From: a virus
DNA length: 38,754 nucleotides
Virus record (IMG/VR): IMGVR_UViG_3300044638_005184
Span: 1-38,754 of that record
Direction: 5' to 3' (one strand)
The notes beneath the pieces are model-generated. The model saw only the letters and a program-made list of their open reading frames with translations. It did not search any database and had not been told where the DNA came from. Shown piece by piece: positions 1 to 38,754 of this stretch (positions are counted from its first letter, which is position 1; each line of letters opens with the position of its first letter). A program made the translations under genes and the position numbers.

Positions 1-49
1 GGTTGCTACGCTGATCATTGAGGAAAATTGCGTTTGTGATAGTCGCAGG

Positions 50-160
50 TGACACTATTTGTCATCGTTGACAATTTTTGTCACCTAACATTGTTGACCA
101 GTCGTTTACATTGTGACAATTCTCGTCACATCGTGACTTGACTTGTGACAAATTACGTCA
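50..160. repeat. four 15-bp TGACA palindromes upstream of the terminase genes
   Basis: Four imperfect palindromes of the form TGACA-N5-(T/C/G)GTCA lie at 50-64 (TGACACTATTTGTCA), 69-83 (TGACAATTTTTGTCA), 114-128 (TGACAATTCTCGTCA) and 146-160 (TGACAAATTACGTCA). Extra half sites (TTGACC, CGTGAC, CTTGTGACA) lie between them. The array is AT-richer than the rest of the window and abuts the terminase small subunit gene. It could be the cos/pac recognition array for the terminase or operators for a dimeric regulator. The site at 69-83 overlaps a TTGACA that could serve as a -35 box. The palindromes are directly visible; the function is inferred. Confidence 0.8.
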
Positions 161-660
161 CAGTCCCGCCCATGGACGCCAGGGAAGCCATCCGCGCCGC
201 AGCCCGAGAGCGAAAAAGGGCGCAACGTGAGCGGGAAAAAAAGAAACTAGCGCCCCGGGCGCGTCTGTCCTTCGCGTCACAGCCCGACCGTGACGATGAT
301 CCGTCTGACCCGGAGAGTGACCAACTGTCCCCGGCTGGCCTAGTCGCGGCTGCACAGACCATGCCGGCGCTTCCCCCGGCTTTGCCTGTTGGCGATGAGT
401 TCTCGGGCGACTTGATGCAAGAGCAGGCCCGGTGGGTCTACGAACGCCGGTTGCTGACGATCATTGAACGCCGGAGGCGGCTCGGGGAGCTGATCCCGGT
501 TGACGAGGCACGCGCACAGTCTGCAGCCCTGGCCCGCCGGATCCGCGCCGCTCTGGACCGGGCGCCCTCGCACCTACCCGCCGACCTCACGCCAGAGCTC
601 CGGGCGTCATGCACGGCTGCGCTAGGTCTGGCCATCAAGCAGGCGATGGCGGCCCTATGA
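145..660 (+). CDS. probable terminase small subunit
   Basis: The 171-aa product sits directly before the large terminase, where the small subunit is expected; this subunit recognises phage DNA and recruits the large subunit. The N-terminus is a strongly basic Arg/Lys helix (about residues 10-35), followed by a low-complexity Asp/Ser/Pro linker. A helical C-terminal part (about 90-171) has RR-rich and Ala-rich helices typical of the Nu1-like segment that contacts the large subunit. The winged-helix DNA-binding domain of lambda Nu1 is not apparent. The start is uncertain: GTG at 145 lies within the last palindrome, and ATG at 172 gives 162 aa; neither has a good Shine-Dalgarno. The call rests mainly on position and C-terminal architecture. 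Confidence 0.55.
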   Translation: MTNYVTVPPMDAREAIRAAARERKRAQREREKKKLAPRARLSFASQPDRDDDPSDPESDQLSPAGLVAAAQTMPALPPALPVGDEFSGDLMQEQARWVYERRLLTIIERRRRLGELIPVDEARAQSAALARRIRAALDRAPSHLPADLTPELRASCTAALGLAIKQAMAAL

Positions 661-773
661 TCACAGAATGCGAAAACGACGTAAGCGATTGGCGGAAGGC
701 TGGACAGAAACACGCAGAGGAAGTCAATCGGCGGGTTATGGCTGCGATCATCATCGGCAAGGCCAAGCCTTGA
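657..773 (+). CDS. 38-aa hypothetical protein between the terminase subunits
   Basis: A small frame opens with an ATGA overlap on the stop of the preceding gene (ATG 657, TGA 658-660) and closes with TGA 771-773. The peptide starts MITECENDVSDWRKAG and ends in a hydrophobic AAIIIGKAKP stretch. It has ordinary protein composition, whereas the overlapping upstream extension of the large terminase frame is Arg/Gly/Gln-rich and looks non-coding. Its stop overlaps a TTG (770) in frame with the terminase large subunit, so it may serve translational coupling. Function unknown. Confidence 0.45.
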   Translation: MITECENDVSDWRKAGQKHAEEVNRRVMAAIIIGKAKP

Positions 774-2620
774 TCGACATAGCCCAGCCGGCTGTCGAGA
801 TCCTGACCGGGGAGACGCCCACGCCGTCTGCCTGGGCCGGCACAGCGGTATTGCCGGATGGCGATCGGAAGGGGCAGACCTACGACCCGCAGCTGCACCC
901 GCCCCAGGCTGCGATATGGGCGGCATGTGATGCTGGGGCGTCTCATATCACCATCGTCAAGCCGGTGCAGGATGGCGGATCGCTCATTGCATTCCTGCTG
1001 ATGCTGCATCGTGTGTGTGCATTGGGTCAGACTGCCATCATGGCGTACCCCACGCTGACCGCAGCCCGGGACGCCTGGACCAAAAAGCTCGCCCCGATCC
1101 TGGGCGCCATCGACATGCTACCCAAGCGTGGGGGCGGATCCTCTGGCGGCGCATCGTCCATCTTCCAGATACCTGGCGGCGGGTCGATCATCATCCGCAG
1201 CGCAGGCGGCCGGCACGAATCGGGGCAGGCATCGGCAACTGGTGACGTCTTGATCCCTGACGAGGTAGACGACTGGCCAGACATGCGCCGGGTCAAGCTC
1301 ATTGAACAGCGCATTACCAAGTCCCAGGACCCGCTGGTTGTCTTTATCAGCACAGTCAAGCGGGATGGGGAAGGCAAGGATGCCAGCCACATCCTGCGCA
1401 TGTACGAGGAAGGAACGCAGACCCGGCTGGAATACCCCTGCCCACACTGTGGCAAGTTTCAGACCTTGGAATGGGAGCGGGTCAACCAAGAGACTGCACA
1501 GATTGCATGCGAGGGATGCGGCGTTTTGATGTCGGACGGCGAACGGTTGGCGATGCTGCCCCATTGGCGCCGGGTGGACAAGACCAAATCCGGTCAGTTT
1601 TCCATCATGTGGACGGCGCTAGACAGCCCATTCCCCATTGTCATCAACGGCAAGAAACGTCCCATTCTACAAGGGCTGTGCGATGAGTGGCGATATGCCG
1701 AGACGCAGGCGGCCCTTGGCGACCACAGCTTCGCACGGCAGTTCTATCGCGACCGGCTTTGCCGCCCCTATCGGGCGGATCTAAACCTTGACGACGACGG
1801 CCACACGTCCATCCCGACCCGCAATCGCTTGGCAGCCCTGTCAACCCGCAGCCCGTACGCGCTGGACGTGGATCGGTCCGAGCAGGACGGCGACAGCGTC
1901 CACCTATCCCATATCCCTGACTGGTGCGAGCACACAACGGTAGCTGTTGACGTACAGCGCGGAGGCGATAGAGCACCCGGCCGCTTGTATTTTGAGGCAA
2001 TATCACGCGGCAATGGCAAGGGCGCGATCACTGGATACGGGTCCGTGACTGCCTCGCCACAAGGGCGGCAGCCGACCCGGGCGGAACTACATGCGGCCCT
2101 AGACCGGCTGGACGGCATCCTACGCGATTGGAACCCGGCCGCCGCGATCGTTGCCCGTGGCGTCGACGTGGGCGACCGTCAAGACGAGCTATTGCCCTGG
2201 ATCCAGGCGCATCGGGATTGGCGAGCGATCAAGGGAACCGGACCGCTCAAGGCCACAGAGCCAGGGGACAGGCCCGGTTGGCTGTATCTACGGCAACAGG
2301 CCGGCGGTTGGGCGCTGCGGCTAATCGAAACGCGTGGCGCCCTGCGTGTTGTGCATGGCGAATTGCTGACCGAGGCATTGTTGCTGCCGCGCGGTCTGAA
2401 CCGTGAATCCAGCATCATCCGCCACCTATGCGCGTCGGTAGAATTCATGCCTGACCGCTGGTCAGAGAAGCCGCGCGACCGGGTGCACCACCCGGAGTGG
2501 CAGGCGCGCGACGACTTGGGGCAGTGCGCGGCCTATGCTCGTGCGCTGGCCTATGAATGGGAATCACGCCAAGGCCACCACGGCCCCCGCAGAAAATACG
2601 GAGCGATTAAGCCTATATGA
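770..2620 (+). CDS. phage terminase large subunit, lambda GpA family
   Basis: This is the ATPase-nuclease motor that cuts and packages phage DNA. The body matches the GpA family: a degenerate Walker A (TIVKPVQDGGS, about residues 61-71 from TTG 770), a Walker B-like LIPDEVDDW with D164-E165, a zinc ribbon (CPHCG at 224-228 and CEGCG at 247-251) as in GpA, and a C-terminal region with Asp-rich nuclease-type segments. I chose TTG 770 (616 aa) because it overlaps the stop of the preceding small frame (TTGA), has AAGG upstream, and the residues added by the alternative ATG 668 (650 aa) look out of frame. The family length is about 640 aa. The next gene overlaps by ATGA. Confidence 0.9.
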   Translation: MIDIAQPAVEILTGETPTPSAWAGTAVLPDGDRKGQTYDPQLHPPQAAIWAACDAGASHITIVKPVQDGGSLIAFLLMLHRVCALGQTAIMAYPTLTAARDAWTKKLAPILGAIDMLPKRGGGSSGGASSIFQIPGGGSIIIRSAGGRHESGQASATGDVLIPDEVDDWPDMRRVKLIEQRITKSQDPLVVFISTVKRDGEGKDASHILRMYEEGTQTRLEYPCPHCGKFQTLEWERVNQETAQIACEGCGVLMSDGERLAMLPHWRRVDKTKSGQFSIMWTALDSPFPIVINGKKRPILQGLCDEWRYAETQAALGDHSFARQFYRDRLCRPYRADLNLDDDGHTSIPTRNRLAALSTRSPYALDVDRSEQDGDSVHLSHIPDWCEHTTVAVDVQRGGDRAPGRLYFEAISRGNGKGAITGYGSVTASPQGRQPTRAELHAALDRLDGILRDWNPAAAIVARGVDVGDRQDELLPWIQAHRDWRAIKGTGPLKATEPGDRPGWLYLRQQAGGWALRLIETRGALRVVHGELLTEALLLPRGLNRESSIIRHLCASVEFMPDRWSEKPRDRVHHPEWQARDDLGQCAAYARALAYEWESRQGHHGPRRKYGAIKPI

Positions 2621-3942
2621 TCATCAACGTCACCAAAGACGGGCCGACCGTGGAGGACGTCCGCGCTGCGCATTTCCGCGATGCATCCATGATTGCCACC
2701 ATGCCATCGGTCACGGTGACCGCTGACCCTGGATGTGAGCGTGAGCGGGACGCCATGGAGGCGTCGCTGGCCGAAATGATGCTAGAAATTGGCAACAGCA
2801 GCGGAGATAACATCACAGGACTGCATCACGCCCTGATCAACCCGCATTCATGCGAGCCCAAGCAGGATGCGCTGGCCGGCATCGCCGCCGGCGGGGAAGT
2901 GATCTGTCTGGCATCCGGCCCATCCGCGCACGACCTTATGCCATGGGTGCGCGAGCGGCACGACATGGGCGCCATCGTCGTCTGCGCTGATTCCATTTAC
3001 CGGGGCGCGGTAGCGGCTGGAATTGCCCCGGATTTCGTGTGCGTCTTGGAACGCGACGCGCGCATGGCGGACATGGTGCCGGCCGATCTGTCGCCCACAT
3101 CGATTCTGGTGTGTCCGCCCGTCGTGCATCCGTCCGTCCCGATCGGATGGCGTGGCCGCCGGGTGTGGGTTTGGCAGACGGCGTCCCTGATGTACCCAGC
3201 CATCGGGCCAGGCATCCCGCGCATCGGCACCGGTCGCAGTGCCGGCACGCTGGCGGCGCAAATTGCGGTGCTGATGAAACCGGCGCGCATCATTCTGGTC
3301 GGTCATGACCTCTGCGAAGTGGGCGGTATCAGCCATGCTGGGGTGGCCGAGCAACTGAGCAGCAGGGCGCACCAAGCGGACCTTGCCAACCCCGGCAACA
3401 CCTACCACCGCCGGGCATCCATGTATTGCACGGATGGCATCATGCGGCCATCCACGATATTCTGGCACGGATGCCTGGCAGATCTCAACGCCATATTTCT
3501 GCGCGCATTCGACCTGTCTATCCCGGTGCTTAATGCGTCGAAGCATGGCGCCCTGATCAAGCATGCGTTCCCATTTGTGTCGGCTCCCAATCCAGTGCCG
3601 GGCACGATCAACCTGGGTCCGACTACGCCTAGCAGGTACGGATCGCTCATGCGGATCGACCTGGAGGACGAATGCTACCGCCAATTGATCAGGATATCCA
3701 AGGCGCCAGAGGAAGGCACCGACTATCAGAGCCTCATCCCAAGCGACGATCATCCGGTCATTCACCTGATCAACCATTGCATAGCCCTCGACCTGATGGC
3801 GGCCAGCCTGCGCGCGCACCTGGACGCCGCGACTGGATGCGGCGAGGAACGGACCCGGCGGCGCACTTATGCGCTCCTGCGTCGCCGGCTGATTGAGAGC
3901 CTGCGCGCCACCATCGGCGCCATGCGCTGGGGGTTCAAGTGA
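2617..3942 (+). CDS. DUF115 / MptE-like (Maf glycosyltransferase-type) protein
   Basis: This 441-aa protein has a Rossmann-like core characteristic of DUF115 (6-hydroxymethylpterin pyrophosphokinase MptE-like and motility accessory factor glycosyltransferases). Visible landmarks are ICLASGPSAHD (about 96-106), VVCADS (121-126), GIAPDFVCVLERD (135-147), GTGRSAGTLAAQ (204-215) and IILVGHDLC (225-233). DUF115 proteins act either on pterins or, as Maf proteins, transfer nonulosonic acids onto surface proteins. Which applies here cannot be read from the sequence. The first 90 residues and the last 150 are unassigned. The gene is locked into the packaging operon by ATGA (start) and GTGA (end) overlaps, arguing for a role during phage production such as modifying virion protein or DNA. 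Confidence 0.7.
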   Translation: MIINVTKDGPTVEDVRAAHFRDASMIATMPSVTVTADPGCERERDAMEASLAEMMLEIGNSSGDNITGLHHALINPHSCEPKQDALAGIAAGGEVICLASGPSAHDLMPWVRERHDMGAIVVCADSIYRGAVAAGIAPDFVCVLERDARMADMVPADLSPTSILVCPPVVHPSVPIGWRGRRVWVWQTASLMYPAIGPGIPRIGTGRSAGTLAAQIAVLMKPARIILVGHDLCEVGGISHAGVAEQLSSRAHQADLANPGNTYHRRASMYCTDGIMRPSTIFWHGCLADLNAIFLRAFDLSIPVLNASKHGALIKHAFPFVSAPNPVPGTINLGPTTPSRYGSLMRIDLEDECYRQLIRISKAPEEGTDYQSLIPSDDHPVIHLINHCIALDLMAASLRAHLDAATGCGEERTRRRTYALLRRRLIESLRATIGAMRWGFK

Positions 3943-4139
3943 AGACCATTCGCGAAGCGTCGCTTATCCTCGACCTCGACATGGCCCTAGTCGCCGCCGA
4001 CTTAGCCATTGCCAACGCCGCCGGCCGGCCCGGCGACTACCTGCACCCAGCCGCCCAGGTTGAGCTAGCCGACCTATCCGAACCACAGCGGGCCGAACTC
4101 GGCCGGCGCATCATGATGGGAACCCATGGCCAAAGATAA
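3939..4139 (+). CDS. small hypothetical protein
   Basis: This 66-aa protein starts at GTG 3939, overlapping the preceding stop by GTGA; its end overlaps the next gene by 14 nt. It is predicted mostly helical, with an Asp/Leu/Ala-rich N-terminal half. No family is recognised. Its place between terminase and head-joining genes suggests a head-region accessory protein. Confidence 0.55.
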   Translation: MKTIREASLILDLDMALVAADLAIANAAGRPGDYLHPAAQVELADLSEPQRAELGRRIMMGTHGQR

Positions 4140-4404
4140 AACCCCACCCAAGGCGGAGGCGCAGGTCGACCTGACCGTGCGCATGGTGCCTCCACTCAAG
4201 TGCCAATGGTACGACGACGGGGGCGGCCTGCGTGGATGCGGCAAGGGCATGCAACCGATCGTTGAACGCTGGCGCAAGCGGGCCGACGATACCGAATATG
4301 CATGTTGCAAGTGCAAGCTGTGCGGCCGATCGTTTATTTATTACCCAGCGAACGACGGCGCGCCGCCGCAGATCCGTGGCATCGTCGACGCGGATCGGGC
4401 GTGA
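4126..4404 (+). CDS. small zinc-ribbon protein
   Basis: This 92-aa protein has a cysteine layout suggesting one zinc site: C26 and C38 (KCQWYDDGGGLRGCGKG) with a later CCKCKLCGRSF cluster. The spacing is that of a zinc ribbon of the nucleic-acid-binding type. The N-terminus is Lys/Pro-rich. It starts at ATG 4126 inside the end of the previous gene. The product may contact DNA or a packaging component; no specific family is recognised. Confidence 0.6.
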   Translation: MAKDKTPPKAEAQVDLTVRMVPPLKCQWYDDGGGLRGCGKGMQPIVERWRKRADDTEYACCKCKLCGRSFIYYPANDGAPPQIRGIVDADRA

Positions 4405-4449
4405 CACGGTGCCAGCCACCGACTACATACCGGCGTCCGGTCCGCTATC

Positions 4450-4671
4450 GTGGCGCCCGTGCCACGTTCCACCGCTTCCATTGACGCGGAGATTGCGGTT
4501 CTTGAAGCCCGCGTCACCGAAAGCGCCCTGAATTCCGTTGGCGCCGATGGCGTCTCAGCATCGACAGACCTTTCGTCCGTCCAGCGCCGGCTCGATCAAC
4601 TCTACCGACAGCGCGACAGGCTCACGGGCACCGCGCCCATGTTCGTGCGCGGCGTTGTAAAGGGGCTGTGA
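4450..4671 (+). CDS. gpW-like head-tail joining protein
   Basis: This 73-aa protein has two helices flanking a short hairpin: an N-terminal helix (IDAEIAVLEARVTESA), a GADGVSASTDLSS turn, and a second helix (VQRRLDQLYRQRDRL). This is the layout of lambda gpW, which plugs the portal after packaging. Position also fits, directly before the portal as in lambda. It starts at GTG 4450 (GTG 4459 is an alternative). Its stop lies 1 nt before the portal ATG. Confidence 0.65.
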   Translation: MAPVPRSTASIDAEIAVLEARVTESALNSVGADGVSASTDLSSVQRRLDQLYRQRDRLTGTAPMFVRGVVKGL

Positions 4672-4672
4672 C

Positions 4673-6682
4673 ATGGGTTTGATTTCCAGGACCATCGTCC
4701 GCGCGGCATACCGAGTCGCCGGGTGGACACAGTCCGTCCTCGGCAGCGGCAAAGCCGGCTACGACGCGAACAACCCGACCCGGCGCATCCTCAACAACCG
4801 CCCCGGAGACCGATCGGCGGCCGACCTTTCCCTGTCCGAGCTGCCGGCCCTGCGCGCGTACGCCCGGCAACTGGAACGCAACAACCCAACCGCCCGCGCC
4901 GCCTGCGACGCCACGGCCGCCCTGGTTGTCGGGTCCGGCATCGCCCTGGAGCCTGACCAACCGGAATGGTCCGAGAGGCAGACGGAGAAAGTCCGCAAGG
5001 AGTGGCTCGACTGGTGCGACACGGCAACGGTTGATGGCCGGTCGATCTATGAAGCGCAGGCGCAGGGCTGGCGCGACACCTTCACGGCCGGCGAGCTGCT
5101 GTGGCGCCTCGTCATGGACCGGGAGCGGACGGCTCGCGGCGACATAGGCATAGCCGTGCTGCCGTTGGAGTCGGAATGGCTGGACGCGCACAGCGGCGCC
5201 ATCATGACCGTCCTGCCCGATAAGTCGGTCAAGGTCGGCCCTATCCGGCTGGACATCTACGGCCGGCCGATCTCCTACGATTTGCGCAACCCGGAATCGA
5301 TCGGGTCATATCAGGCAGAGACGGTGCGCGCCGCCGATATTATCCATGTATTTGAGAAGCGCCGCAGCATGCAGACGCGCGGCGAATCTTGGCTAGCGCC
5401 CGTCATTGAGACGCTGACCCAAGAGCGCGACCTGGTCGCCACCGAACTGCAAGCAGCCAAGACAGGCGCCGCCATCGGTCTGGCGATCACCAGCGACTAC
5501 CACGCCGACCTCGACACGACGGAAGACGGCGACTCGGAAGACCCGGCCCAATCGCTGCGTCTGGGAGCGGTCGCTCGCATGTACCCGGGCGAAAAGGTCG
5601 AGCCGTTCATGACGACCCGGCCGAGCCAGCAGATCATGCCGTTCCGCGATGGACTGCGCGGCGACAGCGCAGCCGCCCTGCGCACCCCGCAGCGGTTCCT
5701 TGACCGCGACATCAGCCGCGTCGGCAGCTACTCAGCGATGCGCGGCGATAACCAGGACGAGGAACGCCTGATGGGGCCGGTCCGCGACTGGTACGGACAC
5801 GGCACCATCGGCCGTTGCTACCGCGAAGTGCTGCCGTTCATCTGTGCCAAGGTCGGCGTGCCCATGCCGCGACGGATCAAATACAAGCTGCTGCCGGACG
5901 GCCAGCCCTACGTCGATCCGGAGAAGGACATCGCAGCCGCCCAGGCATCGATCAACGCCGGCCTGTCGACCAAGGAGCAAGAAGTCGGCAAGCGTGGCGG
6001 CGACTGGCGCGCGATCGCCAAGCAGCGCGAAGCCGAGGAAACCCGCGACGCCATGGCCGCGATTGCCAAGATTTCCGAGATCCAGAAGGCATGCGATGCC
6101 AGCGGCGTTCCTGGTCTGACGTGGTCGCATATCCTGACCCTGTCTGGCGCCGGGTCCGCGCCTGGTTCCTACCTGGCGGCAAGCGTCAGTGCGCCGACCG
6201 CCGAGTTAGTGACCGGAGAGCAACCGGCGAAACAGCCAGTCAAGCGGCCGGATCAGGAAGACCAAACCGACGATGAGGACGACGGCATGCGATCCGCAGA
6301 CCGACTGCGACTAGCCCGCATTGAAGGCGCCGTGATGTCTGGCCAGCGTGCGCCATCAACGGTCGTCGAACAGCGCATCAGCATGGACGCGGCCACCGCT
6401 GCCGTCATGGGTGACGCTATCGGAAAGGCAATTCCGGCACAGGTGGCGCCCGTGGTCAACGTGGAAGCCGCACAGATCACCGTGCATCCGGCGCCCGTTT
6501 CCGTGCAGGCAGCCATTGTCAACGTGCCCGAGCAACCGGCGCCCGTGGTCAACGTGGCGGCGCCCGTGGTCAACGTCGCCGCTCCCTCTGTTACGGTCGA
6601 AAATGAAGTGATCGTTCCGTCTCGCACGGTCAAGGCCACGCCCCAGCGCGACGGCAGCGTGCTGATGGTCCCGCAGGAATAA
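4673..6682 (+). CDS. phage portal protein, lambda gpB family
   Basis: This is the dodecameric ring at the capsid vertex through which DNA is packaged and ejected. The 669-aa product matches the lambda-type portal family: LSELPALRAYARQLERNNPTARAA, then VGSGIALEP, the RKEWLDWCD helix and LLWRLVMDRE (residues about 60-165), followed by the crown and stem regions. It starts at ATG 4673 with AAAGGGG 7-12 nt upstream. It is longer than usual (about 530 aa) because of an extension from about residue 535. The extension includes a PVVNV-type repeat segment (about 600-655) ending in VKATPQRDGSVLMVPQE, seen in other phage head proteins. The tandem units GCGCCCGTGGTCAACGT occur at three places in the DNA. 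Confidence 0.9.
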   Translation: MGLISRTIVRAAYRVAGWTQSVLGSGKAGYDANNPTRRILNNRPGDRSAADLSLSELPALRAYARQLERNNPTARAACDATAALVVGSGIALEPDQPEWSERQTEKVRKEWLDWCDTATVDGRSIYEAQAQGWRDTFTAGELLWRLVMDRERTARGDIGIAVLPLESEWLDAHSGAIMTVLPDKSVKVGPIRLDIYGRPISYDLRNPESIGSYQAETVRAADIIHVFEKRRSMQTRGESWLAPVIETLTQERDLVATELQAAKTGAAIGLAITSDYHADLDTTEDGDSEDPAQSLRLGAVARMYPGEKVEPFMTTRPSQQIMPFRDGLRGDSAAALRTPQRFLDRDISRVGSYSAMRGDNQDEERLMGPVRDWYGHGTIGRCYREVLPFICAKVGVPMPRRIKYKLLPDGQPYVDPEKDIAAAQASINAGLSTKEQEVGKRGGDWRAIAKQREAEETRDAMAAIAKISEIQKACDASGVPGLTWSHILTLSGAGSAPGSYLAASVSAPTAELVTGEQPAKQPVKRPDQEDQTDDEDDGMRSADRLRLARIEGAVMSGQRAPSTVVEQRISMDAATAAVMGDAIGKAIPAQVAPVVNVEAAQITVHPAPVSVQAAIVNVPEQPAPVVNVAAPVVNVAAPSVTVENEVIVPSRTVKATPQRDGSVLMVPQE

Positions 6683-6685
6683 CCC

Positions 6686-9028
6686 ATGGCTGACAACGTC
6701 CCCGTCACTCCAGGTTCCGGCGCGACCATCGCCACCGACGATGTCGGCGGCGTACAGTTCCAGCGTGTAAAGCTGGACGTGGGTGCGGACGGCGTCAGCG
6801 CGCCGGTCGTCGGCTCGCTGCCGGTGGCTGACGCTGCTGTGGCGGCGCTGTTGACCAGCATCGACGGCAAGACCCCGATCCTGTCTGGCGGTGCGGTTCC
6901 GACGCTGCTGGCGATCGCGGCTGCCGCCTATTCGCCGGGCTATGACGCCCAGGATCAGGGCGGTGGCGACATTGCCACTGACCCCTCCGGCAACCTCAAC
7001 GTGCGCAGCCAGGTGCTGACCGATGAGGGGACGTTTCGCTGTAACTTTGCAAACTCGTCGCTCGCGGTCAGCATCGGCAGCGCGACCCTGACCAACGGCA
7101 GCCGCGCGGTGACATGGTCCCTGACCAGCACCACCGACCTCCACGCCGGCGACTACATCAAGCTCGACGCCGATGCCGAGTCCGCCTGGGCGCAGATCGA
7201 AAGCGTTGACAGCCTGACCGGCGGCACCCTGGTCGCTGCGTACACCGGCACTGGCGGCACCAGCGCGGCTTCGCGAGCCCTGCTCAAGCCAAGCACCGCA
7301 GCCGGTGCATCCATCACGGTCGGCAGCGGCCAGGCGACCATCGCCTGCGGCACGACTGCCGCCGTGGTCACCCGGCTGCGCCGCTTCGCTGACTATGCGC
7401 CGCTCGTGATCCGGCAGCGCGTGAGCATTTCGCAGCGCATCGCCAACCAGTCGATCTACATGGGCTGCGGCGAAGACGTTGCCGCGCCGCGCTGGTTCGC
7501 CCGCTTCAAGGCCGACGGCACGACCAACACCACCATCAAATGCCAGACCGGGCGCAACCCGACCGGTGCGCCCAGCGCATCCGAGATTGAAGAAACTACG
7601 GTCACGCTGCCCAACGGCGCGACCACCGCGACGCTGCGCGACTACCGGGTGGAACTGATGACTGAGGTCGTCCGGTTCTACATCGACGGTATCTTGGTCG
7701 CCTCACACAACCGGGTGATCCCCGCCCAGCACGACGAGATGACCGCCGGCGTTTCGTGTGAGAACGGCACGACACCCGCCAGCGGAACCAGCGTCGTCAT
7801 TGACTACCTCACGGCGAAGAATCACAACAAACTGGAGATCAGCGTCCTCAGCGACGCGGACCAGATCGTTGCGGCGACCGCGACCCCCGCGGCGTTCACC
7901 TACAACGTCGCCGGCGCGATCACGATCAACACAGACTTGCTGATCATCGACTGCGCGCAGTTCCGCAGCGTCTCGATTCAATGCACCTCGATGGGCACCT
8001 CGGGCGTCGTCACGCCAGCATGGTCGAATGACGGGACGAACTTCACAGCAGCAGGCACCCTCACCACCGCTGGCGGTGCGAGCGTCGGCACCTTCAACGC
8101 CGCCGGCCACTGGACGACCGCCGTGCTCGGCCGCTACCTGCGCCTGCGCCTGACGACGGGTGCCAGCGCCGGCACGACCACCTTGTTCGTGGCCGGGTTC
8201 CAGCAGGTCATCGGGCCGTTGATCGTGTCGTCACCAACGGGGGCCAATTTCCATACCAACATCAACCAGATTGCCGGCCAGACGCCGCTCACACTCCAGC
8301 CCAACGGGTCGACGAACCGTGCCATCGTCGCCGGCCACGCTGGACCGCTGAATAACACGGACTATTCAGCGCAGGCATGGGCGGCGGCGAGCGGCAGCGG
8401 CGCGACCATTTCGGTCGGGTCGGGCCTCGGCACATCGACCGCGTTCGATGTCAACCTCACGGCATGGACCGCCGGCGGGTCAACTGGTCTGGTTGTGTTC
8501 CTCCAGGAATCGCCCGACAACGGAACGACGTGGTACGACATCTGGCAGTGCGAAACGCTGACCGCCGTCAGCCGCGCGCGCATCCCGGCCATCCCGATCG
8601 GTGGCCGTCGCCGCATGCGCTGGGTCAACCTGACCGGCGCTGCCACCACGGCCACCGTGACCGTCACTGCGATGGACTGCTCGATCTCGGCAGCCAAGCA
8701 AATGCAGTGGTTCGACCGCACGGCAAGCGTCACCAGCGGAACGGCGGCCCTGGGCAACGGCGCGGCGTTCAACATCAACGGTTGCACGGCGATGACCGCC
8801 GCGATGCAGACTGGCACCGCGACTGCCCCCGCCAGCTTCAAGGTCCAGATGTCAATGGACGGCACCAACTGGTATGACGCCAGCACGGCTGTCTCCTGCC
8901 CCGCATCCAGCATGACGCTCATTCCGCTGACCGCCGGCGTCTACGGCCGGTTCGGTCGGTTCGTATGCACCGTGGCCGGCACGTCGGCCCTGGTGAGCGC
9001 CGGCCACTTCTACGGCATGGGGGACTGA
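6686..9028 (+). CDS. large capsid-decoration or spike-like structural protein
   Basis: This 780-aa protein is rich in Thr, Ala, Ser and Gly with beta-type repeats. It starts MADNVPVTPGSGATIATDDVGGVQ, a leader seen in phage surface proteins. Residues about 215-365 look like a lectin/LamG-type beta sandwich (ends near SVVIDYLTAKNH), and the rest consists of repeated beta domains with SNDGTNFT and SPDNGTTWYD motifs typical of phage decoration domains. It lies between portal and protease-capsid, so a head decoration or vertex spike is likelier than a tail fibre. Start ATG 6686 has CAGGA upstream. The exact role is inferred. Confidence 0.6.
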   Translation: MADNVPVTPGSGATIATDDVGGVQFQRVKLDVGADGVSAPVVGSLPVADAAVAALLTSIDGKTPILSGGAVPTLLAIAAAAYSPGYDAQDQGGGDIATDPSGNLNVRSQVLTDEGTFRCNFANSSLAVSIGSATLTNGSRAVTWSLTSTTDLHAGDYIKLDADAESAWAQIESVDSLTGGTLVAAYTGTGGTSAASRALLKPSTAAGASITVGSGQATIACGTTAAVVTRLRRFADYAPLVIRQRVSISQRIANQSIYMGCGEDVAAPRWFARFKADGTTNTTIKCQTGRNPTGAPSASEIEETTVTLPNGATTATLRDYRVELMTEVVRFYIDGILVASHNRVIPAQHDEMTAGVSCENGTTPASGTSVVIDYLTAKNHNKLEISVLSDADQIVAATATPAAFTYNVAGAITINTDLLIIDCAQFRSVSIQCTSMGTSGVVTPAWSNDGTNFTAAGTLTTAGGASVGTFNAAGHWTTAVLGRYLRLRLTTGASAGTTTLFVAGFQQVIGPLIVSSPTGANFHTNINQIAGQTPLTLQPNGSTNRAIVAGHAGPLNNTDYSAQAWAAASGSGATISVGSGLGTSTAFDVNLTAWTAGGSTGLVVFLQESPDNGTTWYDIWQCETLTAVSRARIPAIPIGGRRRMRWVNLTGAATTATVTVTAMDCSISAAKQMQWFDRTASVTSGTAALGNGAAFNINGCTAMTAAMQTGTATAPASFKVQMSMDGTNWYDASTAVSCPASSMTLIPLTAGVYGRFGRFVCTVAGTSALVSAGHFYGMGD

Positions 9029-9183
9029 TGTTCGCTCTCCTGCGCCCAACAGACGAGACAGGCGAGTCCTTCGGCGAGGTGTCGCACCACGACACCTACG
9101 AGGAAGCCGCACTGGCATCGCTCCCGGGCGACCGCATCGAGCGACAGGATGGGGCGTGCTCGGAGGTCGTCGAGCAATGCTGA
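9028..9183 (+). CDS. 51-aa hypothetical protein
   Basis: It starts at ATG 9028, overlapping the previous stop by one base (TGATG). The product is acidic, with the N-terminus MFALLRPTDETGESF and an EVSHHDTYEEAALASLPGD segment. The longer in-frame upstream extension is a shadow of the preceding gene. No family is recognised. Coupling at both ends supports expression with the head genes. Confidence 0.5.
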   Translation: MFALLRPTDETGESFGEVSHHDTYEEAALASLPGDRIERQDGACSEVVEQC

Positions 9184-9350
9184 TATTTTTCTGGAACGAA
9201 GAACAAGAAGACAATGAATCGGGCAGTCTTGACGGCGGCAACGGTGACACTGGACCGTCCTTCATCCCCGTGCCACTGATTCCACAACAACGCCCAACCA
9301 TGACGGCCATGGATGCCGTCACTTGGGCGGTTGGAGCCGGGCTGCTCTAG
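9177..9350 (+). CDS. 57-aa hypothetical protein
   Basis: ATG 9177 overlaps the stop of the preceding gene (TGA 9181-9183). The peptide begins MLIFFWNEEQED, has an acidic Gly-rich middle, and ends in a hydrophobic AVTWAVGAGLL. The same C-terminus recurs in a gene remnant at 9814-9849, with differences almost only at third codon positions. That shows this reading frame has been under protein-level selection. Its TAG stop is part of a CTAG palindrome that is also the stop of the minus-strand gene. Function unknown. Confidence 0.55.
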   Translation: MLIFFWNEEQEDNESGSLDGGNGDTGPSFIPVPLIPQQRPTMTAMDAVTWAVGAGLL

Positions 9351-9490
9351 CCCTTCCGCTCGTCGCGCACGGCGATTGCAAGCCAGATGGCGAAGATCAG
9401 CAGGGAGAAGCCCCACGGTTGCAAGTTTAGTGACGCCAACAGGCCCAAGACGGCGGCGGTTGCGGATATGATGCGGGCGGCGAGGTTCAT
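9347..9490 (-). CDS. 47-aa two-helix membrane protein (island gene 2)
   Basis: On the minus strand, ATG (9490) to TAG (9347) encodes 47 aa with two hydrophobic helices, ARIISATAAVLGLLASL and WGFSLLIFAIWLAIAV, and a charged tail RDERKG. This is a small inner-membrane protein with a short turn (NLQPW) between helices. It overlaps the stop of the upstream minus-strand gene by ATGA, so the two form an operon. Its stop shares the CTAG palindrome with the + strand gene ending at 9350. Holin-like, superinfection-exclusion or toxin roles are all possible; none can be assigned. Confidence 0.6.
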   Translation of the reverse strand: MNLAARIISATAAVLGLLASLNLQPWGFSLLIFAIWLAIAVRDERKG

Positions 9491-9675
9491 TGGTTTTCCA
9501 TGCGGATTCGGACGATTTTATGCTTGCAGGACTCAAACGTGCGCGGGATGATGGCAGAAGCCGCGCGGGCGGATTCGTGCAATCCTTTGTGCTCATCCAT
9601 GCAATCGGTCAGGATGGAGAGTTGGCGATCTGTCCACTTGGGAACGGTGCCACGGGCTTTTCGTTTTTGGGTCAT
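9487..9675 (-). CDS. 62-aa Myb/SANT-like DNA-binding protein (island gene 1)
   Basis: On the minus strand, the frame from ATG at 9675 gives a basic N-terminus (MTQKRKARGTVPK) followed by a single helical repeat WTDRQLSILTDCMDEHKGLHESARAASAIIPRTF...CKHKIVRIR. The leading Trp, the three-helix spacing and the RTFESCKHK recognition helix are those of a SANT/Myb-type DNA-binding domain. The start is set by a TTGACA/CATAAG promoter whose expected +1 is the ATG itself. A longer upstream frame is the shadow of the capsid gene. It is cotranscribed with the small membrane gene at 9347-9490. This is probably an autonomously expressed accessory (moron) regulator. Confidence 0.65.
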   Translation of the reverse strand: MTQKRKARGTVPKWTDRQLSILTDCMDEHKGLHESARAASAIIPRTFESCKHKIVRIRMENQ

Positions 9676-9682
9676 GGGCTGG

Positions 9683-9710
9683 CTTATGCAACCCGCGCCA
9701 ACGCTGTCAA
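9683..9710 (-). promoter_or_regulatory. promoter of the minus-strand island, probably leaderless
   Basis: Read on the minus strand, TTGACA (9710-9705), a 16-nt spacer and CATAAG (9688-9683) precede the ATG at 9675 by 7 nt. The expected transcription start coincides with the start codon, and there is no Shine-Dalgarno. The sequence is visible; promoter activity is inferred. Confidence 0.55.
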
Positions 9711-9813
9711 GCCACAATCGGAGCGGCGGGTCGTATCTGCGCAATTTGCCCGTTGAATGCCGGATAATATACAAACTTAACGCCACATAGCGGGCACCGG
9801 CAGAAATCAAACG

Positions 9814-9849
9814 GCCGTTACTTGGGCCGTAGGCGCCGGCCTGATATAG
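9814..9849 (+). pseudogene. 3' remnant of a second copy of the 9177-9350 gene
   Basis: The 36 bases encode AVTWAVGAGLI and a TAG stop. They match 9315-9350 (AVTWAVGAGLL, TAG) at 29 of 36 positions; all differences but those in the last codon are at third codon positions. An in-frame TAA lies a short way upstream (just before 9780) and no start codon follows it, so this is the tail of a gene. It lies on the far side of the minus-strand island, which is therefore flanked by two divergent copies of the same gene end. Confidence 0.6.
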
Positions 9850-9903
9850 GCGGTGTAATCCACCGACTAGGCGGATTCCGGCTTGCGATATGGTCGGCGG
9901 CAC

Positions 9904-11826
9904 ATGGCCGATCATATCATCATCCGCTCGTTCGCGCTGGACGGCGCCCGCAATGCGGCTGCCACCGGAGCCGATGACGGGATCGTGCCCGCCGTCCTCT
10001 CGACCGACGCCCCGGTATCGATGCCGATTGGCGATGGTGAAATGGTCGACGAGGTCCTGGTTCATTCGCCGGAAGCCGTGGACCTGTCCCGGTTCCCGCT
10101 GCCGGTTGTCGAAGACCACGAAGGCGCTCTGACCGCCGTGGCCGTGGCCGAGAACCCGGTGATCACCGATGGCAAGCTGCGCGCCTCCATCCGGTTCGGC
10201 GTCCAGCAGCGCGCGCGTGAAATCCTGGCCGACGTGCGGAGCGGCATCGTCCGTTCGCTGTCGATCGGATACCGCCGCTCCGAGGTCTCCGCTGAACCCA
10301 CCTGCGTCCGCGTGACCCGCTGGACGCCCATGCATGTCTCCCCCGTTGGCGCGCCCGCCGACACTGGCGCGGGATTCCTCCGCAGCGCCCCAATCAAATC
10401 TCAAGGAAAAACCATGAGCGACCCCGTCATCATCAAAGCCGACGCCGACAAGGCCGAGGCCACCCGCGCCGCCGAAGTCTCGGCCGCCCGCGCCTCCGCC
10501 ACCGCCGAAGCCAAGGACATCGCCGCCACCGCTGAATCGCTCGGCCTGCGCGCCGGTGACTACGTTGGCATGGCCCACGCCGATGCATCCAAGGCGATGC
10601 TCGCGGCCGTCGCCGCAGCCCGCGCCGCCAAGACCACCGAGCCCGCCGTGGCCGCCGTCACCGCGATTTCGGTCGACCAGGTCGAGAAGCACCGCGACGC
10701 GGCCGTGGAAGCCTACGCCGGCCGCCTGTCGATCGGCACCAAGCACGACCTGCAGGGCAACCCCTTCGCCGGCCGCAGCCTGTCCGCCATGGCCCGCGAG
10801 TTCGCCCACATGAACGGCGTGCGCGGCGTCCATCGCTGGGAGCGCAAGGACGTGGCCGAGTACGCCATCAATGGTCGCGTCGAGGGCAAGCGCGACGGTG
10901 CCAACATCGTTAATGCCAGCTTCCCCAACTTCGTCCTCGCCTCGCTCGTGACCAAGCTGATCGCGCGCGGCTTTGAACAGCGCGCCGACTCCCTGATCTA
11001 TCCGTTGATCAGCGAGCGGCAGATCGTCCCCGACTTCAAACAGTTCACGGTCGGCGGCATGGGCACCGGCAACCTCCAGAAGACCGCCGAGAACGTCCCC
11101 TTCCCCGAGCTGGCCAAGGCCGAGGGCTACTACAGCTCGACCGCCAAGATGTGGGGCGGCACCCTGTCGCTGTCGGTCCAGGCGATGATCAACGATGACA
11201 CCCTGGCATTCGACCGCAGCCTCCGCAACTCGGGCGTCATCGCGCAGAAGACCATCGAGCGGCGCACCATCCAGAAGCTCCTGATGGGCACCAGCTCCAG
11301 CGAGGCCACCTCGACCTGGACCAGCAACACCACGTCCGGATGCACCCCGGTCTACACCACGGCCGACACGCTGGCCGCCGCCCGCGCCAACATCGGCAAG
11401 GCTCCGGCCGCGCTGCTCGGCAAGGTCGGCCTCGACGGCAACCCGATCGGCAACGCGACCCGCTGGCTGGTCGCCGGACCGACCGCGGGCCAGTACCTCG
11501 CCGGCCTCAAGCAGGCGGTCGGCGGCCAGAGTGTGGGCAATGGCTTTGGCGCCATCCCTGATCTGCTGGTGTCGCCGCTGCTGGAAGCCTCGGCCCTGAC
11601 CGGCTACTCGACGACCACCTACTACGCCCTGGCCGACGCCATGGCCTCTGGTCTGCTGGTCAGCTACATCAACGGATACGAGTCGCCCCAGGTGGACGAG
11701 TATGATGCCGGCTCGACCGCCGCCCGCAACTGGCGCATCTGGCTGCCGTTCGAGGCGGATCTGTTCTACTTCACGAACGCGTCCAGCACGAACATCATCC
11801 CCGGCGCGCAGCAGGCGACGACCTGA
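9904..11826 (+). CDS. prohead protease-scaffold-major capsid fusion protein
   Basis: Three parts are visible in 640 aa. Residues 1-165 are an HK97/U35-type prohead protease with His72 (VVEDHEGAL) and Ser120 (RSLSIGYRR) as the likely catalytic pair, ending in the WTPMHVSPVGAPAD motif. Residues about 171-275 are an Ala/Glu/Lys-rich coiled coil suited to a scaffold or delta domain. Residues about 300-640 are an HK97-fold capsid subunit (VNASFPNFVLASLV, QTFT-like FKQFTVGGMG, NWRIWLPFEADL). The protease should cut out the scaffold after assembly. ATG 9904 was chosen over TTG 9883, which adds seven codons. An internal start at 10414 may give extra scaffold-capsid without protease. Confidence 0.85.
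   Translation: MADHIIIRSFALDGARNAAATGADDGIVPAVLSTDAPVSMPIGDGEMVDEVLVHSPEAVDLSRFPLPVVEDHEGALTAVAVAENPVITDGKLRASIRFGVQQRAREILADVRSGIVRSLSIGYRRSEVSAEPTCVRVTRWTPMHVSPVGAPADTGAGFLRSAPIKSQGKTMSDPVIIKADADKAEATRAAEVSAARASATAEAKDIAATAESLGLRAGDYVGMAHADASKAMLAAVAAARAAKTTEPAVAAVTAISVDQVEKHRDAAVEAYAGRLSIGTKHDLQGNPFAGRSLSAMAREFAHMNGVRGVHRWERKDVAEYAINGRVEGKRDGANIVNASFPNFVLASLVTKLIARGFEQRADSLIYPLISERQIVPDFKQFTVGGMGTGNLQKTAENVPFPELAKAEGYYSSTAKMWGGTLSLSVQAMINDDTLAFDRSLRNSGVIAQKTIERRTIQKLLMGTSSSEATSTWTSNTTSGCTPVYTTADTLAAARANIGKAPAALLGKVGLDGNPIGNATRWLVAGPTAGQYLAGLKQAVGGQSVGNGFGAIPDLLVSPLLEASALTGYSTTTYYALADAMASGLLVSYINGYESPQVDEYDAGSTAARNWRIWLPFEADLFYFTNASSTNIIPGAQQATT
10403..10416 (+). promoter_or_regulatory. internal ribosome binding site and start for scaffold-capsid
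   Basis: AAGGA (10403-10407) lies 6 nt before an in-frame ATG (10414-10416) exactly at the boundary between the protease and the coiled-coil scaffold. This is a better ribosome site than either candidate start of the full gene. It would yield a separate 470-aa scaffold-capsid protein. This is comparable in principle to nested starts in lambda C/Nu3. Confidence 0.6.
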
Positions 11827-11831
11827 TCAAC

Positions 11832-11856
11832 GTCGGGGGGTTAACAGCCCCCCGAC
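11832..11856 (+). terminator. strong hairpin after the capsid gene
   Basis: GTCGGGGGG (11832-11840), a 7-nt loop and CCCCCCGAC (11848-11856) form a perfect 9-bp GC stem 5 nt after the capsid stop. No T-run follows, so it is likelier a partial attenuator or a 3'-end mRNA stabiliser that sets capsid level relative to downstream genes than a full terminator. Confidence 0.7.
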
Positions 11857-11883
11857 ATCACCCATTCACAAAAGAGATTCACT

Positions 11884-12258
11884 ATGGCTATCACCCTCAA
11901 CAATGCGGCGGCCAAGGTCGTCCGCGAACTCACCGCCCCGGCTGGCGGCGTGACCGCGTTCACGCTCAAGATGATGGACACCCAGGATCGCCCTGTCGTG
12001 CTCCCGCTCGCCACCGCCACCTCGGGCGTCACCTTCCCCGCGCTCATGGAAGGCGGCATAGATGGCGCTCCCATCGCGACCACCGTTGCCTGTGTGCACG
12101 GCGCTCCGCTGGCCTGGTCGACCGCCAACAGCAACTTCGCGGAGGTTGCCACCGGCAGCACCGCAAATGCGCAGTGCTTGGCCGACGCAGTGATCACCAG
12201 CGGTTCGACGACCGCCAGCCTGATCCTGCGCTTCCCGGCCGCGTTTGTGGCGCCTTGA
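11884..12258 (+). CDS. small structural protein, possible capsid decoration
   Basis: This 124-aa protein is rich in Ala, Thr, Ser and Val, with no charged clusters, and looks like a beta-rich virion protein. It follows the capsid gene after the hairpin and a leader with AAGAGA before ATG 11884. Position directly after the capsid is typical for head decoration or head-stabilising proteins. No family is recognised by sequence. Confidence 0.5.
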   Translation: MAITLNNAAAKVVRELTAPAGGVTAFTLKMMDTQDRPVVLPLATATSGVTFPALMEGGIDGAPIATTVACVHGAPLAWSTANSNFAEVATGSTANAQCLADAVITSGSTTASLILRFPAAFVAP

Positions 12259-12269
12259 TCTGATCTGAT

Positions 12270-12482
12270 ATGACCAGCACCGCACCGCTCTCCGCTGCGC
12301 AAATCCTTGCGCGATTGGTGATCGTTGACGGTGCTGGTTCTGGTCAGACAGCCGATATCACCATGGCGCGGCGGTCATTCCGTGCGCGCCCTGGCCCTTC
12401 TCACGACCCTTACAGTGGCGGCATTGCCGCTGCTGCCATCTCGCCTGACGCGATTCGTGCGCGGGCCATTTTCGGAGCATGA
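12270..12482 (+). CDS. 70-aa hypothetical protein, fibre-like N-terminus
   Basis: It starts at ATG 12270 and ends in TGA 12480-12482, 3 nt before the next gene. LVIVDGAGSGQTADI resembles the repeat seen in phage fibre proteins (VDGAGSG-type). The second half is Arg/Ala-rich and of uncertain structure. It may be a truncated tail-fibre fragment or a small accessory virion protein. Confidence 0.4.
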   Translation: MTSTAPLSAAQILARLVIVDGAGSGQTADITMARRSFRARPGPSHDPYSGGIAAAAISPDAIRARAIFGA

Positions 12483-12485
12483 CCC

Positions 12486-12923
12486 ATGGCAGCCGCAGCC
12501 CAATACATCAATATCTACAAGAGTGCTGGCGTCACCATCAGCACCGCCAACACCAACCGCGACGGCACGGGTACGGTTGGTACGCTGCTCACGGCAAAAA
12601 CAGCAGCGAACGACGGGACCGGCGCAATCGTTGAACGACTTCGCTGCATTGCACAAGGCACGACCACGGCCGGCATGCTGCGGTTCTTCCGCTACACCGG
12701 GGCGGCCTACCAGTTCCTGTTCGAAGTCCCGGTGTCGGCGGTCCCATCTCCGTCCGCCACCGTTCGCGCGTGGTCGCTCGACCAGGTGACGTCGCCGGCC
12801 TATGTGGTTGACGACAGCGGTGCAATGGTTGTCCGCATCCAGTTGATGCCGGGCGAATCGCTGCGCTGCAGCACGCACAACGCCGAGACGTTCCACGTCA
12901 CTGCTGAATACGGCGAATTCTGA
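12486..12923 (+). CDS. 145-aa structural protein
   Basis: This beta-rich protein (MAAAAQYINIYKSAGVTIST N-terminus, Thr/Ala/Val-rich, ending in RIQLMPGESLRCSTHNAETFHV) looks like a jelly-roll-type virion component. It lies among head-proximal structural genes, with only a 3-nt gap to each neighbour. No named family is recognised; decoration or appendage protein is the best inference. Confidence 0.5.
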   Translation: MAAAAQYINIYKSAGVTISTANTNRDGTGTVGTLLTAKTAANDGTGAIVERLRCIAQGTTTAGMLRFFRYTGAAYQFLFEVPVSAVPSPSATVRAWSLDQVTSPAYVVDDSGAMVVRIQLMPGESLRCSTHNAETFHVTAEYGEF

Positions 12924-12926
12924 ACC

Positions 12927-13727
12927 ATGATCCGCCCCGGATCGCCCGCGCGCGGATCCATCCCCCGGCATGATGGCCGTGATTGGGGCATTTCGGATCT
13001 ATTTTTCCGCATCACGCGGCGGCTATCGTTTGTCAGCGCAGCCCGTGCGCCTCGTTCATGGACCGTCCCAGACATTGGCGAGGACGCGACGATCCAGCCG
13101 GCATGCAATGAAAAGAGCGCCAATTTTACGGCGGCAATTCATGGATCGTACACGATCACCGGGTCATGCACCGTCACCGACCCGACCCCGCAATCGGGTC
13201 ATGGGTATGACTGCCAGGTGCGCAATGGCACGCTGACCACCTCTGGCGGCAGCTATGCGGCCGGGTTCTTTGTCCGGCGCATCTATCACTCTGGCGCATG
13301 GCTTGATATCGTCATCCCGTCGCTTGCCACGGCGAACACATGGACTGGGGGCCAGACGATCACAGGCTCAACCCCCAGCACCCCCGGCGCGGGCGAAGTG
13401 CGGATAGGCGGCGGCGAGATAAAGACAGCGGGAGTCATTACGACGGCATCGGGGGCAATCTACGGCACAAAAACAACGGCCCTGGTCACGATTAATGTAT
13501 GGGTTAGCACAGCCTTGGGGTCTGCGACCGGGCTGTACGTCGTGCGTGACGTGACCAACGGGACGGTTGGCGTCTATGCGGTCGATGCCGGACTTGGCAC
13601 ATCGACAACCATATTGGCGCAGACAAACATTGAGGTAAGGTTTAACGCTGGAAACGTTGAGCTTCGCTTCGTCGGCGGAGCAGCCCGCACGATGGCCCCT
13701 ATGGTCCTTTCGCCAAGTCAGGTGTAA
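12927..13727 (+). CDS. 266-aa phage appendage protein with beta repeats
   Basis: The N-terminal 60 residues are Arg/Pro-rich. The rest is Gly/Thr/Ser-rich, with segments such as TANTWTGGQTITGS and a C-terminal beta domain near TSTTILAQTNIEVRFNAGNVELRF. The TWTGGQTITG motif and beta-strand spacing recall phage tail-fibre and virion appendage proteins. Its position between capsid and head-completion genes suggests a capsid-bound fibre. Start ATG 12927 lies 3 nt after the previous stop. Confidence 0.5.
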   Translation: MIRPGSPARGSIPRHDGRDWGISDLFFRITRRLSFVSAARAPRSWTVPDIGEDATIQPACNEKSANFTAAIHGSYTITGSCTVTDPTPQSGHGYDCQVRNGTLTTSGGSYAAGFFVRRIYHSGAWLDIVIPSLATANTWTGGQTITGSTPSTPGAGEVRIGGGEIKTAGVITTASGAIYGTKTTALVTINVWVSTALGSATGLYVVRDVTNGTVGVYAVDAGLGTSTTILAQTNIEVRFNAGNVELRFVGGAARTMAPMVLSPSQV

Positions 13728-13730
13728 ATA

Positions 13731-14063
13731 ATGCCCGATATCGTCCTCCCCCTCCCCGCCTCTGGCGTCCCGCACCATATCGAGGTGCGTGCGGACCAAG
13801 TAATCCTGACGAACGGTCTGGACGCCAGCGGCGCACCGGGAACGCCGGGCAAGTATCGGGTCGTAATCGACACACAGGCCGAAGTACAGGACGCCAACAA
13901 TCAGACGATCAACCGCACCCGCCGACCCGCCGTGTCGTTCGATCCTATGGACCACGCCGCAACCGAAATCCCCGGCACCGGCCGCACGCTGGGCGCGATC
14001 ATGATGGACCTGCTTGCCGCTGTCGACTTCTTCAAGGGCGGGAAGCCGCCGGCCGCCTCATGA
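13731..14063 (+). CDS. 110-aa hypothetical virion protein
   Basis: It starts at ATG 13731 just after TAAATA. The N-terminal half is beta-like (DIVLPLPASGVPHHIEVRADQVILT), the middle is Asn/Gln/Asp-rich, and the C-terminal helix (LGAIMMDLLAAVDFFKGG) is hydrophobic. No family is recognised. It is coupled to the next gene by ATGA. Confidence 0.45.
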   Translation: MPDIVLPLPASGVPHHIEVRADQVILTNGLDASGAPGTPGKYRVVIDTQAEVQDANNQTINRTRRPAVSFDPMDHAATEIPGTGRTLGAIMMDLLAAVDFFKGGKPPAAS

Positions 14064-14227
14064 CCACCACGACCGAATCCAGCGTGCATGACTTGGTGTT
14101 GCAACTCCGCGCCATGGTTGTTCAACGGGACAGCATGCTAGAAAAGTTCACCAAGGAAAACGCCGCCTTGCGCCGTGAGCTTGCCTCACGGTCCACAACC
14201 GCGCTTGTCAGGAAGCCCAATCCATGA
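14060..14227 (+). CDS. 55-aa coiled-coil protein
   Basis: ATG 14060 overlaps the previous stop (ATGA) and the stop TGA 14225-14227 overlaps the next start. The peptide is helical with a heptad-like segment (VHDLVLQLRAMVVQRDSMLEKFTKENAALRREL split by short turns) and a Ser/Thr/Pro tail. It is the first gene of a three-gene coiled-coil/membrane set. Function unknown. Confidence 0.55.
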   Translation: MTTTTESSVHDLVLQLRAMVVQRDSMLEKFTKENAALRRELASRSTTALVRKPNP

Positions 14228-14424
14228 AGATGCCCGAATGGTTCATGCCCGTTGTTGCCTCGGCCGGCTTAAGCTTGGCCGCATGGGCGCACACGATCAT
14301 CATGGCGCATGAGACAAAGATCGCCATCTTGCAGGATAACAACGCGGCCAAAGAGAAGCGACTAGACAACATGGATGCCAAGCTGGATCAGATCCTTAAG
14401 GAGCTACGGGACCGCAAGCCATGA
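14224..14424 (+). CDS. 66-aa signal-anchor coiled-coil membrane protein
   Basis: Residues about 5-27 form one transmembrane helix (EWFMPVVASAGLSLAAWAHTI). This is followed by a coiled coil with regular Leu/Ile spacing (KIAILQDNN, KRLDNMDAKLDQILKEL). A single anchor plus periplasmic or cytoplasmic coiled coil resembles small phage holin-accessory or i-spanin proteins. ATGA overlaps at both ends tie it to the next lipoprotein gene. A lysis role is a hypothesis only. Confidence 0.5.
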   Translation: MKMPEWFMPVVASAGLSLAAWAHTIIMAHETKIAILQDNNAAKEKRLDNMDAKLDQILKELRDRKP

Positions 14425-15206
14425 AACGTCTCATCCCTTGGCTGCTGATCCTCGTCGGCGTGGCCATGATGGCCGGGTGTGCCGAGAGCGTCAGCGATCG
14501 CATCGACGGCCGGGCCGATGGCGCCCAGGACAGCGCCACGGCCGCCCGGGTGGCCGCCGCCGAGAAGCGCGCCCAGGCCGCCAACGGCCGGGCATCGCAG
14601 GCCGACGCTGCCGCCGCCCAGGCCCGCGCCGACGCGCTGCAGGCCGCCGCCCAGGCTGAGGACGAACGGGCCGCCAAGCGTCGGGCCGAGGACGAAGCCC
14701 GCGCCGAGCGCGCCCGCCTGGCCGAAGTCGCCGCCGAAAAGGCCCGCCTGGGCTGGTGGCTATCCGCAGCTGGCGCCGCGTGCCTGGCCCTGGCCGCCGG
14801 TGCCGCCGCGCTGGGCTGGTGGCTGGGCATGGGCCGGCTGACCACGGGCCTTGGCCTGGGACTCGCCGCCATGGGCGGACTGGCGCTGGCGCTGGGTCTG
14901 ACCTGGTCGTGGCTGCCCATCGCGGCCGCTGTCCTGCTGCTGGCCATCATCGCCGCCGTCGTCTCCCTGTTGGTCCGGGCCGGCAACCACATCGCCCAGC
15001 ACGCCGAACAGATCGCCGCCGTCGACCCCGCGGACATGGCCCACGCCGACTCGGCCAAGCTGTCCAGCGCGAAGGACCAGATCGCCGCCGGCACCTGGAC
15101 CACCGTGCAGCGCCTGCGCGGCCGCCCCCTGGACGAAGCCCGCGCCAAGCTCGACGCCCTGCGCCGCCGCGTGGGCAGTTACCTGCCGCACGAGGTGCAC
15201 GGATGA
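14421..15206 (+). CDS. lipoprotein with coiled coil and three membrane helices
   Basis: Residues 1-20 form a lipoprotein signal peptide with lipobox MMAGC (Cys20). Residues about 25-105 are an Ala/Arg/Glu coiled coil. Three hydrophobic segments follow (about 110-135, 140-160 and 165-187, including LPIAAAVLLLAIIAAVVSLLV). The C-terminal 75 residues are soluble and helical. A lipoprotein that also spans the membrane is unusual. In a phage it could be a spanin/holin-like lysis component or a membrane protein for ejection or exclusion. It overlaps both neighbours by ATGA. Confidence 0.5.
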   Translation: MKRLIPWLLILVGVAMMAGCAESVSDRIDGRADGAQDSATAARVAAAEKRAQAANGRASQADAAAAQARADALQAAAQAEDERAAKRRAEDEARAERARLAEVAAEKARLGWWLSAAGAACLALAAGAAALGWWLGMGRLTTGLGLGLAAMGGLALALGLTWSWLPIAAAVLLLAIIAAVVSLLVRAGNHIAQHAEQIAAVDPADMAHADSAKLSSAKDQIAAGTWTTVQRLRGRPLDEARAKLDALRRRVGSYLPHEVHG

Positions 15207-15931
15207 CCATCAAGACCAGCTCATCCGTCACGCTGTCGATCGGCATCCAGACCATGGACGGTCGCCCGGCCCTGGGCCTGGCCCTGTCGGCGCTGTCCTA
15301 CGAAATCCGCCTCGCCGGCGTCGTCCAGTCGATCACCCCGACCCTGACCGAATCCGCCACGGTCGGCGACTTCCGCGTCTACAACCTCGCCTTCACCGCG
15401 CCCGCGACCGCCGGCCGCCTGTGGATGAACGTCCGCCCGGTCAACCGGCAACGGCACGTTCTGTCCTGGGATTCGTTCGACGAGGACCTGTCGGTCTACA
15501 CCCTGGACAGCCTCGGGTCGATCATCGCCACTACCGGCACCATCGTCGTGTCAGACCTGTCGACCGAAACGTCCCTGGAAATCTACGACGGCGACAGCAT
15601 CGACGTTAACCTGACCGTGCCCGAGGCCGCCTTGACCGCGCTCGGCGCCGCATCGCTGGCCGCGATCGACGCCCTGGCGTGCGGCGTGAAGCTGAACTCG
15701 CTGAACAGCGATGACCCGCAATCGGCAACGCTGTCGACGTCGATCGTCACCGACACCAGCGGCAACCGCGTCGTGCGCGCCTACCTCAACGCCTTCCCGG
15801 CCGCCCTGGCCGTGTCTGACGCGACCCAATCGACCCAGGCGACGATTGCCCTGCGTGCCACCGAGGGGACCAAAACCTTCATCGTCGCGACCTGTGCATT
15901 GACGATCAAATGGAAGGCAACCACGGCATGA
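15203..15931 (+). CDS. 242-aa structural protein with Ig-like beta architecture
   Basis: It starts at ATG 15203 (ATGA overlap); a longer upstream frame is the shadow of the lipoprotein gene. The protein is beta-rich with alternating Thr/Val/Ala strands (KTSSSVTLSIGIQTMDGRPA at the N-terminus; LYDGDSIDVNLTVPE-like middle) and ends in ALTIKWKATT. It resembles phage virion Ig-like or bacterial-adhesion-like domains. It directly precedes the head-tail completion genes. Specific role unknown. Confidence 0.5.
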   Translation: MTIKTSSSVTLSIGIQTMDGRPALGLALSALSYEIRLAGVVQSITPTLTESATVGDFRVYNLAFTAPATAGRLWMNVRPVNRQRHVLSWDSFDEDLSVYTLDSLGSIIATTGTIVVSDLSTETSLEIYDGDSIDVNLTVPEAALTALGAASLAAIDALACGVKLNSLNSDDPQSATLSTSIVTDTSGNRVVRAYLNAFPAALAVSDATQSTQATIALRATEGTKTFIVATCALTIKWKATTA

Positions 15932-16314
15932 CCCTGATTGCCGACATCCGCAGCAGCCTGCGCACCGTCGTCACCCTGCTGGGCGAAACGTGGACCTATC
16001 GTCGCATATCGTCGACGCTGGCCGCCGAACCCCGGACGTTTGGATCATGGACCGACATCACGGCAATCCCGGTTCCGAACGTCGCCGCAGCGGACGAGAT
16101 GGACGACACGGGCCGATGGGCGCGGGTCGAACGGCGATCCATCCGCGTGCTGGATACGGCAACCGCGCTGACCACCGGCGACCAAGCCAAAGCACCGGAC
16201 GGCACCATATGGGATGTCGACGGGCGTGATTCGGGCGGCGACGTCGGATCAGTGCGCTATCGCCTGCGACGCGACGTGGCCGGCATCAAGGCCGACAAGA
16301 GGGCCGGCATATGA
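15928..16314 (+). CDS. probable head-closure / head-tail completion protein
   Basis: From ATG 15928 (ATGA overlap) the product is 128 aa: an N-terminal helix (TLIADIRSSLRTVVTLLG), then a beta barrel-like pattern with WTYRRISS, TDITAIPV, DQAKAPDGTIWDVDGRD and RYRLRRDVAGI. Length, the beta-barrel layout and the position just before the tail terminator and tube are those of head-closure (stopper) proteins. The assignment is by context and fold impression. Confidence 0.55.
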   Translation: MTLIADIRSSLRTVVTLLGETWTYRRISSTLAAEPRTFGSWTDITAIPVPNVAAADEMDDTGRWARVERRSIRVLDTATALTTGDQAKAPDGTIWDVDGRDSGGDVGSVRYRLRRDVAGIKADKRAGI

Positions 16315-16769
16315 CCTGGAGCAACCCGCCGGACGCCGTCGACGCGCTGTCCACCATGCTGCTGGCCTGCTCCAGCTTCACCGGCGCCGGATTCACGTCG
16401 GCGAACATCCACTATCCAGCGGCCGCCATCGAGGTCGACGACGGTGGTGGCAGCAAAGACGCGTTGCCGATCTGCCTGCTGGCCGAGACCACGAACAGCC
16501 GCACGCCCTACGCTGAAATCGGCGTGGCCGGATTGCCATCTGGCGAACTGACTGCCGTGCTCTACGTCGACACCGACGCCGGCACACTGGAAAAACTGGC
16601 CCGGGCCATCTGCAAGGAACTCGGGACCGTCGTCGGCCTGCCGAACCTCAACGCTTCAGCCGGCATGTGCAGCAACCCCACCAAGGGCGCCCGCGCGGCT
16701 GATGCCGACGACCACGCCCAGGCGTCGCACCGCGCCATTGAAATAACCATCACCTACGGACTCAGGTAA
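16311..16769 (+). CDS. probable tail terminator / tail completion protein
   Basis: This 152-aa protein has an N-terminal helix (DAVDALSTMLLACSSF), a central region with LPICLLAETTNSRTPYAEIG, and a C-terminal strand (HRAIEITITYGL). The pattern fits lambda gpU-type tail terminators, which cap the tube and join it to the head. It is ATGA-coupled to the head-closure gene and lies 5 nt before the tube gene. Confidence 0.55.
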   Translation: MTWSNPPDAVDALSTMLLACSSFTGAGFTSANIHYPAAAIEVDDGGGSKDALPICLLAETTNSRTPYAEIGVAGLPSGELTAVLYVDTDAGTLEKLARAICKELGTVVGLPNLNASAGMCSNPTKGARAADADDHAQASHRAIEITITYGLR

Positions 16770-16774
16770 CCACC

Positions 16775-17686
16775 ATGGCCGCTATCATCGCATCCCTGGC
16801 GCCGCTGCGCATTAACTCGACGGTGCTAGCCGTCGAACGCATCGGCGTGTCCGCCGGCATCGTGTCCGAGCTGCACCAGCACAGCGGCCAGCTCTATCCG
16901 ACCGCCGACCGGATCAGCGGCGCCGTTCCCCGGCTGACGTTCTCGACGCCGTTCCTGGCCGCCTACAGCCTGATCGGCCTGACGGTCATCAACGCCACGG
17001 TGCTCGACATCTATCTGACCAAGTATGGCGCCCTGATCCCGACCGCCGGCAGCACGCACCCCAAGCTGTCCCTGGCGGCCAGCGCCACGGCCGCATGCCA
17101 CATCACCGGTGCCAGCGTCAACCAAGACGGCATCCTGATGGCCGATGTCGAAGTGTTCCCGCTGTCAGCCGACGGCACGACGCACCCGCTGTCCTACTCG
17201 ACCTCCAACGCCCTGCCGACCCTGGCCAGCCAGCCGACCAAGCACACCTTGGGGCCGATCACCATCAACGGCACCACGCTGCCCGGTGTCGGCGGCTTGC
17301 AGGTCGACCTGGGCCAGCAGCTGCTGGCCGAGCGTGCCGACGGCTGCCTGTATCCGATCGTCGCCGCCCGCGTCGGCGGTCAGCCCAAGATCACCATCCC
17401 GCACCGTGACCCCTTCACCCTGCTGTCGACGCTGGGCCTGACCGGCGTCAACCTGGCCAGCAACCTGGTGGCCTATGCCCGGCCCTATGACGACACCACG
17501 AACGTCGTCACCACGGCCGCGACCGCCGTCAGCTTCACCATCGCCAGCGGCCGGGCCAAGCCCGTCGAACTGACTGCCGAACAGGGCGCCGTTGCCACCC
17601 TGGGCATCGAGGTCGCCGGCCTGAGCAGCAGCAGCACGCACCCGATCGCCGTCGCCAGCAACGCCACCGCGCCCAGCGTCGCATGA
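16775..17686 (+). CDS. probable major tail (tube) protein
   Basis: This 303-aa protein forms the hexameric rings of the siphovirus tail. Its beta-rich sequence (INSTVLAVERIGVS, ADVEVFPLSADG, a TITIN-like THTLGPITINGTTLP stretch, PKITIPHRDPF) and a C-terminal Ser/Thr-rich domain (LSSSSTHPIAVASNATAP) are typical of tube proteins. It follows the tail terminator and precedes the assembly proteins and tape measure. Codon use is strongly C-ending like the head genes. Confidence 0.65.
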   Translation: MAAIIASLAPLRINSTVLAVERIGVSAGIVSELHQHSGQLYPTADRISGAVPRLTFSTPFLAAYSLIGLTVINATVLDIYLTKYGALIPTAGSTHPKLSLAASATAACHITGASVNQDGILMADVEVFPLSADGTTHPLSYSTSNALPTLASQPTKHTLGPITINGTTLPGVGGLQVDLGQQLLAERADGCLYPIVAARVGGQPKITIPHRDPFTLLSTLGLTGVNLASNLVAYARPYDDTTNVVTTAATAVSFTIASGRAKPVELTAEQGAVATLGIEVAGLSSSSTHPIAVASNATAPSVA

Positions 17687-18273
17687 TCTCGATCCTCGAC
17701 CGCCAGAGCCGGCCGACCCCGCCGCCCTGGATGGAGGGCGCCCAGGATCTGGCGTCCGTCGTCTGCCATCACGGCATCATCTGGTCGTGCGCCGAGCCTG
17801 CCCTGATCGCTGGCGATGGGCCATGGTCCGACCTGGGTGCAGGGTATGCCATCAGTGGCCGGTTTGAATCCGCCGACCTGGCGGCGCTGCGTCGCGCGCA
17901 TGGTCCGTACCGCGCCCAACCTGGCGTCGATCTGCGCGGCTGGCAATGGGACGTCGCTTGTGTCCTTGACGCCGACGGCGCCCGGTGTTTTGCTGCCAGC
18001 TATGGCGACGACTGGATGCCCATACTGACCGATGAACAGTCCCGGGCCGTGGCCATCTGCGAGGAGGCCCGCGTGGCATTCCTTGCCCACGCCGACGACC
18101 AGGCCGCAGCGCCACCGATGCAGGCCGCCTGCGCCTGGGCCGCTACACTGCTGGGCCTGACCTACCACCTCAGCCCGACCGTCATCGCCCGCGCCCGCCT
18201 GCTGGATGACGCTTTGGTTGCCGCTGTTCTGCAAATCGCGGCTGACCTTCCAGCCCTGAGGGTCGACGCGTGA
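17683..18273 (+). CDS. 196-aa tail assembly protein candidate
   Basis: It starts at ATG 17683 with an ATGA overlap. The N-terminal half has Trp-rich segments (PPWMEGAQDL, GWQWDVACVLDADG); the C-terminal half is helical (AICEEARVAFLAHADD, AACAWAATLLGL). Its position between tube and tape measure is where tail assembly chaperones lie, but no clear family match or frameshift signal is seen. It could instead be a minor tail protein. Confidence 0.45.
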   Translation: MISILDRQSRPTPPPWMEGAQDLASVVCHHGIIWSCAEPALIAGDGPWSDLGAGYAISGRFESADLAALRRAHGPYRAQPGVDLRGWQWDVACVLDADGARCFAASYGDDWMPILTDEQSRAVAICEEARVAFLAHADDQAAAPPMQAACAWAATLLGLTYHLSPTVIARARLLDDALVAAVLQIAADLPALRVDA

Positions 18274-19007
18274 TCGCCGCCACATGGACCGCCGCCGAGA
18301 ACGCCCTGCCGTTCATGCGCAAGCGTGAACGCGTGGACCTGTTCAAGGAAATCATGGTCCTGTCATTACGGGACTATCAACAAGCGTTTGTATCAAAGCG
18401 TTTTACCGAATATGTTGAGCGCCGTCCGTTCGGGTATTCCATGTATGGCCAGGAATTATCCAAGGCCATGGCCGCGCTTGGCGAAACGAAATCAGGCGAC
18501 ATTCGCGCAGGCGTCGGCGGTCACGGCGAATTGCACGACGTGGTTAAATCGATCCTTCTCAACGTAACCGGCGGATGGAACCCATGGAGCAGCCGCCCGC
18601 CATCGGTAATCCTTCAACAGGAATGGCGTAAGACGCACGCCGGAAAATATAAATTTTCAGTGACAGGCAAGTTCGGCGGAATGCTTGCCGACATGCGCGC
18701 CCACTACAAAAAGCTTTTGTTAGGCATGTTCAAGAATTTGTATTTCAGCCGCATCATGAAGCCATTGGTCCTGACCGGCGATACCCGGGGCGTCGCGATG
18801 AATGGCAAGGTGACGGCGGTAGGCCGCGCATCGGGCATTTTTGGCAAAGTGTCCGTCCCGTTTCCTGGTCCGCGCAGCAAGCGTGTGTCCGCCATCATAT
18901 CCACCGTGCCCGGGTGGGAGGTAGCCTATATATCGCGCCGAATTGAGCGATATTTTCAGGACAGGCTGTCATCAATGCGCCGGTCATCACAGGTTCGATG
19001 GGAGTAA
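18270..19007 (+). CDS. 245-aa minor tail protein candidate
   Basis: The N-terminus is helical (AAENALPFMRKRERVDLFKE, VLSLRDYQQAFVSKRF) and the C-terminal half is basic and beta-like (KYKFSVTGKFGGML, VSAIISTVPGWEVAYISRRI). Base use shifts here: more A/T at third positions and more ATA/TTG codons than in the tube gene before it. This suggests the gene came with the tape measure as one exchanged module. No family is recognised. ATGA overlap at the start. Confidence 0.5.
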   Translation: MIAATWTAAENALPFMRKRERVDLFKEIMVLSLRDYQQAFVSKRFTEYVERRPFGYSMYGQELSKAMAALGETKSGDIRAGVGGHGELHDVVKSILLNVTGGWNPWSSRPPSVILQQEWRKTHAGKYKFSVTGKFGGMLADMRAHYKKLLLGMFKNLYFSRIMKPLVLTGDTRGVAMNGKVTAVGRASGIFGKVSVPFPGPRSKRVSAIISTVPGWEVAYISRRIERYFQDRLSSMRRSSQVRWE

Positions 19008-19010
19008 CGT

Positions 19011-19928
19011 ATGCCGACTAACGCCACCATCAAGATTGACGCCGACACGGGCAATGCGCAGACCAAGCTTGATCGCATGCGTAATTCCGCAAAGGGCACC
19101 GCCGACGAATTTGGACGGGCTGGCAAGAATGCGAAGACACTAGGCGGCGAAATTGGCAAAATGGGAGAAGGCATGATCAAGAGTATGGTCGGTATGTCGG
19201 CCATCGTCAGCGCAATGCGGAAAGCCATAGACGCTGCTGAACAGGTACGCAAGACGCAAGTTGCCGCTACAGAAAAGCGCCAAGGGGCGGTCATCTCGGC
19301 AGGGTCCGCCATCGGATCCCTAGCCCGTTCCGGCAAGTTGTCGAAGGACGACCAGGCTGCGCTATTCGACCAGGCCATGGGCGCTACAGATCGCGAAGGC
19401 GCTGCCGGCCTGCTGCAATCGCTGTCAGAGAAGGGCATGAAAGATCGCCGGTTCCGCTCACGCCTGACCGGCGATACCCTGCGCAATGCCTTGGTCGCGC
19501 AAGATTCCGGTGTTTTTAAGCAGAATGAAATAGAAGACTACATCGACAAGGGAAAACGGTTTGACATCGGCGAGCGTCTTGCGGCGCTGCCGGAAGAAGC
19601 CCAGGCGGCACTGCGCTCGCGACGCGAGACCGAGATGCTTGGACGCGGCAAAGAGAACGTATCGGCCCGCGAACTGGCGCTGGAAGCATCCGTTAAAAAG
19701 GTGAAGGAAGAATCGGTTTTGGCAGCGTTCACGCCGGAAATGCTTTTGCGAGCAAAGATGCGATCTGATCGCAGAACCGGAATTGGCGACGACCGCTGGT
19801 CTATGAATCCGACCGGCCCCTTGCTGTCCGGGTTCGACTTTGGCGAACTGAAAGACCTGCCCGTCCGCGTCATCAACCAGCCCGCCCCACGCCCGCAGAT
19901 GAGCGGCGACAACCAGTCCGAACGGTAG
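19011..19928 (+). CDS. tail tape measure protein, very short
   Basis: The N-terminus reads as a typical tape measure: TIKIDADTGNAQTKLDRMRN, then a helix with GKNAKTLGGEIGKMGEG and a hydrophobic SMVGMSAIVSAM segment (about residues 55-75). Long charged helices follow to about residue 240, and the C-terminus is Pro-rich. A tape measure sets tail length at roughly 0.15 nm per residue. 305 aa would predict a tail of about 45 nm, far shorter than lambda (853 aa). It sits in the expected place before the distal tail and hub genes. A minor tail protein with a tape-measure-like start is the alternative. Confidence 0.6.
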   Translation: MPTNATIKIDADTGNAQTKLDRMRNSAKGTADEFGRAGKNAKTLGGEIGKMGEGMIKSMVGMSAIVSAMRKAIDAAEQVRKTQVAATEKRQGAVISAGSAIGSLARSGKLSKDDQAALFDQAMGATDREGAAGLLQSLSEKGMKDRRFRSRLTGDTLRNALVAQDSGVFKQNEIEDYIDKGKRFDIGERLAALPEEAQAALRSRRETEMLGRGKENVSARELALEASVKKVKEESVLAAFTPEMLLRAKMRSDRRTGIGDDRWSMNPTGPLLSGFDFGELKDLPVRVINQPAPRPQMSGDNQSER

Positions 19929-19931
19929 GCC

Positions 19932-20357
19932 ATGCCCAGCGCCATCATCGCATGCCAGTCCGCATCCGTCCGGCTGACCGCCGCCGTCTTCATGACCGAA
20001 GACGGCTGGGTCAGTGAAATCCTGATGCGCGAGAGTGATCCGCTGCGCACCCCTGGCGTCCCCGGGACGCGCCTGCGCGTCAACCGCGCCGACTACCCCG
20101 AATTCGACGCCACCGTGCTGATCGGCGCCGCCACGTGGCCGGCCGCCCTGGCCGTCCGCGAGCAGCTCCACAAGCTCGCCGGTCGCCTCATCGACCTGAC
20201 CCTCGATGGCGGCGGACAGCTGTCGGTCTGGCCGGGCACGATGGTCCACGCCATCACCCAGGCCCAGGCCGTGCCCGGCGCCCTGGTCGGCGCCACGTCG
20301 TACACCCACCACGTCCGTGCCGTGCTGCGCCTCCAAGTGTCGAAGGAGTCGTCGTGA
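19932..20357 (+). CDS. 141-aa distal tail protein candidate
   Basis: This beta-rich protein has CQSASVRLTAAVFMTEDGW, a PGVPGTRLRVNRADYPE loop, a central helix (AALAVREQLHKLAGRLIDL) and a final strand (HHVRAVLRLQVS). Its place between tape measure and the large hub protein fits a distal tail adaptor. It starts 3 nt after the previous stop. Role inferred from context. Confidence 0.5.
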   Translation: MPSAIIACQSASVRLTAAVFMTEDGWVSEILMRESDPLRTPGVPGTRLRVNRADYPEFDATVLIGAATWPAALAVREQLHKLAGRLIDLTLDGGGQLSVWPGTMVHAITQAQAVPGALVGATSYTHHVRAVLRLQVSKESS

Positions 20358-22663
20358 TCACGCTGCCGGTGACCGAGGTCCAGACCCGCGCCGCGCTGCG
20401 CGTCCTGATCGCCGAGAAGTGGGGCAAGAACAGCGCCACGTCGGGCGATTGGGAACTGCTGCCCATGGCCCGGATTGGCAACGACGGCAAGTCGATGGTT
20501 GACGGCTACCGGGTCATCGGCTCGATCAGCCGCCACGCCTTCCCCATGATCGGCGAAGCCACGTTCTGCTTCGACTACGGCCTGTTCGCCCACGGCATCC
20601 TGGGCGCCACGTCAGCCGCTGACGTCGACACCCCCGGCGACATCGATCTTCCCGCCCTGCGAGACCTGACCGGCTACGAGGTGCGTATACAGGCCGCGCC
20701 GCGCACCGACATGGCCATCTGGCCGACGACCGGATGGCGCACCATCTGGTGGGGCCAGGTCGAGTACCAGACCGAGGCCGGCGACGCGGCCGGATCATAC
20801 CCGGCCGGCCGGCGGATCTACCACTGCGCCGATGGATTCCAGCGCACCCGGTACTGGCCACTGACCCGGCATGGCATCTACGTCAACGGTCCCGATTCCC
20901 AGGCCGCACAGTTCCCGGCCGCCGGCACCAAGAGCGACGGCGTCGAAGGATTCCCCGGCTACAATCATCAGGCCAATGCCTGCGCGTCGACGACCGGCAA
21001 CCGGGACAGTTCCGGCGCCACCTATGAACGGGCCGACACCCTGGTTCCGATGTTCGCCACGCCCGGCGGCACCAATGCGGCCACCTGGTCAGACCTGCAA
21101 GCGGTCAACCATGCCATGCTCGCCGCGCGGCCGCAGCTTGAACCCGTCTTCGCCATGGCTGGCACGACGTCGCTGCTGTCCGGCGCGTCCGTGTGGCCGG
21201 TCGGCGATCATGAATCCGCGCTGTCCGTCGCCCATCGCATCCTCGATCGGAAGCGCGGCCGCGGCATGGCGTTCGTCGATTGGGACGACGATAGCGGTGC
21301 CCCGACCGGCCCGCTCACGGTCAAGGTCACCATCCGCCCGCAGCTGCTGGATGACCTGACCGTCACCATGCCTAGCGGTGCCACACCGGTCGTCATCGAC
21401 GGGGCCACCACGGCGGCGTCCTATGTCACGGTCGACCTCATCGGGGATCACCGCGCCGTGCCCGGCGGAACCGTCCTGGCCGAGCGATACCAGAACCAAG
21501 TCGGCTACCTGGAGACCGTGGGCGAGCGCATCGAGGTGGCGATCACCGGCCGCGTCGGCGACGGCGGGTCGATGACCGCGCCCAACAGCGGATGGGCGCT
21601 GGCCCCCGGATGGACCACCGCCCAGAAAACCACCTTTGACGCCCTGGGCCTGGACGACCGCGCAGACCTGAAATATGCGCCGATTTATACCACCTTCACC
21701 TTGCCGCTGCGCTGGCGTGGACTGGCCGGCGACGGCAACAGCGGCCCGTCAACGTCGCGTGTCGATTACCGCTGCGACGACACCGGGGCCATCGTGTGGT
21801 CACCGACCGGCGACCCCGACACCTCGCCGTCATCCGTTGAGATCCTGAGCGACCTCCCCTTCCTGGAGGGCTACGACTACACGGCAGACCCGGCCGTGCG
21901 CGTCGGGTCTGAAGTACTGGGCACCATGCCCCGTCGCGCCGACCCGCTGGTCATGGTGCGCGCTGCCTCGGATCGGTACTGGCCATGCGACGCCGAGAAC
22001 CAACTTGCGGCCTCTCTCAAAATCGACCCGCAGAATATCACCGTGACGTTCTCGGGCGATCAGGCCGGCGGCGTCCGCACCGTGGGCGACGACAGCGTTT
22101 CATCGCTGGGCAGCGATTTCGATTACACGGAATTAACGATCACCTTCGCCATCCGCCTGCCGCATCGCCTGCGCTTCGCCAGCGGAGACGCCACCGCCCG
22201 CCGCCGCAAGCGCATCGAGATACAGGACGCCCATCTGTGGCTGGCCCCGCCGACGACCATCTGGGGCCTGACGACCACCGCCGAGCCGCCCTACGCCCCC
22301 AAGCGGCAGGCCCTGGCCTACACCGTCACCCCGGCTCGCATCCGCGACGATCGCGACCGGGTCGCCATCCTGCACGCCCTCGCCTGGCGGTGGTACGGCG
22401 ACGCCTTCCCGCGCACCACCGGCCGATGGGCGCTGCGCTGCTGCGGCATGCTTTCGTCGTTCTCGGCCATCCGAGGCGACGCCAGCAACCCCCGGGCCAC
22501 GGCCGAGGACATCACCTATCCGCGCCTGGGCCAGCTGGTGATGGTCCTATCGACCAACGGCCAGGCCATCGACTGCAACGCCCCCATCACATCCGTGGTC
22601 TACGACGTCGACGATGACGTCACCGCCTGGACCATGGACTGGCAGGACCTTGATTATGTCTGA
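20354..22663 (+). CDS. 769-aa tail hub / baseplate-type protein
   Basis: It starts at GTG 20354 with a GTGA overlap; the longer in-frame region upstream is the shadow of the preceding gene. The large beta-rich product has Trp-rich segments (DMAIWPTTGWRTIWWGQVEYQ), a DDDSGAPTGPLTVKVTIRP segment (about 314-332) and repeated beta domains. By size and position after the tape measure it should be the tail hub or central fibre platform. No peptidase motif was seen. C-ending codon use resumes here. Confidence 0.55.
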   Translation: MITLPVTEVQTRAALRVLIAEKWGKNSATSGDWELLPMARIGNDGKSMVDGYRVIGSISRHAFPMIGEATFCFDYGLFAHGILGATSAADVDTPGDIDLPALRDLTGYEVRIQAAPRTDMAIWPTTGWRTIWWGQVEYQTEAGDAAGSYPAGRRIYHCADGFQRTRYWPLTRHGIYVNGPDSQAAQFPAAGTKSDGVEGFPGYNHQANACASTTGNRDSSGATYERADTLVPMFATPGGTNAATWSDLQAVNHAMLAARPQLEPVFAMAGTTSLLSGASVWPVGDHESALSVAHRILDRKRGRGMAFVDWDDDSGAPTGPLTVKVTIRPQLLDDLTVTMPSGATPVVIDGATTAASYVTVDLIGDHRAVPGGTVLAERYQNQVGYLETVGERIEVAITGRVGDGGSMTAPNSGWALAPGWTTAQKTTFDALGLDDRADLKYAPIYTTFTLPLRWRGLAGDGNSGPSTSRVDYRCDDTGAIVWSPTGDPDTSPSSVEILSDLPFLEGYDYTADPAVRVGSEVLGTMPRRADPLVMVRAASDRYWPCDAENQLAASLKIDPQNITVTFSGDQAGGVRTVGDDSVSSLGSDFDYTELTITFAIRLPHRLRFASGDATARRRKRIEIQDAHLWLAPPTTIWGLTTTAEPPYAPKRQALAYTVTPARIRDDRDRVAILHALAWRWYGDAFPRTTGRWALRCCGMLSSFSAIRGDASNPRATAEDITYPRLGQLVMVLSTNGQAIDCNAPITSVVYDVDDDVTAWTMDWQDLDYV

Positions 22664-23093
22664 CATCCGCGACATCCAGCGCCGCCTGGCGATCGCCGAG
22701 CGCGCCATTGTACAACGACCCATCAAAAGCCAGTCGGACACCGAATCCGTCTGGTCCGTCCAGATCAAGGACGGGAACACCCTGTTGAGCGGTCAGGCCG
22801 GCATCAAGAGAGTGTCGGGGACGATCAACGAAGCCTTTGCCGACACCCAGGCGAACCTGGAAGCTGGCAGCGGCACCCTGGCAAACGGCGTCGGGCGCGG
22901 CTACCTGTACCGCGATGGCGCCCAGGTATTCAGTGGATCATCACCGCGTGTCGTTCTGGTCGGCAACGATGCCCGCAGCGGAGTGTCGTTCGCCCTGGCT
23001 GCCGGTGAATGGATCAAGGTGTCCGCGCCGCTGATCAAAATCGGAGCTTACAGCGGCGTCAACGTCTACGGGTATCGCCCGGAGTTCCGGTAA
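22656..23093 (+). CDS. 145-aa tail-tip protein with N-terminal coiled coil
   Basis: It starts at ATG 22656 inside the end of the hub gene. A short coiled coil (SDIRDIQRRLAIAERAIV) is followed by a beta domain (SVQIKDGNTLLSG, ARSGVSFALAAGEWIKVSAP, GAYSGVNVYGYRPEF). Small trimeric tip or fibre-connector proteins have this layout. Its stop and the next start overlap as TAATG. Confidence 0.5.
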   Translation: MSDIRDIQRRLAIAERAIVQRPIKSQSDTESVWSVQIKDGNTLLSGQAGIKRVSGTINEAFADTQANLEAGSGTLANGVGRGYLYRDGAQVFSGSSPRVVLVGNDARSGVSFALAAGEWIKVSAPLIKIGAYSGVNVYGYRPEFR

Positions 23094-25873
23094 TGCCGTG
23101 GACATCCGGCTATAACGATACCGGGCTGGTCGGACGCATCGGTCGCGTGCGCAGGTACACGACGGCGCAGCTACGACAGACTGCACACTATGGTTGGCGC
23201 TATCCGTGCCAAGCGTGGGGATCGCGTTATCTGGCCGCCGGGTGCATGGCCCCGGAATGGGACCGGATCTATCTGGGCCTTGGCCGCCGGTCCGACAATG
23301 CGCGGGTGCTGGCGACCGCGCTGCCGACTGGCTTGACCGTCACCACCATCACGGATGTGGATGCGGGCACAACGTCCACTTTGTCATGGTCGGCCACCAA
23401 TCACAACGGTGGAATGACGATTCTAGACATTGCCGGCGGGTGCATGCGTCTGCCCGCCGGGTTCTCACCGGCTGCCGTCTTGCGTCACTACCCGTTCGGG
23501 AACTTCGCCATCGACTTCCCGGCCGGGTGGATTGCATCGCCCTGGCTGACGCACACCGGCGAGACCGCGCTTGCCGCCAGCGCAAGCAACCCGTGGCGCT
23601 ACGTCCGAACGGCGCCCAAGAGCACCGCACCGGTCTGCGTCGGCATCACCGAAATCTGCCAGAACTACCTGCCCCGCGTGGCGTCCAGCGCCAGCATCGT
23701 CTCAGGCGATTGGGGTCAGCAGTCGGCGGCCGGCGTCGGTCCGACCGAGGTTCTTATCTGGTTTGACCAGCCGGTATCCATGGTCGGGTCCGGCGCGTTC
23801 TACACGACCGCCGCCACCGTCCCCGTCGTCAGCGGCGGCAGCACGACCAACCCATGGGCGCAGTATTCCACTGAGGCCAGCAAGCATCCGCTGCTGCCAA
23901 ACTGCATCCGCGCCCAGGTGACGAGTTACACCGATCACCTCGCATACGTCGTGCCCACCGCGACCTTGATCGCCGGCCGGGTGCAGAACGCCGCCGGCCT
24001 GACCAATGGCGCAGCCACGGTGCAGATAGAAGCGCAGCGGGCCGTCTGGCTGCATCGCAATGGCTACGACGCGAACGACCCGTGGTTGTACGCGCCAGAC
24101 GACAACAACCCACCCGACTTCTCAATCATCCCCAGGAGAATACCGGGGAATCAGACGGGCGACGACTACCCTGTGGCCGCGACCGCGCCGGCCGACACCG
24201 AGGCGATGATATGGGAAGGCCTGACTTCCATCGATCACACGGTCTCCGGGTTCGGCCTCTACTCCAACCCCAGACCCTACAAGCTGCCAACCGATGACGC
24301 CACGTGGACCCTGACACCCGTCGACCTGCGCAGCGGCTACAATCGCGAAATCAGCGGAGACCGCGAAGGAACCGACCTGCTGACCGCACCGTCAGTTCAG
24401 ACCGGGGTTGCGACCACGTCTCGCAAGTCGGCGTCGATCTATTGGTTCACGGTCAGCGACCCTGCTGCGTCGGTCCAATACATCAGTTCAGATCCTTCGT
24501 TCACGACCTACTACGAGCGCGGGATCTTCGCTGTCTATGCGAAGGAATTGGCAACCGGGTTCTATTCGCTCAAGTACCCCGATCAGATGGAGGATGTGTT
24601 CTCTAGTGCCGATCCGTTTACGCTAGTCGGAACGGTCCACGAGGACGGCATCTGGCACCCTGCATCGCGCCGCCGGTTAAGTGCACTGCGGTACGCTGCG
24701 AGCAATACCAACAGTTCAAGCGGTCGGTATGACCCGGCGTACACCGATGCATGCACCGCAGCCGCGTCTGGTCAGTCCGTTCCAGTATCCGACCCAGAAC
24801 TGAACGTGATATGGGCAGCGGCCAGCGCCCCGGCATTGGCGTCTCCGGTTTCGTATGACCTGGGTGGCACCTGGACCGACAGTAATACGAAGTTTCAGTG
24901 GTCCGCGACCCCCGACGCCGGGGCGACCTACAAGACCCTAGCTGACTTTGGCATTTCGGCAGGCGATGATATCGCGATCGCCTCCGCGTTCGGCATGCAC
25001 TCCACGGTCTGCACGGCGGCCGGTATCTGGAAGCTGCGCTACGAAGGGCGCACGGCCTTCCGCCGCAAGGTGGGCGAGGGCAATCACGGGTTCAATCAAT
25101 CGCTGGATTATCTCTATGCGACGCCGTCCTACATCCTGACGGTTGGGACCGGGGATGCCAAGGTGCGCAACGGCGGAACGTTCTACTTGTCGAACACGAC
25201 GATCACCTGCACCGTGGCGGGAACCAATCCGTACAGCATCGCCACACCGTCCATCGTTGTCAGCGTCTATTCCATGGAGCTAGACAACCAGTCATCCGGC
25301 GGCTATTCGCAAGCCTGCATCTCTGGGACGAACCCGCTGCCGGCCATCAGTCAGACAGTCCCGGCCACCGCGACATTGATCGGCACGCGGACATATGCGC
25401 TGGTCCTTGACTCTGTGACATGGACGTTTGAGGGAACGTGGGACATCAACAACACATACTTCCTCGACGACATCCTGCAGTCCGATGGCCATCTCTACAA
25501 GGTGGTCACGGCATCTGTGACGAGCAATACGCCGCCAGACTCCGACCCGACGAACTGGACCTGCATCGACAGCATCGGCTATCCCTCGCAGACGGTCATC
25601 GTGTGGAAGGTGGCGGCAGCCGACCTCCTGCTGTCGATCGCCACGGACGCGCCCGCCGCGCAGATTGATCGCATATATTTCCCCATGTATGAGATCGTCG
25701 AGCAGGCTGTGTTCGTGGATTATACTGACCTGCAATATTGGGACATCAGCGGCGGCATCTGGTGCGACGAGCGCACCCAGCCCCTGCCCTGGCCTATCGG
25801 CAGCCTGGACGACGGCGCTACCCACTACCCCGGCCGGGTGCCGCCGGACGAGGCGACGCGGATCGGGCTGTGA
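23093..25873 (+). CDS. 926-aa tail fibre / receptor-binding protein candidate
   Basis: It starts at ATG 23093. This is the largest gene of the window and the last of the tail block. It is rich in Thr, Ser, Ala and Tyr, with many Trp-containing beta motifs (WDINNTYFLDDILQSDGHLYKVVTA near residues 783-807 resembles the carbohydrate-binding WDATT-YQVGD-V-Y-G-LYK repeat of phage fibres). Length, terminal position and composition suggest the receptor-binding fibre or spike. No enzymatic domain is recognised. Confidence 0.6.
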   Translation: MPWTSGYNDTGLVGRIGRVRRYTTAQLRQTAHYGWRYPCQAWGSRYLAAGCMAPEWDRIYLGLGRRSDNARVLATALPTGLTVTTITDVDAGTTSTLSWSATNHNGGMTILDIAGGCMRLPAGFSPAAVLRHYPFGNFAIDFPAGWIASPWLTHTGETALAASASNPWRYVRTAPKSTAPVCVGITEICQNYLPRVASSASIVSGDWGQQSAAGVGPTEVLIWFDQPVSMVGSGAFYTTAATVPVVSGGSTTNPWAQYSTEASKHPLLPNCIRAQVTSYTDHLAYVVPTATLIAGRVQNAAGLTNGAATVQIEAQRAVWLHRNGYDANDPWLYAPDDNNPPDFSIIPRRIPGNQTGDDYPVAATAPADTEAMIWEGLTSIDHTVSGFGLYSNPRPYKLPTDDATWTLTPVDLRSGYNREISGDREGTDLLTAPSVQTGVATTSRKSASIYWFTVSDPAASVQYISSDPSFTTYYERGIFAVYAKELATGFYSLKYPDQMEDVFSSADPFTLVGTVHEDGIWHPASRRRLSALRYAASNTNSSSGRYDPAYTDACTAAASGQSVPVSDPELNVIWAAASAPALASPVSYDLGGTWTDSNTKFQWSATPDAGATYKTLADFGISAGDDIAIASAFGMHSTVCTAAGIWKLRYEGRTAFRRKVGEGNHGFNQSLDYLYATPSYILTVGTGDAKVRNGGTFYLSNTTITCTVAGTNPYSIATPSIVVSVYSMELDNQSSGGYSQACISGTNPLPAISQTVPATATLIGTRTYALVLDSVTWTFEGTWDINNTYFLDDILQSDGHLYKVVTASVTSNTPPDSDPTNWTCIDSIGYPSQTVIVWKVAAADLLLSIATDAPAAQIDRIYFPMYEIVEQAVFVDYTDLQYWDISGGIWCDERTQPLPWPIGSLDDGATHYPGRVPPDEATRIGL

Positions 25874-25875
25874 CC

Positions 25876-25902
25876 TTGACATCCCCGGACCGGGCGTAGG
25901 GT
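25876..25902 (+). promoter_or_regulatory. candidate promoter for the replication region
   Basis: TTGACA (25876-25881), a 15-nt spacer and TAGGGT (25897-25902) lie at the junction of the tail block and the replication region. TAGGGT recurs as the -10 of the two duplicated promoters at 30220 and 30705. The spacer is shorter than optimal, so this is moderate evidence. From here to the next gene start (26055) I see no convincing gene; a 37-codon frame from ATG 25949 is weak. Confidence 0.4.
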
Positions 25903-26054
25903 GGGCGGCGTCGTCTCTGGCGTGGCAGCCGGGGCTGACGGGATAACCATGCGGAAGCACCGAACGAATCATCAGCCAGCAACGAATCCACGACGGTCCG
26001 CATGCCGTCTTGGGTTGCCACCGTTGCTGTCTGGTAATTTGCTCGGGGCTTGCC

Positions 26055-27071
26055 ATGGGTAGGATATTTTCTGTACGCATCAACATCGACAGCATGCTGG
26101 CAGAGCTTGATGCTCTGGACAACGATCCTCAATTGACGGTTGAATACATCCAAGGCTTCCGCACCGGGTGCCGTGGGGGTCAGCAGCGTGACGGATGGAG
26201 CGCCACCAAACTGGCCGGGTACACGCTTGGTGCCATGGCATACATGGAGGCGCAGGGCTTTTCCAAGCAGCAGGCCGAAAAAGCATCAAAAATGCACGCC
26301 AAGCGTTCCAGTCGTTGCGCTGATATGCCACGGCATGTGCCACGGCATATGCCGGAAGGTATGCCGGAAGCATGCCATATCGAACAATCGAATAATCGAA
26401 TAATCGAAACAACCAATGATCGGCCCGTCTTGGTGACACCTCCAGAAATCCAGCGCCGAGAAACCAGCGCCGGGAATCCAGCGCCAGAAATCCAGCGGTC
26501 AGGATCTGATCAGTTTGATATCACTAGTGGGCCTATAAGAACCCAAGCCCCACCACCGGACGCAGACGGGTGGGACGAGTTCCAGACCCCCCGGAAGCTC
26601 GCCGCACTTGGCGCGCAGGGTATCGGTTCTGCGACTGGCCGCGCCGGGTGGCAAGGCGTGGTTGATCGTTGCGGCTTGGTACAGGTGTTGGAAGCCTTGG
26701 CCAAGCAGCCAGCCGGGAAGCGTTGGGCGCCTGACATCGAATCCGCCTGCGGGGTGCGGGTCGACCCGACTGCGCCAGCAACCGCTGACCAATTTATTGC
26801 GCTGGCCAAGCACATTAAGCAAGGGTTTGCGTGCTTGAAGTACGTTCCTATCGACGCCATGACGAAACACCTACCAAGAATTGATTACGCTTCGCTTGTG
26901 GATCGCTTGCGGCGCGACATGGCTGCCGGTGCTGACGGATGGGACGCACAGGACTGGACAGACGCCTGCGAAGGCCGCAAGAGCGCGTATGGCGGTTGGG
27001 AATTGCGCCCGCTGCCCACCGCACAGCCCATGACTCAGGAACAAGTAAACACCCTCTTGGAGAAACCATGA
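26055..27071 (+). CDS. replication initiator-like protein with internal iterons
   Basis: This 338-aa protein starts at ATG 26055 (ATG 26091 is an alternative). The N-terminal part is helical (VRINIDSMLAELDALD, LAGYTLGAMAYMEAQGFS), then a long unstructured linker (about residues 85-170). A C-terminal helical domain follows (GWDEFQTPRKLAALG, AGWQGVVDRCGLVQVLEAL, SLVDRLRRDMAAGADGW). Inside the linker the DNA carries three blocks of tandem repeats whose periods (12, 8 and 14 bp) include two not divisible by three, so they act at DNA level. An initiator gene carrying its own origin iterons is the lambda O arrangement; no direct homology to O is seen. The next gene is ATGA-coupled. Confidence 0.5.
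   Translation: MGRIFSVRINIDSMLAELDALDNDPQLTVEYIQGFRTGCRGGQQRDGWSATKLAGYTLGAMAYMEAQGFSKQQAEKASKMHAKRSSRCADMPRHVPRHMPEGMPEACHIEQSNNRIIETTNDRPVLVTPPEIQRRETSAGNPAPEIQRSGSDQFDITSGPIRTQAPPPDADGWDEFQTPRKLAALGAQGIGSATGRAGWQGVVDRCGLVQVLEALAKQPAGKRWAPDIESACGVRVDPTAPATADQFIALAKHIKQGFACLKYVPIDAMTKHLPRIDYASLVDRLRRDMAAGADGWDAQDWTDACEGRKSAYGGWELRPLPTAQPMTQEQVNTLLEKP
26325..26499 (+). repeat. origin-like iterons inside the replication gene
   Basis: Block 1 (26325-26376): 12-bp units ATGCCACGGCAT, GTGCCACGGCAT, ATGCCGGAAGGT, ATGCCGGAAGCA. Block 2 (26381-26412): 8-bp units CGAACAAT, CGAATAAT, CGAATAAT, CGAAACAA, AT-rich. Block 3 (26444-26499): four contiguous 14-bp units AGAAATCCAGCGCC, GAGAAACCAGCGCC, GGGAATCCAGCGCC, AGAAATCCAGCGGT. 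An AT-richer stretch with GATCTGATCAG and TTTGATATCA follows. The repeats are directly visible; origin function is inferred from the lambda ori arrangement. Confidence 0.65.
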
Positions 27072-27691
27072 CAACCACCACCGACCCACCCAAAGAAATC
27101 GGCCCCGCATGGCCCAAGGGATCCATGGCGCTAGGCTGCGCACTCCCGTACTACGAGGGCGGCCAGTACCACCCCGGCCGGTTCTGGACCAAGGACCGGG
27201 CGCACAGGCTGGATGTCTGGTGGGGTAGACCTCTCTTGGCCTGCGCTATAAAGGATATTTTAATTTCTGACGCGACAAAGCGCACAAATGCTGCCCTGGG
27301 ATGGATCCTGGCCCGTGACCGCGCAGAATTAATATCTGACAGCGTGGGCAACGTGGACCCGGAAGCATGCAAGCGGCACATGGCGGCGGTACTGGAACGG
27401 CGCGCGGCCACCCATGCCCAGCGTGGGGAGGCTGACCGCTTGGCCACCCGTTGGGGCGAGGCCGCTGCCCGGTTGGCGCACAACCTTGGCATGGCCCAGG
27501 TGACGCCTGCCGACTCCACGTACGTCATGGCACGCCTGTCGTCGCTAGCCCATCTAGACCGGGACGGACTGCTACCACGGTGCTTGACCATGCCGCCCGA
27601 CTTCCAACCGCCGCATGGATACTCTGAGCGTGCGGAGCGTGCTGCCCGGTTGACCTCTGCCCCGTCTGCAAGTGAGGACGTTTTCGGATGA
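27068..27691 (+). CDS. 207-aa replication-region protein
   Basis: It starts at ATG 27068 (ATGA overlap with the initiator-like gene). It occupies the place of lambda P or a helicase loader, but no Walker motifs are present. Visible features are a WWGRPLLACAIKDILISD segment, a long charged helix (PEACKRHMAAVLERRAATH, RLATRWGEAAARLAHNLG) and a Pro-rich end. It may be a loader adaptor or a replication accessory; the family is not recognised. Confidence 0.5.
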   Translation: MTTTTDPPKEIGPAWPKGSMALGCALPYYEGGQYHPGRFWTKDRAHRLDVWWGRPLLACAIKDILISDATKRTNAALGWILARDRAELISDSVGNVDPEACKRHMAAVLERRAATHAQRGEADRLATRWGEAAARLAHNLGMAQVTPADSTYVMARLSSLAHLDRDGLLPRCLTMPPDFQPPHGYSERAERAARLTSAPSASEDVFG

Positions 27692-27819
27692 GCCGCCGCC
27701 CCACCCTCTGCCCGATCCCACCCGGTTGCAATCTGATGCTTGCCCACGACCTGCGCTTAGCGTGGGATTTGTGGACGGCGTTTACGTTTGTGCCGCAACC
27801 GAGGAAGTCCCATGTATGA
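27688..27819 (+). CDS. 43-aa hypothetical protein
   Basis: It starts at ATG 27688 (ATGA overlap) and ends at TGA 27817-27819, overlapping the next gene. The N-terminus is SRRPTLCPIPPGCNLML, followed by an amphipathic LAHDLRLAWDLWTAF helix. No family is recognised; support is the gapless coupling on both sides. Confidence 0.45.
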   Translation: MSRRPTLCPIPPGCNLMLAHDLRLAWDLWTAFTFVPQPRKSHV

Positions 27820-28012
27820 GCTCAAGCCCGATTATGGACTAGAAGATGCCATCCTAGCGTTGTGGAGGTATCGCCACTGGCCACCACAACGCAAAGCACT
27901 GCGTGCAGTCATTGATTCTGCCAAGCAATGCCGGGAGTGGCAACGGCAGGATGAGCGAGAAGCACAGCTAGAAAAAACCCTATTCCTGGTTGAGATGGAC
28001 GCCCATGCCTGA
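27812..28012 (+). CDS. 66-aa helical hypothetical protein
   Basis: Start ATG 27812 is set by GAGGAAG about 4-10 nt upstream. The product is helical with an acidic start (MYELKPDYGLEDAILALWRY) and a charged coiled segment (CREWQRQDEREAQLEKTLF). It is conserved in style with small early phage proteins; no function is assigned. Confidence 0.5.
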   Translation: MYELKPDYGLEDAILALWRYRHWPPQRKALRAVIDSAKQCREWQRQDEREAQLEKTLFLVEMDAHA

Positions 28013-28199
28013 CCCCCACCACTACGCCCACGCCATCGCCGCCGCCATTGAGCAAGTCGGCAACCGCCTCCCCACGCCCGAGGAGTGGTGCGCCATCCTC
28101 GCGTTGACCGTGCGCCGCCGGATCGGGCGGGATCGGCGCGTGTATCAGAAACGCTGGAATCAGACGCGAAGAAAAGAGATCCGCGCATCACGCGCTTGA
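28005..28199 (+). CDS. 64-aa basic hypothetical protein
   Basis: It starts at ATG 28005, overlapping the previous stop. An N-terminal helix (HHYAHAIAAAIEQVG), a PTPEEWCAILALTVRR segment and a very basic tail (GRDRRVYQKRWNQTRRKEIRAS) suggest nucleic-acid binding. It ends just before the promoter and palindrome at 28196-28223. Confidence 0.45.
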   Translation: MPDPHHYAHAIAAAIEQVGNRLPTPEEWCAILALTVRRRIGRDRRVYQKRWNQTRRKEIRASRA

Positions 28200-28223
28200 C
28201 TTCCCTTGCGCAAGGGATACATG
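28196..28223 (+). promoter_or_regulatory. promoter with embedded palindromic operator
   Basis: TTGACT (28196-28201) is followed by the perfect 14-bp palindrome CCCTTGCGCAAGGG (28203-28216) within the spacer, and TACATG (28218-28223) as a weak -10. A repressor bound here would block the polymerase. The same palindrome, perfect or nearly so, recurs at 30194, 30679 and 34303. It drives the LRR gene through a 100-nt leader that holds a possible 16-codon leader peptide (ATG 28243, preceded by AAGGA). Confidence 0.6.
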
Positions 28224-28322
28224 CAAGCGCAAGGATCCAATCATGACCATCCCCCACGCCCTCAACCCATACCATCATGGCCAGACGCCATAAGGGATAA
28301 TACCAGCGCACAAGGACAACCC

Positions 28323-29039
28323 ATGGCCATTACCAGCCTCTCCGACCTCACTCCCGATCAACTTTCTGGAAAGGAAAAGATCAATGACGACCTGGACCTC
28401 CGCGGCCTGACGACGCTGCCGGAGGGCGTGTCGCTGACGGCCGGTGGATCCCTGTACCTCAGCGGCCTGACGACGCTGCCGGAGGGCGTGTCGCTGACGG
28501 CCGGTGGATCCCTGTGCCTCAGCGGCCTGACGACGCTGCCGGAGGGCGTGTCGCTGACGGCCGGTGGATACCTGGACCTCCGCGGCCTGACGGGCAAACG
28601 CCCGAAGGTCAAAAGGCCGCCCGTGCCGCTATGCTGGAACGGCCACATATGGGCCGACAACATATTGGCGCGGGTCATCAGCCAACGCGGTAACGTGTGG
28701 AGAGTGACGATTGTCGGCCAGTCGACGCCGTCGTATCTGGTGACGGACGGCAAGCATTTCGCGCACGGCAAGACGCTCAAGGACGCCAAAGCGGACTTGG
28801 TTTACAAGGTCACGGACCGCAAGCCCGAGCAGTATAAGGGGCTGAACCTCAACAGCGCATTGGACTTCGCGGAGGCCGTGGCGTGCTATCGGTGCGTTAC
28901 CGGGGCATGCGCGATGGGCGTGAAGCATTTTGTCGATTCTACCGGGCAGCGGACAGAAAAGGTCAAGGTGAAAGACATCATCAAGATGACGGTCGGGCAA
29001 TTTGGACATGAGCGGTTTAAGGCGTTCTTTCAGCCATGA
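28323..29039 (+). CDS. leucine-rich-repeat protein with conserved C-terminal domain
   Basis: From ATG 28323 the product has 238 aa. Residues about 22-90 hold three nearly identical 20-residue LRR-type units (LTTLPEGVSLTAGGSLYLSG pattern), as in IpaH/SspH-like LRR arrays. The C-terminal 140 residues form a separate domain: CWNGHIWADNILARVISQ, YLVTDGKHFAHGKTLKDA, VACYRCVTGACAMGVKHF, and VKDIIKMTVGQFGHERFKAF. This domain recurs in phage and plasmid proteins with LRR arrays, as I recall; its function is unknown. The protein may bind a host partner. The longer upstream frame covers the promoter and leader and is unlikely. Confidence 0.7.
   Translation: MAITSLSDLTPDQLSGKEKINDDLDLRGLTTLPEGVSLTAGGSLYLSGLTTLPEGVSLTAGGSLCLSGLTTLPEGVSLTAGGYLDLRGLTGKRPKVKRPPVPLCWNGHIWADNILARVISQRGNVWRVTIVGQSTPSYLVTDGKHFAHGKTLKDAKADLVYKVTDRKPEQYKGLNLNSALDFAEAVACYRCVTGACAMGVKHFVDSTGQRTEKVKVKDIIKMTVGQFGHERFKAFFQP
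28391..28590 (+). repeat. 60-bp tandem repeats in the LRR gene
   Basis: The unit runs from GCCTGACGACGCTGCCGGAG to GGTGGATCCCTG(T/G)(A/G)CCTC and repeats with exact 60-bp period three times plus partial flanking copies. The copies differ at only a few positions, pointing to recent expansion; the unit number is likely to vary between isolates. Confidence 0.9.
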
Positions 29040-29368
29040 CCCGCAAGAAAAAGCCGGTGCAAAAAGCCGGTCTATCCCCAGAAGAAAACATGCCGCTTTG
29101 GGTGGGCGCGTTCCGGTACTATTGCGGCCGGCAGACCTATGCCGTGTCTAGTTTTACCGCGCTCTTGGTCCGCGAATGGCCTAGTATTGGGCAGCATGCG
29201 CAGTCTATTATCCAGCGGGATCTGGAAGAAACGTACAAGTCGGACGATCAAGCCAGACTAGCCAAGGCTGAATATCTGCCACTTGGTCACGACTGCGACC
29301 GGGCGGCATGGGACAAGGTGCGCCGGCTGTGGCCCCTTGCCAACCAAGCGCAAGACGCTACGCCTTAG
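29036..29368 (+). CDS. 110-aa conserved phage protein of unknown function
   Basis: It starts at ATG 29036 (ATGA overlap). After a basic start (TRKKKPVQKAG), the body reads MPLWVGAFRYYCGRQTYAVS, SFTALLVREWPSIG, AQSIIQRDLEETYKSDD and PLGHDCDRAAWDKVRRLW. This pattern recalls a small protein family common in the early regions of temperate phages. No activity is known to me. Confidence 0.55.
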   Translation: MTRKKKPVQKAGLSPEENMPLWVGAFRYYCGRQTYAVSSFTALLVREWPSIGQHAQSIIQRDLEETYKSDDQARLAKAEYLPLGHDCDRAAWDKVRRLWPLANQAQDATP

Positions 29369-29371
29369 CGC

Positions 29372-29527
29372 ATGAGCCAAGACCCCACACCAGAGCGCCC
29401 CCTGACCCCGCGCGAAATGGCGAAGCGGCGGTGGTCCACTGTGAGTCAAGCCGAGAAGGACAAGCACATGGCCAAGATGCGCCGGGCGTCAAAGCGCGCG
29501 GCCAAGGCGCGGAGGGAGGGGAAGTGA
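29372..29527 (+). CDS. 51-aa basic protein
   Basis: ATG 29372 to TGA 29525-29527. It is strongly basic and helical: TPREMAKRRWSTVSQAEKDK and HMAKMRRASKRAAKARREG. This resembles the Lys/Arg helical tails of nucleic-acid-binding proteins. It is GTGA-coupled to the next gene. Function unknown. Confidence 0.5.
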   Translation: MSQDPTPERPLTPREMAKRRWSTVSQAEKDKHMAKMRRASKRAAKARREGK

Positions 29528-29694
29528 CCAAGAAGCAAGCGGCGCGGATCCTTTCCGACCACAACACATGGCGGCGGTACAATGGCGAGCCGGGCATGGA
29601 AAGCATAAAAATGGTAAACCCCAGTATATTGGGAATTGCCATCGACAAGGCCGTGACAGTCCTCACCGCCAAGCCACGGAAGACGCGCAAGTGA
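29524..29694 (+). CDS. 56-aa small phage protein
   Basis: It starts at GTG 29524 (GTGA overlap). The pattern ARILSDHNTWRRYNGEPGM, then VNPSILGIAIDKAVTVL, is a recognisable short phage protein family of unknown function (N-W-RR...P..LG.AID.AV..L). It ends with a basic tail and is GTGA-coupled to the DUF3310 gene. Confidence 0.55.
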   Translation: MTKKQAARILSDHNTWRRYNGEPGMESIKMVNPSILGIAIDKAVTVLTAKPRKTRK

Positions 29695-29939
29695 CCACCC
29701 ACACCTACAAGCTCGGCGACGATGCCGTCAACCACCCGCCGCACTACACGGCCGGGAAGATCGAATGTATCGACGCCATGCGGGAAGCCTTGGGCATTGA
29801 AGGATTCGTCGCTTATTGCCGGGGGAACGCCATGAAATACATTTGGCGTTGCGGCAAGAAAGACCTGCAACAGCAGGAACTGCGAAAGGCCGCGTGGTAC
29901 CTGAGCCGGGCTGCGGATGAATTGGACAAGCCCGCTTGA
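29691..29939 (+). CDS. DUF3310 family protein
   Basis: It starts at GTG 29691 (GTGA overlap), 82 aa. The signature is clear: VNHPPHYTAGKIECIDAM, then FVAYCRGNAMKYIWRCGKK and ELRKAAWYLSRA, as in PF11753 (SaV-like; related to T7 gp1.7 nucleotide kinase). Proteins of this family are linked to nucleotide metabolism in phages; activity here is inferred. Confidence 0.85.
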   Translation: MTTHTYKLGDDAVNHPPHYTAGKIECIDAMREALGIEGFVAYCRGNAMKYIWRCGKKDLQQQELRKAAWYLSRAADELDKPA

Positions 29940-30118
29940 AAATCCATTACAGCACCTTTAAGACCACGGCCGACGCCACCGCATCCGGTTGGACGCCTGT
30001 CCGTACCTGCGCGCAGTCCGGCCGCTGTCTAGCGTGGCAGCCGCGAGCGGATAGGTTGCCGCCGCTGCGCCGGATGATCGCCAACCCACAAGGCGAGCCG
30101 ACTGTCGGCCCGCTATGA
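29936..30118 (+). CDS. 60-aa hypothetical protein
   Basis: It starts at TTG 29936 (TTGA overlap) and ends at TGA 30116-30118 inside the left copy of the 183-bp repeat, so its last residues (EPTVGPL) are encoded by the repeat. The N-terminal KIHYSTFKTTADATASGWT is plausible protein. No family is recognised. Confidence 0.4.
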   Translation: MKIHYSTFKTTADATASGWTPVRTCAQSGRCLAWQPRADRLPPLRRMIANPQGEPTVGPL

Positions 30119-30276
30119 ACTGGAATGCGGAGAGGATGAGGACGACGAAGAGGAAGCGGAAAAAGCCTAGCATATTTACCATTGTCAACTTTCCCCTTGC
30201 GCATGGGCAACGGGGCGTGTAGGGTGCAGCCATCGCCGGCAACAACCAAGCCCGGCGACCGGAGACACCGACCATG
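30094..30276 (+). repeat. 183-bp perfect direct repeat, left copy
   Basis: 30094-30276 is identical to 30579-30761 (offset 485). It carries the coding tail of an acidic small protein (CGEDEDDEEEAEKA), a promoter, a palindrome half-variant and the leader up to and including an ATG. In this copy the ATG opens the AlpA-like gene. Confidence 0.9.
30194..30225 (+). promoter_or_regulatory. duplicated promoter with operator variant, copy 1
   Basis: TTGCGC (30197-30202), a 17-nt spacer and TAGGGT (30220-30225). CCCTTGCGCATGGG (30194-30207), one base from the perfect palindrome at 28203, overlaps the -35 region. It drives the HTH gene at 30274. Confidence 0.55.
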
Positions 30277-30501
30277 CAGAGCACCCCACAAACGCCCGAA
30301 ACCGTCCCGGGGATACTGGACGACACCTACCACCCCGGCGCGACATACGAAGAGCGCCTGGACCTTTGCGACGGTTTCTTCCGCGTCATGAGGAACCGCC
30401 GGAAGGGTCCCAAGTTTATCCGGATCGGTTCGGCCGTCCGATATGGCGAGCGCGCCGTTGCTGAATGGCTGGCCGAACAGCAGACGGGCAGTGCCCAATG
30501 A
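30274..30501 (+). CDS. AlpA/Xis-like helix-turn-helix protein
   Basis: 75 aa, start ATG 30274 with GGAG 9 nt upstream. The core RLDLCDGFFRVMRNRRKGPKF, IRIGSAVRYGERAVAEWLAEQ matches excisionase/AlpA-type MerR-like winged HTH proteins (GPPFIRLGRRVRYRRSDLDAWL pattern). These bind DNA as excisionases or transcription activators. No integrase was seen in this window, so a regulator is as likely as an excisionase. Confidence 0.7.
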   Translation: MQSTPQTPETVPGILDDTYHPGATYEERLDLCDGFFRVMRNRRKGPKFIRIGSAVRYGERAVAEWLAEQQTGSAQ

Positions 30502-30541
30502 GGCCGCCTGACGAAAAAGCCGGGGCGGCACGTCCGAGCGC

Positions 30542-30655
30542 ATGTCGCAGGATATTGGCGATGGTGCTCTTGCCGTCACGAGCCGACTGTCGGCCCGCTA
30601 TGAACTGGAATGCGGAGAGGATGAGGACGACGAAGAGGAAGCGGAAAAAGCCTAG
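30542..30655 (+). CDS. 37-aa acidic protein
   Basis: ATG 30542 to TAG 30653-30655. The C-terminus (ECGEDEDDEEEAEKA) is extremely acidic, and its codons vary at third positions, as in a real gene. In the left repeat copy the same tail lacks a start because a stop lies just upstream. Overlapping frame 30498-30707 is Arg-rich and less credible. Could mimic DNA or bind a basic partner; unproven. Confidence 0.4.
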   Translation: MSQDIGDGALAVTSRLSARYELECGEDEDDEEEAEKA

Positions 30656-30761
30656 CATATTTACCATTGTCAACTTTCCCCTTGCGCATGGGCAACGGGG
30701 CGTGTAGGGTGCAGCCATCGCCGGCAACAACCAAGCCCGGCGACCGGAGACACCGACCATG
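30579..30761 (+). repeat. 183-bp perfect direct repeat, right copy
   Basis: Identical to 30094-30276. Here its terminal ATG opens the unrelated gene at 30759. Recombination between the copies would delete 485 bp including the HTH gene. Confidence 0.9.
30679..30710 (+). promoter_or_regulatory. duplicated promoter with operator variant, copy 2
   Basis: TTGCGC (30682-30687), a 17-nt spacer and TAGGGT (30705-30710), with CCCTTGCGCATGGG at 30679-30692. Sequence is identical to copy 1; it drives the gene at 30759. Confidence 0.55.
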
Positions 30762-30962
30762 GCCTGCACCTGTGACCCCTTAGCCGCCCGCGTCAGCATC
30801 CGCACCATGGGCCGGCATCATCTGCTGGTGTCCTGTGAGTGCGGCTTAACCACCGCGCATCGCAAGGCGCGGCTGGGTCCGGCCCTGCGCCACGCGCCCG
30901 CCGTGCGCTGGAACCCGGCCCGCATCTGGCGCTGGCTGTGCGCTCCGGTGGGTGGGCTGTGA
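30759..30962 (+). CDS. 67-aa cysteine-containing small protein
   Basis: ATG 30759 is the last codon of the repeat; GGAG lies 9 nt upstream. The N-terminus MACTCDPLAARVS and a CECGLTTAHRKARLG segment could form a small zinc site (C3, C5, C28, C30). The C-terminus is Trp/Arg-rich. No family is recognised. GTGA-coupled to the next gene. Confidence 0.5.
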   Translation: MACTCDPLAARVSIRTMGRHHLLVSCECGLTTAHRKARLGPALRHAPAVRWNPARIWRWLCAPVGGL

Positions 30963-31234
30963 ACGGCTACGACCTAGAGGACGCCCTGGCCGACGCTTTA
31001 GCCGATGCCATGGACGCCCGGCTTGACGCTGCGGCGACGTGGCTGCCGGACCATGAGGTGGAGCGCGGATGCAAGCATGACGCCCGATATCAACGCTTGA
31101 TCCGCCTGCGCGACCGGATCGCGGAATGGGACGAGGGGCCTAGCTGGACTGGCCCCGTCTGGATGCGGATAGAGGAGGAGATTGACGCCGCCCGCTGGCG
31201 CATCCGGCGGGAGATAGTCCTAGCCAACGCTTGA
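30959..31234 (+). CDS. 91-aa helical hypothetical protein
   Basis: It starts at GTG 30959 (GTGA overlap). It is acidic and helical: DLEDALADALADAMDARLDA, then a charged region (RLIRLRDRIAEWDEG) and RIEEEIDAARWRIRREIV. It precedes the exonuclease gene and may belong to the recombination operon. Function unknown. Confidence 0.5.
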   Translation: MNGYDLEDALADALADAMDARLDAAATWLPDHEVERGCKHDARYQRLIRLRDRIAEWDEGPSWTGPVWMRIEEEIDAARWRIRREIVLANA

Positions 31235-31256
31235 CCCCCTGCCGGTGGCCCACAAC

Positions 31257-32087
31257 ATGAAAGAACGCATCCAAGACCTGCCGGACGCGACATACCACGC
31301 GCATCCGGCCATCGGTGCCAGTACAGCAAAACTGGCGCACACATCCATCCGCCTTTACCGGGACGCCTTGGATGGCGTCTTTGAACGTGAGGACAAGGGG
31401 CATCTGGCCGTGGGTCGCATCGCCCACATGGCCATCCTTGAGCCTGACCGATTCCGGCAACAGGTGGTTACGACTGGCCCCACCAACCCCAAGACCGGCA
31501 AGGAATACGGACGGGACACGAACGCATGGAAGGATTGGGAAGCTGCTAATCCCGGCGTGATCGTGGTCGATCCGTGGATTCCCTTGGCTATCCAGCGTTG
31601 CCCGTCAGAAATCCGTAACCGGCTGGCCAGCGGGGCAAGCGAGGAATCGTGGTTTGTCCGTCACTCCGGGCTAGAAATGAAGGCGCGGCCTGACAAGGTG
31701 TTTGGCCCAATCATATCCGACCTCAAGACCATCGACCGGATTGAGGACGCCCGCCGCGCCATCTTCCGCAACTCCTATTGGTTCTCTGATGCATGGTATC
31801 GCATGGTCGGCAAGCTGCTGACCGGCGATCGGTTTACCTATGACTTTATCTTTGTGGAGAAGTCGCCGCCCCATCGCTGGCGCATCGTCACCCTGTCGGA
31901 CCAATACGCGGCCTGGGCGGATCGGGTCGTAGATGATACGGTCGGTAAGATCCTGCGCGCCATGACAACGGGCGATTGGGAAGATGATGGACCGATCCAT
32001 GACGAGGTGCCTATACCCGAATTTTTGGTGCCTCAAGACGTGCACGCCGCCGCCGACGGCAGCATCAACGTCGGCGACGACGATTGA
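31257..32087 (+). CDS. RecE-type (PD-(D/E)XK) exonuclease
   Basis: 276 aa from ATG 31257 (GTG 31245 is an alternative). The fold signature of RecE C-terminal/DUF3799 exonucleases is clear: GASTAKLAHTSIRLYRDAL, LAVGRIAHMAILEPDRF, KTGKEYGRDTNAWKDWEAAN, GLEMKARPDKV and the catalytic ISDLKT (Asp146, Asp155, Lys157). Downstream YWFSDAWYRMVG completes the nuclease core. It resects double-strand ends for phage recombination. It sits with ssb and a possible partner gene; no RecT/Bet/Erf is recognisable. Confidence 0.85.
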   Translation: MKERIQDLPDATYHAHPAIGASTAKLAHTSIRLYRDALDGVFEREDKGHLAVGRIAHMAILEPDRFRQQVVTTGPTNPKTGKEYGRDTNAWKDWEAANPGVIVVDPWIPLAIQRCPSEIRNRLASGASEESWFVRHSGLEMKARPDKVFGPIISDLKTIDRIEDARRAIFRNSYWFSDAWYRMVGKLLTGDRFTYDFIFVEKSPPHRWRIVTLSDQYAAWADRVVDDTVGKILRAMTTGDWEDDGPIHDEVPIPEFLVPQDVHAAADGSINVGDDD

Positions 32088-32090
32088 CCA

Positions 32091-32127
32091 TTGACATGAT
32101 GCCGACTTGATATATATATAGCATCAT
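32091..32127 (+). promoter_or_regulatory. RHH-gene promoter with inverted repeat around the -10
   Basis: TTGACA (32091-32096) and a TATATATATA run (32111-32120) supply -35 and -10. ATGATGC (32096-32102) and GCATCAT (32121-32127) form a 7-bp inverted repeat flanking the -10, a likely operator for the RHH protein encoded next. The ATG lies exactly 35 nt after the first T of TTGACA, so the mRNA is probably leaderless. Confidence 0.65.
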
Positions 32128-32248
32128 GCATAGACAGATTATATCGCTCACGCCGGCCCAGCGAAAGTGGCTGGTATCTCAAGCTGCCAAGTATGGCATA
32201 TCAATAACAGAGGTTATTCGGCGCATGCTGGATAAAGCGATGTCATGA
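32126..32248 (+). CDS. 40-aa ribbon-helix-helix (CopG-like) regulator
   Basis: ATG 32126 to TGA 32246-32248. It is a complete RHH unit: strand QIISLTP, helix QRKWLVSQAAKYG, turn, helix ISITEVIRRMLDKAM. Such proteins dimerise and bind DNA through paired strands. The inverted repeat at its promoter suggests autoregulation. It is ATGA-coupled to the HNH gene, and both are AT-richer than their neighbours. Confidence 0.75.
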   Translation: MHRQIISLTPAQRKWLVSQAAKYGISITEVIRRMLDKAMS

Positions 32249-33105
32249 CGAAAGCCTCTTGGAGTTTTGAGCGTAGAATACAAGGAAGAATCCGTCACAC
32301 ACCCAGCGGATGCTGGGAGTGGTTAGGGTCTAAAATCAGCGGAAAGCAAAACGGATATGGATATATTTGTGTCAATTCTAGAGACTTGCTAGCGCACAGA
32401 TACATTTACGCCAACATGCGCGGAGCAATACCGCCAGGACTGGACTTGGATCATTTATGCCGCAATCGGTCATGTGTCAACCCGGATCATTTAGAACCAG
32501 TAACCAGATCGGAAAATTGCCGTAGAAGCCCATTGATGGGACGGTTTCATAGCCAAAAAACGCATTGTCCGGCTGGGCATGCTTATTCCGGCGATAATCT
32601 ATATATTTCAAAAAAAGGCAGACAATGCAGAGCGTGTGGCAGACAACATGCCCGTCAACGTAGACAAAACGATTCCATTGCCGCATTTTTCAAAACACCA
32701 CCCAGGAATACAATCATGAACCTCTCAGACCTTTCATCCAGCCAGTACCTTGCCAGCGATGACTACACGGTCGGGCAAATCCTGCCCGTGGTGGAAATCG
32801 CCCGCATCGAAATGGCCGATGTCCCCGTCCCCAACAGCACCAAGAAGAACAGCAAGGCTGTTGCTTGGTTCAAGGGCGCGACCAAGGGCTGGTGCATCAA
32901 CAAGACCGTGGCCCGGCAGATTGCCAAGGTCATTGGAGAAACCAAGAATATCGACAAGACATGGGTCGGGGCCAAGATCCAACTTGTTGTGGTCGGTGAT
33001 GTGCGCCGGCCCGATGGCACGCGGGGCAATGCCTTCCGCCTGCACCAAGCCTGGGCCGCCGACAAGCCCGCAACCACCACCCCGGCCGATCCGGCCAAAG
33101 GATAA
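32245..33105 (+). CDS. HNH homing endonuclease fused in frame to a phage protein
   Basis: 286 aa. Residues 1-about 155 are an HNH_3-type endonuclease: GCWEWLG, GYGYICVNSRDLLAHRYIY, then D69-H70 with C72, C77, N79, H82 (DHLCRNRSCVNPDHLE), and a second zinc site (C108, H112, C128, C131). This part has AT-rich codons (ATA, AGA) unlike the rest. Residues 158-286 are an older phage protein (YTVGQILPVVEIARIEMADV, WFKGATKGWCINKTVARQI, WVGAKIQLVVVGDVRR, NAFRLHQAW) of a family commonly placed beside recombination genes. That part keeps its own start, ATG 32716 with AGGAA 7 nt upstream, and is probably also made alone (129 aa). Confidence 0.75.
   Translation: MTKASWSFERRIQGRIRHTPSGCWEWLGSKISGKQNGYGYICVNSRDLLAHRYIYANMRGAIPPGLDLDHLCRNRSCVNPDHLEPVTRSENCRRSPLMGRFHSQKTHCPAGHAYSGDNLYISKKGRQCRACGRQHARQRRQNDSIAAFFKTPPRNTIMNLSDLSSSQYLASDDYTVGQILPVVEIARIEMADVPVPNSTKKNSKAVAWFKGATKGWCINKTVARQIAKVIGETKNIDKTWVGAKIQLVVVGDVRRPDGTRGNAFRLHQAWAADKPATTTPADPAKG
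32704..32718 (+). promoter_or_regulatory. internal ribosome site and start within the HNH fusion
   Basis: AGGAA (32704-32708), a 7-nt gap and ATG (32716-32718) begin the conserved phage protein. A homing endonuclease inserted upstream in frame without its own stop would still leave this start usable. Confidence 0.6.
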
Positions 33106-33108
33106 ACC

Positions 33109-33510
33109 ATGCCGAACCAATCCACCATCTTTTTGATTGGCCACCTTGGCCGAGACGCCGAATCAAAGGCGGTCGGGTCTACCAATGTCGTGACGTTCAC
33201 CGTGGCCTACACCCGGAAGCGGAAGGACCAAGAGACGACGACTTGGTTCCGCTGCCAGTGGTTTGGCGACCGGGCGACCAAGGTCGTTCAGTATCTCACC
33301 AAGGGCAAAGCGATCTGCGTCACGGGCGAACTGTACCAGCGTGAATATGAAAAGGACGGGGCCAAGCGGACCAGCCTGGAAATCGATGTGCGGGATGTGA
33401 CCTTGCTGGGCAGCGGGGAGAAGCCCGCATCGCCGAGCGCAGAGGGGCGGCCCTACACGCGGGGGGATGCGCCTGCACCGAGCGGGGATGATTCGCCACC
33501 GCCGTTCTGA
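33109..33510 (+). CDS. ssb: single-stranded DNA-binding protein
   Basis: 133 aa, ATG 33109 with AAAGGA upstream. An OB-fold SSB core (TIFLIGHLGRDAE, VVTFTVAYTRKRKD, TTWFRCQWFGDRATKVVQYL, KGKAICVTGELYQREYE, SLEIDVRDVTLLG) is followed by a Gly/Pro/Asp linker and the acidic tip DDSPPPF. That tip is the SSB tail that recruits replication and repair partners. It follows the recombination genes 3 nt after the previous stop and is followed by terminators. Confidence 0.95.
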   Translation: MPNQSTIFLIGHLGRDAESKAVGSTNVVTFTVAYTRKRKDQETTTWFRCQWFGDRATKVVQYLTKGKAICVTGELYQREYEKDGAKRTSLEIDVRDVTLLGSGEKPASPSAEGRPYTRGDAPAPSGDDSPPPF

Positions 33511-33543
33511 TCCAACCCTCCGGAATCTCCGGATACTTGCCCA

Positions 33544-33569
33544 CCCCGTCCGGCGCAATGCCGGCGGGG
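33544..33569 (+). terminator. hairpin after ssb
   Basis: CCCCG-T-CCGGC (33544-33554), a 5-nt loop and GCCGGCGGGG (33560-33569) form a 10-bp GC-rich stem with a single bulged T. No T-run follows, so it may slow polymerase or block 3' decay. Confidence 0.55.
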
Positions 33570-33655
33570 TCTAGGCCGCACTGAATACGCACTCGTAATC
33601 GCCGGCGCTCAGAAGATGCGTGACGAGCTGAACGCCGCAAACGCCAGACAAGTCA

Positions 33656-33691
33656 GCCCAGCCAGCACCCGCACGGCTGGGCATTTGTGTT
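33656..33691 (+). terminator. Rho-independent terminator after ssb
   Basis: GCCCAGCC (33656-33663), an 11-nt loop and GGCTGGGC (33675-33682) form a perfect 8-bp stem followed by ATTTGTGTT. It ends the recombination operon. The next gene has its own strong AGGAGG site. No gene is seen in the 190 bases 33511-33701. Confidence 0.7.
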
Positions 33692-33701
33692 AGGAGGCCC
33701 A

Positions 33702-33908
33702 ATGCAAACCCCACCCGTGAGCATAGACGAGGACGCCCGCATCGGGCTGCACCTTGGCGACGCGATAACCAAGGCGCGGATCACGCGCAAGCCCGTGGCA
33801 ATCATCAGTGACGTGGATCGCGGGCGCATTACCGTGGACGCGTCTGGCTGGCCGCACGAGGTAGGCGACTGGACGCCATCCGGCTGGGTTCGTCTGGTGG
33901 TCGCATGA
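33702..33908 (+). CDS. 68-aa hypothetical protein
   Basis: ATG 33702 with AGGAGG 5 nt upstream, the best ribosome site in the window, directly after the terminator. The sequence is beta-rich (RIGLHLGDAITKARITRKPV, GRITVDASGWPHEVGDW, GWVRLVV). It opens a block of small early genes. Function unknown. Confidence 0.55.
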   Translation: MQTPPVSIDEDARIGLHLGDAITKARITRKPVAIISDVDRGRITVDASGWPHEVGDWTPSGWVRLVVA

Positions 33909-34123
33909 GACACGCCCGCGTAGGCCACGCCCACAAGGCGCGGCAGTCAATCCCCGCCCCTACCTGCCCGCGCTGTGATTCTTCTACGCACAGGCTGACG
34001 CCACAAGAGCGGAGGTGCGATGCGTGCCGGCATATATTTATGGCGCATGGCGTGGACCTGCGCATGGCCAGCGCAGAGACGCTCAACCGCCGGCTGCGGG
34101 CGCTGCGGATGGGGGAGGTATGA
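33905..34123 (+). CDS. 72-aa zinc-ribbon protein
   Basis: ATG 33905 (ATGA overlap). CPRC (21-24) and CDAC (38-41) form a four-cysteine ribbon (PTCPRCDSSTHRLT, RRCDACRHIFMAHG), followed by a basic helix (ETLNRRLRALRMG). It looks like a small nucleic-acid-binding regulator. Confidence 0.6.
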   Translation: MRHARVGHAHKARQSIPAPTCPRCDSSTHRLTPQERRCDACRHIFMAHGVDLRMASAETLNRRLRALRMGEV

Positions 34124-34335
34124 GTGACGCCCGATACGGTATACTGCCCTACAACCTGCGCCTGTCCGAGACGCGGCAGGCACGGGCACGGGCGGCAGGG
34201 ACGTGGCTGAAATGCGCTAACCCTGGCTGCCATCGCATGCTCAACCGACGCCCCGGCGTGACGGAATACTGCTGCACTACCTGCGCAAATGCAGTCTTGA
34301 CATCCTTGCGCAAGGGACAGGATGGGGCGGCATGA
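34120..34335 (+). CDS. 71-aa zinc-finger-like protein
   Basis: ATG 34120 (ATGA overlap). CANPGC and YCCTTC cysteine pairs (CANPGCHRMLNRRPGVTEYC) resemble zinc-ribbon HTH recombination-directionality factors or small regulators. The promoter of the next gene lies within its 3' end. Confidence 0.55.
   Translation: MSDARYGILPYNLRLSETRQARARAAGTWLKCANPGCHRMLNRRPGVTEYCCTTCANAVLTSLRKGQDGAA
34297..34325 (+). promoter_or_regulatory. promoter with palindromic operator
   Basis: TTGACA (34297-34302) is followed by TCCTTGCGCAAGGG (34303-34316), containing the perfect 12-bp core CCTTGCGCAAGG of the 28203 palindrome. The -10 (near 34320) is weak. ATG 34332 is exactly 35 nt from the first T of TTGACA, as at two other promoters in this window. 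Confidence 0.5.
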
Positions 34336-34685
34336 GCAAGAAACCCACCAAGCCCTGCCCCATACCGCGCGACCTCAAGCCGGGGGATGTGATCGTGGAC
34401 AGCGACGGAGGGAATAATGTATTCAGACATTACGACGTTTGTAATGGGAAATACACATATGCGAACTGTGATGTATATATTTTTAATATGGCAGGCTATG
34501 CGCCTCCACTGGAAACGCACGCCGTCAGCATCATCCGCAAGGCCAGCAAGCCGGCGAAGGTGAAGGCGGATAAGGATGCGGTTTGGCTGATGCGGAACGT
34601 CCTTGGCGACAAGTACGCATGCCGTACGCGCAACCAGCGGATCCGCGCCATCGCCAAGCGGCTGAACAATGGGGTGATGCCGTGA
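34332..34685 (+). CDS. 117-aa hypothetical protein
   Basis: ATG 34332 (ATGA overlap). LKPGDVIVDSDGGNNVFRHY and YTYANCDVYIFNMAG suggest a small beta barrel; a basic helix (RRAKRL-like IRAIAKRLNN) ends it. No family is recognised. GTGA-coupled to the next gene. Confidence 0.5.
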   Translation: MSKKPTKPCPIPRDLKPGDVIVDSDGGNNVFRHYDVCNGKYTYANCDVYIFNMAGYAPPLETHAVSIIRKASKPAKVKADKDAVWLMRNVLGDKYACRTRNQRIRAIAKRLNNGVMP

Positions 34686-34978
34686 GTCACTCCACCCCAC
34701 TAGGCACCCCCGAGAGCCTTGAAGACAAGGTGAACCACAACGCCGAACTGCACGCGCAGATTCGCAAGCGCGGGTTTCATGTGGAGGAAGCCATCCGACA
34801 CCTGGAGAAAGCCGCACGATATACCAGGCCAGGAAGTAACCTACGGGCCGAAATAAAGGCCATCGCGGACCTGGCACACGCCATCGACGCCAGGGACTCA
34901 AGCGCGTGGTGGGACACGGACCAGATGGTTCGGGCTGCGCTGGCCACCCATTTCGCAAAGAAAGCGGAAACGCCATGA
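34682..34978 (+). CDS. 98-aa helical hypothetical protein
   Basis: It starts at GTG 34682 (GTGA overlap). It is mostly helical (EDKVNHNAELHAQIRKRG, VEEAIRHLEKAARYT, AEIKAIADLAHAIDARD). It directly precedes and overlaps the probable Tad1 gene and may share its job, but no function is known. Confidence 0.5.
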   Translation: MSHSTPLGTPESLEDKVNHNAELHAQIRKRGFHVEEAIRHLEKAARYTRPGSNLRAEIKAIADLAHAIDARDSSAWWDTDQMVRAALATHFAKKAETP

Positions 34979-35529
34979 CCGAGCAATCCGACCCCGCCCT
35001 GGACCGCTGCGGGCGGCCAGACCATGCCGCCACCGACCCCGGTCACCCCGACCGCACCGCCCGAGACGCCGCGCGGGTGCGGGATGGGCGGGTGCCAATC
35101 CAACCAACCACAACAGCCAGAAAGGCTACCATGCGCACCATTACCGACCACATCATCAACCCGGCCAACGGCAAGTTGACCATCACCGTCACCGACGAGC
35201 CGGGAGCCGGCGGTGCGAGCCACCGCTATGTGGTCGCAGGGTTCAATACCGGCAGCAACCCCAGCGCCAATCACCTGTTTCCGCACGGCGTCACGGATTG
35301 CGAAATTCTGTTTCAGAACGGCCCGATCAACGAGAATGGCGTCAACGGCCTGACCCAGGAAGTTCTGTTGGCCATCGTCGTTGACCGCCTGCGTTCATTC
35401 CAGGCCGGCCCGTACGCCTGCCGCGAGAACGCCCTGGCGCTGACCAAGATCGAGGAAGCCCAGCATTGGCTCCAGCAACGCACGCTGGCCCGGATGCGGC
35501 GCGGCGTCGAAGGGACGCACACCAAATGA
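34975..35529 (+). CDS. Tad1-type signal-sponge (anti-Thoeris/anti-CBASS) candidate
   Basis: From ATG 34975 (ATGA overlap) the frame has 184 aa. The recognised domain starts at ATG 35131 (SD-like AAAGG, 6 nt), giving 132 aa, the size expected for Tad1. The layout is N-terminal beta strands (SHRYVVAGFNTGSNP), a loop DCEILFQNGPINENGVNG, and a helical hairpin with FQAGPYACRENALALTKIEE and HWLQQRTLARMRRGVEGTH. In Tad1/Acb2-hairpin proteins such a region forms a hexamer that sequesters Thoeris/CBASS second messengers. F142, N152 and R169 match recalled ligand-binding positions. The first 52 residues are Pro/Arg/Asp-rich and may not be part of the protein. Confidence 0.7.
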   Translation: MTEQSDPALDRCGRPDHAATDPGHPDRTARDAARVRDGRVPIQPTTTARKATMRTITDHIINPANGKLTITVTDEPGAGGASHRYVVAGFNTGSNPSANHLFPHGVTDCEILFQNGPINENGVNGLTQEVLLAIVVDRLRSFQAGPYACRENALALTKIEEAQHWLQQRTLARMRRGVEGTHTK

Positions 35530-36074
35530 CCGCCCCCGACTACCCCGCCAACACTGACCACCGGGCGCGGCTGGAGATTGCGGAGCAGTTACTTGCCGAG
35601 GCTAACGAGGATTGCGCCGAGAAGCGCGCGATAATTGACCGCTTTGTCGCGTCTGAGACGGAATTGATGGTCCGGTGCGTGGCAGCGGAGGCTGCGCTGG
35701 CCGAAGCAGAGAAGGACCGCGACTATGAGCGCGGGCACAACCTGCGGCTCAAGGACGATCTAGAGAAGGCAGAGAAGCGGGTCAGGGAACTTGAAATAGA
35801 CCGCGACAAGTGCCAGCGCAACAAGGATGAGGTCGGGGCCGAGAACAAGCAATTGAAGGCCAGCATGGATGTCGTGTGGAATAAGCTGCGGGAGGAATTG
35901 GTCGGCATGCTAAAGGCGCGGTTAGGCGCGGCAGAGAAGCGGATCGCTGCCATGATGCCAGTTATCGATGCGGCGCGGCATGTGGTGGCCAATGCGCATC
36001 ATGGTGACGATGTTATGTCAGGTCGCGCCAAACTGCGGGCGTCCATCACCACCTACGACAAGGAAACCAAGTGA
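35526..36074 (+). CDS. 182-aa coiled-coil protein
   Basis: ATG 35526 (ATGA overlap with the Tad1-like gene). It is almost entirely coiled coil: LEIAEQLLAEANEDCAEK, ETELMVRCVAAEAALAEAEK, LKDDLEKAEKRVRELEIDRD, ENKQLKASMDVVWNKLREEL. There is no signal peptide. Coupled to the next gene by GTGA. Function unknown; a structural scaffold for small early proteins is possible. Confidence 0.5.
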   Translation: MTAPDYPANTDHRARLEIAEQLLAEANEDCAEKRAIIDRFVASETELMVRCVAAEAALAEAEKDRDYERGHNLRLKDDLEKAEKRVRELEIDRDKCQRNKDEVGAENKQLKASMDVVWNKLREELVGMLKARLGAAEKRIAAMMPVIDAARHVVANAHHGDDVMSGRAKLRASITTYDKETK

Positions 36075-36670
36075 CCGACCCCATCCCATCCATACTGGCC
36101 CGCCTGACCGCCTTGGAAGCGGAGATGCGGCAGCATTACCACATCGACACGGGTTTGCAGACTTCACTGGCGGTGCTGCCGGGCGACCATGCGGCAGCGG
36201 CGGAAATGACGGAGGCCCAGCTTGCGCCGGTCGTCGTCCACAACTGCGACGGCGGCCACTCCTACGAAGCCCCGGCGGATGTCGTCGTCTGCCCTGTGTG
36301 CGGTGACGAGGACACCTGCGTAGACCGTAGCGCCAAGCGGCTGGTTTATGAGGACCAACTGCCATCCATGACGGACGCGGAATATAGGGAATGGTTCAAA
36401 AAGTCGAGCATCGTCCACGGCGTGCGAATGGGTCCGCCGGTTGGTAAGGCCCAGCCCGCGCCGGACGCGGCCGGAGAGGTCGCGGAGGAAATGGAGACGG
36501 CGAGGCGGCGGCTGGGGTTGCTGAAAGAGGCGCACAAGCGGCTGGCGCACTGGCAGGTGTACGCCGATAGGAACGACCTGGGCACCAAGGGGACCGATGA
36601 GCTATTGATGCGTCTGGCGGCTGAGTGCTGGGGGGACAAAGCCGCGTTGGCCAGGGTGGGGGCGGTATGA
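36071..36670 (+). CDS. 199-aa protein with a cysteine pair
   Basis: GTG 36071 (GTGA overlap). An N-terminal helical part, then CPVCGDEDTC (a likely zinc site, near residues 75-84), and a long C-terminal helix (EEMETARRRLGLLKEAHKRL). No family is recognised. ATGA-coupled to the next gene. Confidence 0.5.
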   Translation: MTDPIPSILARLTALEAEMRQHYHIDTGLQTSLAVLPGDHAAAAEMTEAQLAPVVVHNCDGGHSYEAPADVVVCPVCGDEDTCVDRSAKRLVYEDQLPSMTDAEYREWFKKSSIVHGVRMGPPVGKAQPAPDAAGEVAEEMETARRRLGLLKEAHKRLAHWQVYADRNDLGTKGTDELLMRLAAECWGDKAALARVGAV

Positions 36671-36849
36671 AACATGCCCGTATCATCCCATTCTATGCTC
36701 CGTTGCGTGGCACCTACTACACCCACATAGTGGCCCATTTCGACGGGCGAGGCAAATGGACAGCATCGTCATATTGCAGGGATTATGTTGAGGCCAAGCG
36801 GCAACGTAACGCGGCGGCAAGGAGATATGCCAGGGTAGGGGCGGTATGA
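36667..36849 (+). CDS. 60-aa hypothetical protein
   Basis: ATG 36667 (ATGA overlap). Tyr/His-rich N-terminus (KHARIIPFYAPLRGTYYTHIVAHF), then a basic helix (VEAKRQRNAAARRYARVG). It ends ATGA-coupled to the rusA-like gene. Function unknown. Confidence 0.5.
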   Translation: MKHARIIPFYAPLRGTYYTHIVAHFDGRGKWTASSYCRDYVEAKRQRNAAARRYARVGAV

Positions 36850-37199
36850 TCACCGTCACCTTGCCATGGCCGCCCAGCGTCAACGCCTATTGGCGGCAAT
36901 TCCGTGGCCGGGCGATCATCAGCAAGGCCGGGCGCGAGTACCGGCAAGCCGTGCTGGCCATCCTGCTGCCCATGCGACTGACGCCCTATGACCAGCCGGT
37001 CCGCGTTGACATCGCAGCACAGCAGCCGGACAAGCGGCGCAGGGACGTAGACAACCTTGCGAAAGCCATCCTTGACGGATTGAAGGCTGGCCAAGCGTAC
37101 ACAGACGACTCCTTGATACATGACCTGCGCATCCGGTGGCTGCACATGGGATCGCCGGGTACGGTACGAATCACCATCACCCCCATGGACACGCCATGA
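36846..37199 (+). CDS. rusA: RusA-family Holliday junction resolvase
   Basis: 117 aa from ATG 36846 (ATGA overlap). RusA dimers cut Holliday junctions symmetrically. The signature is clear: TVTLPWPPSVNAYWR at the N-terminus, then RRRDVDNLAKAILDGL with Asp67 and Asp69 plus Lys73 and Asp77, and DDSLIHDLRIRW with Asp87/Asp88. Length matches the family. It resolves recombination intermediates and prepares DNA for packaging. Confidence 0.9.
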   Translation: MITVTLPWPPSVNAYWRQFRGRAIISKAGREYRQAVLAILLPMRLTPYDQPVRVDIAAQQPDKRRRDVDNLAKAILDGLKAGQAYTDDSLIHDLRIRWLHMGSPGTVRITITPMDTP

Positions 37200-37402
37200 G
37201 CCGCATCGACACGCTGACGGATACCGACCTTGATGCCGCATTAGACGACCTGACGCGGCTTGAACGCATGCTGATGTGTCCAGATGATGACGCGGAGGAT
37301 GCATCCTGGGCGTTGTCGTATATCCAACCGGCGATTGCGGTGCTGCGTAAGATAGAGGGCGTGAGAGACAGAGCCCAGCCAGGGCTGCGCGATTATATCT
37401 GA
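37196..37402 (+). CDS. 68-aa acidic hypothetical protein
   Basis: ATG 37196 (ATGA overlap with rusA). It is acidic (TDTDLDAALDDLTRLERML, CPDDDAEDASWALSY) and helical. No family is recognised. Confidence 0.5.
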   Translation: MSRIDTLTDTDLDAALDDLTRLERMLMCPDDDAEDASWALSYIQPAIAVLRKIEGVRDRAQPGLRDYI

Positions 37403-37435
37403 ATGATTATTCTGCCAAGCATCGGAGGGGCGACC

Positions 37436-37522
37436 ATGCGGTGTCTTGGTCTTGCTTGTACCCAACCGAGCCCGACGAGGCGCGGCCAGCTTGGGCCATA
37501 TGAGCCGGCGAAGCACAAGTGA
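37436..37522 (+). CDS. 28-aa peptide
   Basis: ATG 37436 with GGAGGGG upstream; stop TGA 37520-37522. The peptide MRCLGLACTQPSPTRRGQLG is followed by PYEPAKHK. The good ribosome site is its main support. The following 160 bases (37523-37682) hold no gene, only a possible weak promoter. Confidence 0.3.
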   Translation: MRCLGLACTQPSPTRRGQLGPYEPAKHK

Positions 37523-37648
37523 CAGGGTGGGCGGCTCCGCAACGGGCTGCCACACCGACCGCTAACCCGCTTCTCTCAATAGGGATGGGAACGTGGCGTC
37601 AATGGTGTTCTGGTATCCTGGAGCGGATTCTATGATTCTAGAGAGCAC

Positions 37649-37678
37649 TTGTCACACTCGAAATAAATGAAAGTATTA
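37649..37678 (+). promoter_or_regulatory. weak promoter candidate for the terminal HNH gene
   Basis: TTGTCA (37649-37654), an 18-nt spacer and GTATTA (37673-37678) precede ATG 37683. The -10 ends 5 nt before the ATG and the TTGTCA 34 nt before it, similar to the leaderless arrangement elsewhere. Confidence 0.35.
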
Positions 37679-37682
37679 GCCA

Positions 37683-38754
37683 ATGAGCAAAAACAATGCA
37701 GCGGAACGCAAGCGCAGGCAATGCCATGGGCAGCTTGGCGAACTAATTAGGAAATACAGGCCGCCAGGCATGTCTATGATGGCATGGGCTAACAGCCGGA
37801 CCGGGCATGGGTATAAAGCCGGCGATACCAGGCTGGCTGATTGGGCGAGGGGCTTTAATAAGCCGCCCACAACCAATATCATCAAGGCGGCGCTGTTGAT
37901 CGGCTGTACCGAGGAAGAATTGGCGATGGTGTGCTATGGGGTTAGGTCGCAGGCCGAGGCGTTGGACGCGCAGCGAGAACGGGTCAATAAGGCCAATAGG
38001 GCTAAGTACCAGGCGGATGAAAATTACAGGGCGCAGGTGAATGCTAAAAATAAAGAAATGAATGAGGAAATACGAGCGAAGAGGATTGCGGCAATACACG
38101 CTGATCCTAATGCGTTTCATTACCGTGTTTTAATTCGGTACGGGCTGGTTGATGAGGCTGATCAACAAAGAAACCAAAGAGATGCACGCGAGAGCCGCAG
38201 GCAGACGGACTGGCGAGCAGAGGCCGCAAGAAAAAGGCCAATAATTATTGAAGGTAAGCGATATAGTATTAGAGGCGTAAGGCAGTTACTGAGACATATG
38301 AATCACCGGTTAAACTCCATGAACAGAAGGCTAACAAGGAACAGGCGCAGCAGGTTGATGTTTAATGGAATGAGACTAAAAGATGCGATTAAGGATGGGG
38401 ACCCTGATGCAATGGATCACCTTAGGAAGCTGTGGCATGTGCGCAGTAATAATAGGCGTTCTTTGTTGTTGGCTGCATCTGGCACTGTAATACTGTCAGA
38501 ATGGTATGATAAAATGAAGGAATATGATTATAAGTGCACTTATTGTGGCAACCATAGACGGCATGATGGGTTTGAATTAGAGATGGACCATGTAGTGCCC
38601 ATCCCGCTTGGGCCGAATACGATAGACAACGTACTGCCTGCCTGCAAGACGTGCAACGCCAGCAAAAGCCAAAAGCCTCTTATTAGGTGGCGCCCGCTGA
38701 CCGACGACCATGTGGCAATGAGAGTGCATGCCAAGGTGTCTCCCTCGTGCATCA
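37683..38754 (+). CDS. HNH endonuclease, runs off the right edge
   Basis: From ATG 37683 an uninterrupted frame of 357 codons reaches the window end. The C-terminal HNH domain is clear: YKCTYCGNHRR (C285, C288), LEMDHVVPIPLG with D302-H303, and LPACKTCNASKS (C321, C324). The N-terminal 280 residues are helical, Arg/Gln-rich and unassigned (an HTH-like start, SMMAWANSRTGHGYKAGD, TRLADWARG). Codon use is AT-rich with many AGG/AGA/ATA, unlike the tail genes. HNH proteins next to terminases can be packaging cofactors. If the window ends are joined, the frame continues as RLLR and stops at base 14, upstream of terminase. Confidence 0.85.
   Translation, partial: MSKNNAAERKRRQCHGQLGELIRKYRPPGMSMMAWANSRTGHGYKAGDTRLADWARGFNKPPTTNIIKAALLIGCTEEELAMVCYGVRSQAEALDAQRERVNKANRAKYQADENYRAQVNAKNKEMNEEIRAKRIAAIHADPNAFHYRVLIRYGLVDEADQQRNQRDARESRRQTDWRAEAARKRPIIIEGKRYSIRGVRQLLRHMNHRLNSMNRRLTRNRRSRLMFNGMRLKDAIKDGDPDAMDHLRKLWHVRSNNRRSLLLAASGTVILSEWYDKMKEYDYKCTYCGNHRRHDGFELEMDHVVPIPLGPNTIDNVLPACKTCNASKSQKPLIRWRPLTDDHVAMRVHAKVSPSCI

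Follow-up and report, generated by a model that had tools for sequence, protein, structure and literature searches.

The window that we analysed, a linear metagenomic virus record of 38.7 kb from IMG/VR, carries packaging and structural genes up to ~25.9 kb and an early module thereafter. The first early gene (26055-27071, plus strand) begins with an ATG at 26055 and encodes a 338-aa protein, the putative replication initiator of the phage. Its stop codon is overlapped by the start of the next gene (ATGA; 27068-27691, plus strand), which encodes a 207-aa protein and occupies the position of lambda P and P22 gene 12. The 207-aa product had no match in Pfam, PHROG or NCBIfam at the thresholds used, and by these profiles the gene is neither a P-like nor a DnaB-helicase-like partner; from its position, the product is perhaps a helicase loader. 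Further along the early module are genes for a DUF3310 protein (29691), a RecE-like exonuclease (31257; phrog_412, 1e-34), SSB (33109; phrog_44, 2e-30) and RusA (36846; 1e-35). None of the contig genes scanned was recognisable as a polymerase, helicase or primase gene, from which we infer that the phage needs an origin-binding protein and probably borrows the host replisome. Elsewhere in the window, an HNH endonuclease ORF at 32245-33105 continues in frame into a second protein (ATG 32716; phrog_21613) and is perhaps a fusion remaining from an HNH insertion. The protein encoded at 35131-35529 strongly matches the unknown family phrog_2428 and, below the profile cut-off, also resembles the Acb2/Tad1 hairpin domain (PF24729, E 5.5e-5); it is a possible anti-defence protein. 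An MptE-like domain protein (PF01973, E 6e-21) is encoded at 2617-3942 with terminase and portal genes on either side, an unusual gene for a packaging module.

Three types of tandem array are packed into 180 bp in the middle of the 338-aa gene, all listed here on the plus strand. The first consists of four 12-bp units at 26324-26371 (TATGCCACGGCA, TGTGCCACGGCA, TATGCCGGAAGG and TATGCCGGAAGC), the first two of which are inverted repeats containing the dyad TGCCACGGCA; we propose that these are initiator-binding iterons. The second, a putative DNA unwinding element, consists of four AT-rich 8-bp units, ATCGAA(T/C)A, at 26379-26410. The third is a 14-bp array at 26437-26506 with the consensus CAGCGCCAGGAATC, which we propose as a second protein-binding array. 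Tandem Repeats Finder (TRF) called the 14-bp repeat with 3.8 copies (26444-26497), the 8-bp repeat with 3.8 copies (26379-26408) and the 12-bp repeat as 2.6 plus 1.9 copies (26323-26370), and a second repeat finder also reported the arrays. An earlier note on this DNA had described four contiguous 14-bp units at 26444-26499, preceded by 12-bp and AT-rich 8-bp tandem units. The succession of arrays was borne out by TRF and by a period scan. The 14-bp array is likewise present, but only three of its four to five units are strong (26451-26492), with a single weaker copy flanking them on each side. An isolated dyad, TGCCATGGCA (26231-26240), shares its motif with the first two 12-bp units and sits 95 bp upstream of the dyads in that array. 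The motif TGCCRYGGCA occurs three times in the window (26231, 26326 and 26338), always within the 338-aa gene; 0.64 occurrences are expected per window and a count of 3 was reached in 2 of 100 shuffles. Copies of the 14-mer dispersed elsewhere in the window were not above chance, and an Rfam search gave no match. There was no exact DnaA box, one-mismatch sites were fewer than expected by chance, and, as a point against an origin here, no sigma-70-like promoter was found upstream.

The repeat arrays are real and not a product of chance. When periods of 5 to 40 were scanned across the 38.7 kb, the window-wide best stretch for each of the periods 8, 12 and 14 fell in the 338-aa gene, and the maximum TRF score among 100 second-order Markov resamplings of the window was 76, compared to the observed 80. 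The protein was also recoded synonymously in 3000 trials that followed the codon usage of the window, a control that rules out a peptide cause but does not address slippage. Recoded genes matched the observed periodicity in 2/3000 cases for 14 bp, 0/3000 for 8 bp and 15/3000 for 12 bp. The copies of the 14-bp unit start in codon phases 1,0,2,1,0 and encode QRRET, SAGN and APEI, while those of the 8-bp unit start in phases 0,2,1,0 and encode IEQ, SNN, RII and IET. Because both units are read in all three frames, the repeat is in the DNA and not in the peptide. The 12-bp array stays in phase and encodes MPRH-VPRH-MPEG-MPEA; its period is a multiple of three and a peptide repeat is therefore also possible, for this array alone. 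The earlier note was thus right to regard the non-triplet repeats as DNA repeats, but went too far in reading selection from them, as such periods do not by themselves establish it.

Repeats of this kind could instead be neutral minisatellites, generated by replication slippage in a tolerant, disordered linker and without origin function, and the linker is indeed low-complexity. However, a single extra 8- or 14-bp unit shifts the frame, such that these arrays can grow by three units only. With four clear units, the 8-bp array is consistent with such growth (one plus three); the four to five units of the 14-bp array agree with it less exactly. Tandem repeats are present elsewhere in the phage, for example a 60-bp unit repeated 3.4 times with 95% identity at 28391-28592, and no relatives were found that could display conservation of the repeats described here. 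By contrast, in the 338-aa gene three periods lie side by side, one of them AT-rich, in the order of known origins, and the 8- and 14-bp arrays were reached in 0-2/3000 of the synonymous recodings, a control that does not cover slippage. On balance, we consider a purely neutral origin of the arrays improbable. The 60-bp repeat itself lies within a leucine-rich-repeat-like gene, whose closest phage match is in Tetrasphaera phage TJE1 (43%), and is a recent DNA-level amplification.

Calculation of nearest-neighbour stability placed the weakest 40-bp duplex of the gene on the 8-bp array (starting at 26377), within the top 0.3% of the window for weakness. The same measures were applied to five positive controls: lambda O, P22 18, phi80 15, TP901-1 rep and Tuc2009 orf16. 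For the first three, the annotation places iterons, protein-binding sites or a replication origin within the gene, and the Tuc2009 gene is annotated as "contains origin of replication"; the TP901-1 record does not mark the origin, which lies within rep. All five initiator genes have comparable tandem arrays and/or a weak-duplex tract mid-gene. Lambda, P22, phi80 and TP901-1 all have an iteron array with an AT-rich tract no more than a few dozen bases downstream of it, the two lying at about 0.37-0.60 of the gene compared to 0.26-0.44 here. The z-score of the weakest 40 bp was 2.7 for the 338-aa gene, 3.0 for lambda O, 2.9 for P22 gene 18 and 2.7 for phi80 gene 15; TP901-1 and Tuc2009 have a high AT content throughout, and there the single weakest 40 bp is found further downstream. 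The initiator gene contains the top array of the sequence examined for P22 and for phi80, and Tuc2009 orf16 has a 15-bp array in the corresponding place.

The lambdoid origin, as published, lies midway along O and comprises iterons and an AT-rich tract (PMC7466680), and every lambda iteron is an inverted repeat, with the AT-rich region to the right (PMC6022878). The 338-aa gene resembles lambda O, P22 18 and phi80 15 in being an early gene with repeats and an AT tract near its middle, within a linker between N- and C-terminal parts, and with the next gene overlapping its stop codon. Furthermore, some units are dyads and iteron-type repeats lie 5' of the AT tract. It differs from them in the size of its units (12, 8 and 14 bp, compared to about 18-24 bp) and in having repeats on both sides of the AT tract; in addition, there is no protein sequence similarity to the lambda group, and no P-like or DnaB-like gene was recognised adjoining it. 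Here, as in P22 and TP901-1, the AT tract consists of tandem units. Short tandem units in the linker, and nearby genes for SSB, a recombination protein and RusA, are shared with TP901-1 and Tuc2009, whose initiators are DnaD-like replisome organisers. In TP901-1 rep, a 15-bp array encoding FPDV repeats precedes an AT-rich 7/15-bp array, matching the order and scale seen here; however, TP901-1 has no 14-bp array downstream of its AT tract, and the proteins are not similar.

The earlier note had taken the 14-mers as the iterons of a lambda-like ori. An ori-like cluster in the linker of an early gene is indeed present, but the 14-mers lie on the other side of the AT tract, and the place of iterons, 5' of that tract, is held by the 12-mers. 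Because the controls place iterons before the AT tract and two of the four 12-mers contain dyads, the 12-mers appear to be the better iteron candidates, and the 14-mers, which we retain as a second candidate array, would be an additional array beyond the melting element. The roles could be reversed, with the 14-bp array serving as the main initiator-binding iterons and the 12-bp array being only an MPxx peptide repeat in the linker. The 14-bp array is the strongest and most contiguous (TRF score 80), while the 12-bp array has a period divisible by three and stands out least from the synonymous shuffles (15/3000), and peptide-type 12-bp repeats are known from DUF1376 genes as well. Yet the four controls with separate tracts have their iterons upstream of the AT tract, where the 12-mers are, and, like lambda iterons (PMC6022878), the first two 12-mers are dyads; the motif recurs once more, at 26231-26240. 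We therefore regard the reversed assignment as a credible but somewhat doubtful alternative; it concerns the roles of the arrays within the origin and not the existence of the origin. The DUF1376 (YdaU-type) genes in question, from Alphaproteobacteria prophages (L179, L180 and L181), have 12-bp tandem repeats after the N-terminal domain; unlike the window, the DUF1376 genes that were read have no array of the 8- or 14-bp type. Array density in DUF1376 genes (0.68 vs 0.46 per kb) revealed no clear enrichment, in an illustrative comparison in which the ORF read was not the family gene at 3 of 10 loci.

The 338-aa protein is made up of an N-terminal part (aa 1-88), the repeat-encoded linker (~aa 89-170) and a C-terminal part (aa 173-338). 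Helices are predicted on either side of the unstructured linker, at very low AF2 confidence (pLDDT 38). Run without an alignment, AF2 returned a pLDDT of 38 for the whole protein and 48 for the N-terminal 105 aa, and neither model is interpretable. A DNA-binding fold was neither detected by profiles (Pfam, PHROGs) nor predicted with confidence by AF2. Searches with the protein found no Pfam family at E<1, no match in PHROGs or NCBIfam, and nothing among PDB sequences. Specifically, the winged-helix profile of Phage_rep_O (PF04492) and the DUF1376/YdaU-type profile (PF07120) had no match even at E<1, and a replisome-organiser profile had none in Pfam or PHROGs. BLASTP alignments gave 14.6 bits (E=3.6) with lambda O and 15.8 bits (E=1.5) with TP901-1 Rep, in agreement with the earlier view that the protein has no clear similarity to O. 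Membership of the lambda O family was considered and rejected: the locus has iterons plus an AT tract, but no match to the Phage_rep_O profile and no P- or DnaB-like partner.

Broader searches gave a similar picture. No relative was found by tblastn of the whole protein on phages and plasmids, and the N- and C-terminal parts gave only chance hits on phages. Scans of viral and genome contigs, which detect close relatives only, returned none, and neither did searches of 41 phage records and of some 1,450 alpha- and gammaproteobacterial genomes, these belonging to the classes and orders of genomes reached through terminase hits. One weak genome hit (L190; E 6e-4, 250 genomes searched) proved on inspection to be a low-complexity chance match. 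The terminase-based search for related phages yielded distant matches only (21-34% identity). Viral contigs scanned for a pair of 14-mers contained 5 unrelated chance sites, and those scanned for the 8-mer array contained none. Given the limited reach of the contig scans, this absence of relatives is weak evidence. As judged by sequence, the 338-aa protein is an orphan; with no relative in the collections searched, the earlier suggestion of an unrecognised initiator family is not supported, and the label "family" is premature. A bolder reading makes the protein the first of an initiator family with no relation to O, DnaD-like or DUF1376 proteins, one in which the placement of an origin in its own initiator gene was arrived at independently and two kinds of unit (12-bp dyads and 14-bp direct repeats) flank an AT-rich melting tandem. 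We offer this tentatively and think it rather unlikely.

The GC-skew inflection anticipated at this site was seen only as a coarse change in strand composition: cumulative G minus C falls across the structural genes and ceases falling near 26 kb. Its minimum, however, is a plateau from ~25.6 to 35 kb, with the absolute minimum at 28,366. Circular segmentation, which assumes a circle for this linear record, identified a best G-rich arc extending from a start at 25.6-28.4 kb to 3.3 kb. Skew at third codon positions steps in the same way, from ~-0.1 to -0.3 in the majority of genes between 4.7 and 25.9 kb to values scattered about zero past 26 kb. The change in skew falls where the structural module ends. 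This step would fit bidirectional replication from here, but also two modules of different ancestry.

Direct repeats with dyads would also suit operators and centromeres, and the arrays could accordingly be sites for a repressor or a ParB-like protein and not an origin. We judge this very unlikely, because no parA- or parB-like gene was found among the genes scanned, the arrays lie deep within coding sequence and adjoin an AT tract, and a separate set of palindromes in the early region is more operator-like. These palindromes, CCTTGCGCAAGGG, are exact at 28204 and 34304 and carry one mismatch at 30195 and 30680; several copies adjoin TTGAC-like boxes, and the set is possibly a shared operator/promoter system. 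In the same region, a stretch of ~180 bp is duplicated almost exactly (about 30092-30280 and 30577-30760, about 485 bp apart), each copy preceding a different small gene. Counting against the origin reading, further AT-rich, repeat-bearing stretches exist in the window, for example a cluster of many TTGTCAC/GTGACAA half-sites at 45-162. This cluster lies at the contig end just upstream of the small terminase gene, includes 20-bp copies at 66, 111 and 143 and an 18-bp inverted pair (47-64/69-86), and is a candidate packaging site or operator cluster.

Collectively, these data argue, with a probability of roughly three in four, that the cluster at 26324-26506 is a theta-type replication origin inside the gene of its own initiator. 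The easily melted AT-rich array sits centrally, with one array on each side, within a single early gene, and both the order of the genes and the relative position of the cluster are those of lambda-like and lactococcal temperate phages. The arrangement probably works like lambda ori, without membership of the O family. We infer that the 338-aa protein would bind the repeats; its most likely targets are the 12-bp units with dyads beside the AT tract, perhaps together with the 14-bp units on its far side. Binding would bend or wrap the DNA, the AT-rich 8-bp array would melt, and a helicase loader, perhaps the product of the overlapping 207-aa gene, would recruit the host replicative helicase. 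The flexibility of the encoded linker would make the repeats compatible with coding. This is a known kind of origin, here with an orphan protein and an unusual two-sided layout of arrays. If this interpretation is correct, the design in which an origin lies within its initiator gene would recur with an initiator that is invisible to profile libraries, and non-triplet tandem arrays in a single early gene could provide a sequence-only flag for unannotated phage initiators. Such a compact origin, with its melting element clearly delimited, would also be well suited to studying how initiators open DNA.
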